From: Cercospora beticola
Taxonomy: Eukaryota > Ascomycota > Dothideomycetes > Mycosphaerellales > Mycosphaerellaceae
Assembly: GCF_033473495.1 (NCBI RefSeq)
Contig: NC_088935.1
Span: forward strand, 930,001 to 994,000
Direction: 5' to 3'
DNA length: 64,000 nt
A program made the position numbers and the translations under genes. How positions within the stretch are numbered: position 1 is the first letter of the stretch; each line of letters begins with the position of its first letter. The notes under the pieces were generated by a model. That model made no database searches. It saw only the letters and a program-made list of their open reading frames with translations, and was not told the origin of the DNA. Below are positions 1 through 64,000 of the stretch, piece by piece.

Positions 1-23
1 AAATGTTCACGATGCTATTGCAG

Positions 24-978
24 CTACTTCGTCTTTCGCGACGACCCTTCTGCAGCAATCTCCAGCCCTTCTAGAAGCTCGGCGCCAAAGACATACATCA
101 TGTAACTTGGTCCGATCAGCCAGGCTCCATTGGGAATGATCCACATGAGAATCAAAGTCCCCCAGTCATTGTGTCCAATGTTCTGGAACTCGTTGAAGTA
201 CTCGAGGACCCCTACAAGAACATACACGTTAGCTTCATGTACAAAATGGATAAATGAGTTGTGCTGCCCGAATCGGTAGCAACGAAGGAAAGAAAGACGA
301 AGACTCACAATACATGACCGTCTTGAAAAACGTCAAACTGGCCACACTAAACCCCAACACCACCGCCTGTCCCGCCAGCTTCCCATCCAATACTCTCCTC
401 TCTACCAATCCCTCCAGAAAGCCCCCAGCACCAGCAGCTTTCTCCAACTCTCTCACCTCCCTCTTCCCAGGCGCACCTCTTCCCTCGCCCCAATCTCTCA
501 CTCCAAATGTGAAAATCCAATACAAATAAACCGCATACCCAATTGTCTCAAAAACATTGAACCACGTCTGTGTCGCCGTCCAACCATTCTTCTGCGCTAG
601 CGCGGGAAAACCGTAGACGTAGTCGATTTCGGCATAGAGCGCGTAAGGTTTCCAGATTGGACTGTGGAGGTAGCCGCCTGGCATGCTATGGGGGCGGAGA
701 AGAACGTAGCCAGCATCCCAGATTACGAGTGGGAGGGAGATGGCGAGCCAGAGAAGGGTGAGGTTTGACGGGGTGTGGGACCATGATCCTGAGGATGTGG
801 AGGAGCGGAGGGTGCGAGAGTAGGATGTCGGCGCGGGTGATTTGGTCGCACGAGAGCGCGTTGTAGGTGAGGCGGGCGGTGTTGGTGATGCCGTCGTTGT
901 GCGTGTCGCAGAGGAGCGAGTTACGGGCTTCGAGGGGGTACCATCGTCGGTCGATTCTCCGCTGCGTGTTGTCACCAT
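24..978 (-). CDS. Four-helix membrane protein, possibly EXPERA-like
   Basis: Two exons, 978..309 and 211..24, give 285 residues. The 97-nt intron starts GTGAGT and ends TAG. Splicing restores a continuous tryptophan-containing helix (..KTVMYW VLEYFNEF..). The first ~65 residues are Ser/Thr/Arg-rich and low complexity. Four hydrophobic segments follow: LTLLWLAISLPLVIW, WFNVFETIGYAVYLYWIF, the splice-spanning helix, and WGTLILMWIIPNGAWLIGP. An acidic YAEIDYVYG before helix 2 and FE inside it faintly recall the EXPERA fold (EBP/TMEM97), but that assignment is inference. Enzymatic function is unknown. The gene model is solid because frame, splice signals and hydrophobicity agree. Confidence 0.75.
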
Positions 979-2159
979 GTTGGGCGGCGCTTTAGATATC
1001 TATTCTGCTATGCTGTAGCTGGTGAGGTATGTCTTCTGAATTCGTATGCGCGCGTGCGCGCTTCGGGAAGAAAGAGAAGTGAGGCAAGACGGTATAGAAA
1101 TGCGCGGTGACGGGAGATGATGTGAGGAGGGGAAAAGGATGTCAGCAAGCATTGCGAACGCGCGATCCAACCTCGTGAATTTCTGCTCTTCATTAGCGCT
1201 GAATCCAATCACGACGCTCCACGACATGGCTTTAGGCGATGTCAAAGGTTGTGATGGACTTTCTTTTTCCGCTTGATGATCAGACGACGGCAGGAAAGTC
1301 GGTGGCTGGCAAGAGACGTTGTTGCGCGATTCGTGCGAGACCCACTTCCGGACATTTTGGACGACTGCATCCTGCCGACCGCCTCATGTCTCGAGAGGAC
1401 TTCTGGTACCCCAGTCACCACGTCTATCATATCGCAATCGGCTCAAGCTTGCAATGGAGATTGTGATGCGGTCAGTCACTACTCAGTCACGTCGTGCGCG
1501 ATATACTGCCGGTCGACATTGAGAAGTGCCGCATCAGACCGCCCATCCTCTTCTCCGGCCTTGCATTCGATGGCGAGCACGCCAGAGGTTTTTTTTTGAC
1601 CATACTCAAAGCTGGAGTCACAACATGAGCAGCGCGATCTGGCTGAATTCACTTCGGACGATATAGAGGACTGATGACAGGCATGCTGATGGACAGCTTT
1701 GACAGATTCACCACAAGGCCATACTCTGCCTGTGAAGGCACTAATGAGACGTCCAGGCCAGCCACGCGGCAGCTCCGAAGTCTTAGAGCACGACGGCTAC
1801 ATTATGGGTGCCACAGCTTTGCTGCACAATCGCAGACGCGCTCCAATAACGCTCGGCGAGCTCCCTCGCAAGCTTTAGCTCCAGCGTCTAGACCACTTCG
1901 ATCGTGACAGTAACCAGATACAGCCCGAGGTGAGCCAAGACTTGCATGACAGCGACTGCGTTGACCAGCCATAGCAGTGGTCGCACGCGCGTCTGATACC
2001 AAAGCTAGCATTATGCCACGCGAGTGGCGTTGTGGCTTCGTCTGCTCCAGGTGAAGCTTGCAGCAGCTTCGAGCTATATGACACGCAGTCGCGAACAGCT
2101 CAGAACGCCAATCTTCTTCACCTGTATTCTTCTTCAAAATCCTGCAGAGCTCGATCACC
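979..2159. other. Gene-poor interval
   Basis: Short overlapping open frames on both strands with no family signature, no consistent splice pattern and no repeat that I can see. It holds the 5' flank of the minus-strand membrane-protein gene and of the plus-strand gene beginning at 2160. Confidence 0.5.
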
Positions 2160-2930
2160 ATGGGTGCAGCACTTTCCAACGTAATCAAGTCAATCGACAG
2201 CACAAATGACTCCGGACAGCAAGCAATAGAGTCATTGAGCGCTCTTCGTGCACTGGGTGAGAGTCGGGACGATGTCGCCTGGGACAAAGCTGAAACACTA
2301 GGAGCTGGCGACCATGCACCTATACTCAAAAAGTTGATGCGGTCCCAATCCATCGTCACAGATGCATCGTCGAGCAACGATCAGATTGCCTCCGGCATCA
2401 AGCGCGTGACAGGCAATACAGTCAAGGGTCAGATTCTGGATGGGTACGTAGGCACTTTGTCCTACTTTCGAAATCATCTTACTGATCTTGCTAGACTCAC
2501 CGATATTATTGCTAACGCACTATCTACCGTACTCAACGACTCCGCTCAAGTCTCATCGAAGCACTTTTACGCTCTCATCGCAACCAGTTCGGGTGCTTTG
2601 CTACGCGTCGATATCGATATCCACTCATACAACCTGAGATCAAAGCGGCTACAACAATACGCGGAGAACGTGGTCACTTTCACCTCGATCATTTCTACCA
2701 TCGATATGACATATTTGACGCTTGCGGACCTGAAAAGCATTGTGTCGACAACATACACTAGCTCTCCCGAAGAGCGGCAAAAGGCAATCTTTGACCTGGT
2801 CAAAGCGGCTTGGGAGAATGATCTCAAGCTCAACGGTGGCGGGGATTTGGATGATGCAGAGCGCGACAGATCTCGGGCCTTAATCAGGCCTAGCGAGTAT
2901 GAGAAGCAGGCCGCAAGCCCCGCTGCATGA
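2160..2930 (+). CDS. Orphan protein with N-myristoylation-like start
   Basis: The frame is open for 256 residues from ATG 2160. A likely 51-nt intron at 2444-2494 (GTACGT, TTACTGAT branch-like site, CTAG end) lies in phase. If it is spliced the product is 239 residues; if retained, 256. The N terminus MGAALS fits the myristoylation pattern (Gly2, Ser6). The rest is predicted soluble and helical, with a hydrophobic patch around HFYALIATSSGALLRVDIDIH and a charged tail. I recognise no family. The next gene downstream is an HET-domain gene on the same strand. The intron is inferred from signals only, and either form could be correct. Confidence 0.6.
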   Translation: MGAALSNVIKSIDSTNDSGQQAIESLSALRALGESRDDVAWDKAETLGAGDHAPILKKLMRSQSIVTDASSSNDQIASGIKRVTGNTVKGQILDGYVGTLSYFRNHLTDLARLTDIIANALSTVLNDSAQVSSKHFYALIATSSGALLRVDIDIHSYNLRSKRLQQYAENVVTFTSIISTIDMTYLTLADLKSIVSTTYTSSPEERQKAIFDLVKAAWENDLKLNGGGDLDDAERDRSRALIRPSEYEKQAASPAA

Positions 2931-3280
2931 AGGTACAGTATATGCGGTGCGACGAAGGCTCGGAAACATTCTGAAACAACGCCACACAAGGCAAAGATCG
3001 ATGCGATAGCGGTGCCTCCTACTCAATCAATTTCTAGCTCGAGGAGAGCAATACATGCCTCGAGAATACGAGCTTACATTTGCACAAAGCTACAGAGCGA
3101 TGGCGACGAAAACGCGACCTCTTCCGTGAACGTCTTTGATGAAGTCGTCAAGTTCGGTTGCCTGCTTCGCTGGGGTCAGCGGTAGAGGTCGCAGGAGCGC
3201 GCATTGCACTGCCCGCCTCCACACAAGGCTGTATCTTGCTCCTTCGACCTCGATTTCTACCATCCACCACTTTCAACGAG
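2931..3280. other. Intergenic, 5' flank of HET gene
   Basis: No independent gene is seen. The HET frame stays open upstream to 3158, but the clean ATG at 3281 is the better start, because the codons before it look like leader sequence. Confidence 0.4.
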
Positions 3281-5317
3281 ATGTCAACCAAGGCCAAGAC
3301 TACTCTATGCGAGAAATGCCAGCAGCCGTTTCGTGGCACAAAACAGTGGGATTACGCAGCCCGTTGGAAGCATCATCAAACCTGGCAAGAGATATGCAGC
3401 GCAGCGGAAAGTGGGTGCTATATGTGCTCATGGTACATTCGGATTGTTCGGAAGAGCTCGACCCCCAGGACTGCATCGAAGGAGATCAGGTGTTGCGGAA
3501 ACACAAGCGACGGGGGTTATTTGGTCTCGATAGGGGAGTGCAACATAGCGCAGTTTTGTGCTTATCCACAGTTTGGTGATCGAGGACCAGGCTGGCAAAG
3601 AAACGTGATTAACAAGGGGGAAAACAGTATTGCCGCTGCCATCGGAGATTGGAAGCCTCCAGTGGACTTCGACCGTGAACAGCTGAGCTCGTTGTTGTCC
3701 CGATGGCAACAGAAGTGCAAAGATCATCACACAGCATGCATCTCGCATGCACGCTCATTTCGCCCAACTCGACTGCTACGATTGTACTCGGATCTCCCGA
3801 CGCCTTTGGTACGGCTCATTGAAGGCGTCGAATTGCAGGCTATCGGCGATCTGACATACTGCACCGTATCCCATTGCTGGGGTGACGCCAAGTTGCCCAA
3901 GCTTGAATCAACAAACATTTCCCAGTTCAAGTGCGGTACGGCTATCGCTGACTTGCCGAATAGCTATCAAGAGGCTGTCGCTGTCGCAATTTGCTTGAAA
4001 ATAAGCTATCTGTGGATCGATTCGCTCTGCATTCTACAAGACTCGGTCTCGGACTGGCTTCACGAAGCTGGCGCGATGTGCGAAGTGTACCGTGGTGCTG
4101 AAATCAACATTGCTCTAGCTGCTGCTGCTGACGGTTCAGAATCTGCTCTGTCCAATCGCGATACGTCACTCGTACGAGCAGTGTCTACTCGAGCTTTGTG
4201 GCACGATGAGGGCGCGACTGAGCCAGATTGGATCGTCTTCAGCCTCAGCACAGGTGTCGAGGATCTCACTGAAAGCCAACTTATGAAAAGGGCTTGGGTA
4301 GTGCAAGAACTTCAACTAGCCACAAGAACAGTTGTCCTGGGCGCCGATCAGATCTACCATATTTGCAGACCGGTAATGTCCTGTGAAACATTTCCAGGTG
4401 GCATGCCCGGACACATGCACCAATTTCTATGGTTCAGAAAACTGGCAGTTGTCTATCGTTATAACGCGTGGGATGACCTTGTCCAAACCTTCTCGAAGTG
4501 TGGCATCACGAAGGCCAGCGACTGGACCATGGCCATTGCAGGCTTAGCACGCTGGTATGCCAAACAGCTCGATGACGAATATGTGGCGGGATTGTGGCGC
4601 TCTCTGCTTCCATGTTGTCTCTTGTGGGCAGTGCAAGATGATGCTGTCACCAAAAGAGCAGCACCATATCGTGCCCCGACCTGGTCGTGGCTTTCGATCG
4701 AAGGGCCTGTGTGTTGTACATCTCAAGCAGAAGGAGAACAGGACCTTTGCGACATCATCTCCATACGGGTCGACTTGATCGACTCGCGAAACCCTTACGG
4801 TCAGATCCGGGCCGGGGATATCATCTTGCGTGGTTATGTGACGCCAGTCACTCTCTGGGGCAAGCGAGAATTCGCCATGATTGGTACTACGGACTGCAAC
4901 ACCGGCAAAATCGTAGCTTTGACTCCCAAGCGCCCCAGGATAGGCTCGCGGCACGGTAGTTGTTACCTGTCGAGAGACGTCCAAACTTCAGAGCACGGTT
5001 CCGATTTCGACGACCTACAATTGAAGCCCGATGGGTCCATCGACTCTTTGCTTACCATTCAGGTGGGACCTGATGTGGACAAAGTAGATCAGCTCGAGGA
5101 GTGTTCCATTACCAGATATGTAAGAGCATACGCTCTCCCAGTGTCGCAGTGCTCACTGTCAGAAAGGGGCTTCCTATGTGTTGATGGGCTTTTATTGGTG
5201 GAAACGCAAGGCCGCAGTGGCAGTTTCTCCAGAATCGGCTGGTTCAATATTTGTGCTTATAGCGATGCAGTAGATCGCTTGACAGCTACCGAGCGCTGTA
5301 GTGTTCGCATTGTTTGA
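3281..5317 (+). CDS. HET (heterokaryon incompatibility) domain protein
   Basis: An uninterrupted 678-residue frame starting MSTKAKTTLCEKCQQ. The N-terminal part has paired cysteines (CEKCQ, CYMCSW) common in front of HET domains. The domain itself shows its three hallmark blocks: TVSHCWGDAK near residue 195, YLWIDSLCILQD near 242 followed by a run ending EINIALAAAADGSESAL, and KRAWVVQELQLATR near 336. HET proteins trigger cell death on recognition of non-self in hyphal fusion or after innate-immunity-like sensing; the partner cannot be told from sequence. An upstream in-frame start at 3158 would add 41 residues but looks like leader. No NACHT or STAND module is attached. Confident as a family member; biological role inferred. 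Confidence 0.9.
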   Translation: MSTKAKTTLCEKCQQPFRGTKQWDYAARWKHHQTWQEICSAAESGCYMCSWYIRIVRKSSTPRTASKEIRCCGNTSDGGYLVSIGECNIAQFCAYPQFGDRGPGWQRNVINKGENSIAAAIGDWKPPVDFDREQLSSLLSRWQQKCKDHHTACISHARSFRPTRLLRLYSDLPTPLVRLIEGVELQAIGDLTYCTVSHCWGDAKLPKLESTNISQFKCGTAIADLPNSYQEAVAVAICLKISYLWIDSLCILQDSVSDWLHEAGAMCEVYRGAEINIALAAAADGSESALSNRDTSLVRAVSTRALWHDEGATEPDWIVFSLSTGVEDLTESQLMKRAWVVQELQLATRTVVLGADQIYHICRPVMSCETFPGGMPGHMHQFLWFRKLAVVYRYNAWDDLVQTFSKCGITKASDWTMAIAGLARWYAKQLDDEYVAGLWRSLLPCCLLWAVQDDAVTKRAAPYRAPTWSWLSIEGPVCCTSQAEGEQDLCDIISIRVDLIDSRNPYGQIRAGDIILRGYVTPVTLWGKREFAMIGTTDCNTGKIVALTPKRPRIGSRHGSCYLSRDVQTSEHGSDFDDLQLKPDGSIDSLLTIQVGPDVDKVDQLEECSITRYVRAYALPVSQCSLSERGFLCVDGLLLVETQGRSGSFSRIGWFNICAYSDAVDRLTATERCSVRIV

Positions 5318-5514
5318 CCATTGATACGCTTTGTATTGCTTTCTATTAAGATGTGTTCGTTGCTATTGATGTCTTGCTGGCCTCGCATCTGCACACCTGC
5401 GTTGCATGTGAAAGCCCCACAATTGGCCGAGGATGCGCGCACACCACGTCTTCTACGCTATCACTTCCGAACAAACACGCTCTTCACCTTCTGCTTCGCA
5501 TCAACACAGCCACC

Positions 5515-6498
5515 ATGTCGACCACCACACATCCCGACGTGTCCGCCACCGAAGGCACATTCCTCACCTCCGATAACGTCTCCCTTTACACACGCACCTG
5601 GTCCTCCAGCACCACCCCTCTCAAAGCCCGTCTTATCTTCCTCCACGGCTTCAGCGACCACTGCAATTTCTATGGCGACTTCTTCCCAAGTCTCGCCCTC
5701 CAAGGCATCAAAGTCTACGCCTACGACCAACGCGGCTGGGGTCGAAACGTCGCATCCTCACCCTCCGAAAGAGGTAACACGGGAAACACCGATCGCATCC
5801 TATCCGATCTCGAAAGCTTCATCCAACATGTCCTTTCCGTCACCTCCGAATCCGATATCCCACTCTTCTTAATGGGACACAGCATGGGCGGCGGCGAAGT
5901 CCTCTACTACGCGTCCTCCCGCGGTCCCGGCTGGGGAGCACCCGAAACAAAAGCTCGGATTCGAGGATACTTATGTGAAGCGCCCATCATCGCCCTCCAC
6001 CCCGCCGCAAAACCTTGGAGAGTAACCCAAGTCGTAGGAAAACTAGTAAGTAAAGTCCTACCTCGACAACAAATCGTACAGAAACTCGACGCGTCGAAAC
6101 TCTGTCGCGATCCGGAAGTTTGTAAAGAGTGGGTCGCGGATGAGTTGAATCATGATACGGGGACTTTGGAGTGTTTGGCGAATTTGTTGGAGAGGGCGAG
6201 GTTGATGGAGGAGGCCAAAGAGGTTGTGTTGAAGGACGGACAAGGGGAGGGAGGGAAGACGAGGCTGTGGATTGGTTTTGGGACTGGGGATGAGGTGTTG
6301 AGTTTTGAGGCTTGTGAGAAGTGGTTTAAAGGGTTGAAGGATGTGGAGGATAAGGAGTTGAGGGTGTACGAGGGGTGGTACCATAAGCTGCATGCTGAGC
6401 CCGGAGAGGACAAGAAGACTTACGCGAAGGATGTGAGCCAGTGGATTTTGGAGAGGTCTGGGCCTGTTGAGACGCTGGGTGTAAAGGCACGGTTGTGA
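5515..6498 (+). CDS. Monoacylglycerol lipase-like alpha/beta hydrolase
   Basis: 327 residues from ATG 5515 (CACCATGTC context). An earlier in-frame start adds 54 leader-like residues. The oxyanion region is FLHGFSDHC near residue 41. The nucleophile elbow GHSMGG places Ser at 123, with Asp259 in GTGDEV and His290 in WYHKLHAE. That His context closely matches monoglyceride lipases (Yju3 in yeast), which hydrolyse monoacylglycerol to glycerol and fatty acid at lipid droplets or membranes. There is no signal peptide or strong membrane segment. The gene is convergent with the NmrA-like gene downstream (263 bp between stops). Substrate is inferred from the family. Confidence 0.88.
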   Translation: MSTTTHPDVSATEGTFLTSDNVSLYTRTWSSSTTPLKARLIFLHGFSDHCNFYGDFFPSLALQGIKVYAYDQRGWGRNVASSPSERGNTGNTDRILSDLESFIQHVLSVTSESDIPLFLMGHSMGGGEVLYYASSRGPGWGAPETKARIRGYLCEAPIIALHPAAKPWRVTQVVGKLVSKVLPRQQIVQKLDASKLCRDPEVCKEWVADELNHDTGTLECLANLLERARLMEEAKEVVLKDGQGEGGKTRLWIGFGTGDEVLSFEACEKWFKGLKDVEDKELRVYEGWYHKLHAEPGEDKKTYAKDVSQWILERSGPVETLGVKARL

Positions 6499-6761
6499 TT
6501 GTAGAGATGGAGAGACTTCTCTCGATGATTGACGAAGTTATGAAATGTAAGATGTGAATATACCATACTAAATTTACGGGGATGTGTCTGCAATGAACAG
6601 CTCAAGGTTTCTGAAGTATTGTCCAATTCGGATCGCACGGATGCAGCGATTGAAGGCAAACAGAGAAGTAGTAGTAGTAGTAAGTTATCCATTTCTGTTG
6701 CTAATCTCCCGCTCTACATTTCACTTCGTGCACCCAGTCACTACATCTCACTCATCATTCC

Positions 6762-7724
6762 TCAAATCTCAAACTTCGTCTTCCCAACCCACTCCTCCAA
6801 CCCAACCTTCTTCGTCCCCTTCGCCAACCACTCATCATGTCCCTCCTGCTCCTTCTCTTGTCCCTTCCCAAAATAATTCCATTTCCCAATTAAATCCATC
6901 ATCTCACCCAACTCCTTCTTCACCGCATCCGGCAAAAAGCCCTCAAACACCTCCCTCGGCAAAGGCACAAAATCGACTTCTTTGCCAACACTCTTACTCA
7001 CAGCCGCCACGAACTCCTTCGGAGTCGTCCAAGTGCTCACTCCATTGACGCTGACTCCGTCGGCCTTTGAGCCTCCTTCGAAGAGTCCCATGACGTATTT
7101 TCCTGTATCAGCGTTGACGTCGATCATAGGCCACGCGATGTTTTCGTCTGGGAAGGGGAGAGCAATGGTGGGTTTATTGTTATTCTGAGGATTTGGTCGG
7201 ATTTGCTTTTGGGCTTCTTGCAAAAACATTGCGGGCATGAAGTACGATGCGATCATTCCGGTGGACTTTTTGTTTTCTTCGATGTATTCTTTGACAATCG
7301 CTTTGGAGTCGAAATGTTCGACGTGGGCGAGTTGGCCGTTTGTTAACTTCTCAGCGTATGGTAGAGCGGAGAAGACGAGGTGCTTGACGCCGGAGGATCG
7401 GGCTGCGGAGAAGATGGCTTTGCCTTGGGTGATTTCTTTCTCTTTGGACATGAGGGACCAGAAGTCTGTTATGCCGTAGACGCCGTAGGCGCCTTGGAGG
7501 GCGGATTGGAGGGATGAGGGGTCGTTGAGGTCGGCAGAGACCATCTCTACGCCTTTGGAGGTGAGGGCTTGGGCTTTTGGGCTGCTAGTCGAGCGGGTTA
7601 TGCCGCGGAGGGAGTATTTAGAGGACAGATCTGGGGTGGAGAGGACGAGGTCGATGACGGAGCCACCTTGGTTTCCCGTTGCGCCGAAGACGACGAGGAG
7701 TTTCTTGTCTGAGTTGGAAGACAT
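6762..7724 (-). CDS. NmrA-like NAD(P)-binding protein
   Basis: A single-exon 320-residue protein. It opens with a Rossmann dinucleotide-binding motif VVFGATGNQGGSVI (residues ~11-24), and continues with LRGITRS, VSADLNDPSSL and a HLVFSALPYAEKLTNG block typical of atypical short-chain dehydrogenases of the NmrA/HSCARG family. These proteins usually bind NAD(P) as redox sensors or transcriptional co-regulators rather than act as enzymes; Aspergillus NmrA represses GATA factor AreA. The YxxxK catalytic motif of classical SDRs is not obvious. Many fungal genomes carry several paralogues, so this is probably not the nitrogen regulator itself. Family certain, role open. Confidence 0.88.
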   Translation of the reverse strand: MSSNSDKKLLVVFGATGNQGGSVIDLVLSTPDLSSKYSLRGITRSTSSPKAQALTSKGVEMVSADLNDPSSLQSALQGAYGVYGITDFWSLMSKEKEITQGKAIFSAARSSGVKHLVFSALPYAEKLTNGQLAHVEHFDSKAIVKEYIEENKKSTGMIASYFMPAMFLQEAQKQIRPNPQNNNKPTIALPFPDENIAWPMIDVNADTGKYVMGLFEGGSKADGVSVNGVSTWTTPKEFVAAVSKSVGKEVDFVPLPREVFEGFLPDAVKKELGEMMDLIGKWNYFGKGQEKEQEGHDEWLAKGTKKVGLEEWVGKTKFEI

Positions 7725-8402
7725 TGTGTTGGTGGTTGAGATGTTGTGGTTGTGGTTGTTGCTCTTATTGTTTATGGTTGGGGTCTTGATATGTTGTTGT
7801 CTGGCTAGCTTAGTTGGACCTTGTTGTTTCTGTGCTGAGTATGATTCCAGGTACGAGCGTGGACTCCATTCTTATATTCCCTCCACGTTGTAGTTGTTGC
7901 CGTGTAGCCCCCCAGACTGCAAGCTATCTCATCAATCATGGTTTCCTAGAGCTATGCTCGGCCTGTTGAGCTTCCTCCGGCTTAGACAAGCAACAGCTTC
8001 CTCTGAAGATGGAGCTCCTGCGAGCTAAGCTGCAAGCCACAAGCGCAATCCTTTTCGTCAACGTAGCCAGAACACCACTCAGACCTTCGCCCGCACTTTC
8101 AATGCAGGTACAACACAGAGAGTTCGTCGGCCTTCGGCTTTGGAACTCCTGCGAGCTGCTGACACAACGCACCTTGGCCAGCAGTGTGACAGTCGGTGGC
8201 CGTCGGTTGGTGACGATCGTCCGCGTCGAAGGATTTATGTGGCGTTGACTTGGCCATTTAGTAAAATTATGTAATCGCGTTCTAAGCGAAACGCCTCTCG
8301 GGCGTTTCTTGTCGCGCGGCTGAAAAATCCCTTTGTCAGTGTGGCTTTCCTCTCCAAGTTTCACAAGCTCCGGCCCGGACATACAGCATCAACAACAAAT
8401 CC
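7725..8402. other. Intergenic, promoter of NmrA-like gene
   Basis: This stretch carries the 5' flank of the NmrA-like gene, with GTTGTTGTGG-type runs just before its ATG, and the 3' flank of the UPF0261 gene. A minus-strand open frame at 7936-8382 looks spurious because of its Arg/Ser-rich composition and lack of family similarity. Confidence 0.4.
8288..8308. other. Small perfect hairpin in 3' flank
   Basis: GAAACGCC, a five-base loop TCTCG, then GGCGTTTC form an 8-bp perfect stem. It lies about 95 bp past the stop codon of the minus-strand UPF0261 gene, so it may fall in the 3' UTR. It is not a bacterial-style terminator in this eukaryotic context. Function unknown. Confidence 0.35.
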
Positions 8403-9731
8403 TCACAACTGCATCAGTCCAACCAGTCTCTTGGCAATATCAACCGCGAATCCTTCGTCGTTGATAGCTCTTTCATCCTCCACGACTTCCACCCCACTTT
8501 CTTCGAAGCCCTCCCTCACAGCGCCGAATATCGCCTTATCAGCTTCCTCATCGTAGAAAGGTCCTCCAGGCGTAGCAATCATACTCACACCTCCCAATGG
8601 CAACACAACCTTAACATTCTCCTTCTTCCTCGCAAATCCTTTCACCTTCTCCACAACAAACTCCCCAATCGCTCTACACTCCTCCCCACTCGTCCGCATC
8701 AACGTCACAGTCGGATTATGCTCATACAACAACCTATCCGCATACCTCTCCGGAACAGTCGCTTTTGGCCCAAAATTCACCATATCCGTCGCTCCTAACG
8801 AAATCACATACGGAATTCCGGCTTTTAGTGCTGCTTCGAGACGATGAGGTCCAGCGCTCATTACACCTCCGGCTAAGTGATCGCAGATCTCTGTTGTGGT
8901 GATGTCGAGAACTGCGTCAAGGTCTCCTTGTGCGATGAGGCGTTCCATCGCTTTGCCGCCGTGGCCGGTACAGTGGAAGACAAAGCATTCGATGGGATGG
9001 GTGGATTCGAGGTAGGAGCGGATTTTGTCGACGCAGGGGGTTGTTACGCCGAACATGGTGAGGCCGACGCGGAGTTTTGCATTTCTGGAATTTGCTGTTG
9101 GTGTGGAGTATGGAGGGAGTGATTTTTGGTATGCTAATGCCATGCCATGTATTGAACCAGCGGCGTTGGATAATATGCGTTTGAGGAGGGAGTTTGTGCC
9201 TGCAATGTCGACGACGGAGTAGGTGAGAGTGATATCGCTTTCGCCGACAATGGGACCTGTGTCGCCTGATGCAGCAGTGCTGACGATGAGTTTGGGGAGA
9301 CCGATTGGGAGATTTTCGCGCATGACGCCTGCTGCGAGAGAAGTTCCGCCTGTGCCTCCAGCGCTGACGATACCGTGAATAGCTTGCTTGGGATCGTCGA
9401 GGCCTCGTTCATATGCTTCGCGAAGCCAGTTGGATGCACATGTGATCATATATTTGATCACGTCTCCTCTTGAGAGACTTGCTACATGCTGATTTTCTGT
9501 GGGCTGGTATTTTGATGTCAAGGTATCTTGGGTAATAGTGATAGCTTCGTGTTTTGTAGGTGATCTTCCGACATCGACAAATGTGATTCTGGTTGAACTG
9601 CCTTGCTCGAGAATCTGGGAACGCAAATACAACAGCTCTTCGAGTTTTGTCTAACAGCAATATTAGTATCCATACAGCTTATGGACACGATATCGTACAT
9701 CGCAAGTTCCCAGTAATGCTATGTGAGGCAT
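8403..9731 (-). CDS. UPF0261 / Tm-1 N-domain ATP-binding protein
   Basis: Two exons: 9731..9699 encodes MPHIALLGTCD, and 9650..8403 continues TKLEELLYLRSQI. The 48-nt intron (GTACGA..TAG) contains a TACTAAT branch site. The product is 426 residues. Diagnostic blocks are LLGTCDTKLEEL, GIVSAGGTGGTSLAAGVMR, IVSTAASGDTGPIVGESDI and VLPLGGVSMIATPGGPFYDEEADKAIF. This is the family of the N-terminal domain of tomato Tm-1, a replication inhibitor of tomato mosaic virus that binds ATP. The native role in fungi and bacteria is not established. It is divergently paired with the gene for the Tm-1 C-terminal TIM-barrel domain starting at 10053. Together they suggest a two-subunit enzyme. Confidence 0.92.
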
Positions 9732-10052
9732 CTTGTGGTTCTTGAACTTTGCGAAGGGTAAACTATTAGTAGCAAGTCGCTTCTCAGTTCAGACTCGTCG
9801 ACAACCAATTCTCGTCCAATGGTGCTCGCTCTTGCCTGGTCGTGTCTCTCCTGCTCGAGCGAAAGTGCGGAGAAAGCAACCAGGAAGCCGGACCACATGC
9901 ACCTTGAAGCATTGCGTCACAGTGCTTCACTGCTCGAGCTCCAACCCAGACCGACAAAGTTCGTGTCGTTGTTATTACTGCAAGAAGGCAAAGCACAATC
10001 CCATCATACCTAAGAAGCTACTCGCCGTTATTGCTTCTGCAGGACTGTCATC
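9732..10052. promoter_or_regulatory. Shared divergent promoter region of the Tm-1-like pair
   Basis: 321 bp separate the two start codons of the UPF0261 gene (-) and the TIM-barrel gene (+). No coding is seen. The head-to-head arrangement would allow co-regulation; no specific operator can be named from the sequence. Confidence 0.5.
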
Positions 10053-11115
10053 ATGAGTCCGCCAACAGACCGAAAATCTATCCTCGAAGCCTTCCGAGAA
10101 CAAATCCAAAATGGAAAACCCATCGTGGGTGCAGGTGCCGGTTCGTCAAATAGATCACATATCATCAATTGCCTAAAAAGCGATCAAAATGCTCAGCTGA
10201 CCGATCTTTTCCACAGGCATCGGCCTCAGCGCCAAATTCATCGAAGCCGGCGGAGGCGACCTAATCATCATCTACAATTCCGGAAGATTTCGCATGGCGG
10301 GAAGAGGCTCTCTCGCAGGATTGATGCCATACTCCAATGCCAATGATGTCGTCGTTGATATGGCGAAAGAAGTGTTGCCGATTGTGAAGCATACGCCTGT
10401 GATTGCGGGGGTTTGCGGGACCGATCCGTTTAAGGATATGGAGAGGTTTATGAGGGAGTTGAAGGGGTTGGGATTTGCGGGTATGTATTTGAAGGATGTC
10501 TCTGATGTGGTTTGGGAGGTTGTGAAGTTGTGAAGTTTTGCTGACGAGATGTGTGAGGAAGGCGTTCAGAATTTCCCGACAGTGGGGTTAATTGATGGGA
10601 CATTTCGCGAGAATCTCGAAGAGACGGGCATGGGGTACGATTTGGAGGTTGAGGCAATTCGGATTGCACATGAATTGGACATGTTGACAACGCCATATGT
10701 TTTCAATGATGACGATGCGACAAAGATGGCGCAAGCGGGTGCAGAGTTAGTGTTCTCCCTTTTCTTCTCGACCGACAACGACAGCAACGACATCAGCTAA
10801 CAGCAAGTCAGTGTTCTCGTCGCGCATATGGGACTCACCAGTTCAGGCAGCATTGGTGCCAAGACTGGCAAGAGTCTAGACGACTGCGTGAAACTAATTC
10901 AGGGTATTCGCGATGCTGCGATCAAGGTTAACCCTGATATAATCGTGTTGTGCCATGGAGGCCCCATTGCGAAGCCTGAAGACGCAACATATGTGTTGGA
11001 GAGAGTTGACGGAATACATGGCTTTTTCGGTGCCAGTTCGATGGAACGGTTGCCTGTGGAGGAGGCCATAACGAATATCACGAAGGAGTTCAAAAATATA
11101 GCTGTGAAGGGGTGA
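10053..11115 (+). CDS. TIM-barrel protein, Tm-1 partner (PEP-hydrolase-like)
   Basis: Four exons (10053..10140, 10217..10480, 10562..10745, 10812..11115) give 279 residues. Introns of 76, 81 and 66 nt use GTTCGT, GTATGT and GTTAGT donors and have CTGAC or CTAAC branch points. Splicing recreates family blocks: [37 protein letters not shown] at the splice-free core, [38 protein letters not shown] and [14 protein letters not shown]. This is the TIM-barrel signal-transduction or PEP-hydrolase-like family, which forms the C-terminal half of tomato Tm-1. Exon 2 read alone ends in a premature stop, so unspliced reading would break the gene. The substrate is unknown. It very likely works with the divergent UPF0261 product. 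Confidence 0.92.
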
Positions 11116-12951
11116 AGGATGTGGTTTAAGCTTAGTGGGACACCACCAGTCATGTTGCCAGATGGAATGCCTGCTCGCGAGCCACTCTCGCTGTGGTCAA
11201 CCCTGTGCCCACTCTAAACTGGGTGGTGCTCAGGATATGCCAAGAATAGTCGTTCACGAGCCGCAGGTCTTGGGAAGTTGACTTGAGAGAATAGTGCTAG
11301 ATGAAATCGTTAGAGCACCCTACCAAAGGCAACGTGAGAGCGGCCGCTCTTTGTTGTGGTTGTCGTCGTTCTGTGGGAGGAGGCGCACGGGACGCTCCAC
11401 CGACTTCCAGTTCATCCGACAAGCATCGCTCGATATGATCGCTGGCAGTCGATAGTGATCAGAAGCGGCCAGCCACGAACCACATGTCAGTCAGGCAGTG
11501 GGAGTCTATGCCTATTTCGAGCGTGCTCATGCCTCTCTGTTGCTGCGTCTTACCAACGGTACGCCTATGCAAAGCGGGCTGATTTGCCGTGCAGCCAATC
11601 ACCCGCCCCGCAGTATCGCAATTGGGCAGCCTCATCACGATGCGAAGTGAAGGAGTGACAGCAGAACAGTTGCAACGACGTGCAGTCTTCGGGCACCGAG
11701 GCGGCGTGCTCAGTGCGGAGGGATTGGATTGTGCGATGGGGACGAAAGTGCCATGTTGAGAGGCAGCGGCGACGGGGTATTCGACAGCTGACTTGGTTGC
11801 TGCAATATCCTTGGGATGATTTCGCGAACCCTGGTCAAGCCATCGAACCCTTGCATACCCGCGACTCTGGCGAGACGTGTGACGTTTTTCCAACTCGCCC
11901 GTCTGTTGTGCTGTGAAGTTCAGTTCGGGCTGTGATGGTTGTGACGAGGTGCGGAGAGTGCGCGTGAAGAACGGCAGCCAGCGGGCGGATGTGTGTCAAA
12001 GTGCGTGGACTGAGTCGCAGCGGTGCAGCGAGGTGGGCGTGTTCCATGTGCCAGAATCATCGGCGCCTCTATAAACGCCCGCTGGACATCAACGGCAGCC
12101 AGCGTTAGCGCTTGCCAGGATCGCCAGCCGTGCATGACCTGCTCGACGCTGTCTGCTCGAGGACGGACGGCGTTGAATGCGCTGCTGAAGCGAGAACAGC
12201 GAGGCCGACGGGATCGTGTGTTTGCTGCGTCGTCCACTGTCCCGCCCGTCTTCCGCATCGTCGCAATTGTAGAGCAGCAAAAGCAACGGGCCGTGGTGCT
12301 GGGCGTACTGCATGGGTGCGCCGACTAGGCTCGACTAGTGCCAAACCACCATCCGCCAAACCTTGCCGACCACGAACACACACCCTCTCGCAGCAGCGCC
12401 TGTCGTGGCAGCAGACCTGGACGGTCGTTGTCCGTTGCCCGCCTGCGCTCTTGTCACTGCTGCTGCTGCTGTCACTACTGCGGGACGGAGTGTGGACAGC
12501 GGGCGCAGCGGAACGGCGACAATATCGACAATACCGACAATACAATCACCTACCCACCACCCGCATCGCATTGTTTCGATTTCACGGGGACGCTCTTGCT
12601 GGGAAGCTGACAACCTACGGCTCCACTACCGCGACGACACATTCGACTGCGAGCCCGTAGACTTGACCGCAACCCAACTTCGCCCTGTGACCGGTGCGAC
12701 CGAGCTGTGTACTGCGCCCTTCTCGCACTACCCACTGGTTGCCTCCATCCAAGCACCGCCGCCCTCTACGCCCGCCCTGCCTCGCGCCCGATTACAGGCG
12801 GTAGACGACACTTTACTCTCCATCGCACAGACACACTCGCACTCGACACCGCGACGCGCAACGAATCCCTCCCCCACCGAATGCCGACTGACGACGACTC
12901 CGACCACGCCCTCGAGCCTTGACGGCGGGCAGCGCTGCGAGTCCAGCAACG
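11116..12951. other. Long leader/promoter region before the Mediator gene
   Basis: About 1.8 kb with many overlapping Arg/Ala/Cys-rich open frames on both strands but no conserved protein. It includes short microsatellite-like runs (GACAATACC and CAATATCGACAATACC near 12520-12545; CTGCTGCTGCTG near 12460). The downstream part probably holds a long 5' UTR. Confidence 0.4.
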
Positions 12952-15900
12952 ATGGAACAGCCAAACATGATGGCGCCGAACGGCATGAACCAGATGGGCG
13001 GCGCTGGCGGCATGCAGCGCCCGCAGAATGGCAATGTGCAGCAGCAGATCTTCGCAAAGATCATGCAAGAACTGAGGAACGGCGACGCCTCGAAATTTAT
13101 CGGCGCCTGGCAGCAAGCGCACTCTATACAAGATCGCGCGAGTCGGATAATGCAGCTGTAAGTGCACCCTCGTCTGACCCTACCCTTCTCCCCCTCCATC
13201 CCTCCAACCAACCAGCCAGCCAACTGCGGCAAGACACGGTCGTGCTGTTGGCGTGTGCCAGTCACAGACGCAGCCATCCGTCCACACACTCACCACTTGA
13301 CCCCACACTTGCACGACCGCTCTTTGTCTGCCACGTCCACTCGACCACTTCCCGTTCACCACCGCGGCCTCACCCACATGACTGACTCGTCCACAGCGTC
13401 AGCCAACTCCGACTCATCAACGCCGACACCTCCATGTGCCTGGCCATCGCACAGAAATGGGAATCGCGCACCTTTGAAGATTCAAGCAACAAGGAACAGT
13501 ACGTCGAGCGGATGGATCAGAAGATGCGCGAGATCCGCCAGCGGCGCGATCAGCAAGCCGGCACTCTCCCGCTGGGCGCCGCAGGCATGATGCCGAATCA
13601 GATGGGTGGCAATAACGGCATGATGCGGCCCGGCAACATGATGGGCGGCATGCCCAACATGCCCAATATGCAGAACATGCAAAACGTCAACGCCATGAAC
13701 GGCATGAATGGCATGAACGGCATGGGCTTCCCGAACAACGCCATGGGCCAACAGCAGAACCAGATGAACGGCCAGAACAACCCCATGTTCCCCGCACAGC
13801 TCTCGCGTCCAATGCAGCCGTCACCGATGCCAGGTCAGACAGGCACTCTTGATCCTTCGGCACTGCAGATGTCGAGTCAAGGGCGTCAGCCATCACAGCA
13901 GGGACAACAGCCCCAGCAAAACAACATGAACCAGTCCGGCCAGCAGCAGCAGGCGCCAAACATGGGCCAAGGGCAACCGAATCAGGTGCTACACCCGGCA
14001 GTTTTGGCACGGGCACGCCAGATGTTCGAAAAGATGCCCGAGGAGCAGAGGCGGACCATGCGGGCCCAGCTCCTGGCACAGATGAGTGACGCGCAGAGAA
14101 ATATTTGCCAACAGCAAAAGCGTGACCCGGTCCTCACTTTTTGCATGAAGAAGGCCCAGGAGCTCTTCGACCAGCGTAAACAGCAGATGGGAGCACAACA
14201 GAACCCCGGGATGCAGCAAAACGGCAACAACATCAACATGCAGATGAACAACAACAATAATAACAACAACGCTCAGCAGCGACCGCCTTCGCAAACGGGT
14301 GGTCAGAATTTCGACGTTTCTGGCATTCTTGGACAGCAGGCCACCGCCATGAAGCTACAGGATGCCGGCGAGCAGGTCGTGCCAGCCAGCACTAATAACA
14401 GCAACTTCAACATGGGAATGGGTAATCCGGGGATCAATCCACAGATGCTCGGTAACCAAGGCGGGCAAGGTGGGAACAACGCCGTCAACCCACAGCAAGC
14501 CTTCTTTCAGCAACAGCAGACTGCGCAACAGCGAGAGCGCATGCAAAAGCAGTTGATGGCGCAACAGCAGGCCATGCAAGCAGCACGCATGCAACAGCAA
14601 CAGCAGCAACAACAGAACCAGCTGACCGGGCAGCCTGGCGGACTGCACGCGCCGAATGCATTCAATGGTGGCGCTGGCGGCCAATCAGCCAGCCCAGCCA
14701 TGTCGATGCTCAACAGACCTATGGTTCCACCCGGGCAGGCGACGCCTGGCACACCGCAGCCAAATCGACAACAGCCGATGGCACCGAACGCAAACCAGCT
14801 CATGCAACACCATCAGAATATGCTCAACCAGAACCAACAGCAGAACCAGCCCGGTCAGCAGATGATCCCGCAAAATTTGCAAGACATCCTGTCACGTGTG
14901 CCTCCTGCATTGAGGGACAAGCTCGTGCGCATGCCACCAAACGATATGGCTATGATGCTGGCGAAGATGAACATCATCAAGCAACCAAATGGCATGGGTC
15001 AGCCAGGGCAGATGAATCAGCCGGGCATGCCAGGCATGCCGCAGCAGAATGCCCAGCAAAACGCGAATATGATGCAGCCGCAAATGGGCAATGCGATGGG
15101 CGGCTTCAACGGGCAACCGCCTCAGAATCAACCCAACATGCAGATGAATCCTCAAGCGATGATGCAGCGCAACGCGCAGCAGCAACAGATCTTGAGGCTG
15201 AGGCAGCAAATCATGGATCAGAAACCATTCCCGCGTCAAGTGCTCACCGCACTCTCCATCTCGGTGCCGCCACAGGTACAGAAATGGGGCGATCTGAAGC
15301 AACACGTCGTACAAAACAGCTCCGTGGTCCCACAGCAGACCATCGAGCGCGTTGGACAGTTGCAGCAGCAATGGTATTCGGCGAATGCGCAAGAGATTAA
15401 CAGTGCCTTGCAAGCTTTCATTACCCAGCAGCGACGGTCACAAGAAGCACAAAATGGTCAGCAGCAGCCGCAAGTCAACAACATGCAACAGCAGCCTTCG
15501 ATGGGCGCATCGCAAGCTCCGCCGGCTCAGATGGTGCCTCCTGCACCGATGATGCAAGCTCCTCAAGCAGGTGGTGATCCCGGCCAACAAGGCGTCCCTC
15601 CACAAGTGCAAGCGCAGATGATGCGTATGATCTCGCCCGATGAGATTGCGAGATTCCGTAACATGCACGCACCGAAAACACAGCAGATGAACGACGACAT
15701 GATCAGGACCATCATTGTTCGCCAGAAGATTACAGAGATGCGAAATGCGCAGCGTGCTCAGCAGGGACAGAAACCGCCCGGTGCAACTCCACAAATACCC
15801 CGACCACAACAGGCGAACATGCCGAATGGCGGTCAGGCACAGCAACGTCCACCTCAAGCTGGACCTATGCAAGGTCAAAAGCCAGGCAGCGACGATGTCG

Positions 15901-17921
15901 TCGAGGTCAGCAATCCAGCCTTGCAGCAGCAGGCTCCGCAAGCGCCACCAATGCAAGCATCGCAGTCCCAACAGCAAGGGCCGACACGCGAGCAGCTCGC
16001 GCAGATGCCGCCCGAGCAGAGAAATGCGTTCATGCAAAAGCGCCAAGCTCAGATGGACGCTCTTCGCAAGGCACAGGGTGGCGTTGGCGGTGCCGCGCCT
16101 GCGCCTGCCATGTCTCAACAGGAAGCCAGCCTGAGGCTGACGAACATCATGAAGGAGATTCAAAGCACCACTCCCAAGGGTCCGCCAGTCAACATGGACC
16201 CGCAGAGCCAGGAAAAGGTCAAGGCGGCCCTTCAGAGGCTATACAAGCCGATCTTCCAAATGTCGGCGACATTCCCAACGGCTATGTCCTGGGGTCTGGA
16301 GGCGCCATTGCGGGACATCATTCGAGCGAAATTGCTACTTCAGCAAAATGTCAAGGACGAACAGGCGACCATGCGAGACTACTACTCTTTGACGCAACAG
16401 CAGCTGCAAGAGATGGAGAGGGCCGTCAGCGGCTACATGAACGAGTTCAAACAGCTGCAACTCCGTCTACAGGCACAGAAAGGAGGTGCTGGCAAGGACC
16501 AGCAACCACAGGCTCCTTCTATGGCAGCTGCGCCCTCGCAACAGGGACACGCGCGCAAGCCTTCTCATGCTCGCGCACCGCCCGCACCAACTGACGACAA
16601 GAAGTTTGACTGGTCAGCGCAGAGTCCTGGCGTACCAATGTACGCTCAAGATCAGCCAGGCCTCACACAAGACAAGCTCAAGTTTCCACCGCAAAAGAAA
16701 CGCAAGCCCAACCAACCTGGCAGTCAAGTGTCCACGCCTGCAGCGCAAGCGACCACTCCAGCGAATGCAAATGCCAGTCCTGCACTTGGCAGTGGCAAGG
16801 GCCAGCAGAGTCCAGAGCAGATCAAGAAGACGCAGCAACAGCTCAAAGCTGACATGGAGCGTGAGGCAGAATCGAGGAGATTCAAATGCAAGGACTCATC
16901 TTGTGAACACTCTCTCCGCGGTTTCGACACCGAAGCTCAGCTCAACGAGCATGACAAGGCTCAGCACCAGCCCGTTGACGACCCGCTCGGATTCTTCCTC
17001 GAGAACGCTACCAAAGCGCTTGACGTTGACAAAGATGGCAATGCCAATGCGAAACCAGATGCGCAGACTGCTAAGTCTGCTCCTCCTGCGAAGGCCCGTC
17101 TCACTGTCAACGACCTCAAGGAAGACGAGCTCACCAAGCAAGAGTTGGAGCAGGTTCGCCGGAAGATGGTTCCCGCCTCCGTCAGGCAGAAACTCGCCAA
17201 GAAGCAGGCTGAACTCGATGCCGCGAACGAGCAGGCCAAGGAGGCGGAGAAAGAGCAGACAATGCGCGAGGCAATGGCACAGAAGCTCGATCTACCACTG
17301 TCGACCGTCGAGCCAGTCACGGAGCTGCCGATCATTGCAGACGACAACGTGTTCGATGTTGGTCTGAACGATATGGACACTGAGCTTTTCGAGAGCTTTG
17401 GCATACTCGGCAACCAGATGACCCTGGAGAGCATCGAAGAAATGGCGCGAGAGAATTGGCAACCCGTTGATGGCGATCTCTCAAGCTGGCGGCGCGTAGA
17501 CGAACCAGGCCTGACCGACTCGTCACCAGAGCTCACGCCAGATGGTTCGCAAAACAGCGACGTCAGCCAGAGCGACACCATGCGCTTCATGATCAGCGTC
17601 GAGAACGAGGGCAACTGGGACCCTTGGGGCAATGGTCAAGGTATGGGCGTGTCGGAGACGATGCTGCCCATGTATATGCAAATCAAAGAGATGATGAATA
17701 ACAGTAATGTGTCGGATGAAGCTGATGTGAATATGGGAGGGGCTAATGAAGAGGGAGGAGAACCACAAAAGAGCGTGGGAGAGCTCAGCCCGAGAAAGAG
17801 AAAGGCCATTTCGGAGGTCTGGGATGTGCCTGTGAAGGATATGCTTGATGAGTTCTTCACAGTGCCGCAGAATGGCGATAACATCCAGCAACGACAACAA
17901 CAGCAGACCTTTTCTGCTTAG
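12952..17921 (+). CDS. Mediator subunit 15 (Gal11-type) candidate
   Basis: Exon 1 12952..13157 and exon 2 13397..17921, joined across a 239-nt intron (GTAAGT..CACAG), give 1576 residues. The first ~105 residues are compact and helical (QIFAKIMQELRNG.. SQLRLINADTSM.. YVERMDQKMREIRQRR), as expected for the activator-binding KIX-like region. The middle ~900 residues are Gln/Met/Asn/Pro-rich, with poly-Asn and poly-Gln runs and local helical islands such as PEEQRRTMRAQLLAQM. Then come a conserved helical block (PQSQEKVKAALQRLYKPIF), a C2H2-like finger (CKDSSCEHS..LNEHDKAQH) and an acidic C terminus. The protein would link transcription activators to RNA polymerase II. Assignment rests on architecture. 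I cannot exclude another Q-rich co-activator. Confidence 0.65.
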
Positions 17922-18867
17922 ATGGCAGGAGATGAGTATGGTCGGAGAAAGCAAGATCACACGCAAGGATTGCTACTACTCAGCGTTGGCGCTTGGGAAA
18001 AATGGGATGATAAAGAAGGAAGAGACAAAGAAGAAGAACACTCGCTGCTGAACGTCGAAAGTGCTTCGTTGGTTTGGCGCGCGTTTTATCGTTGTTGATG
18101 CGGATTAAGCGATGGCGTTCGCGTTTTTCCTCTTTTACGAGGCGTTGCTTCTGGGCATGTAAAATGATACCCTGGCTCTTCCTCTTTCTTCGCACCTGGT
18201 GTACGGGAAAGAAAGGAACTGTATGTAAAACAGAGAGATCGGATCGAGCAAAAATTCGCAAAGCTCTTGTTTGGATGTGCAATTTTGCTGTTTCCTTCCT
18301 CTTTCTTCTCAATTCATTTTGATGACTTGAACTGTACCAGATTTCTCTTTAGCCGCGTGCTGCGCTTTCGATGCACGACATCGAGACACACATGCATGTA
18401 TGGATTGTGAGGCGTTTTGTACGTCATGAGCCACGATCGACAATCACGAGATGCAGCTATGCAGCTTTGGGTGTGTGGGTGTGCACATACCCACCACCAC
18501 ACCTCGCTTCCAACGTTTCCTGAGCGAATTTTTTTGCTTCCCTCTTCTCTTATCACGAGAGCTGTCACCAGGTTCTCTTTCATGTGATACTTCTCTCGAA
18601 GCAGCAAGTTCCCAGTGGCCTGCGTACGACTTCTGCTTGGACCGACACAGTACCCCAGCTGGCCCGCGGACCTGGTTCACTCCACGATCGGAAATACTTC
18701 GCATCCTGACAAGATCTGAAGCTTGACGAATTATAAGCTTCGAACAGGACGAGGGACGGTCCTGGCTCCGACGACAAGACAAGGGACTGCAACGTCTGTG
18801 CGACCGGATCTGCGAGCGACAAGGGCAAGACTGGGGAAGCAAGGAAGGGAAGGCCAGCTTAGCCAAG
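17922..18867. other. Intergenic, 5' flank of sugar transporter gene
   Basis: No convincing gene. A GAAGAAGG/AAGAAGAAG purine run lies near 18010-18040 and a TGTGTGGGTGTGCACATA stretch near 18470-18490. It holds the 3' flank of the Mediator gene and the promoter of the transporter. Confidence 0.4.
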
Positions 18868-20870
18868 ATGGCGATTGCGAAGAAGTTGGGCAATTTGGTG
18901 GGGGATAAGAAGATGCAGGTTGGTCTCTCCGTTACTCTTACCTTCATTTTCTGCGATACTTCAGCCTTCGCTCTGATGTGAGAGCGCGAGAGTGTAAATG
19001 TATTGGTTTTGCTTCGCCATGCCGCTGAAGTTACCCCCACATTTCAATGAATAGGGTATCGTGAGAAAGACGTAGAAATACGCAAGAGGGAACAGCATAG
19101 GCAGGGCCCGTTTCCATCATCAACTGCACAAATTCCTACAGCACCACAATGACCAGAAATCATACCTCCACGATGTCCACCAACACTTGCTTCTCACATA
19201 GGTCGTCGCCTTCTCCTCCACCGCCATCGCCCTCTATGGCTACGATCAAGGCATGATGTCCCTCATCAACACCAACAACGATTACCTCCGCACAATGGGA
19301 ATCTCCTCATCCTCACCACAAGTCGGTGTCATCGTCTCAGTCTACTATCTCGGCTGTGCCCTCGGCGCCGTCCTCTTCAGTTGGTTCGCGAACGCCCGTG
19401 GCCGGAAACCTGCCCTCTTCGGATCCCTCGCCACTGCATCTCTTGGTAACTTCATCATGTTTATCGCTGGACTTGGATTCGAGCATTCGCAGCCTGCGCC
19501 GCTGATTGTCATGTATATTGGACGTATTGTCATGGGGTTGGGTGTTGGGGGTGTGGATTCTGTTGTGCCGGTGTATAGTTCGGAATTATCGTCCGATGAT
19601 TCGAGAGGAAAGGCTTTGGCACAGGAATTTCAGGCGAATATCTTTGGACTCAACATGGCATTTGCGATCAATTTGGCGCTGACAGTGTACTTGGGCAAGG
19701 AGAATGAGTGGGCTTGGAGGATACCGATTGTTGCGATGCAGGTTTATCCTTTGGCGCTGCTGGTGTTTATTTATTGGTTGCCGGAGAGTAAGTGGTGTCC
19801 GTACTATGGATTTTGGATGAGAGGAAAGTTCGTAAGTTTTCAAGATGCGTACGCTGACATACGTTTCTCGTAATGCAGGTCCGAGATGGTTTGTGCATCA
19901 TGACAGAACAGAAGATGCCACAAAATCGCTCAAGGAGATCGTTGGCGAAGATGATGCGCAAAAGAAATGTGATGAGCTTGTTCAGGCCTCCAAGGACGAG
20001 AGCGACAGCAAAGTTGGATACAAGGAGATGTTCACGCCAGGACATACGCAATTCCATCCAACTGTGAGATAATTTTCACTGCTCGGGATGAACATAGTTA
20101 CTGACATTTACCAGATGATCACAATCATGGGCCAAGTCAACCAAGCACTAACAGGCTACGGCGCAGTCAGCGTCTACGGCCCTCAAATCTTCGAGCAACT
20201 AGGCTACGGAGTACGGTTGTCGGAGTATCTAACAATGGCCAACTTCATTTCCTACTTCATCCTGATGACTCTCGCCTGGGTTCTCATCGATGCTCTCGGA
20301 CGACGGACCGTGATGCTCTACGGCTCTGGGACAATGACCCTCTGCTTCCTGCTCTTGGCCGTGTTCGGAGGTCTCTCACGATACCACGAAGATCTCCACA
20401 TCCACGTCAACGCCGTTGCAATTCCAGGAATCGTAGCGTTGTTCGTCGCGACTGGAGCTTTCGGTATTGGGTGGTTAACACCAGTCTGGCTTATTCCGAC
20501 GGAAATATTCCCTACTGCGGCGCGTGCACATGGCACGGCAGTTTCAGTCATCATCTGGGGCCTCGCAAATTTCACGATAACCCTCATAACCCCGATCCTC
20601 TTCAACAACCTCTACTTCTACATCTACCTCATTTTCGCCGGCACCAACTTGATCGCCGGGACCTGGACGTATCTATACTCGCCTGAAACAGGTGGGAGAA
20701 GTTTCGAGGAGAATCAAGAGTTCTTTGAAGATGCGAAGTCGGAAGGCACGTGGCGTGTGTCGAAGGTCGATAAGGGCGAGTTTAGATATTTGCCGTATCC
20801 GAAACCGGATGGGGAAGTTGGAGAGAGTCAGCCGTTGTTGAGAAGGGTGAGGGATCAGGTCACTTCTTAA
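18868..20870 (+). CDS. MFS sugar transporter
   Basis: Four exons (18868..18918, 19202..19787, 19879..20063, 20115..20870) give 525 residues. The first intron is 283 nt, the others 91 and 51 nt. Exon 1 supplies only 17 residues (MAIAKKLGN..), and exon 2 begins VVAFSSTAIALYGYDQGMM. Sugar-porter signatures are present: GRIVMGLGVGGVDSVVPVYSSE, the reconstructed PESPRWFVHH across intron 2, LIDALGRRTVMLYGSG, and PTEIFPTAARAHG followed by SPETGGRSFEENQEFF. Twelve hydrophobic segments are expected. It would import hexoses or related sugars by proton symport at the plasma membrane; the exact substrate is not readable. It is convergent with the phytase-like gene, with 112 bp between stops. Confidence 0.88.
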
Positions 20871-20982
20871 ACAACGCGGTGTTGTTGGTGTTGGGTGCAG
20901 GAGTTGGATTAGGTAAAAGTCATCGTCGTCATCAGCATATATACACAAACTCATGTAACATCTGCAGTTCAAAACATTTTAT

Positions 20983-22630
20983 TTATCCGATCAGAGGCCT
21001 CTCACCTCTTGGGATCCTCACCTTGAAGATCAGAGCCTGGTTCTCCAAGCTGAAGCCACTGGCATCGCTATACCTGAACTCTCCGCCTTTCAAGTATCCA
21101 TCCTGGGTAATGAAATCATTGTCCGAGAACGACAGAATGTAGAACTCGCCATCTGATCCCTGGTTAAGTGGGTTCACGGGCAACAAAGCCAGAGACTCCC
21201 ACTTCTCATTCAATAAACCATCGCTCTGATCTCCACCATTCCTGACTCCGAATCGATTCAACTGGCTGTTGACATTATAGTCCAACCAAGAGCAGTACTG
21301 GGCGGGAGTGACATTTGGTAGAAGCACGCCACCAGGAGCAACGGAGCCTGTGGTAGAATCGTATGTTCCAACGATATTTGTCGCGCGAGAGATGTCGAAG
21401 ACATCGACCTGGCGGTAGACACTGGTGGTGCTTGCTGCTCCGCGGCCGGCGTTGGAGTCACGGGCCAGGACAAGGAACTGTGTTGGGCTGATGTAGTGGA
21501 TCTCACTTTGACGAGCCACGTTGGAGGTTGCGTCACCGGGACGGACGTTGTTGAGTTGCACGACGTATTCGGCTTCGAGACGAGGAGAGCGTCGGTTACG
21601 ACCTGAGATGTCGAAGATGAGAAAGCGGGCATTGCGGGTCGAAGGGTTGCCAGAGCCGCTGTCTTGACGAAGAGCGGATTGTGTGAGGGCGTAAAGCTTT
21701 GTGCCTTGTGGGTTGATGCTCAGTCCTTCCAGGCCTTGATTGTTGGCCCGGCCGCTAGTAGGGTTGCGTGGAGTGGGGCGAAGGTCTGGGTTGTATCGTG
21801 GGGCGTTATCAGAGCTGAAAGATTGAGCTCCGTTACGCTGCGGGATGAAAGCATCTGGGGGACGGATGGCACCGATCATGCGGCCAGAAGGAGAGAAGTT
21901 GTAAGTGTAGTCGCCATACTCGTCGCTAATCCAGTAAGTGCCGTCACTGCCAAGTGCAAGGCCTTCGGCGTCAATCACAAGCCGATAGCCACCTGATCCG
22001 GCTCCACCGAAGCCGTCGCCAGTGTAGTTTGCTGAGGGGAAGGAGAAGTTATAGCCTGGGTAGGTGAGGTATGGTCCCATGGCGCCGCCATCGAGACCTA
22101 CAGCTGGGTTGCCAGCAGGATCTGTGAGGAGGATAGTATCGAGGTACCTGAATTGCAGGTTTGGTGGCGCAGGGCTCGAGACTGATGCTGAAGCGTTGGG
22201 CTGGAAAGTGATCAAGAACTTGTGGATGCGGTTCTGGTAGTTCAGTGTGCCCTCCGTGTTCCATCCGCGATCTGGCAGTGCGTAGAGAAGTCCGGTGTAC
22301 CGGTTGCCTGGAAGACGGACCCAAGACCTAGTCAATAGATGTCAGCATGCAGATCTACAACGAAGCTTCCCGATAGACCACTCACCGTCTATCCACAGCA
22401 ATACTCGACCCGATACCACCAATGGTATCACCAAATCGATCTCTCGCGTTGTCTTCCACGAAGCCGTATCCAGCTAGCTCTTCATAGACATATGTCTTGC
22501 CATTGCAGTTCGTCGAGCTGACAGCGGGCCTGCTCGGTGGAGCTGCAGCTGCCGCAGAATCTTGCGGAGCCGCAGATGCAGTGAGCAAGAGGAACGGCAC
22601 GGTGGCCAACAACTTGCGAGTGAAGAACAT
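20983..22630 (-). CDS. Secreted phytase-like esterase (PF13449 type)
   Basis: Exon 1 22630..22386 and exon 2 22327..20983 give 529 residues; the 58-nt intron has GTGAGT and CTAG ends. The N terminus MFFTRKLLATVPFLLLTASAA is a clear signal peptide. After it come GFVEDNARDRFGDTIGGIGSSIAVDRRSW.. across the splice, YALPDRGWNTEGT, IDAEGLALGSDGTYWISDEYGDYTY, NNQGLEGLSINPQGTKLYALTQSAL and QFLVLARDSNAG. These match the beta-propeller 'esterase-like activity of phytase' family. Members act extracellularly on phosphoester or ester substrates; true phytase activity is not assured. Length fits the family's fungal members. Confidence 0.85.
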
Positions 22631-23797
22631 CGTGGAGAGACTCTGCCAAGTCAACCTGAATAGTTTCTTGGTCCAGTCTAGCAGGAAAGAAAGTGCACGA
22701 AAAGGTAGGAACCGCAAATACTTATGCTTCAGCGCCTCTACCAGATCTTCCTCAGCTCGCCATCATCCCGCACCACAATACTTTCCTAGCTCCACGGCAT
22801 TCATTCTAGCGAACGTGTTCGCGCAGAAGCATATGCAGATCCACTATCGAGAAGGTATATGGGAAGCTCCAGCAAGCCGTACCTGCAGACGAGCTTGTCG
22901 AACTTGGGATCTTGCGCCGCTTCTCAGCGGATGCTTCCGTGCCCACGAGGTCCATGAACGCAATTTGGTTGGATGGTAGCGTGGCTTGGAGATTTTCGTG
23001 ATGAGAGAGAAGCATCATTCACAGATTGAGATCTGGAATCTCCTGCGAGTTCCCCACGAGGACGAGCCGTTTTGCCATGTTTGTGGCGAGGGCTAGGTGG
23101 GCTTGGTGCATGTTGTGGTGATGGAGAGAAGAGGCTGTGGGGGTGTGGAGAGGTTGTGAAGTTGGCCGTTGCCAAGACATTCTCTAGTTTCCAGTGCTTC
23201 TGCACAAATTATGGCAACGGCATGCAGCTTGTCGTTGTTTCTGCATGATCAGCAGAGAAAGAGCATTATAAGCAATGAGAAGTGAAGCCACAAACGAAAA
23301 TTCATCGTTTCTCTGTTCGTAATTACACGCAAGCAGAGCGGCTCAGCACCACTCTGCTTGCCCTCGTATCGTAACATTTCCACTGAGACTACCGCATGCT
23401 TGCTTGCTTCCGTTCATCTAGTCCCACCTGCCAGGCTCCCTGGTTGGTTAAACGATGCCTTCCCTCTATCGCTGTTGTTCAGAAGTAGTAGTGAAAACTT
23501 GGCGATAATGCCCTTTTCGCCAGTTATGAAAACGCCGCAAACTCCGTCTGCCGCCCGCTATGCTTCGCGTTGAATCGCTTCCCAACCGTAATAAACACTG
23601 CACAATGGTACATCTTCTTCCTCGAGTATTTCTCCGTCGTAGAAATCTCAGTAACAACGAAAACTTTGGCATTAATGCCTGACTTCTGAGCCCAGCTCAT
23701 CTGACATGCCCATGCCGCCGCCGCATTACGAAAGACACACGCGAGGAAAACAGGAGTCACGAAGAAAACATACATACCTTTGGGTCATCGTTGTCAA
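22631..23797. other. Gene-poor interval
   Basis: The promoter side of the phytase-like gene and the 3' flank of the mitochondrial carrier gene. Short minus-strand frames (22806-23018, 22924-23205) can be joined by GT..AG pairs, but no reading resembles a known protein. Confidence 0.4.
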
Positions 23798-26022
23798 CTA
23801 GTTCTGGCTACGGCCGGGCAGCCAGCCGAGGCCGCCTTGCTGTGGTGCCTGAACTTTGCCGAATCCAATGTCGAGATCCGAGATGATCTTGAGAGCGTTA
23901 CGGCAACGCAAGTGTGGAAGAGGTGCCTGTCGATCTGAGGCACCGGTGATGGGCTCGAGAGAGCCACGCGGCGAGGTCTTGTCATCGTGTTCGCCCGGGA
24001 ATGGGATAAGACCTTGGAGGACTTCGTATGCTGCGAGCGTGAAACCGAACTGCGGCGAAGACCGAAGGATACGAGCTGGACCGCCCTTGAAGAAAGCCTT
24101 GAAACCTTCATCGCGGAAGACTTTGCGTGCGCAGTCGCGAATGTTGAGGTAAGTCGCGTCACCCTTGCGAGCTTCGACTTGGAGACGAGTCTTGATGACA
24201 TCGGCGGGTGTGGTCAAGTACGCAGCTGGCATACCGGCGATGGCACCAGCAGTGAGCAGTTGCAGGATGCCCAGCTTCTTGGTTGGCGACTCGCCGAAGA
24301 AGTCCTTCTTCAAGTGCGCGTATGATGGGAAGTAAATTGCAGAGAAGGGAATGTCGCGCAGCAAGCAAGCCGACGCGCCCTTGTACAGGCCAGTCAGACC
24401 AAGATTGCGGACGATCCACACGGCGGTGCGCTTCTTAAGCTGCTCGCCTTCGCGGGCCGCAGCACGTATGGCCTCACCTTGCACTTGTAGACGGATCTTG
24501 ACAATCTCGAGCGGGTTCGTGAAGATGACTTGGCAACCACCAGCGGAACCACCAGCAACCATCTCCTGCCAGAACTTGATGTCGCCAGTCTTGATGTCGG
24601 TGAACTTGCCGCGCACGATGTCGTTGACTGTGAGCTTGATGGCCTTCTCAGGTGCGACACCGATGAGTTGCGGCAAAACGCCAGAGTACAAGCCACGCGC
24701 GCCCTCGTTGCGAATGACCTTGGACGCGCAGTCAAGACTGTTCTTGTAGAGAAGTTGACCCACATTCGAGCTGCGCTGATTCTGCATGCGCGTCTTGACC
24801 AGATCGATCGGGTACACCATGAAGGCACCGAAAGCACCAGCAATAGAACCGAGAGCGAAGTGATGCGCTGACACGAGGACATCGTGGAAGAAAGTTGTCG
24901 ACTTCACGACTGCCTTCTGTGCGATATCGGAGACAGCTTCTGCAGGATCAATGCCCTTGGCGTGCCAGCTGGGGTCGAGTACGCGGTCGAAGTCTTGCAG
25001 GCCGAGACGTCCGGATGGCTGATCGAGCGACGCGAAGTGGAACAGGATGTCTGCCTCCATTGGTGTGAATTGCGAGAAGCGCGTAACGCGCGTGGCCTCG
25101 TTCAAGAAGTCGACACGGGTGATTTTGCCGTCGCTTGACTTGCGAACTGCGTTGCGAATAACCATGATGACAACGTCCATCTCGCGGAGGATGTTCTGGA
25201 AAGCGCGCACATTGGCGTATGAGATCTTCGATCCTGGGGAGATGTTGCAGAGGGTGGGGAGGTTGACCAGAAGGTGGTCCGAGAGCTTGTGCGCAGCAGT
25301 CTCCATGATAATGCGCTGGAAGTCTTCGGGCTCGATGTAGCCCTCGCCCTTCTTGTCGAGGTGCAGGAAAGCTTGACGAACGCGCTCGCCTTGGAGTCCG
25401 CGAAGCATCTGTGCGAACTGCGGGTATGTCATGGAGTGTCTGTGTCGCTTTCCACCCAAATACAGCTTTGCCCAGTCACTGTCCCAGTTGAAGGGGATGG
25501 TGCTGGCAGTCTTGTTCTTCGCGTAAACATCCTTGAACGTGTTGAAGTCGACCAAGCCGCTGCTTGGGTCTGCGAACAGGCGGAAAGCGATCTCGTACTC
25601 GGCATCTGGCTTCTTAAGCAAGTTGTTGAAGACGGTCCAGTCAGCGAGGGAGACGCGACCCTTGCGTTGACGGTCGGCGATCTGGAAGAGGATGGCGTAC
25701 TGATCGCGCTTGATTTTGTGCTAGACGGAAGTCAGTGTCCAGGTCGCGTGGAGATGATGCACCTCACTGGCGCGTCGAGGCGCGGCCTTTGAGGTTGGAG
25801 CAGTGAGGTAGTGAGACTCACGTAGTCTTCGCCGGCTGGTGCGACGGCATTGACAAACTCTTCCTGGCCCATGTAGTACTCGCCCGAGGCCTCATCCTTC
25901 TTGGCTTGTTCCATAAACTCGCTGCGCGTCTGGTCGGAGGTCTGCACCTCGTCCTCGACGCCGAGTAAGGTCTCCTTCACACCCTCCTTCATCTTCTCAG
26001 CCTTCTCCTTAATGTCCTCCAT
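23798..26022 (-). CDS. AGC1: Mitochondrial aspartate/glutamate carrier (Aralar/Agc1 type)
   Basis: Two exons, 26022..25822 and 25720..23798, give 707 residues. The 101-nt intron is GTGAGT..CTAG. The N-terminal half (~1-340) is the Ca2+-sensing EF-hand-type regulatory domain, with stretches such as ADPSSGLVDFNTFKDVY, LDKKGEGYIEPEDFQRI and FHFASLDQPSGRLGLQDFD. The C-terminal half holds three solute-carrier repeats, each with its signature: YPIDLVKTRMQ, NPLEIVKIRLQ and TPADVIKTRLQ. It exchanges mitochondrial aspartate for cytosolic glutamate in the inner membrane and feeds the malate-aspartate shuttle. The length agrees with fungal and animal aralar proteins. The last ~60 residues after GLIPFPGEHDD are fungus-specific and unstructured. 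Confidence 0.94.
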
Positions 26023-26916
26023 GATTTTGAGCCGGTGGCACTGCAGCTCGGCGCGCTGCAGGTGTGACAGGTGCGACTCGGGTGCGGAAGGTGGTTGCGA
26101 TTGCGAATGCGCTGGTGATGGTCGACTTGAGAAACACGGAGTCCAAGTGAGACTAAAAAATTGCCGGCGGTCGCGACGTAGCTAGTCCGACGAACGGACC
26201 AGGGTCTGCGTGTGGGGACGCCCAATGGAGTAAGGAGATCTTCGATGTCGGCTGAACAGTGCGCTGAAAACAAAAGAGAGCGAACAGCAGCAATGGGCGA
26301 TGAGAAAGAAGTGAGGTTTGCAAGCTCTGTTTTGGAGAAAGTGGAAGTGAACCAAAAAATTGACCCGTGGCCGGTACGTACCTCTGCACGACGACGAACT
26401 CGCGTGCTGCCCCAGCGCGCCCGCCCACCCGCGCCCAGGAGAGTGAGGCAAAAAGCTTACGGTTGCTCCGGATTCCTTCTCCAACAGGGGTTGTGCAATG
26501 CTGTCACTGACTGGGGATATGAACGAGAGTTCCACTTGTTGCAAATCGCGAAGTGAAAGAGCATCTCCATAAACATCGAGCAGTATAATTCAGTCCACTG
26601 CCACACCCATTGCTATGGCATGCCGCCGAGTCTCGACTCTCTCGAGTACCTCCGCAAGTAACTCCGCATACTGCGGCTACACGACAGGCTGAAGCCATGG
26701 CTTCCGGATGCCGAGCAGGCCTACGGAGAAATGCCACAGCTCGGCATCGTAATCAGCAGCAGGATATCGATATCGCGTAGTGACGAGGTGTCCAAAGTCA
26801 GCGCATCGGCGCAAGCTGCTTCCGCATGCCTCTGCAAAATCAGCAACTGCAGGCATTTGCCTTCGGCGTTTGACTTGCTGTGCTCCACTCCACTCACTTC
26901 GTCAACGGCCAAGCCC
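26023..26916. other. Intergenic, promoter of the carrier gene
   Basis: Carries the 5' flank of the aspartate/glutamate carrier gene. No gene is called with confidence here. A possible terminal exon of the tentative minus-strand gene (26877 down to a stop near 26739) falls inside. Confidence 0.35.
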
Positions 26917-27382
26917 TCACTTGAGCTTCACCAGATTGTGAAGGAGCGCGATGCGGGCAACGTCCACACTGACCGTCCACTTTGCGAAGAAGACGTTTTC
27001 AGCTTCTGCACTTGTGGAGTCGATGCTGCTCAAGCCTTCCCTTACTGTGCATCAACTAACATCTTCTCCAAGATTCGGGCATGTGGCTGATACAACAGGC
27101 CAGAACACTCACGATCCAAAGAGAAGCATGCCGGGTTTGCGGACAATCTCGCATGTGTAGAGATCTGAATGCGTCACCGTGTGTCGTGAACTTTCCGAGC
27201 CATGGCGAAAAGACGGCGACGCACGGGCGCATCCGGTCACGTGAAAGACGGTCGAGGAGGAGCAGCGAGCCCAAGAGGTGTCGTCGAGATAAAGTGTTCA
27301 AGCTTGCAGTCTCCATCTGCCAGGAACGCGGCGCCAGCGATCCTAGAGCTGTTGACCAGAAATGCTCAAAAACTGTATGCAT
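26917..27382 (-). CDS. Tentative spliced orphan gene
   Basis: Three phase-compatible minus-strand blocks, 27382..27241, 27164..27113 and 27025..26917, are bounded by GTGACC..TTCAG (76 nt) and GTGAGT..GCAG (87 nt). They read MHTVFEHFW.. LSHLYTCEIVRKPGMLLFGS IDSTSAEAENVFFAKWTV.. HNLVKLK and a stop. A further GTGAGG..CACAG pair (26920-26878) could skip that stop and add a last exon ending near 26739. Nothing resembles a known family. The frame consistency and protein-like composition argue for a gene; the short exons and missing homology argue against. The start is a guess. Confidence 0.3.
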
Positions 27383-27847
27383 GGCCAGCGTCGGTAGCGA
27401 TGAGTAAATCGGCGCAACACTAGTCTCATCATCTTCGCAGGAACTCCGCGACCACGGCAGTATCAATTTGGTGCTGTTTCCAGCTTGGTGAGCATGCTAT
27501 TTGGTCGTGGTCGTCGAGAAGTGTTTTGTGTGAGATTCGGTGATCAGGCGTGACGCGCTATCAAGTTCCCATTCTTGGCTGCGGCCCATCTCGCATCCAT
27601 CACTTTCCCATCGCCTCTCCCGCTGCCTCCCAGTGGCAACAACAGCACGAGTGCATCGAGTAACATCACCACTGTATCAATATCGCTCTTGTTCTTGCCT
27701 GCGACTCGTTGTACTCGTGTTGTTGGAGGCTGATCTTGGCGTTCCTCCCTCTTAACGTACCCACGTTCGCGACCTGATGCCTCGAGGAAACGCGACCGCC
27801 CTCCCCGCATCCAGGCACCAGCAGCAGTAGCGCGCAGCGGCAGCAGA

Positions 27848-30800
27848 ATGAAACGAAAAGCGCTGCAAGTCTGGGATCCCACGAGATCCGACTCAGACGA
27901 CGAGGACTTCGACGACAACGCGGCCGAGCCACGCCCACAGAAACGGTCACGGAAGTCGCAGAAGCGGTCGCCGCGCAAACGCGACAAACCCCGTCGCGAG
28001 CGCTACGGCGACTCATCAGACGACATTGTGGACGACAGCGAGGCTGCCAGCGACGAAGAAGAGGCTTCTTTCACCAACACCGACGAAGACAAGCCCATCG
28101 AACGCAATCCGCGAACGGGAAGAAGTGTGCGATCTGCCGCGAAGAAGGCAGTAAAGTATGAGGAGAGTGAGGACGAAGAGGACGAAGAACCAGCCGATAG
28201 CGATCACGACCCGATACAGCCCACACCTGCACGAAGCAAGCAGGCGCGTCGAGCAGCTTTGACCAAACCATCGCTCATTGTTCGTCTGAAGATAGCACAC
28301 ACCATGGAAGGCGGTCGAGTCATACGAACGCGCACTGGTAGCCGGCGCGCACCCACACCATCGCTGCAAACGCAAGGCTCAGCGGGCGGCCGACGCAGCA
28401 GTCGTCTATCGCACGATGATGCGGATCCTCTGATTGCCCTCACCGATTCGGGGCGCCACCATGTTGTCACTAGAGCTGGGAGCGGCACGCCGGAGCCCTC
28501 AAACACACGACGTCCAACACGAGGTGGCAAAGGCGTCGCGCACAAGAAGCCGCCGCCGAGTGCCATCTTCGAAGTCTCGCATGAAGATTCGATCTCCGAC
28601 CCACGCCAAACTACAGAAGGTCAGCACTTCTTTGCCGAACTCGAGCAAGCTGCCGCGAAACAAGAGGAAGGGGAGGAGCCAGCAGTATCCCGGACATCTC
28701 CGACCTCCACGACCAAGGACGAGGACATTCGAATGGAATATGTTAATGAGGAGGAAGAGGAGCAGGTTGTGCAGGAATCACAGAACTCACAGCCAGATCC
28801 AGCTCCCGATGCGCCTGGCGAGGACGACAACGATGAAGATGAGGGCCCAGTCGTCAAGGGCCGCAGCCTACGTGCACGCCGCAAAGCCTCGACACCTCCT
28901 CAGTCCCAGCCGGAGACCACTTCGCGTAGATCTCTGCGTAACCGAAAACAGGGTGCAGAGCAGAGCAGTGACTTTGAACCAGACGCAGAAGGCGAAGCTG
29001 ATGCGGATCAAGATGTTTCTGACTCTGATGATAACCTACTCAAGCCTGGACGTGCCAGGAACAGTAGCAACGAGGATAGCTCTCAAGGACGACGATCCGG
29101 AAGACTCGCTCGCAAATCTGCATCGCGACGGAGCCGCTCGAGGAGAGAGCCGTCTGTGGAAGAGGAGCTGGACGTCGAGGAAATCGCCGACGAAGCTGCC
29201 GAGCTCGATGAGGACAGGAGACGCAATCGTCGCTCAAGAGGACGCCGCGAGCGTGCTGCTGAAGGGGGAAACGAAATCAACTTTGAGCCCAACTTGCGCA
29301 GTCGCGGCAACAGACCAGACTATCGTATTATTCGTCCTGAACTGTTGCTACCCGTGGAGGACGATGACGCGCCCGCGCTTCCTGCTGCCACGCCTCAGCG
29401 CAATCGCCGAGGTGGCGGTGGACATACCTATCGCAGCTTGTTCTCTACCTACGGACCTTTCGGTGGCGGTGGTGGCCCTCTTCCGGTGTTAGGAGGACCT
29501 GATGGCATCGGCGCAGCTGGCGGAGTCGATTCTGACAGCAGCGACGATGAGTTTGCCCCTCGAGGCGGACAGCAAGGTCTCGGTGGTGCTGTGGGTATGA
29601 CGCCCACGTCAGCGTTCCCGAGGCCTTTCGCCGCTGGAGCTGCGCCTCAAGCACTCAACAACGACCCCCTGACAGGTGCTGGCGGCGGGCCGCCAGGCCT
29701 TGGAAAGGTCAAAGACAAGAAAGCTTTGGCTGACGCGGATCCTCTCGGTGTTGATACCAACGTCACGTTTGACGGCGTTGGAGGCCTCGACAATCACATC
29801 AACCAGCTGAAGGAAATGGTCGCCTTGCCACTGTTATACCCAGAAGTCTTCCAGCGCTTTCATGTCACGCCTCCTCGTGGCGTTCTCTTTCATGGCCCTC
29901 CTGGCACGGGTAAAACACTTCTTGCTCGTGCTCTGGCATCGAGTGTCAGCTCACACGGCCAAAAAGTCACCTTTTACATGCGAAAAGGTGCAGACGCCCT
30001 CAGCAAGTGGGTGGGTGAAGCCGAGAAGCAGCTGCGCCTGTTGTTTGAAGAAGCACGTAAGAATCAGCCCAGTATCATCTTCTTCGATGAGATCGATGGT
30101 CTTGCACCTGTGCGCTCCAGCAAGCAGGAACAAATTCATGCATCCATTGTGGCGACTCTGCTTGCACTTATGGACGGCATGGACGGTAGAGGTCAAGTCA
30201 TCGTCATTGGAGCAACGAATCGACCCGACTCAGTCGATCCTGCCCTTCGCCGTCCTGGAAGATTCGATCGCGAGTTCTACTTCCCACTACCTGACGTTGC
30301 TGGACGACGCAAAATCATAGACATTCATACCAAGGGATGGGAACCCCCGCTCAAGCCAGAATTCAAAGATCAGCTTGCCGAAGTGACTCGAGGATATGGA
30401 GGCGCTGATCTGCGCGCCCTGTGCACCGAAGCAGCATTGAACGCTGTGCAAGGCACATATCCTCAGATCTACTCCAGTGACCGCAAGCTTCTTATCGACC
30501 CCAGCACAATCAAAGTCTTGGCTAAAGACTTCATGATATCGGTCAACAAGATCGTGCCTTCTTCAGAGCGCTCAGCGGCGTCAGGCGCGGCGCAGCTGAA
30601 GAAAGATATCGAGCCACTCTTAAGGCGCCCGATGCAGCAGATCTCGCAGCGTCTGGACGAGATCATTCCACGCAAACGCAAGGCGACCGCGCTCGAGGAG
30701 GCTATGTATGACGATCGCGAAGACGAGAATGGCTTCGAAAAGGAAGTCATGCAGCGCGAGTTTGAATCTTCTCGCGTGTTCAGACCTAGGCTTCTGATCA

Positions 30801-33066
30801 AAGGCAAGGCTGGCATGGGTCAACAGTACCTTGGCGCCGCCTTGCTTAGCAAGTTTGAAGGTCTACATGTGCAGAATTTCGATCTTGCGACTTTGATGAA
30901 GGATTCCACTAGGGTGAGTTGTGACTATACTAAATGCCGGTGAAGGTGCTAACTTGCTCTCAGTCTCCCGAAGCTGCAGTCGTTCAACTCTTCGAAGAAG
31001 TGAAACGCCATAAGCCTAGCGTCATCTATATCCCCAACGTGAGTGTGTGGTGGGACACTGTCGCCGAACCAGTGAAGAAGACTTTTATCGGCCTTCTCCG
31101 TAGCTTGTCACCAACCGACCCCATCTTGCTCCTTGGAATACTAGAGCAAGCAACGCATGACGAGAAGACAGACCCAGAGTTGCTTCGCAGTTTGTTTGGC
31201 TATTCCAGGAAAGACCAGTACGAGCTTGACCGGCCTGATGAGTCTGCACGACGCGAGTACTGGCATGCCGTCCTTGAGTTCATCCGCCGAGCACCGAATC
31301 AGCTCCCTGATCCCGATCAACGCAAGAAGCGCAAGCTTGATGTACTTCCCGAAGCACCAGTGCCAGTCACAGCTACAGCTGCGGAACCGAGCAAAGCGGA
31401 GCTCAAAGCGCAAAAGCGGAAGGACCATCAGACGCTGAACATCCTCAAGCTTCACATTGGCCCCGTGATGGAACAGATCAAGTTGAAGTACAAGAAGTTC
31501 AGAAACCCACCGATCGAGGAGACTCAAATTGCTTATCTTTTTGACGATTCCGATCCAAAAGTCTTGACGACAGATCTTACCGAAGAACAAAGACAACAGC
31601 AAGCTCTGTTCCGGCCTTTTGAAGTTGCTAAGGATCACAAAGGAGTGCCCGGGCTGAGAGAAGTAGCGACAGACAAGTTCTATTACAATCTCGACATTGT
31701 CACGATTGAGAAGCGTCTATCCAATGGCTACTACAAGCGTCCCAAGGACTTTCTTGCCGATATCAAACGCTTGTCGAAAGATGCCAAGCAATTCGGGGAG
31801 GGAGACAGATTGCTCAAGGCCAATGAAATGCTTGCTAATGTCGAAGTCGACATGGGAACCTTGGAACAACAGCAACCGGCACTGTGCGCCGAGTGCGAAG
31901 GCGTATTTGAACGCGAGCAGGCACGTGAACGGGCGCGTCTCGCGAAGGTTCAAGAAGCGCACCATAAGGGCGATGCTGTACCGATGATCGACGTTCCTGT
32001 AGGGCCTGTTGGCGACCCGTCAAAGACGACTACCGAAGATTCCGGCCCGATCATGCTAGGTCAACAATTCCCAGAGCGTCGCTTGCTCGCCACGCCGAGT
32101 AGGGTACCGGGAGTCAACCCGGACGCTATTCCATTTGCTGGCACAAATGGCAGCGGTCCATCGCCTCATGCGAGTAATCAGCGTCAAGGAGAAGACACGG
32201 AGATGCAAGACGTGCAGCATGATGAACAAAATGTGCCGCTTTCGCAGCAGAGCATGCTCGGATCTCAGCCGCCCGTGTTCACGCCAGCAACTGGCCAATC
32301 TCAAGCTCATGGCGCTTCACAGCCTGTTCCCCAGCAACAGCAAAGCAACCACACTTCTGGCGAAAAGTCAAGCGATCGCAGCAGTGGACCGTTCTCACTT
32401 CCTACAAATGGCATCGATCGACCAGGGGATCATCCAAACTTTCATGTCTTTGGATACGACTCAGGATCTGGCAGCCAGAATTATCCCAACACACTGCCTC
32501 CTTCTACAGAGTCGCCGCCGATCAATACTGGGCATGCACGACCTGACCCGAACGCGGCTCCCACATCGACAGCTGCGCCGGTCCAACAAGCGCTCGGCCC
32601 GCCGCCTCGCCCAAAAAACCGAGTGTCCTCCGTCTCCGCGCTTCTCAACAATGACGACGAGGAAGCAAATGCAGACACGACCGAGATGCAACGAGCGGAC
32701 GAACGACTGATCGTCACCGAGGAGAAATTCCAAATCGTTCTGCAGCGCATGGTGGACAGCAGTAGTGGGCTTTCACTTGAGCAGATGGAACAGATTCGTG
32801 CTCGCGCCATGGACTTGATCTGGCGGGAACGTGGCAATTGGAATCGCGATATGGTGCTTGTCATGGCGGCTGATGTGTTCAATGACACACTTGATGATAT
32901 TGAGTCTTGTCAGGAAGTTTTGGATCCTAGTCAGAGGTTGAGGATTAGTCGGGGGTTGGGATATGATCATTTGAGGAGTGCATCTGGGAGCTATGCTGCG
33001 CAAAGTGTGAGTGGAGGGGCAGGGACTGGGGCGGGGAGAAGTAGTATTGCTGGCTCGGCGGCGTAG
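27848..33066 (+). CDS. Yta7/ATAD2-type AAA-ATPase with bromodomain
   Basis: Exon 1 27848..30913 and exon 2 30964..33066, joined across a 50-nt intron (GTGAGT..TCTCAG), give 1722 residues. The N-terminal ~630 residues are acidic and Arg/Ser-rich. The first AAA domain starts VTFDGVGGLDNHI near 638, with Walker A GPPGTGKT (~683-690), Walker B IIFFDEIDG (~742) and the ATNRPDSVDPALRRPGRFD arginine-finger region (~788). A second, degenerate AAA module has GKAGMGQQYLG near 981 in place of a working P-loop. A divergent bromodomain follows (~1180-1330, FYYNLDIVTIEKRL). Orthologues (yeast Yta7, fission yeast Abo1, human ATAD2) act as histone H3-H4 chaperones or chromatin remodellers in the nucleus. Gene identity is secure; I leave the symbol open because fungal names differ. 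Confidence 0.93.
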
Positions 33067-34522
33067 AGTTTGTCGCGCAGAACAGAGTGGTTTGTGGGTT
33101 GAGGAACGTTTGGCACAGCGCTTGAGGGAAAGATAGAGAAGAGCTGTAAAGACAAGTTGTTCTATTGAGATCGTTGTGTGCGCATTAAAAATGGAGCTTT
33201 TCGCGCTCGCGATGCTGCTATAGGGTAACCGCAGGTTGCACGATGTCTCATCTGTGTAGAAGCTACGCGCATATATTGTAAGAGGCCAGAGTGGTGTCGT
33301 TGGACACACTCACGTAAGTCTAGTCTCATCGGCCTCATCGACCCGTTAGCCCCCTTCGGAAAGTTTTGGCATAGACTAAGTTCCTGGGCGGGTCCCGTGA
33401 ACAGTGAGGGCTGCGTAGCCGATAGTTAAAGTGCCAAGTTGAGTCGAAACGATCTGGTGAACAGCTTATGTGATTGTACTAGACTTGTACGCAGCAACGC
33501 TTTCGTCTACATAGCTCCATATTGATATCATGGCTCCGGCTTTTGAATCGCTTTGTTGTCATGACAATTGCCACAGCAAGAACTCTCTCGTGAGTTCCCA
33601 TGTCAGAAACGCCGGAAGTAACTGCTGTGCTTTAACACCGGAGCTCACAAGATGAGATGGGCATTGCAGCTGGGAGCAAAGAATGTTGAATGTCGCCTGC
33701 AGACTGTGCTCGTGCTTAGGTGTAAGTAACTGAGAATGGCAACACTGCGATTTCCATCGCGCCTAAGGAGATCCGCGTGTCCCACATGAAGTGGCTCATG
33801 ATCACGATGAGGAGCGTCTCTGGGACTGGGTTGGGCAAATTGCAAGCCTGAAAAGACAGTTATCGTTTCGAGTAATTCAATAGCCAGCTAAAATTTGTAG
33901 TCGTCCAAAAGATTCAGGTCGTAGGTCTTACATCAACGCCGGCGGAGAGTTTTGCTGATGGCGAGGCGATGACAGCGCATGTGATGTCGATGTCACTGTT
34001 GGGTTCCGATAGGTTAGTGATACATTATGCAGCTGGAGGCGAATATGTGAGCAGTGAGGTGGCTGGATCGTGTCCGCTAAAAATAGAAAAGCCAAGTCTT
34101 CCTCCACATCCGTGGTGAATTCACTTGCAAACACTATTCCACACTTGGCTGTATAGCTCGGCTAACGGCAAACATGTTTTGCGAGTTGCATAAAAACCGC
34201 AAAGCAGCGGTCTGAGTGATTAGTATTGATGATAAAAAGACTCGAGCTGAGTGAGCACTACAGCCGCATGTCTCAGAATATCCAGAAACTCAAAAGGTTT
34301 GTTGGGAAGGGAATGTGTGAAATCGAGGTAGGTTGTGAAACTGTTTCCACTACTTTTATATATACATGCTGTTTATGCATTACTCTATTTGCCAATGAGG
34401 GTCGTTGCTCGGTTTGTCGTCAAGCTCGTTAAAGATCGTCAATGCATCGCTTTATGCAATTATGCGCCAGAAATCCCAGTCAATATTCTATCATGCTTGT
34501 TGAATCGTTATCGATTCAAATT
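33067..34522. other. Gene-poor interval
   Basis: About 1.45 kb between the AAA-ATPase and the secreted repeat protein gene. Only short frames are present, no tRNA-like folding that I can support, and no repeats. It is somewhat more A/T-rich toward 34.3-34.5 kb (ACTTTTATATATACATG). Confidence 0.45.
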
Positions 34523-35282
34523 CTACTCCTTCTTGTACGATCCGTAGTTCTGGTAGGTCTTGTAGTCGTACTTTCCGTAGCCTAATCGATCGTCGTTAAT
34601 AATTGTTACATGAAATGTTCGAGATGGACTAATACTCACTTGCGTAGTGGGTTGGGTACTTCTCGTAGGTACCGTAAGAACCGTAGCCCTTGTCAGCTGG
34701 CTTGTCTGCAGGTGGCTGGGCAGCTGGGGTCTTGGATGGTGCTGGAGCAGCAGAAGATGTTGGCTTAGGCTGGGCAGCTGGGCAGTTCTTCTGCAGGTTG
34801 GCGAAGTAGACATCTGGGGCTACTGAAGTAGTCTTGCCGGAGCCCTCGTATGGCTGGACCTGGGCGGCTCCGGCGAACTGGGAAGCGCAGAAGGACTGGT
34901 TGGCGCTTGGCTGGCCCTGGCATGTTCTGTATGCACGGTAGGCCGTGCAGACCTTTTGGGAGGGCTTTGTGCCATCGTCAGCTGGGGTAGGCTGAGCAGC
35001 AGGGCAGTTCTTCTCGAGGTTGGCGAAGTAGACGTCTGGGGCCACTGAGGTAGTCTTGCCAGAGCCCTCGTATGGCTGGACCTCAGCGGCTCCGGCGAAC
35101 TGGGAAGCGCAGAAGGACTGGTTGGCGCTTGGCTGGCCCTGGCATGTTCTGTATGCACGGTAGGCCGTGCAGACCTTTTGGGAGGGCTTTGTGCCATCGT
35201 CGGCTGGGGCAGCGTATGTGGTAGGGGCAGCGAGAGCACCAGAGGCCGAGAGGGCGAAAGCGAGAGCGGTGCTGTACTTCAT
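34523..35282 (-). CDS. Secreted Cys-containing tandem-duplicated protein with Tyr-rich tail
   Basis: Exon 1 35282..34640 and exon 2 34581..34523 (58-nt intron GTGAGT..TTAG) give 233 residues. A signal peptide (MKYSTALAFALSASGALA) is followed by two copies of a 74-residue unit (PADDGTKPSQKVCTAYRAYR.. to ..NCPAAQP). The copies differ at only a few residues (E/Q twice, T/K at the end), and each carries four cysteines. A Pro/Ala/Ser linker leads into a Gly/Tyr-rich tail (GYGSYGTYEKYPTHYA, then SYGKYDYKTYQNYG across the splice). It would be exported, perhaps wall-associated. No family recognised. A TATA-like CATAAAAG lies ~115 bp upstream. Reading through the intron gives a false stop at 34629. 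Confidence 0.82.
34757..35206. repeat. Tandem 222-bp duplication within the secreted protein gene
   Basis: Two adjacent ~222-bp units. The part encoding KVCTAYRAYR..CASQFAGAA, roughly 34868-34975 and 35090-35197, is identical over more than 100 nt, while the rest differs by scattered substitutions. This pattern suggests a recent duplication or ongoing gene conversion. Boundaries are approximate. Confidence 0.75.
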
Positions 35283-35929
35283 GGTGATAGATTGGTGTTG
35301 TTGTTGTGTGTGAGAGTGTTGATTGTAAAGCTGTTGTGATGCTTGTGGAGTGATGAGTGTGATGATTCAGTTTGAAGCGTGGGAGAAGACGTCTTTTATG
35401 TGATATTGATCACAGCTCCCAAGTAACCTCTCGTCTCTGAGGTCGACTCTACCATTGAACTCACTCACTAGTCAGTGTCTTGGGACGTCATGCTATTCGT
35501 ATCCCGCCATTCCATTCGTATCCGCAAAGTGTAACTCTGAAGAGTTCTGCAGAGCTAGATGCGGCATTTCGGCTCTGGTGTCGCTCGCTTGCCGAAAAAC
35601 AATGCGGGCACTGGCGGTCTATGATGCTAAAGCATCACGATGATTGTACTAGTGCTCAGTCACTGCCAAAAATATTGTTAGCTGTTCTAAACTTACCACG
35701 CTGTGAGGTGATCACATCTGGTCGTGGCAAAGCTCAATTGGGAAACACGGACGCCACCGTAGATCTAGCCTCCGTACCTCGTGTAGAGCTCTTAGAATGC
35801 AACCTTACGGTGTACAACTGCGTCATGCAGGTCGCGACGCGGAAAAGTCAGCATCGTAAACTCGATGCATCACACTGCTGCGACTGTTGACTTCGTCAAT
35901 CACATCTTCGAGACACACAAACAGCAATA
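35283..35929. promoter_or_regulatory. Divergent promoter between repeat protein and UstYa-like genes
   Basis: 647 bp between two start codons facing away from each other. A TATA-like element for the minus gene is at about 35392-35400 (CATAAAAG on the minus strand). GTTGTTGTTGTGTGTGAG lies just before its ATG. No regulator site can be assigned. Confidence 0.4.
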
Positions 35930-36889
35930 ATGTCGTACACTCCGCTGATGAAGAACGAAGAGTGGCCCTCGCAGGACGACTATAGCGATGACAGCCAAAC
36001 ACCGCTCAACCGACAAAACCAGCGACCGCTTCGAAAAGATGGCTGGAGGGTTGTTTTCGCCGTGGTCCTTGCAGCAATAGTCAGCCTGACTGCTGGTGTT
36101 GCAATTGGAATGGCTCTGGGTACGCGAGGAAACGAGCTGTTGTTTTCGCAAACCATGGCTCCGTCGCCTGTTTCTCGAGATTTGGACATTGCCTTCCACG
36201 AGACGCAATTCGAAGGCCATTTCATGGACGAGAACATATATCGCCTGAAAGGGAACAACGAAACCGATGCAGCCTGGGAAGCTCTTGGGATAGATTGTAA
36301 GATCCAAGTGCCTTGTGGAAAGATAACGTTTGGCGACTAACCATCGCTGGTAGATCGAAGCATGCAAATACCGAAAGATGTTGGCCTGTCAACCGGACTG
36401 CGACCTGGCCATGTCCAGATCAACGACAAGTATGGTGGAGGATTTCCAGCGCACCTCGAAGGACTGCATCACCTGCATTGCTTGAATCTCGTACGCCAGG
36501 CTCTGTACTACAACATCGATTACTACCGGGCCAAGGGTACGGGAGCCTTCGTGAACGATGAGATGGTCGTGCAAAAGCATGTCTGTGAGTAGCTTTCTTC
36601 TCGGGTGACAAATATGCGATTGAAATTGACATCCAAAACAGCACATTGTCTAGACATCGTTCGACAGCAGCTCATGTGCCAGGTGGACGTTGGAGTATTG
36701 GGACAAGTGTGGTGGCAACCGAAAGATACGCCTGTACCGGAACCATTTGTGGACTTTAACACAAAGCACGTTTGCAGGAATTTCGAGGCTGTGCGGCAAT
36801 GGGCAGAGGAGCGCCAGATGCCGATAGAGACACCAGACGATTTCCTGGCACCACCAGAGCCTGGGTCGGTACTTGATCACATGCCATGA
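35930..36889 (+). CDS. UstYa/DUF3328-family oxidase-like protein
   Basis: Three exons (35930..36296, 36354..36584, 36642..36889) give 281 residues. Both introns are 57 nt with GACTAACC or TTGAC branch sites. One N-terminal membrane anchor (VVFAVVLAAIVSLTAGVAIGMAL, ~43-65) is followed by a lumenal part. Splicing completes the family landmarks: WEALGIDYRSMQIP, the first HxxHC motif in LHHLHCLNLVRQALYYN, and the second, HVSHCLDIVRQQLMC, built across intron 2. UstYa-type proteins cyclise or oxidise ribosomal peptides (ustiloxin, cyclochlorotine and related pathways) in the secretory route. The neighbour transcribed in the opposite direction is the Tyr-rich secreted repeat protein; a substrate link is only a hypothesis. 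No other pathway gene (MFS, methyltransferase, tyrosinase) is adjacent. Confidence 0.9.
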
Positions 36890-38168
36890 TCAATAATGAG
36901 CTCATGAAATAGCTTGATTTGTAGCGTTCAAGCGGCACCGCCCTCGTTGCGGCATCTCGATTTTGACACCCATTTCCGAGAGGCCAATTGCTGGTGTCAG
37001 CCCAGACACTTCCGATGAGGATGACTTCTGGTTAGACGTTCATGTTGCCCATGGGAAAGATGCGGTGTCTCGGAGACACTGCATTCGGGACACTTCTTGC
37101 AGCGCCTTGACTTCAGCTTTATGTCAAGGCCACCGACGACACTGTTCTCACGACTCATACCATGCCTCTTTCCGGTGGCAATAATGCATCGCAAGAGCTC
37201 CATACGGTCGATGCTCTTCGGCGGAATAGGGTGTCACGGATGAGCAGGAACCTGGGACAGAGCGATTCTGCTCTTGGATGAGCTGAAAATGTGGCTGCGC
37301 CTTCGTACGCGTACGCATCCTGACGCTTGAAGGACAAGAGGTCGACTTGGCTGGCAATATCCATCACGGGTTGCTGCTTGGCCCACACTGCTTGGATCTC
37401 GGCCATCATGGTACTGTGAATGGCTTGTCTTGGAATCTCGTGTCGTCGGTCCTCTCTCCGAAGGGCTTCATCAAGTTCAGTTCGAGAACTTCTGCAACTG
37501 AGACCTTCCATAAAACCATTGGCAGCATCGCAGTCGACTCGGATCCTCCACCGCCTCATGTCCAACTCATCAAACCTGTCGTTTCATCCTGAGTCCTCAA
37601 TCGCCCATAATGCGCAGTCAGCATCGAGGACAAACCGGCAAACATACGGTGTCAGCATCTTGAAACAGGCAACAGCATACCAGCACAACGGCTGAAAAGG
37701 CAGGAACGTTCTCGCCATGCAAGTCCGAATTCTGGCTCTTTCTGCTTTCTCGTCCGAGCCTGCCGCTGCAACGTATTAGTCCGAGACATAGTCAATGGGA
37801 TCTCGTCGGCTTACAGTGCAAATGCTTAGTCCGTACTAATACAGGGGGCTTCCGATGATATGGCGCGTGGCATGGACATGGATGGTGAACCTTATCCAGA
37901 TGCTTGGCGCGAGTCTGACACTGTATAGCAATCTTGTAGGAGGCACTAGGAAGGTTACTGGGAGGTGAAATACGAGGAATGCTGGCCGAGGAGATCGAAC
38001 TAGGAGGTGCTGAGCGGCTGGCCGAGCTAGGGGAAGTTTTTAGAGTTTGGGGTACAAGAGAGGGGGCACTTTTCTGGACTTGTCCGGATGTGAACTGTAG
38101 ACCAGAAACGAATCTCGAAGACCAGCATCCCACGGAACCGAATTTCATTGATCAGATTACTCATCATC
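36890..38168. other. Gene-poor interval
   Basis: No gene called with confidence. A 136-codon minus-strand frame at 37155-37565 (TELDEALRREDRRHEIPRQ.. QAVWAKQQP) has some protein-like composition. It could be a relic or part of an unrecognised spliced gene. Confidence 0.35.
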
Positions 38169-38777
38169 ATGCGTGTCGCTACCATCATCCTTTCTTGCGC
38201 CAGCTTGGCTCTGGCCGGCAATGTTTTCGCTCGTGATGACACAGTACGTATCGAATTCCAGACACTGAGGCCGGCCCAATTCTTCGAGTACTAATCGTTC
38301 CAAAGTGCACATCCGACGACGCTTGCGAGAGCGTCTGCAGAGGTAACTCTCAGGTGTCCGGAACGCTAGACGGCAAGTCTATCACACCCAACGAAGCCGT
38401 TCAGGCCGAAGCCAGGAGGAGATACCAAGATTACCACTGCGTGAGCAGCAAATGCCAATGCGCCGTAAGTACAGTCAAGCTAATCAGAACACCGCTTGCT
38501 GTTGTTCACGTTACTGATATGATGGTATTATAGATCACCAGTGACGATCAGGCCCAGCGTTTCTGCGAGTACTGGATTGAGAACGCGAAGGACGAGTTCA
38601 ATGGAGCCAGATACGAGAATGGTGGCCTTGACCAGGATAACAACAGCATCTACTGCGTGTACGTTACTGTTGTCGGCGGCTCCTCGTAGAGAGAGATGTC
38701 GCTTGAATCATGGTCCTGATGTACTTCGATATGTATATTTTTGCAGGAAATTGGACCCAGTATGTCCGTCAGCATGA
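38169..38777 (+). CDS. Small secreted cysteine-rich protein (effector candidate)
   Basis: Four short exons (38169..38243, 38306..38464, 38534..38658, 38747..38777) give only 129 residues. Introns are 62, 69 and 88 nt with GTACGT, GTAAGT and GTACGT donors and AAG, TAG and CAG acceptors. Signal peptide MRVATIILSCASLALAGNVFA. The mature part starts near RDDTCTSDDACESVC and holds nine cysteines, including HCVSSKCQCA and a C-terminal KLDPVCPSA. Small size, secretion and Cys content fit apoplastic effector-like proteins of plant-associated fungi; no named family recognised. Phases 0, 0 and 2 all fit without stops, which makes the model strong although no single exon gives a long frame. It is convergent with the glycosyltransferase gene. 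Confidence 0.82.
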
Positions 38778-38949
38778 AGATCCTTCGCTCTTTGGTCGCT
38801 TGATTGATCGTGGTTTCCCAGCAACTCTCGAGAGAATGTGGTCCCATGACTGGTCAAAGGGCAGCGTGGGTGACGATGATTCGTGATGCGTCTATCCATC
38901 ATGTCATGGAGGAGTCGCTCTCGAAAATCGAGAGATCTCGATGAAACCC

Positions 38950-40977
38950 TCACAGCCAGTCGACCAACAAAATCAGACCCAGATCAAAAGCGTCCTTCCA
39001 TGTCACCGGTCCATTTTCACGTCGCAACCAAGCATCCCTCTTAGGTCTGTAAACTCCATTGCTGTCTTTGCTGAGTCTCTCCTGCCTCGCAGGTACACTT
39101 GGCGGAAAAGCCATATATCGAACGGGGACAAGTGCTCCGAGAACAAATTCGAACAGTCGCAATGTAAGGCCAGTGTGAATGTAGCCTGTACTCGAAGACT
39201 TAGTGTCCCGAGTCAGCGACACGATGGTGATCCACGCCGCCAGAGATGCAAGGGCCGCTGTTCCATAGGCTATGTGCATGAGAATTACCGGATCGAGCAT
39301 CCGTCTCCAGAACGGCAATCGATCCTTCTCCGACCTCTCATTCAGAGGATCTTGGAAACTGCCGGTCACCACGAATTCTGCTTTCTTGACGTCCGTTTTG
39401 AACGATTGAATGACGGAGTTGATCTGGTAAGGGATGATCCAGTGTTTGTACCTTTCCATATTCCACCAGTTGCCCGTGCCGATCCTGGCGAACATCAAAT
39501 GCTGCCAGACTCTATTGGCCAGGAAGAAGAGGAGGTAGGCCATGCGGATCCGCCTACGATCAACTGTGGTCGATAGTGTACTGCCCACGGCAGGCAAGAG
39601 GAGGCTGCCGAAAAGAGGGATGAGCAATAGCAAGCAGACGTAGTTCTTGAACGAATGCACGATCCAATGTATTCGCTGCTTCCATGCCATGCTGGTTGTG
39701 TTGAGGAAGGGTAAGAAATAATTGAATTTCTTTGCGAGCAATAGTTCGCCTGTAGACTGAATGTGATACTTCAGCGATGTTCTGGTCAAATGTCTCGCTG
39801 ACTTACCCAACGCATTCGCTGTGCGATCAGCGTATGAAACGATTCAGGAGCTAGTCCAGCTTGGATCTGGTCGGGTATGAAGGCACTTGACCAGCCCTGC
39901 GCTAAGAGACGTGTTGAACAGATGAGGTCTTCTCCCACGTTGCAAAGAGGCCAGCCACCAATGGAGTCCAAAGCGGCGCGTCGGAGGATGTACCCTGAGC
40001 CATTACACTGACTGCAGTTCCTCCGACCTCTCAATGGCTCAAGGATGTTTTGGAAGCATCCGTGGTCTTGCCCGAGTATGTCGTCTTCCGGCATGTTGTA
40101 CGAGAACTGTGGCGGGCTGACGAGAGCAAGGTCAGGAGCGACTATCAAATGAGGAACCGTGAGTTGCAGCCAGTCAGACTGAGGAATCTGATCAGCGTCG
40201 AGGCCAGCAATGAATTCAGAGCTACCATATCTGGCGCGGGAAAGTTGTATGCCGTGATGCAGATTTCCAGATTTGTAGTAATGCGGTACTCCGGGTTCCT
40301 TATGTCTGGCTTCGTACACGACAGGGAGGTACCCTCTCTGCACATGCTCCACGTTGAAAGATTCCACTGCGGCTCTGAGTGACGATCTGTTCGCATCGTC
40401 AAGAACGAAGACACGGAAGGAAGTCTTTGGATAGTCTTGCACAGCGGCACCTGCCACTGTGTCCATAATCACCTCTTCATCTTCACCGCAGACCCTGCGA
40501 CTGTCAATGACTGCAAGATCTTGTAAGGTCGTCGACTTACGTCAGGAATATGTGAACGATTGGCGCTGGACCGGCGAGTAGCCTGCGCATGGGCGGATCC
40601 TTTCGTCCATAGGGCGGTAAGAGCGTAAGAGAAAGCTCGAAGTACTGGATAAAATCGATCGGAGCTGGGATGAATTCACACGCTAGAAAGAGCCAAAGGA
40701 TCCAACTGCTGAGAGGTGACCCATTTTGAGGCTGAATACATCCTTTGACGCGGCAGTAAATGTACCAGAGCAAGGAAAGACCCAAAGCGTGATGAATCAG
40801 TCTGCCGGTTGGTGTGTCAATTGCCATTCGCCGCACTACTCGTGGTGTCTCTTCGATCTTGTATCCTAATGATTCTTGCTTCTCCGAGGGAAAGACTTTG
40901 CCGTTGTTGGCTACATAGGCCTCTTCTGACCGCATCGCTAAGTTGGGTCGTCGTCTAAGCCCACTGCTGGATGCCAT
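38950..40977 (-). CDS. GT2 cellulose-synthase-like glycosyltransferase
   Basis: Three exons (40977..40541, 40494..39807, 39756..38950) give 643 residues; introns are 46 and 50 nt. Splice 1 recreates IFLTVCGEDEEVIMDT, the canonical entry strand of processive GT2 enzymes. Then come VLDDANRSSLR, GVPHYYKSGNLHHGI (UDP-sugar pocket), LDADQ (DxD-like), CNGSGYILRRAAL, GEDLICSTRLLAQGW (catalytic ED) and QRMRW (QxxRW, residues ~371-375). Two hydrophobic segments precede and about five follow the catalytic core. It should make and extrude a beta-linked glycan across the plasma membrane; which polymer is unknown. The exact acceptor of the last intron (CATTCAG) was chosen for phase and is the least certain point. 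Confidence 0.86.
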
Positions 40978-43178
40978 GATCGCGAGATGGAGCTGAGAGC
41001 AGCCGTGAGGCTTGGACGTAGGAGCAAATGAGCAGAAACAATTGACAGTATGATCCAGTGTGCTTGCCCTTTGATCCGGGGTTCCAGGTGCAACACATGG
41101 CTATTGTATGTGCGGAAGCTCGATCGAGCACCCTTGTTACCCCTCGATGGAGCTAAGTCGTGCTTACCTTCACGTCTCGCAGGTGTGAGGCTCATGGTAT
41201 GGGATCGAACCCGCGCGAAAGCTTGGAGACATGCTGGGCCAGGCTGATACAATTTCTTGCCCCCGAGGACAGGTTATCGGGACCGGTTTCGAAAGCAACT
41301 GTTTGAGTTCTGATCGAGTACGGCAGTTGAATACCGACATACTCATTGCATCTCCTTAGATTGTCCACGCAATGGATGTATCGAATGCCATATCAACGCA
41401 GAATGACAACACCCGGATCGCGCGGATATCGACCAGGGCCAAACCTGCTGCCGCGAGAGCGTTGCCTGTTTGATTACCTCGAGAATTGAAGTATTGCTCA
41501 TCGCCGATAAAGATGATCGCTCGGAGATACGCCAAAAAGGCAGTCCTGTGGCTGCTCACTTCAGTGAGCCTGCAATACAGGCTGCAGCTTCAAAAGTCAA
41601 TGGCTATTCGCAGCCTCATGTGCCACAATTGTCACGCTGCGATTGTTCGACTGGCTTGAATTCCATCAAGATTACTGATTGTGCATGGGACCTTGCAATT
41701 TCGTAGTGGCTGAGCAGGGCTGGGCGAGCAGGTAAGCTTGCTCTTTTAGGGCTTGCTGTCACGTCCCATGTTGTGATACCGTGAAGCCCAATCACACCGC
41801 TTGAGCGTGGATGTATCTTGCTCATATACCTGGTGAGACATCACCTTGTGTTTGCCATTGGAGGGAAGTGCAGCTGAATTTGAAACCGACAGGCTGCACG
41901 GCACGCTCAACAGTGGTCGATTTCGTCTACTTTTGCGAGAAAGTTCGCGACCACATTTCGGACCGCATCAGTCTCCTAGGGCACGAGCTCACAGTCGCGT
42001 GTGCTGATGCACATGCATCTGCAAATCGGTCGGGTGTTGAATTCGAGCTCTGACTCTACTGACATGGCGCATGAGCGACGAGAGGACATCATGCGCCAAA
42101 GCCATGCTTTGTGCAACCAATAATCTGTTGGACACTCTTCTTGACTTGAAGCAGTCGAATGTTGTGCGTTGTCGGCCCGGATGCGAGGAGAGCTGTGCGG
42201 TGCCTGGCTCGTTAACGGATGGCTACGGTTTAGTTCGTCTCGTTGGACTTCCGCATCACTTCGCGATGACACGCTGATCAGGCAGCGAAGAGCTTCAGCA
42301 GCACGCCCAGCGAAGTTTTGCCCACTTTAGCACGCCGTGCGCTTGAGATCCTGCAAGCCACCATCTGCTCGGCCTTGTCTTACAAAGTTACTACCCAGCA
42401 CATGCAACTCTTTACGTGTCTCTGGCATGGCAGAGATTGATGAGGTTCGCACTATTGTCGATGCGCCGGAGAAATGGAGCACTGGGACTGACATTCGGGA
42501 TGGTGCTTGACGGCATGGTGGGAGTAGGACGAACTGAGTCGTTGAAGAGTTGTTCGGAGAGACCAGTATACGGTCTGGCCGTCATCTTCTCTCTCCCTCT
42601 AGAAGATCGGTGTCCGCACGGCGGTATGGCATCCGCAACGCGGTAGATCGCGATTCATCCCCAGGGAGGTCGTCGACGGGCATGTTGAGCGGGCTCTTCA
42701 ACAACAGTAGTCGATGTCATTACGGTTGTAGAATTGCGATGGCACGCGACTGTCCACGAAAGTGGCTTCCTGATTCTTGTGGCCTGAGGCCACACCGGGG
42801 CAGTCACGAAACTCACGCGCCGGCGCCTTCCTACTTCCGTGCGACAGCGACAGACCGCACTATCGAACTCTCTTCTCTTTCCTCCAACTTGACCGTCTCA
42901 TACTATTCCTCACTGATGCTGAGACTCGACAAGAGTGATCAAGAGAATTGGGGGTCAGGATCATGAAAAGCATCGGCAGAGTCCCGACCGAGGAAGAGGC
43001 CACAGTAGTCTTGGGAATACTCTTAGCCGCAGCTTGCTGCCGATGCATGGTCCCGAAGAGCTCCGTCCGCTTCTTGAAGAAGACGAAGCTCGCCCATAAT
43101 CAGGTCAAGTGAGTCAAGTGTTCTTCAGCAGCGTCGCTCTCCTCTACAAACACACAAGCCAGCGAGAAAAGAAGCCAA
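40978..43178. other. Long gene-poor interval
   Basis: 2.2 kb with short frames only. I find no family, no transposon-like terminal repeats and no obvious RIP-type A/T-rich collapse. Just before 43179 lies the leader of the hydrolase fusion gene. Confidence 0.45.
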
Positions 43179-44654
43179 ATGGAAGGTCCAGGATATCTCG
43201 CAGTCGCAATCCAGCCAGGAAAGGATACGGACGAAAAGGCTTTCCATGAGTGGTACAACACAGAACATGGTCCTTTACGCCTCCGATTACCTTTCATTGA
43301 TACTGGAGACCGCTATTCTGCTGCCGATGGACAAAATCCGCAATGGTCGGCCGTATACGACGTTTCAGATTTGAAATGGATCCACGAGCGGATTTACAGC
43401 CGTCTACGAGAAGAGCGATCGAAACGTGAAAAGGCTGTGATGAGCACATTTGAATCTCTGGATCGTAAAATTTACAGTCTGGTTTCTGTTCGCGGAAACT
43501 CTCCCAAAGGCCCTGCTCCAGCGACGATGGCTGGCTCGTTGGTTGTGAGCGAATCTGACTGGGACGATGTCTGCAGATGGTATGAAGAGGAACATATCGA
43601 TATCATCTCGAAAGCTCCTGGATGGATCCGAACACGGCGGTTCAAATTGGTCGTGGGTGGCATTAGGGGTATGCCTCCTTCGGGCCAAGTAGAGCATCTC
43701 GCCTTGCACGATTTCGAGCAGGTTCCCGATTTAACAGGACCCGTTTTCAAGGAGGCGAATAACACAGACTGGAGAAACCGCGTCGTAGGAAAGACTCACT
43801 GGAGAGAACTCCGCCTCTGGAGCCACCACCTAACATTCGACGCGCTGGAAGAACCTCCATCATCAGTCATAACCACCGACGGAGCAGAACTCCGGTTCCA
43901 ACTCGAAGGCAACCCAGCCGACCCCGTAATCGTCTGCGTAAACTCCATAATGACAGACCTCCACATCTGGGACGACGTCTCCAAATCCCTCATCACAGGC
44001 GCCGCCTCCAAAGACGGCAAAACTTACCGTGTCCTTCGCTACAACCCCCGAGGCTACAACCAACAAGCCGAGCGAAGCAACGACACAACCTTTGACATCC
44101 TCGCCGACGACCTCGAATACCTCCTCCAACGCCTCAACATCCCCAAAATCCACGCCGTCCTCGGTGTCAGCATGGGCGGCGTAACATCCATAAACTTCGC
44201 AATCCGCCACCCCTCTATGCTCGAGAAATATGTCGCATGCGACTGTAACGTAGCATCCTCTCCAGCCAACAGTCAAGCCTGGTCCGAACGCGTCGAACTC
44301 GCTCGCGAAAAAGGAATGTCCGAACTCGCAAAAATCACTGTCTCACGCTGGTTCACTCCTGCAAACGCCGAATCAGAAAACGCAAAGAAAGTTCTCCCTA
44401 TGGCTGCGAATGCAAACTTCGAAGGCTTTAGATTGAATTCTCTGGCGCTGAGCGACTTCGATTTGAAAGCAAAATTACAAGAAATCAAAGCCCCGGGTTT
44501 ATTGATCGCAGGAGAAGGCGATGGAAAAATTCCAGAGGCGATGCAGAAATTTGGAATTCCAAACACGAAATTTGTACAGATTCCGAATGCTGGACATTTG
44601 CCTTTCTTGGAGAATCATGAGGCTTTTGTAGAAGCTCTGAAGGAGTTCCTGTAA
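43179..44654 (+). CDS. Two dimeric-barrel-like domains fused to an alpha/beta hydrolase
   Basis: A single-exon, 491-residue protein. Residues ~1-105 (GYLAVAIQPGKD.. FHEWYNTEHGPLRLRLP) and ~110-215 (GSLVVSESDWDD.. WYEEEHIDIISKAPGW) look like two dimeric alpha/beta-barrel (EthD/ABM-like) units, both with the W-Y-x(2)-E-H core. Residues ~225-491 are an alpha/beta hydrolase of the 3-oxoadipate enol-lactonase type: nucleophile Ser331 in GVSMGGV, Asp448 in GEGDGKIP, His473 in NAGHLPFLENHE. The fusion suggests a barrel-type oxygenase or cyclase-like fold feeding a lactone or ester to the hydrolase in aromatic or polyketide catabolism; that is inference. Barrel calls rest on motif resemblance, the hydrolase call is firm. 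Codon choice near 43.8-44.3 kb is strongly C-ending. Confidence 0.82.
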   Translation: MEGPGYLAVAIQPGKDTDEKAFHEWYNTEHGPLRLRLPFIDTGDRYSAADGQNPQWSAVYDVSDLKWIHERIYSRLREERSKREKAVMSTFESLDRKIYSLVSVRGNSPKGPAPATMAGSLVVSESDWDDVCRWYEEEHIDIISKAPGWIRTRRFKLVVGGIRGMPPSGQVEHLALHDFEQVPDLTGPVFKEANNTDWRNRVVGKTHWRELRLWSHHLTFDALEEPPSSVITTDGAELRFQLEGNPADPVIVCVNSIMTDLHIWDDVSKSLITGAASKDGKTYRVLRYNPRGYNQQAERSNDTTFDILADDLEYLLQRLNIPKIHAVLGVSMGGVTSINFAIRHPSMLEKYVACDCNVASSPANSQAWSERVELAREKGMSELAKITVSRWFTPANAESENAKKVLPMAANANFEGFRLNSLALSDFDLKAKLQEIKAPGLLIAGEGDGKIPEAMQKFGIPNTKFVQIPNAGHLPFLENHEAFVEALKEFL

Positions 44655-44885
44655 TCAGGTGGACACGAGGTCGTCCGCATGTTGTACAGCGAGCGTGATT
44701 TAGGCAGCAAGTGCTGCCTTGTGCTCATATCGATACACTTGTACAGCTTGTGTACAAACCTTATTGATCCTTCTCCGGGTCGAGCATGCATATATCAAGT
44801 CGCCCTCTCTCGTGCTGTCCAACTCACGCTTCAGTTCTTGTTCCTTCCTCCTCGCTTATATTGCTCTACCTGTACTGCACAGAAA

Positions 44886-46459
44886 ATGAGCTCCATCACC
44901 CTAGAAACAATGCAATCGCCAACCCCATCTCTCCCCGGCCTACCAGCCGAAATCATCGAATTAATTCTCAAGTTTCTTCCACTCGCAGACATCTGTTCTG
45001 TCCGTCTCACGAACCGAATTCTAAGCTCGAAAACTACTCAAGAGCATTTCAAATCTTACTTCAAAACCAAACATGTCGATCTCACTGAATCTGCTCTTCA
45101 AGCCTTCATTGCTGCGACAAGCGACGCGGGACCTCTGGCTTGCTCTGTCGAAAATTTAGTCCTTGTGGGTGTCGTCAATAATACCTTATTGCTGGAAAGG
45201 GTGTTGGAAAAGAAAAGTAGAAGGGTAGTGGAGAGGATGGGCATGATGTTTACTGCTCGCGAGATGGAATGCTCGAAGGAAGAATTGGAGTCTGCGGAGA
45301 GGGATTTGGAAACTTTGAAGAGGAGAAGGAAGGAAAAGGATGAGCTTTTTGAGCGCGGGGGAGCGGCGTTGTTGCTTGGTGGAGCTTTGGGTAATCTGAG
45401 GATGAATGGAAGGAACGGGATGCTGAAGAAGTTGAATTTGGATGTTGTGGTTTATCGAGAGGATGCGGAGAAGAGGTTGTCGCCTGAGCAGGGAGGAAGT
45501 TGGAAGTTGATCTGGAAGGAGGCCGCAAGGACGTTGGAAACAACGCTCTATGCGTTGGGAGAGAGTCGGCTGCCGTTGGAGGAGTTGGATGTTTTTAGTG
45601 AGGTGCCCAGGTGTGCGGTGGCGAGGGATGATGTTTCGCGGGCGGTACCTGGTCACGATGGCGGGGAGGAAGAGATCGTGGAAGGACTGGGAGCGTCTTT
45701 TGAGAATCTCAAGGCATTCTCAATCAGCATCAGTCATCGCAATATTGTTGAGAGGGAAGAAGATATCGGGAGAGAATGGAAGATGGAGCTGATCCCATGA
45801 ATACCTCCCTTCGCGCCCATGAGGAAGCAACACCTCGTGACATTGAAGTGTTGCGGGCTGAAGCGGCAGACGAGCAGAATTTCGAGGGTCTGGCGAGAAT
45901 ACTGCAGTTGTGTGAGAAGAGTGTCGAGAGACTGGACTTGCACCAGTATCGACTGCAGCGCGTCAGGTTGCATCAAACCGACATGTGCGATGAGAAGGTG
46001 CTGCAGCGCGTTCTGGAAGTGGCCAAGCTAGAGCGGTTAGAAGGTGCCAGGTTGAGAGGAATGTTCGTAAGAGCAGAGGATCTGCGGCAGTTCTTGGGGC
46101 AGTCGAAGGAGCTGAGGCAGGTCGTTCTGCAGGAGATGCATGTGACCGAGGGAGATTGGAAGGGCATTCTTCACGACCTCACCTCTAAGAGACGCAGCAA
46201 CGGGCAGGCCGACGTGGATTGTATCCTGCTCGACGATCTGTTCGAGGGAGGAAGACTGATGTATTTTGCGGGCGAAGAGGATGATGAGCCCAAGTGTCCG
46301 ACGCTGTGTCGCACGCGAGGGAAGAATGCTTTCATCCGGAGGGGCGTGGAGGATGTGCAGAGGGAGATGCAGTACCACTTCGCGACAGAGAGAATGATGG
46401 GCAGTCCACAGGCAGCTGCGTGGAGGGAGGGCCGAACGGCCGTCTACGGTCCGCCTTGA
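44886..46459 (+). pseudogene. F-box protein gene with apparent frameshift
   Basis: From ATG 44886 an F-box-like start (LPGLPAEIIELILKFLPLADICSVRLTNRILSSK) runs for ~304 codons and stops at 45800. A second frame, open from 45752, continues to 46459 with matching leucine-rich character (LARILQLCEKSVERLDLH.. LRQVVLQEMHVTEGDWKGIL). The two overlap in a purine-rich stretch, 45752-45797, and I found no good GT..AG pair that reconciles them. Either a real one-base indel has broken the gene, or the assembly or read has an error there. Intact, it would be a ~525-residue SCF substrate receptor of the Dothideomycete F-box type. Confidence is high for the F-box, moderate for a genuine break. Confidence 0.65.
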
Positions 46460-47755
46460 GTGCATTGCTGTTGCTCGATATTCGTACCTGCTCTATTACT
46501 GCGATTGTTCTTACCTTGACAGCGCTTCTCCATAGATGGCCCGCGGCCGTGTCTCCGAGCATCAAAAATCTATCTGCGCCCATTCGCATGAAGCTGTGTT
46601 TATCCGCGACCGTCTGTTTCAAGTATCCTGCCGAAGCCCCCCAGCAGTTTCATCGCCGTGAGACCATCTCCTGCAGCGCGCTTCCAATGCCTGCCGCTCG
46701 ACCTCTACTCGGGACATGTGGACGTCGACGATGTTTGGCAGCAACTGTCAACCACCGACGCAGCTGGCACGACTGACACCGCGGTCCTGCAAGACTGAAG
46801 ATTCGTGCGTCGGTTGGGGAAGGCGAACGATCGGACCCAGCGCTGTGATCGTCAGCGGCCGAGGGAAGCGCGAATGGCGTCCACGTTGTCGCAATGCTTG
46901 GTCCGTCCAGCAGCACGAAGGAGCATAGTCCTGTCGCAGCACAGCAGAAGCAACAACAGCCGGGGTTGTGCAAAGATACACCAGCTTTATGCAGTGCCGA
47001 GAGGGAGATGGCAGTGGAGCAGACACGACGAACCGACTCGCGGCCAGAGATTCGAGAACGCGAAGCATCGAAACCGCGTCACGATCAGTGGATTCCACAG
47101 CTCCCACGCCGACATCCATTCGCCAATTCGCTGTTCACCCGCGCCGCTCGAACTTCGGCCGCTTGGCGAGCCCCATCAACAACAACGCTGGGACAGCTTA
47201 TCGCCCTGTGACAGTGACGAGGGCCCGCAGCATAACCACGACAGAATCAGTGCTGAGTGGCCGCGCTGTGATTCGTGTGCCTGACTTTTGCTGGGCCTTC
47301 TCTGTCCAGACATGTGAAGTCCAGGGATCTCCGCCAAACTGTTCATCTGTACCCTTTTCTCCGTTCGTGCACCAATCCTCCTCCCCAACGCGACTCTTCA
47401 CTCGTTTTCTTGATATCCGCCTCATTAACCAGCTTTCCATCTACTCTTCGACATTCGCTTGCTTCTGAACACCTTTCTCACATCGCAGCCCTACGCATAT
47501 GTCCCAAGAATAGCCAACTTGGCGTGCATACATTTTCACAGACAGCACAAACCTTAATCCATATCGAGCTTGCGACGTCAGAAGGACCCACTCAACAATC
47601 GAGGGCGACGGCAAACGGCTTCCCGATAAACCGACTGACGACCAAGTGCTGGAAGTCGTCGGATCCAACTGCACCTTCCAACACCAACTTCTTTCTTCTA
47701 GGAGCAGCGTTCCAGGTCACTCGTTTCCTGGTTTGCTGTTACCAATACCGCCACC
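46460..47755. other. Gene-poor leader region of the MscS gene
   Basis: About 1.3 kb without a supported gene. Proximal sequence before ATG 47756 is C/T-rich, in keeping with a long fungal 5' UTR and promoter. The short frames here have no recognisable product. Confidence 0.4.
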
Positions 47756-50700
47756 ATGACGACCCCAGTGGACGAGAGGCCGGAGCCGACATATGTACAA
47801 CCATCATACAACATGAGCAATCCCGGTCGAAATAGTATCGAACGACAATCATTACCTTCATACAACGTCAACAACACTGCACATCGAGGAGGTCGCGCCA
47901 ATAGCTCGGACGATGGGACCATGATTGGAGACCATGAGGCAAATGGGAATCAATATCAAAACGAAAAAGAGAGTCTGGACCGCAGCAATGAGCATCTTGG
48001 AGTTCACACCAGACAACGAAGTGGCAGCCATCTCACCCTGGACACCCAATACGAGCCCGGAGATCCCCTTCGGAACATTGCCTCACCCTCGCAAGCTCGA
48101 GAACAGACAACTAGACTGGATGATGATCTTACGCTTCTCAAAATCGAACGTCAAATTTCGCGTCAAGAAGAGGATGCTCTTTCCAAAGTCAAGAGCCAAG
48201 GAGGAGAGACTTATCGAAGCAAATCGCGAACGCGTGTAGAACACGTCGATGAGTTTGATGAGGCGACGAATCCAGTACATGAGAAGACCCAGGTCTACAA
48301 GCCGGTCGAACATCCGACCACGAAAGTCGGCAAGTTTTTGAAAAAAGTACATCAGTCCAACTTTTTGATCCGCTGGTTCACATACATGCTGCCAGTGACG
48401 CTGATTTTACTGATACCATTGCTGCTTGGCGCGCTGGTGTTCAAGGATGCCACCGTGGGCGGTGTATACCTGATGTGGTTCATGATCTGGCTCGAGATTG
48501 TCTGGCTCACTCTTTGGGCGGGCAGAATGCTGGCGAAGTGTCTACCCTGGCCCATCGGCATGGTATCCAGCTTGTTTACCAACAACAGCAAAAAGTGGCG
48601 AGATATGGGCAAGCAGCTCGAGCTTCCGGCAACACTATTTTTCTGGTGGCTGGCCATCGAAATCTCCTTCTTGCCGACCATGAAGAGCCACCAACGGGAC
48701 CATGGCTACGACTATACGGCATCGTGGATGAACACCATGAACAAGGTTCTTGTTAGTTTCATGGTGGGAGCTATTCTCAACTTTGTGGAAAAAATCATTA
48801 TTCAACTCATTGCCATCAGCTTCCACCTGAGGACGTATGCTGACCGCATCGAAATCAACAAATTTCAGATCGGCTCGCTAGTAAAGCTCTACAAGTTCTC
48901 CAAGGAAAAGATTGAGATGGATGACGCTGAATTCGAAGAACGAACGGAGCCCGCTAGTGGCGCTCGAACTCCTGGCCAGGCCTTCAATGAAGCCAAGCAA
49001 GCTGCTAAACAGGGTTTGAGCAAGTTTGGCGACGTGGCTGGCAAGGTCGCAGGCGATTTCACTGGCAAAACTGTTACCAAGAGCACGCATCCACACCAAG
49101 TCGTTCTGACACTGCTTAGCTCAACAACTGGCGCTCAAGTGCTCGCTCGTCGTCTTTACCGCACCTTCGCTCGCGAAGACATTGAGACTGTCGTAGCAGA
49201 TGACCTCCGACCTGCTTTCGAGAACGATGATGAAGCTACTGCTGCCTTCACAATGTTCGACAAGGACATGAATGGCGACATCAGCATGGAAGAGCTTGAG
49301 GCTGTTTGCGTCGAAATCGGTCGCGAGCGAAAGAGCATCACTGCGTCCCTCAAGGACTTGGACAGCGTCGTGGGCAAGCTTGACGATGTCTTCATGTTCA
49401 TTGTCTGCGTCATTGTCATCCTGGTCTTGATTTCCCTCATCTCGACTTCGGCTGCTGGAGTACTCACATCGGCTGGTAGCGCAGTCTTGGCACTTTCATG
49501 GCTTTTCAGCGCAACCGCTCAGGAATTTTTGCAATCCGTCATCTTCGTTTTCGTCAAGCATCCTTTCGATGTCGGCGATCGTGTTGGCATCTACGGAAAC
49601 ACAGGTGCTCTTCTTCGAGGAGACGACTACTTCGTCAAGGAGATCGCATTGCTGTACACCGAGTTCAAGAAAATGGAGGGACACATTGTGCAGGCACCAA
49701 ACAGCTATCTCAACACCCTTTTCATCCTGAATCAGCGTCGTTCCGGAGGTCTCGCAGAAGCTGTCAGCATTACCATCAAGTTCGGAACCACTCTTGATCA
49801 GATCGATGGACTGCGAACCAAGCTCCTCGAATTCGTCAAGTCTGAGAAGCGCGAGTACCAAGGGAACATCCTGACAGAGCTGCGCGACATCGTGGAAGTA
49901 CATTCGATGAACTTGAACGTCGTCTTCTTCTACAAGTCGAACTGGCAGAACGAAGGATTGCGTCTCGCTCGCCGAAACAAATTTATCTGTGCTATGATGG
50001 TTACCATGCAAGAATTGGGCATCGAAGGACCATACATGCGCTTCCCAGGAATGCGCGAGAGCTTCCCAATGTACTTGTCGAACATTCCACATGTTGGAAC
50101 CACTGGCGCTGGACATGGCGGGACACCAGATAACCCTTACGGCAACCCACCAGCAGGCTCGGAGAACAATGAGGGCGGCTACCAAGATCCACCATTTGTT
50201 GCTCCAGAAGGTGGCGCAACTGGTGGCTCACAGTTTCCTCCTCGCTCGCGTGGCTCGATCATGAAGACTGGTGGTACCGGTAGACCCCGCGGCGAATCTC
50301 TTTCTCACATGAGCAAGCGAGTCGATTTCAGCTTGGGCATGAAGAGCTACGCTGCTATGGGCGACTTGTCTGGTGATGTCTACGAAGACCGCAACAGTGA
50401 CCGACCTCGTATGGAGATAATTCAAGCTTCACGTGAGCGCGAACGAGAACGTTCCGAAGCTCGCGCCTCACAGGAACGCGCCGCTTCTGCCCGTGGTGGA
50501 AGCACGGAGTCAGCTCGTACCAGTGCTCGCGACAATTTCGTTCCTGGAGGTCTGGCAAGACGATCGACAGATGTGTCATTGAGAGCGAGAAGCAGTCTGC
50601 ATCGAAATCGCTTCTTCGGACGGTCCTCGCATAGCGCCGAGGGCGCTGCGGCCGATGAAATGGAGCGTGGAATCGCGATGGCGGGGATTCCGGAGGAGGC

Positions 50701-50956
50701 TGCTAGGAATTCTCCCACTGGTACGAATCAACGACTTGATCCGCGCACGGGAATAATTTCTCCTGCGGCCTGGAGAACCACGACGGACGAGGACAATGCC
50801 AACGGGCCTCGTCATGTTTCAGTGGAGACTGCTCCGGAGCTGCCCCATCAAGTGAGCGGCAGTGGCAACTTGGGCGATGTGCCGCATGTCAATGCTGCTG
50901 CTGCGCCAGATGGACATAGAAGTCTTGCTGGCAGCAGAGCTCAGACTTTCCGGTAG
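47756..50956 (+). CDS. EF-hand mechanosensitive ion channel (MscS/Msy type)
   Basis: A single exon of 1066 residues starting in a GCCACCATGAC context. Residues 1-200 are hydrophilic. Helices follow at ~205-225 ([22 protein letters not shown]), ~232-252, ~285-300 and ~325-345. An EF-hand loop [12 protein letters not shown] is near 500. Another hydrophobic segment, [16 protein letters not shown], starts near 545, then comes the pore/beta domain [23 protein letters not shown] near 591. This order (helices, EF-hand, MscS pore) is that of fission-yeast Msy1/Msy2, which sit in ER membranes and control Ca2+ during hypo-osmotic shock. The last ~230 residues are Arg/Ser/Gly-rich and disordered. Subcellular site is inferred from the family. 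Confidence 0.92.
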
Positions 50957-52268
50957 ATGATACATCTGTTGAGAGGCTATGGGTTGCTTTGGTGCGCTGG
51001 AGTTGACGAGTTATACACTTGGGTGGGATGTGGCATAGCACTGGAAATAACGAACAGAACGGAACACGGAAACGGCCTGAAATGGGAGCATAGAAATAGA
51101 TCAGATGTTACTATTACTGAATTACTGACTGCGAAGAATGCAGACGGAGTGAGAAGATAGAGAAGATGGCAAGCACTGATGAAAGGCTCTCGATGAAATG
51201 CAAAAACTACTATGCCTTCGTTCGATCTTGTATTTTGCGCTCCATGATGGAAAGAGTGAGTATCACGTCACGTTGAGTGGACTAGAACATGGGAGTCTTT
51301 GATTGTGGGTTGTTGATTGTTTGGTCGTAATTGCGATTGTTGTTTAAATGTCTGAAGTCGTTGCTGCCTGAGGATAGCTCGTGGTTTGATGCTTGGTTGT
51401 TTCCACAAGGAAACAAACACCAACGACAAACTTTCGCATGTGTTTTCTACGTGCGTGCACGCGTCATGTGCAGTATAAATTGCTGTCTGTGTCCCTATCC
51501 AAGGAACGCATCTGGCTTGTCATTTCACTATGTGGTGAATTACATTGAGGTTCGGCTGCTAGGATGGGGGTTGAGACTTGCTGTGAGTGAATTAGGAGCC
51601 CTTCAGAGATGTTGAGTTTTGGCTGATTGACACATAATGAAAAAAGGAAATGCTTTTCAGATGCAGGATTGCATGTGAGAATTGGAGGGCCACGAATTGC
51701 AAGACTTTCACATGGGTGACTCTCTTGAAAGCCTGGTTGCTTCAGCTATGGCTGGGCGTGACCGATCATGTGAAAACAAGGACAACATCACAGAAGTCAG
51801 CATGAACTCTGAACTTGCAGCTGATCCTCATGTGGAAGAACGACGTCCTGACACGTCCAGTCATCAAGTTGCGTGGTAGACTTTCAGGACATGATGTTTC
51901 TCTACCATGTTTCCCTTTGGTGGCCTCAAAAGGCTGTCCTTAAAATTTCTGGGCAATTCTCACATGCTTAAATACTACAGGCCTCCCCGATAGCGTGCAA
52001 CTCTCAAAGCTCACAAGATCGCCTTTCACAACACAACAGATCCACTTCGTTTTCAGGAGACACGTGAGGTACGCCACATTCACCTTATATTCACTTCTTT
52101 CGGACTATATTCACCACTTGAGAATTCACCTTGGCCAGGCAGCTACCGGTGCGAAAAGGATATAAGCCACGAAAACTCTTCGACTTCTATACTAACCAAC
52201 AAGATCACTCACACCAGACTACCTTCGATCAACTTCTCACCCCTCCTTCAAGCCTTTCTTACTCCAAC
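50957..52268. other. Intergenic, leader of exonuclease-like gene
   Basis: 1.3 kb with no supported gene; T/G-rich in the proximal part (TTGTTGATTGTTTGGTCG). The exonuclease frame is open upstream to 52131, but only from a TTG; the first ATG in frame is 52269. Confidence 0.4.
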
Positions 52269-53798
52269 ATGTCTAACGTCATGAACTTTCTCCCTCTCCT
52301 AGACTCGAGCCGCGACTCCGAGACTCGAACCGATGCCGAAATCGCCTCCAAACTGACTACGGAGGCACTCAGAGAAGAGCTCGCTCGCCGACAACACCAC
52401 GAAGTCCCTTTCACCTGGTCCGAAGAACTCGTCACCCCTTCTGGAGCTTGGGCCTTCCAAACCGAAGCTTCTCTCAGCGACACCGCTGTAGCATGTGCCT
52501 CCCTCGCGGCCACCGGTAATCGTCGAATTGGACTCTGCGCCGCCTCGATCAAAGGTGATAGCAGTGAGGAATCCGAAGTGCAGACCTTGAAGAACAAGGT
52601 CGAAGGAGTTATCACCAACCTTTCGAAGATTATAGAGGCGGCGTATAGAGTCATGCGTCCCACTCTCTATCTCGATGCCTCATTCGATGCCTTGACAGAG
52701 GAATTTGGGGCCCTTTTGACGGCGTTGAAGGAGCAGAAGAGGCCAGTACAGGAGGATGTTGAGGTGCCTAAGGAGAGACCACAGGAGAGTTTGCCAGAGA
52801 CGGAGATTGTGGTTGTTGAGACTGAGGAGGGTGTTGCGGAGATGGTTGACACGATCACTGCATGTCTCGAGGGAACGGCAGCATGCGAGGCCAAGGAGCC
52901 GCAACTTGCTGTTGATTTGGAGGGTGTGAGTCTGGGGAGAGACGGCGACATCTCCATTGTCCAAATCTTCCTCGCTCCGAAGAAGGTCTGCTTCCTGGTC
53001 GACGTTTTTACTCTGGGAAGCGTGGCCTTCAAGACGGCTGGCAGAGTCTCGAGAACCACGACTATCGCATCTCTTCTGGAAGACCCACAGGTCAAGAAAC
53101 TCCTCTTCGATTGCCGCACCGACAACGAAGCTCTGGCACACCTCTACGGTGTCCATATGCGTGGAGTTGTGGACGTACAACTCATGTACTCCGCAACACG
53201 AACCGAAACTCGACAGAGAACGAAGCTGTTCGCTCTCAGCTTGGTGGCGACACGCTGCGCCAACATATCCAAAGACGACGAAGCAAACTTCCATTCGATC
53301 AACAACTGGGGAATGGCCGCTCTGGTGTTGGGAGGAAAGACAACCCAGTGTTATATGGAAGAGCAGAGAATGAATGCTCTCGTTCTGAATGAAGAGCCTG
53401 ATATGAAGGACGCTTGGGAGGACTTCAAGGTGAGAGTGGATTGTGTGAAGGAGACGGAGGGGTACGCGATGTGTAATGAGAGGCCACTCAGCTCGCTTGC
53501 TCAGAGATACTGCGCACAAGACGTGGCATTGCTGGGGAGGATTTGGAGGTATTGCCGCGACCACGAAGCGTGGAATCAAGACTGGGAGGAGCGAGTGAGC
53601 AAGGAGACGCAGAGCAGGCTGGCAATGGCTGACCTTCCCACATCGACGCTCTCTTCTATGACGAGAGACGACTGGACCAAAGCTCCAGAAGGATGGGCTG
53701 AAATCGAGCAGGTCAGCCGAGTTACTGGAAAGGTCATAAAGAAGGGGAAAGGAAAGTCTAAGGCAAAGGCGACGAAGGTCGACAGTGGATCCTGGTAA
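52269..53798 (+). CDS. 3'-5' exonuclease-domain protein (DEDD type)
   Basis: 509 residues from the first in-frame ATG (MSNVMNFLPLL). The N-terminal ~200 residues are helical without a family call. The RNase D/WRN-like exonuclease core follows: DLEG with Asp216 and Glu218 (AVDLEGVSLGRDGDISIVQIF), LLFDCRTDNEALAHL, VVDVQLM and LSSLAQRYCAQDVALL supplying the last acidic position. The DEDD metal ligands therefore appear present. The tail is Lys-rich (KKGKGKSKAKATKV). Such fungal proteins trim RNA or DNA 3' ends; the natural substrate is unknown. Several related paralogues are common in Dothideomycetes. It lies just upstream of the repeat-peptide gene, with stops convergent. Confidence 0.85.
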   Translation: MSNVMNFLPLLDSSRDSETRTDAEIASKLTTEALREELARRQHHEVPFTWSEELVTPSGAWAFQTEASLSDTAVACASLAATGNRRIGLCAASIKGDSSEESEVQTLKNKVEGVITNLSKIIEAAYRVMRPTLYLDASFDALTEEFGALLTALKEQKRPVQEDVEVPKERPQESLPETEIVVVETEEGVAEMVDTITACLEGTAACEAKEPQLAVDLEGVSLGRDGDISIVQIFLAPKKVCFLVDVFTLGSVAFKTAGRVSRTTTIASLLEDPQVKKLLFDCRTDNEALAHLYGVHMRGVVDVQLMYSATRTETRQRTKLFALSLVATRCANISKDDEANFHSINNWGMAALVLGGKTTQCYMEEQRMNALVLNEEPDMKDAWEDFKVRVDCVKETEGYAMCNERPLSSLAQRYCAQDVALLGRIWRYCRDHEAWNQDWEERVSKETQSRLAMADLPTSTLSSMTRDDWTKAPEGWAEIEQVSRVTGKVIKKGKGKSKAKATKVDSGSW

Positions 53799-54088
53799 GG
53801 CCAGGTCGCAGACGAGAAAGACAGAGAACCAGAGAAATGAAAAGTCGTGAAATTTTCACACAAAAACCCTTTGCGTTGCGATTTGAATGATAAAAGTATA
53901 TGCTTCAGATCTAAAAAAAGTAGAAAAGCACCCCGCTGCTATTGAGTTTGGTTGTAACAGCGCAGAGATTCGCAACGCTTTCGACAAAAATGCAATGCCC
54001 TCCATCGATGTTGCTTGATGAATTGAGTCGAAGTACCGCTTGCTGGCTGTCGAAATTGCTTGATGCGCACCGCTTCCTCCATCACCGC

Positions 54089-54244
54089 TTACATCAAAGT
54101 GCAGTCGGTGTAGTAAGGGCCCTTCTTGCCCTGCAGAACGCAATCGGTGTAGTAAGGACCCTTCTTGCCCTGAAGAACGCAGTCGGTGTAGTATGGGCCG
54201 GACTTGCCCTTCTTCTCAGCGAACATTTCGGTGGTGGCGAACAT
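54089..54244 (-). CDS. Tandem-repeat CaaX peptide, candidate a-factor-like pheromone precursor
   Basis: An ORF of 51 codons: ATG at 54244-54242, TAA at 54091-54089, no intron. After the leader MFATTEMFAEKKGKS come three copies of GPYYTDC. Copies 1 and 2 are followed by VLQGKK, and copy 3 ends the protein as CTLM. CTLM fits a CaaX farnesylation box, and each internal copy would expose CVLQ, also CaaX-like. Lys-Lys pairs separate the copies. The 39-bp units vary mostly at synonymous third positions (GGC/GGT, GAC/GAT, CTT/CTG), so the peptide is under purifying selection. Upstream there is a CAACC-rich leader and a GATATAAG TATA-like element. Multi-copy CaaX precursors are known from Rhodosporidium (rhodotorucine A). 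Function here is inferred. Confidence 0.75.
   Translation of the reverse strand: MFATTEMFAEKKGKSGPYYTDCVLQGKKGPYYTDCVLQGKKGPYYTDCTLM
54095..54205. repeat. Three-copy 39-bp tandem repeat encoding the peptide units
   Basis: On the minus strand each unit reads GGY CCN TAC TAC ACC GAY TGC then two to three variable codons and GGC AAG AAG. Units 1 to 3 differ at scattered, mainly third-codon positions. This repeat is coding, not a simple satellite. Confidence 0.8.
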
Positions 54245-54366
54245 CTTGTTTGGTTGGTGGGCTGGTTGGGTTGGTTTGTTGGTGTTGGTGACTGGCTAGC
54301 TAGTTGTCGTAGTGAGTGACTGGTGGTGAGTGAGGGGTTGAGATCTTGGGTTGGGGGATGGGTTCT

Positions 54367-54378
54367 TATATCGCTACA
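54367..54378 (-). promoter_or_regulatory. TATA-like element of the repeat-peptide gene
   Basis: The minus strand reads GATATAAGAA about 125-135 bp before the ATG at 54244, with a CA-rich leader between. The position fits a fungal core promoter and implies the tiny ORF is transcribed strongly. Confidence 0.45.
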
Positions 54379-54520
54379 TTGCTGGTTTTGAAGACAATGG
54401 GTTGCGGTTAGTGATTGTGCTGCTGTTCGCGGTCGCCGAGCATGTGTCTAGAGCGCTGGGCGGTGGAGATTGTGGATTTGGGGTGTTAGTATTGTAGTTG
54501 CGGTCCGGACGTAGTCAGCC

Positions 54521-54531
54521 GAACAAAGGAA
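54521..54531. promoter_or_regulatory. HMG-box-type site upstream of the repeat-peptide gene
   Basis: GAACAAAGGAA on the plus strand, TTCCTTTGTTC on the minus, contains the CTTTGTT core bound by fungal MAT-HMG/Ste11-like regulators of pheromone genes. It sits ~280 bp before the ATG. A 7-mer occurs by chance often, so this is suggestive only. Confidence 0.3.
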
Positions 54532-55492
54532 ATTTTTGAGAAGTTCACCTGTGCACATTTTCCATTGTTCTCATGCAATGAATTGTTCCCTTGCACAATC
54601 AGAACGCATGGCTTGGCTTAGTCTCGTGAACAGTAAGGCTGGCTGTGCAATCGCGGCTAGACTTGAACTTGGAGATTTTGCACGATCCATACCCAGCGCA
54701 TGACTGCAGCGTGTTCCCAATCCGGACCCTAAGCGGAAATGAGCGAGGTGGTAACAAGGGCACACCTGCTTCGGTACACGATGAGCGATTTTGTTCTCCT
54801 CAGCCAAGCTTGAGGCTGTGCTCGTCCCCGCAACCTCGACTACGAAAGCGCAAGATTAAACAAACTTAGCTCACAAGAGACAGGCTTGTCCCTCGTCTTG
54901 TGGTCGATGCTAAGCCAGAGTGCGGTGGCTTTGCTTGGCGAGATGTCACTGATGCATGTCCGCTCGTCGAGCCGCCATAGCTTGATAGCAAGTCACGCCG
55001 ACAGTTGGAGATGAAGGAAAATGCCTCATAGCAGAAGCTGCCCTGGGAAACACGCCTTGTGACGAGCTAAGCGCCCATATGGCCTTCAGCTGGCTGCAAG
55101 CTGTACTCCACCTGTAGGAGCAGCTTGGTTGCGAGGACAAGTGTGCTTGGCCTTCATGTGTGATCTCTTTGCGCATCAGTGGATCGCGCTCGGCGGTAAA
55201 TCAATTCTCGGCGTCATGTGAGGCCTCATTGCTTCTCTGCGGTTTTCGCTGCGGCGGGAGTGGTGGTGGTGGGGTGAAGAGAGGTTGCAAATAGAGTTCA
55301 TTGGATGCCGAACGTGCTGCGAGAAGTCTGCTGCCAAGACCAATGATGGCATTGCCAGAGCTCGCCTGCTCCACTTTGCCAACGGCAGCCATTGACAACG
55401 AGCTATGGCTTTGCGGCGAGAGGTAGAAGTATGTATACACCACTTCCCTTCCCCGAGAGAAGCTGTTTTGGAGCTCCATCTCACAGATCACC

Positions 55493-57052
55493 ATGTCAGG
55501 TCCCATCACGGTCCGCAACCTGACCGCCCAGCCGCTCACCATCAAGCTGGTCGAGCGGTATGACAACCCTGGCTCACGTCGTGCTTCCGTCGATCGACGT
55601 GCCTCTGTAGAAAATGCCAGACCAGTCGACAATTTCCGACGCAAGTCCAGTGCTGGCCTGGGAGCTCTGACGAAGAACCTCACGAATTTGATGAGCAATG
55701 TTACTGGCGGTGGAGAGAGCCATCCGCCTACAAGAGCCGAATTGCCAGATAAGGCCGAAAGCTTCGCCCATAATGATGTGGACATTCGTCTTGAGCCATT
55801 CAGCACCACCAAGACCGATATCAAAGTCGCCGAGCGAGATGCCAACGACATCGTCCGTCTGACGCTCGAAGGCGAAATGGGCGGCAGATGGCGCGTAGAA
55901 GTCCCAACAAGAACAACTCTCACCGAAAAGCTCACCCCTCTCACACCCGATCCCAAGCACGACTATCGCGCCCTATACCTCCAACAATCCGCCTTCGTCG
56001 CCATAATCGAAGACTACAACCCCAAAGCCTGGATGAAAGAATTCCACGACGACACCTCTCTCGCCGCCCTCTCCATCCCCGGAACCCACAACTCCCCAAC
56101 CTACTACAAAGCTCTCCCGTCCGTCCGCTGCCAAGCCGTCTCCCCGCGCGAACAACTCGACAACGGCATCCGCTTCTTCGACATCCGCGTCCAACCCCAA
56201 AACGTCGATGACAGCAAAAACGACGAACTCAACCTCGTCCACGGCGTCTTCCCCATCTCCCTCACCGGCCCTAAAAAGTTCCGCGACCTCCTCAATACCG
56301 TCCGCGAGTTCCTCAAAGAAAATCCCTCGGAAACTGTAATCTTCTCTCTCAAACGTGAAGGTTCTGGTGAAGCAACCGATCAACAACTCTCCCAAATTCT
56401 CCGAGACCACTACACCGGATCCGCAAACACTGAAGCCCAAAATAAATGGTACACGAACCCGAAAGTTCCCAAGCTTGGCGAAGTTCGCGGAAAAATCATC
56501 ATAATGCGACGTTTCGCCCTCTCCGAACGCATAAAATCCGAATGGCAAGGCCGTGGCTGGGGCTTGAACGCCGAAAATTGGGCTTACAATACGCCGGACT
56601 GCACGTACGGAGACGTCCGCGTGCAAGATTTCTGTGAAGTCTTGGAGACAGAAAATATCGATAAGAAAATCGGTCTCTGTTGCGAGCATTTCGAACGAGC
56701 AGCAGAAGTTGTTTGTCCCGTTCCGGGCGTGACGACAGATTCGACGAATCCTGTTCCAGCGGGACCATTGTATGTGAATTTTCTGAGTGCGAGTAATTTT
56801 TGGAAAGTGGGGTGTTGGCCCGATAAGATTGCGGCGAAGTTGAATCCTGCTGTGACGAGTTTCCTGGTGGAGAAGCATGATATTGGGGATAAGGGGGCAG
56901 ATGGGGCGGGGGAGAAAGTACAAGGTGATGGGGGGGTGGGGATTGTGGTTTGTGATTGGGTGGGGAAGGATGGGGATTGGGATTTGATTAGGGCCATTGT
57001 GACGATGAATAGTAAGTTGTTGAAGCAGCAGAGGGGGATTGGGTGGAAGTAG
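55493..57052 (+). CDS. PI-PLC X-domain-like phosphodiesterase
   Basis: A single-exon, 519-residue protein. The N-terminal ~170 residues resemble a small beta domain with Arg/Ser insertions. The catalytic half carries the PLC-X signature: LSIPGTHNSPTYY with His199, DNGIRFFDIRVQ, NLVHGVF with His250 and PSETVIFSLKRE. These are the two active-site histidines and the metal-independent core seen in bacterial PI-PLC-type enzymes. There is no PLC-Y, PH or C2 domain and no signal peptide, so it is unlike eukaryotic PLC-delta. It would cleave phosphatidylinositol or related glycerophosphodiesters, probably intracellularly. The last ~60 residues are Gly-rich (GDKGADGAGEKVQGDGG) before a conserved end, VVCDWVGKDGDWDLI. 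Confidence 0.87.
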   Translation: MSGPITVRNLTAQPLTIKLVERYDNPGSRRASVDRRASVENARPVDNFRRKSSAGLGALTKNLTNLMSNVTGGGESHPPTRAELPDKAESFAHNDVDIRLEPFSTTKTDIKVAERDANDIVRLTLEGEMGGRWRVEVPTRTTLTEKLTPLTPDPKHDYRALYLQQSAFVAIIEDYNPKAWMKEFHDDTSLAALSIPGTHNSPTYYKALPSVRCQAVSPREQLDNGIRFFDIRVQPQNVDDSKNDELNLVHGVFPISLTGPKKFRDLLNTVREFLKENPSETVIFSLKREGSGEATDQQLSQILRDHYTGSANTEAQNKWYTNPKVPKLGEVRGKIIIMRRFALSERIKSEWQGRGWGLNAENWAYNTPDCTYGDVRVQDFCEVLETENIDKKIGLCCEHFERAAEVVCPVPGVTTDSTNPVPAGPLYVNFLSASNFWKVGCWPDKIAAKLNPAVTSFLVEKHDIGDKGADGAGEKVQGDGGVGIVVCDWVGKDGDWDLIRAIVTMNSKLLKQQRGIGWK

Positions 57053-57444
57053 ACCTTTCTTTACTGGAGGGACTGAGCAAGAGATGGAGATGAGATATGA
57101 TGTGACCATGATACCACGCATGACATGAAATGTACAGACGATCGTTTAGAAAGCGTTTGAAGTTTCGATTTACGTACTCAACGGCAGTCTATGAAACCCG
57201 GAGCTGCCGTAGTGAGCTACAGCACTACGTGTCACGTCCACCTCGTTGCGCTCGAACTGATCGTGCTGCCGATGCAGAGTATTCTCATTCGACAATACCA
57301 CATTACATATTCAGCTTCGAAGCAGAGTCTCTCCAGCCGGACGAGATGAGGTATCGTGACATCTGCCTGCTTCGTCTCCTGTAAAGATCTGCATGTTGCA
57401 CATCACAAAGGCGACGGCGGTTAGGCGAGCTCGCTCTTGACACT
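57053..57444. other. Intergenic between convergent genes
   Basis: 392 bp between the phosphodiesterase stop and the stop of the minus-strand coiled-coil gene. No gene seen. Confidence 0.45.
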
Positions 57445-60412
57445 TCACCACCCACCACCAGCGGCCGGCTTGATGCCAGTTGCTGGAGTTGGCACCTTGT
57501 TCAAGCACAGCAAGTCGGGCGGTATAGACGGTGGCTCGGGGATGTCGATCGCAGTGAGCGGCAAGGGTGGAATGGTAGGCGCGCTGCGAGCGTACGTTGG
57601 GCGATTGGGATTACCACGCGGCTGAGCGCGAAGGTCCCGACCTCGAACGGTACCCGCTAATTCTGGCGGAGGTCTCGGTGCCTCTGGACCTGTCTTGATG
57701 CCTGCGTTTTGCCCATTCTTCTCAGCTTCGAAGCGAGTCGTGTCAGCCTCTAGGCGTGCCTTGTCAGTTTGCAAGCGGACTTTGTCGTCCTGCAACTTGA
57801 CCTTCTCAGCTGCTTGAAGAGCCTTTGTAGTATCCAGATGGAACCCCATGGCTTCCAGGCGGAGCTTTGCAGTTTCCTTGTTCATTTCGGCGAATTGCTC
57901 TTTCTGCTGAGCTTCGAGCTTCGCGATCTGAGCGCGAACGGCATCCCGGGACGAAATCACATCCTGCAATTGAGCACCAACAGCATCGAGATCATGAGAG
58001 CTTTGTTTCGTTTCGACGTTCTCGATACGCTTCTGAAAGGCTTCCGTAGTCTCCAGGTGCTTAACGAACGACTCGCGTTCGGACTGGAACTCTTTGCCAT
58101 GCTCCACCATACGCTGCCAAAGCTCTGTCAAGGTGTCGCTGTTCTTGGTATCAATGGCCTCCTGAACCGATTCGAACTTGGTGAGTCGCCCATCGACATG
58201 CTCCAGCTTGTTAGAGAACTCATGCAGACGAGATGTTATCGGCTCAGGAATTTCGGAGCTCTGCTTCTCCTCCAGATCTTCAATGCGCTTAAGGAGTGCA
58301 GACACAATCTCCTTATGCCCATCATCGATTAGCGTCCTCTCGTCACGGAACTCCTTCATTCGCTCATTGACGACGTCTCCGACCTCTTCGCAAATGCGGC
58401 CTTGAGTAGCAGCGAGCTCAGATGTTCGCGAGTGCATGTCACGATCAACACCTTGGATATTCTTGAGAAGCACTGAATGAGTTTCCAGGACCTCAAGCTT
58501 GAATGTCCCCAGGCGGTCGGCGGTATCGTCGGACATTTGAGAAGCCTGCTTGTTCTCTAGATTCTCAATGCGTTGCTGCAGCTTGGAAACGATAGTCTCC
58601 TGATCTTTGTCGGACTTCCGATCGGATCCCAATTGCTGCACTCCCTGATCAACAATGTGGCCAAGCTTATCGTAGAGCGTGTTAAGCTTAGTAGCGGTAG
58701 CCTCCGGCATTTGAGGGGTCTGCTTGTTATCCAGCTCTTCAATGCGCTTGAGAAGTGCTGATTCAGTGTCCGCGTGCTTGCTCTCAATCAACTTCAAAGC
58801 GGCCTCAACCTTCTGCAATTTCTGGGTAGCATCATCTTCCTTTTCGGCCGGGAGCTCATCAGACAAAGCGCCATAGGCGATGTTCTGCAACTTGTCCACC
58901 ACGGCAATGGCTTTGGAGCGAACGTCAAATGGGAGGAACTTGACGCAGTCGCCCAAGAAGTCGAGCTCTCGCTTCTCAATACCCTGACCGATTTCCTTTC
59001 GTGGCTGGAATCGGGCGACCAGGGCCAAAGGTTTTTCCCATACGAAATCGTGTGACACCTTATTGTACCAGTGTTGGCGTCCGTCACTATTGATGTGCTC
59101 GGTCCAAGGATCAGTCTCTGCAGCGGTCTCTTCGCTCTCGAAATCGTAGGTGTTGCCAGCCTTGCACTGCGCGACGCGCCACTTGTAGTACGTATGATAG
59201 GTGTTGGTCGGTTCGAGGAAGGAAACAATGTCTGTGCCTTGATTCTTGCTGCGCACCACTTCCTCAAACTTTGGTCCCGAGCGAGCAACATATCTTGCTA
59301 CCTTCTCGATCTTCTTCCTTAGATCTCCTGTCGCAAAAGTCATGGCGTCACGCCTCACTGGGCCGCTGCCGCTGCTATTGGTCTTGTCATCATTGCGCAC
59401 CGGTCTGGATCCGGGACGATGCTTGCCCTCAATGGTGGAGGTATCATGGCGAGCGGAGCCTGACCAGCCAAGGCGATTCGAAACTTCGAGCCAGCGCTGA
59501 TAGTCTTCGCTGGTCCCCTCATCGATGATTCGAGGAACGTTGCGAAATGGGACGAACTTATAGACAGGCTTGTCCGGATCGTAGCTCAAGTTGTGGTGAG
59601 CGGAATTGGCCTGATTCTGGACTTCCAAAGGCTCAGCCGGAGCGCTAATGGCATGGAAGTCTTCTTGCTCAGGTGTGGATTCAGGAGTGAACTCGACCTC
59701 AGACTGATTGCTGGAGTTCCCAGAGCTCCAGCTAGCATCTTCACCGGTGCAGAAAGCATTCTTGGCTGGAACAGATGGCAGCTTGCGTAGATGTGGTTGA
59801 CGTGACGATGCCACGTTCTCTCCAGGAGCGAAGTCGGTGAAGGTGTCAGCCTGAGAGTTGCCTATGTTAGACTGCTCCAGAACGAAGGGACCAGGAAAGT
59901 CCGGAAGCATTTGAGTCTTGTTGCGAGGCACAGTGTTCGGCTGTGGAGGAGAAAACTTGAGATCTGCAAAGGAATCCGGCTGCCATCCAACTGGTCTGTC
60001 GTGCTCGAGGTCACGGCCACCGTGCCAATCGACACGTTCGCGTGCGAAGCCCGGCCATTGTGAGATTGGCTGGATCTGTGTCATGCCGGCGCCGCTTTGG
60101 GAGCCGGTTATCTTCTTGACCTCCTTCCCGTGTTCGGCGGGGTGTTTGGCGGCCATCTGTGCATCTCCACGATACAGGCCGGGGGCTGCCTTCTGCTTGC
60201 TTGCTGTCTGGACTTGTCCACTCTCTGGCGCCCTCTCCACTGCCTTGAGCGTGTCTGGCGGCAAGCTGTAGCGAGGACAGTCAGGAAACATGCATACGCC
60301 AATTTCGCGGAACAATGGACGCAGGTGCGCTGGCGGGCACGGAATATCCTGTCGAGTCTTGTCAGCGACTTTCGTCGGCGCGCTCGAGTTGATATTGAGA
60401 TGAGCTTACCAT
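57445..60412 (-). CDS. Long coiled-coil protein with WW-like motif
   Basis: The coding start is a single ATG codon (60412..60410), followed at once by a 61-nt intron (GTAAGC.. CGCTGACAAG ..GACAG) and then exon 60348..57445. The 968-residue product begins MDIPCPPAHLRPLFREIG. An N-terminal ~400 residues of low complexity precede a WW-like stretch (WTEHINSDGRQHWYNK.. VWEKP) near residues 410-440. From ~480 to ~900 come heptad-patterned segments with repeated IEELDNKQ-, IENLENKQ- and IEDLEEKQ-type units, predicted long coiled coil. A basic and Pro-rich tail follows. It may be a scaffold binding Pro-rich partners. No specific family. The one-codon exon is inferred from exact splice signals. Confidence 0.78.
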
Positions 60413-60839
60413 TGTGCGGGTGCTGCGCTGTGCGCGCGGGTGCGAGAGGGGTTGTGGTGACGATGTGCGAGTGCGCGGAAGTTGGATGTTGGGTGCGCAG
60501 TCGAGTTGATGTTTGTGTGTTGTTGAAAGTGCTTGAGGAAGACCGGCAGAAGAGCTGTGCGACTTTGTTTGCTTGTGGAGCCATGCACTCGTTGCCTTCC
60601 GTTCACCCTTCGCCTCGCGTTCACTTTCACGTGCAGGAAGACAAGAACGACAGAAGGCAAATTATGAGAAGCCAAGCAAAACGTCTGAACACTTATCTGT
60701 GTGTACCTACTGAACAAGGCAATTTGGCCTTTTTGCGCTTGCCTGGGCACTGCCGCCAATGCGTGGACATGTATCTGTCAATCCAACCCGACATCTGCAC
60801 CTGAGTACTAGTCTTCAATGCCGCAGTCACGGCCGGCCT
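60413..60839. other. Intergenic
   Basis: 427 bp of 5' flank for the WW/coiled-coil gene (-) and 3' flank for the next minus-strand gene. Nothing else seen. Confidence 0.45.
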
Positions 60840-61733
60840 TCAGCGAAAAACAGCTTTCGTGGCGTTCTCGAACTCCTCGTCGTACGCGGCAAGGCCTGCA
60901 AGACGGCGCACCACGCGATCCCGCAGTACCAGGAAGTCGTCGTAGGTGCCTTCGAATGGACCGGCACGACGCACTGTATCAATTGTCAGTCATGTCCTTT
61001 TGGCGTATTGGCGGCGACCTTACCTTGCCCATCTTGCTCGTTTCGGCTAAGAATCTTGAAAAGCTGGTACAGTCTCTCTCGAGTCTCCGCCATATCAATC
61101 TCGCGGAAGTGCTTTTCTCTCTTTTCGGACTTGTCTTGGAACTCGCGCAGTTGATCCTGAGACGCTGTTAGAACTAGCAGACGAATACTCTCTGTTCAGT
61201 GCAGAACGTACCACTGCTCTCATTGTTCTCTTCTGTTCCCTGTCTGGATCGCTGCTGCTGCTCCCTGAACCTTCTTTGGCTCCTGAAATTGGCCTGGCCT
61301 CAAGCGACAGCACGCGGCGCTGCAAGTCTTGCGCAGTGCAAGAGGCAGCGAAGCGAACTTCTGCTTGCTCGGTCTCCACTTCTTGGGCCTTGAGGCGTTG
61401 TTCGAGATCGGTCAGGCGGTGGTCATGTCGTACGAGGACTTCGGCCATCACCTTGAAAGGGGGCGCGTCTGGTGTCGCTGGCGCCACTGGCTCGTGGTCG
61501 GAGTGCGGCTCGACAGAATCAGGTCTCGCAACGACAGCGTAAGAGTCGTGCGACGAGTCTCGGCCGGATCGCTGAATGGAAGACGCATCAGTGAGGTCCT
61601 TGATAGTAGTTTCCTGCCTCTCGCAACGGAGGTGCAAGGCATCATTCTCGGCTATGAGCTCATCGTTATGCGCTCTGAGTTTCTTGATGGTTTGAAGCAG
61701 GCGCTCCTCTGTCGGTGAGAGGCCGCCCTCCAT
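60840..61733 (-). CDS. Spliced coiled-coil protein of unknown function
   Basis: Three exons (61733..61212, 61156..61024, 60973..60840) give 262 residues; introns are 55 and 50 nt with a CTAAC branch in the first. It starts MEGGLSPTEERLLQTIKKL. There are two heptad-rich stretches: the N-terminal RAHNDELIAENDALHLRCERQETTIKDL, and an acidic/basic helix completed by splicing, DQLREFQDKSEKREKHFREIDMAETRERLYQLFKIL. The C terminus, FEGTYDDFLVLRDRVVRRLAGLAAYDEEFENATK, looks compact. No family recognised. Reading through the first intron gives a false tail. Because ATG 61733 directly precedes the coiled coil and an upstream start would add a Cys/Ala-rich stretch, I prefer the shorter form. Confidence 0.72.
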
Positions 61734-62946
61734 GACTCTGATGTTGTTGTGGTGAGCTGCTGTTGCGTGCGAACTCAGTCGACTTAGGCAGAAGCTTGGC
61801 TCATGCAGCCCGCAGCAATCCGCTCCAAACGCTGCTGCACGTCTCAATAACGAGACCAACGAAGGCGACGCATTGGCGAGGACCTTCTACACATTCTCGA
61901 GGGTGGTGCCGTTTCGCGAAGGATCGAAAGTGTAAGATCCAGCATTCTACATTACATGAAAACTGATCTGGCGGTCGCCCTCGGGGTGAGGCTATCGTGG
62001 CACCTTCTCATAGTCTCTGCAAGCGATTGCGGCCTTCACTGGAAAGTACGTTTGCGTGTCAGCGAGCATCACAATCCCGCCTGCCTTGACCAGCATCGCC
62101 GAAATGAATTACGAACTGAGTGGTGTCTTTGAGGTATTCCACGGCCCTGGATCTCGCAAAACCCTCTCTGCCTGCCTGCTCATTCGTAGAGCTATTGCGT
62201 TCGATGAGCCGGTTCCCATGCGCAAGTCTGGCTCTCGTGGAGAGTGGAACCATGTATGAGACTCAACTGTTCCAGCTCAGCTCTCGGCTTGCAGCCAAGC
62301 CAGAGCACACACGTGTCGCTCTTGCGTATTGCGCACATGCAGAGTAGCTCGCTGTCTCCTGAAAGCCACTTGTACTGTGCGCAGGCTATCGCTCTAGATG
62401 ATTCGAAGTCCATTTTAATGCTTTCATCGCTAGCACAGACCAGTGTTTCGTGTTTCGTGCTATGGCAGCTCGGGACTGTTGTGCAACTCATCGCCGTGGT
62501 GTCAGCTTACTCAGTCGCAGCAGTGGTACTGCAGATGCCATCACGCCATGCTGTGATCTCCAGACAGTCTAGACCCAGAACTGAAGTCATACAGTGAAAG
62601 ATGGAGGTGAGAAGACGGAGCAGAGTCATGAGGTAAATCGCTATTTCGCATTGCCAGGATGTGGCTTCCAGAACGTGGCTGATGAGTGGGCCACATGAAA
62701 GGGGTTGAAGCGCGTTCCACACACCGCGCGGCACACCTCATACCTACAACGTCCACTCACTTCTTCGTCCTGTCGACCACACTCCCTTGATCTTTCGCAT
62801 AGCACAGTTTGTGCAAATCCATTCTTTTGAGAAGAAGCACACACCCTCCGCAAACGAACGGACAACAGAAGCGACAGCGAGCGTCCGAAGCGCAAAACCA
62901 CACATTCCCTTAATTAACGAAACACTACATCACTACCAACACCACC
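61734..62946. other. Gene-poor interval, promoter of GH17 gene
   Basis: 1.2 kb without a supported gene. Immediately before ATG 62947 there is an ACACTACATCACTACCAACACCACC leader typical of a well-expressed fungal gene. Confidence 0.45.
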
Positions 62947-63921
62947 ATGAGGACCACCCTCGCCGCACTCGCGCTGGCCGCAGTGCCTGCCGTTCTCGCC
63001 GTCGAAAAAGGCATGCACGGCTTCGCCCTCGGCACCAAGAACCCCGACGGCACCTGCAAATTCCAAACCGACTACGAACAAGACTTCGACGCAATCAAAG
63101 CCGCTTCCGGCTCGACTCTCGTGCGCGGCTACTCCGCCTCGGACTGCAACTGCGCACAAGAAATTCTGCCAGCTGCCAAAGCTAAGGGCTTCAAAGTCGT
63201 TTTGGGCGTTTGGCCTGATGTGGAGGAGAGCTTCAATAAGGATAAGGGAGCTTTGGTGGACCATGCAACGAAGTTCAAGGAGCAGGTCTATGCTGTAACT
63301 GTTGGGTCTGAGACTCTTTACAGGGGTAATTTTACTGGAGAGGAGCTGTTGGAGAAGATTTTGGATGTCAAGGAGGCATTGGGTGGAGATGTGAAGGTTG
63401 GAACAGCGGACTCGTGGAATAAGTGGGCAGATGGAACTGGTGATGCTGTGATCAATGGAGGTGTTGATCTGATCATGGCAAACGGTTTCTCGTACTGGCA
63501 AGGTGCTGCTGCTGGCGACAAGGCCAAGGAGGTGTATCTGGATGACATCCAGCAGGCCCTAGGACATATCCAGGAAGTGTCCGGTTCGCTCGATGCTATT
63601 GAGTTCTGGAATGGCGAGACTGGCTGGCCGACAGATGGTGGAAGTGACTACGAGGCTGCCGAGGCCGGTACCAAGAATGCAGAGGCTTTCTACCAGCATG
63701 CTTTCTGCGGTGCTCTGGACTGGGGCATCAACGCTTTCTTCTTCGAGGCCTTCGACGAGTAAGTTCTCGCTGCATGCAACGCACCCGTAGGCGTACGATA
63801 CTGACAGTTTGATAGACCATGGAAGCCAGAGTCCATCGGTGACAACGGCGTTGCCAAGGACGAGACCAAATGGGGCGCAATGACTGCCGACCGCAAGACC
63901 AAGTTCAACCTCCAGTGCTAA
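62947..63921 (+). CDS. Secreted GH17 beta-1,3-glucanase
   Basis: Exon 1 62947..63758 and exon 2 63816..63921 (57-nt intron GTAAGT.. ACTGACAG ..GATAG) give 305 residues. Signal peptide MRTTLAALALAAVPAVLA. The fold's landmarks are KGMHGFALG, LVRGYSASDCNCAQ, VTVGSETLYRGN with acid/base Glu122, and EFWNGETGWPTDGG with nucleophile Glu224. The splice completes FFFEAFDEPWKPES, the conserved C-terminal strand that holds the substrate, ending TKWGAMTADRKTKFNLQC. GH17 enzymes of the Bgl2/Scw type cleave or transglycosylate beta-1,3-glucan in the cell wall. Length is normal for the family. Confidence 0.93.
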
Positions 63922-64000
63922 GCTCGCACGCCCGAGACACCTGACGACACAATATGGCTGCTCATCTCATCTGCATTGGGTTGCGAGGGATCTCTCAGAA

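Follow-up and report, generated by a model that had tools for sequence, protein, structure and literature searches.

The sugar-beet leaf-spot fungus Cercospora beticola carries two paralogous genes for short tandem-repeat precursors that end in a CaaX box, and the gene described here, one of the two, probably makes a tandem-copy, lipid-modified (farnesylated) mating pheromone of the a-type, as judged from its sequence. It lies at 54089-54244 on the minus strand of the window, i.e. the whole 64,000-base stretch analyzed (bases 930001-994000 of contig C1); searches of the organism's own genome covered 36.07 Mb in 10 contigs. The gene has 51 codons and translates as MFATTEMFAEKKGKSGPYYTDCVLQGKKGPYYTDCVLQGKKGPYYTDCTLM*, a three-copy CaaX peptide precursor recognized by translation, selection and codon bias. 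It can be seen that, first, translation and selection place the core GPYYTDC at 54179-54199, 54140-54160 and 54101-54121 (copies 1 to 3, all on the minus strand) and, secondly, that the tails after these cores are VLQ, VLQ and TLM. Copies 1 and 2 form internal CaaX boxes, CVLQ, at 54170-54181 and 54131-54142, and the C-terminal box, CTLM, is translated from 54092-54103 (minus strand) with the stop codon directly after it. Three GPYYTDC copies with CaaX-compatible tails, the last of them C-terminal, were what a sequence-only reading had reported, and the translation bears this out. The same reading had called the gene hidden, which is true only in part: a C. beticola database entry, RHO25_000387, is a 71-aa 'uncharacterized protein' made of the same 51 residues and an extra N terminus of 20 residues. 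Nearly the whole of the window protein consists of repeats of a 12-13 residue unit, and a Pfam scan matched it to no family.

Sequence searches of the own genome revealed a second intact gene, with six copies, at 2689568-2689795 (minus strand) of contig C3. It encodes MGKSGPYYTDCTVQ and then five KNGPYYTDC units with the tails VLQ, VIQ, VLQ, VLQ and VLQ; the stop codon directly follows the last CaaX, and the product has 74 aa. In a global alignment the resemblance between the window and C3 loci appears confined to coding sequence, starting at GKSGPYYTDC. A further relative was found in Cercospora zeina. With the length range raised, BST61_g895 was the single match among 1350 candidates from annotated proteins. 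This model is 155 aa long; counted from an internal Met it has 79 aa, reading MGKTGAYYTDCTLQ and then five GKSGPYYTDC units with the tails VLQ, TLQ, TLQ, TLQ and SLM, and it ends in CSLM. Searches with the window protein (one match among 4 candidates) and with the alignment of the two genes (one among 436) both returned only the C. beticola entry. Relatives were sought among annotated proteins only, and missing matches elsewhere in the Dothideomycetes say little.

Across the three genes, which hold 3, 6 and 6 copies, the unit can be written K-x-G-[PA]-Y-Y-T-D-C-[VTS]-[LVI]-[QM]. The core is GPYYTDC in 14 of 15 copies and GAYYTDC in one, the tail is [VTS][LVI][QM] in all 15, and each gene ends exactly at its CaaX (CTLM, CVLQ and CSLM). 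Farnesylation prefers CaaX tails with Leu, Ile or Val at a2 and Gln or Met at X, and every one of the 15 tails is of this type (X is Gln in 13 and Met in 2). Copy number thus varies around a constant core, a point that the sequence-only reading had proposed to check, and C. zeina, the single further species with a relative, keeps the Cys and the terminal CaaX, loss of which would have counted against that reading. A pattern scan with TAYTAYACNGAYTGY pointed to no more members of the family, its two-mismatch matches (1854) not exceeding those in a reversed control (2140); the zero-mismatch matches listed omit the six C3 copies although these are present in the DNA. Likewise rejected was a Pfam match of the C3 protein to PF08793 (2C_adapt, 2-cysteine adaptor; 31.4 bits versus a cut-off of 22), which probably reflects regular Cys spacing; the window protein gave no match to this family. 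A PDB sequence search with the C3 protein yielded 8 matches up to E 10, the best of them (E 0.023) to an rRNA-processing protein, and nothing useful.

It might be objected that the frame is open by chance within a minisatellite and is not a gene, as the frame is short and the C3 region also contains 35-36 base tandem repeats with broken frames. In our view this explanation is refuted by the absence of nonsynonymous changes in nine cores, by the occurrence of the same frame at two loci and in a second species, and by codon bias. First, the cores of the window gene differ only silently (pairwise, 6 synonymous and 0 nonsynonymous differences), which agrees with the earlier remark that the copies vary mostly at silent sites; with the tails included there are 9 synonymous and 9 nonsynonymous differences, the latter arising from two residues that set the last tail apart. 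The nine C. beticola cores, compared in 36 non-independent pairs, show 95 synonymous and 0 nonsynonymous differences (pS 0.61, pN 0.000), and between the window and C3 genes pS is 0.54 and pN is 0. When the three tail residues are added, pN is 0.083 versus a pS of 0.63 for all pairs and 0.128 versus 0.458 within the window gene, and all tail changes remain CaaX-compatible. Gene conversion can homogenise repeats, yet it would erase silent differences too. The coding frame is also the least variable of the six, with 3 of 10 columns varying, all in the tail, versus 4 to 9 columns in the other five frames.

Secondly, codon adaptiveness is 0.904 for the window gene and 0.869 for the C3 gene, versus 0.67-0.83 for ten long ORFs of the window, some of which run from stop to stop and may include introns. 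Not one of 2000 random synonymous recodings reached the observed codon bias, for either gene. Thirdly, the window holds 566 frames of 20-150 aa that run from an ATG to a stop, and this gene is the single one with at least three copies of any 7-mer; no frame with a three-copy 7-mer arose in 20 random sequences of 64 kb that kept the first-order base transitions. CaaX endings numbered 3 (strict) or 4 (broad) in the window, versus random means of 1.15 and 4.30. Because a CaaX ending alone is not rare, the weight rests on the repeats, the selection and the relatives. An antisense frame of 109 aa (53990-54319, plus strand) runs through the repeats of the window gene; it was considered as the gene and rejected, as its residues vary between copies. 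An antisense frame of 91 aa is present likewise at the C3 gene, and such open frames look like a by-product of the codons used.

Upstream of the window gene, a TATA-like element (TATAAG) was located by motif match at 54365-54370 on the minus strand, 126 bases before the ATG at 54244. HMG-box regulators bind sites of the AACAAAG kind, and a motif of this type at 54522-54528 (plus strand) offers a weak lead; AACAAAG occurs 7 times in the 64-kb window, i.e. 0.066 times per 600 bases. Comparison of the protein start of RHO25_000387 with the DNA points to a candidate upstream mini-exon, MRW, at 54693-54701 (minus strand), with the donor GTATGG next to it. It is possible that the extra 20 residues of this entry correspond to the mini-exon and donor together with an acceptor just before in-frame 5' sequence. 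At the C3 gene, GTAAGT...CTAAC...CACAG just before the ATG (donor at -83) looks like a 5' UTR intron. It was also observed that ACAATACTAAC precedes the ATG of both genes, at 54485-54495 (minus strand) of the window and at 3032-3042 (minus strand) of locus L004 on contig C3, i.e. at -251 and -249. The flanks otherwise look unrelated around it, with a few 9-mers in common upstream of the two genes. This shared sequence could be an intron branch site (TACTAAC), a common regulatory site, or chance.

At a distance of about 0.85-1.1 kb, the C3 gene has a neighbouring tandem array whose period is 35-36 bases and whose frames are broken (L004:3640-3910, contig C3; plus strand, opposite to the live six-copy gene); it appears to be a decayed array of the K-x-GPYYTDC-type unit. 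In gapped alignments with the live unit, five of its six segments beat all 300 shuffles each, and the sixth did not. An ungapped comparison gave only two matches that reached the best shuffle score of 22 of 36, one equal to it and one scoring 23. The likeness of the array to the live unit is therefore visible only with gaps allowed. A weak protein match at the array (E 0.014) contains one stop. We infer from these sequences that arrays of the GPYYTDC family are born and lost. A possible remnant, YTNCMIQKN, was noticed on the minus strand near C3:2690425.

KEP and dikaritin precursors have a signal peptide and dibasic Kex2 spacers. The short tandem cores with basic spacers seen here recall such Kex2-processed secreted repeat peptides or RiPP precursors. 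This interpretation is largely refuted: hydropathy, the sole measure applied, gave no signal peptide or hydrophobic leader (the highest 9-residue Kyte-Doolittle mean is 0.90 for the window protein and 0.27 for the C3 protein), the dibasic site is not conserved, and all three genes end at a CaaX box. Lacking a signal peptide, the precursor should therefore not meet the Golgi Kex2. The Lys two residues before the core Gly is kept in every copy, and the rest of the spacer varies (GKK, KN or GKS across the genes). The idea that the Lys-Lys spacers serve as cleavage sites is weakened by this variation between the genes and by the lack of a leader that would bring the protein to a Kex2-type protease.

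The absence of a hydrophobic leader also suits a small CaaX repeat protein that is tethered to membranes inside the cell and never exported, and CaaX proteins are common on the cytosolic face of membranes. Such a tether is nevertheless very improbable, given a protein that is nearly all 12-13 residue repeats, a copy number that varies, and no Pfam family for the window protein.

Preferably, the precursor would be matured as an a-type pheromone. Farnesyltransferase would lipidate the Cys of the C-terminal CaaX (X being Met or Gln), after which Rce1/Ste24-type proteases would remove aaX and ICMT would methylate the Cys. An upstream cut would free GPYYTDC or KxGPYYTDC, about 7-9 residues long, as a farnesylated methyl ester, and a Ste6-type ABC exporter would release this lipopeptide, whose target would be the STE3 receptor in the partner mating type. 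As for the internal copies, cleavage behind the Gln of CxLQ would uncover the CaaX boxes one after another, so that a single precursor would yield several lipopeptides, a scheme also proposed for rhodotorucine A. Such a cut is suggested by the internal cores, which are under no less constraint than the final copy. Alternatively, only the last copy may mature, according to the ordinary a-factor logic of a single CaaX, with the internal copies as by-products of tandem duplication. Farnesyltransferase requires a C-terminal CaaX. The available text of one report describes the maturation enzymes of rhodotorucine A as unknown, and it records that fertility persisted when the Kex2 sites of the Trichoderma precursor HPP1 were mutated (PMC3068285). 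On the other hand, the many differences among the internal cores are all silent, and their tails are CaaX-compatible. Gene conversion could blur the constancy of the cores, yet the copies differ in DNA. Maturation of the last copy only, a variant inside the pheromone reading and not to be added to the other explanations, seems rather unlikely to us. Taken as a whole, the fuller proposal is tentative, quite possible and still somewhat short of probable: that the K-x-GPYYTDC genes are the a-factor of Dothideomycetes (at least of Cercospora and close kin), unreported in the literature examined and arisen independently, that cleavage behind CxLQ matures all internal copies by exposing successive CaaX boxes, and that gene and repeat numbers change by birth and decay of arrays.

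Family searches of the own genome showed that an STE3-type receptor and CaaX-modification families are present. STE3 was matched on contig C7 (E 4e-57), STE2 on C1 and the STE24-type N domain on C9; ICMT was matched at two loci, one of them weak, and the prenyltransferase beta-type family gave 4 matches, grouped into three loci. Of 14 named control genomes, 5 were matched by the ICMT model and 1 by the STE24-type model, and none by STE3, STE2 or the prenyltransferase. Eukaryotes in general need CaaX processing. Because of this, and because the control genomes match some of the families, the CaaX enzymes are necessary and not telling. One alpha-factor pattern gave 9 single matches versus 3 in the control, and none of the 6 loci read on both strands, out of these 9, shows a repeated precursor; other alpha-factor sequences would escape this pattern. 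Partial MAT1-1-1 alpha-box matches were seen at C5:191481-191669 and C2:1431125-1431313, one of them with stops. They fit a paper of 2014 whose title reportedly refers to MAT exon fragments in C. beticola.

The lipopeptide might be prenylated and exported and yet have a role other than partner recognition, e.g. autocrine signalling or as a host-facing peptide. In the available text of the Leotiomycete report, expression of the putative a-factor did not follow mating type in the three species examined (PMC10569646); a peptide with a CaaX is therefore not necessarily a mating signal, and it is mainly for this reason that we call the pheromone probable and go no further. Moreover, as far as the accessible parts of two reports tell, the sexual stage of C. 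beticola has never been seen and some regions are without evidence of sex (PMC5431814, PMC12034460). Against this, mating-type ratios were consistent with 1:1 in all but one C. beticola population and frequent sexual recombination was inferred, according to the portion available of the second report (PMC12034460), and the genome holds the STE3 and STE2 matches. A role apart from recognition is thus improbable in our judgement, less so than an intracellular tether. As to the tandem-copy, prenylated a-type pheromone that the sequence-only reading had proposed, the repeats, the CaaX, the C. zeina relative and the receptor and modification families speak for it, and its Lys-Lys cleavage is not supported.

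According to the available text of the 2023 Leotiomycete study, filamentous ascomycetes other than Sordariomycetes had no known a-factor before that candidate (PMC10569646). Among the literature matches listed, drawn mostly from papers outside subscription, we found no report of a Dothideomycete a-factor; the matches listed likewise contained none of a pheromone gene of this kind in C. beticola or C. zeina, and, to judge by their titles, the papers matching the strings GPYYTDC or YYTDC do not concern fungi. With a concrete candidate, found as two genes and as a relative in a second species, the a-factor question becomes directly testable in the Dothideomycetes, a class with many crop pathogens. 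A known pheromone would also give a tool to look for the unseen sexual stage of C. beticola.

The proteins were compared with known precursors, each described here from the available part of its source. Short proteins of up to about 100 aa ending in CaaX or CpaX are typical of a-factors, and the C. beticola products, 51 aa (...CTLM) and 74 aa (...CVLQ), are of this kind. The putative Leotiomycete a-factor resembles them as a short CaaX-ending protein from outside the Sordariomycetes that is unannotated in most genomes; it differs in its Ser/Thr-rich N terminus, a Gly-Tyr motif in 87 proteins, a mostly CTVM end and a length of 45-64 aa, and the available description makes no mention of internal CaaX repeats (PMC10569646). 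The Ser/Thr-rich N terminus and Gly-Tyr motif of Sordariomycetes and Leotiomycetes were not seen in the window protein, judged by eye. The signal peptide of KEP and dikaritin precursors was likewise not seen, and their dibasic spacers have no conserved counterpart.

HPP1 of Trichoderma reesei, an h-type (hybrid) precursor needed for male fertility, is like the window protein in being small, in having no predicted signal sequence and in carrying three motif copies, the last at the extreme C terminus as a CaaX (PMC3068285). The window gene shares the three copies with a C-terminal CaaX, and its sister gene has six. In contrast, the HPP1 motif is (LI)GC(TS)VM, discussed as CPAX, whereas Cercospora has K-x-GPYYTDC with [VTS][LVI][QM] (PMC3068285). 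Kex2 sites like those of the h-type are not conserved, Lys-Lys occurring only in the window gene; the available text also reports that mutation of the HPP1 Kex2 sites left fruiting and ascospore discharge intact and that some h-type proteins have no Kex2 sites (PMC3068285). HPP1 belongs to a different fungal class from Cercospora, and no sequence relation is apparent by eye.

The Cercospora architecture matches the Huntiella a-factors still more than HPP1. The former have 12-aa repeats each with a CpaX, several genes and broken copies (PMC10182648; PMC13037118). They differ in that their cores begin with Arg and almost always have Pro before the CpaX, in a hydrophobic N terminus, and in belonging to the Sordariomycetes (PMC10182648, PMC13037118). 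The hydrophobic N terminus, which is the rule for Ceratocystidaceae a-pheromones, is absent from the C. beticola proteins. We claim no homology to HPP1 or to the Huntiella factors, since the cores have another motif and the Cercospora N terminus is neither hydrophobic nor rich in Ser/Thr. The rhodotorucine A precursors of Rhodosporidium toruloides share tandem cores and CAAX-like spacers, a likeness in working and not in descent; they come from a basidiomycete and were set beside the Cercospora core by description (PMC3068285). Tandem CaaX precursors with unlike cores in Sordariomycetes, basidiomycetes and now Cercospora bring into sharper focus the way in which internal copies come to be cleaved and lipidated.
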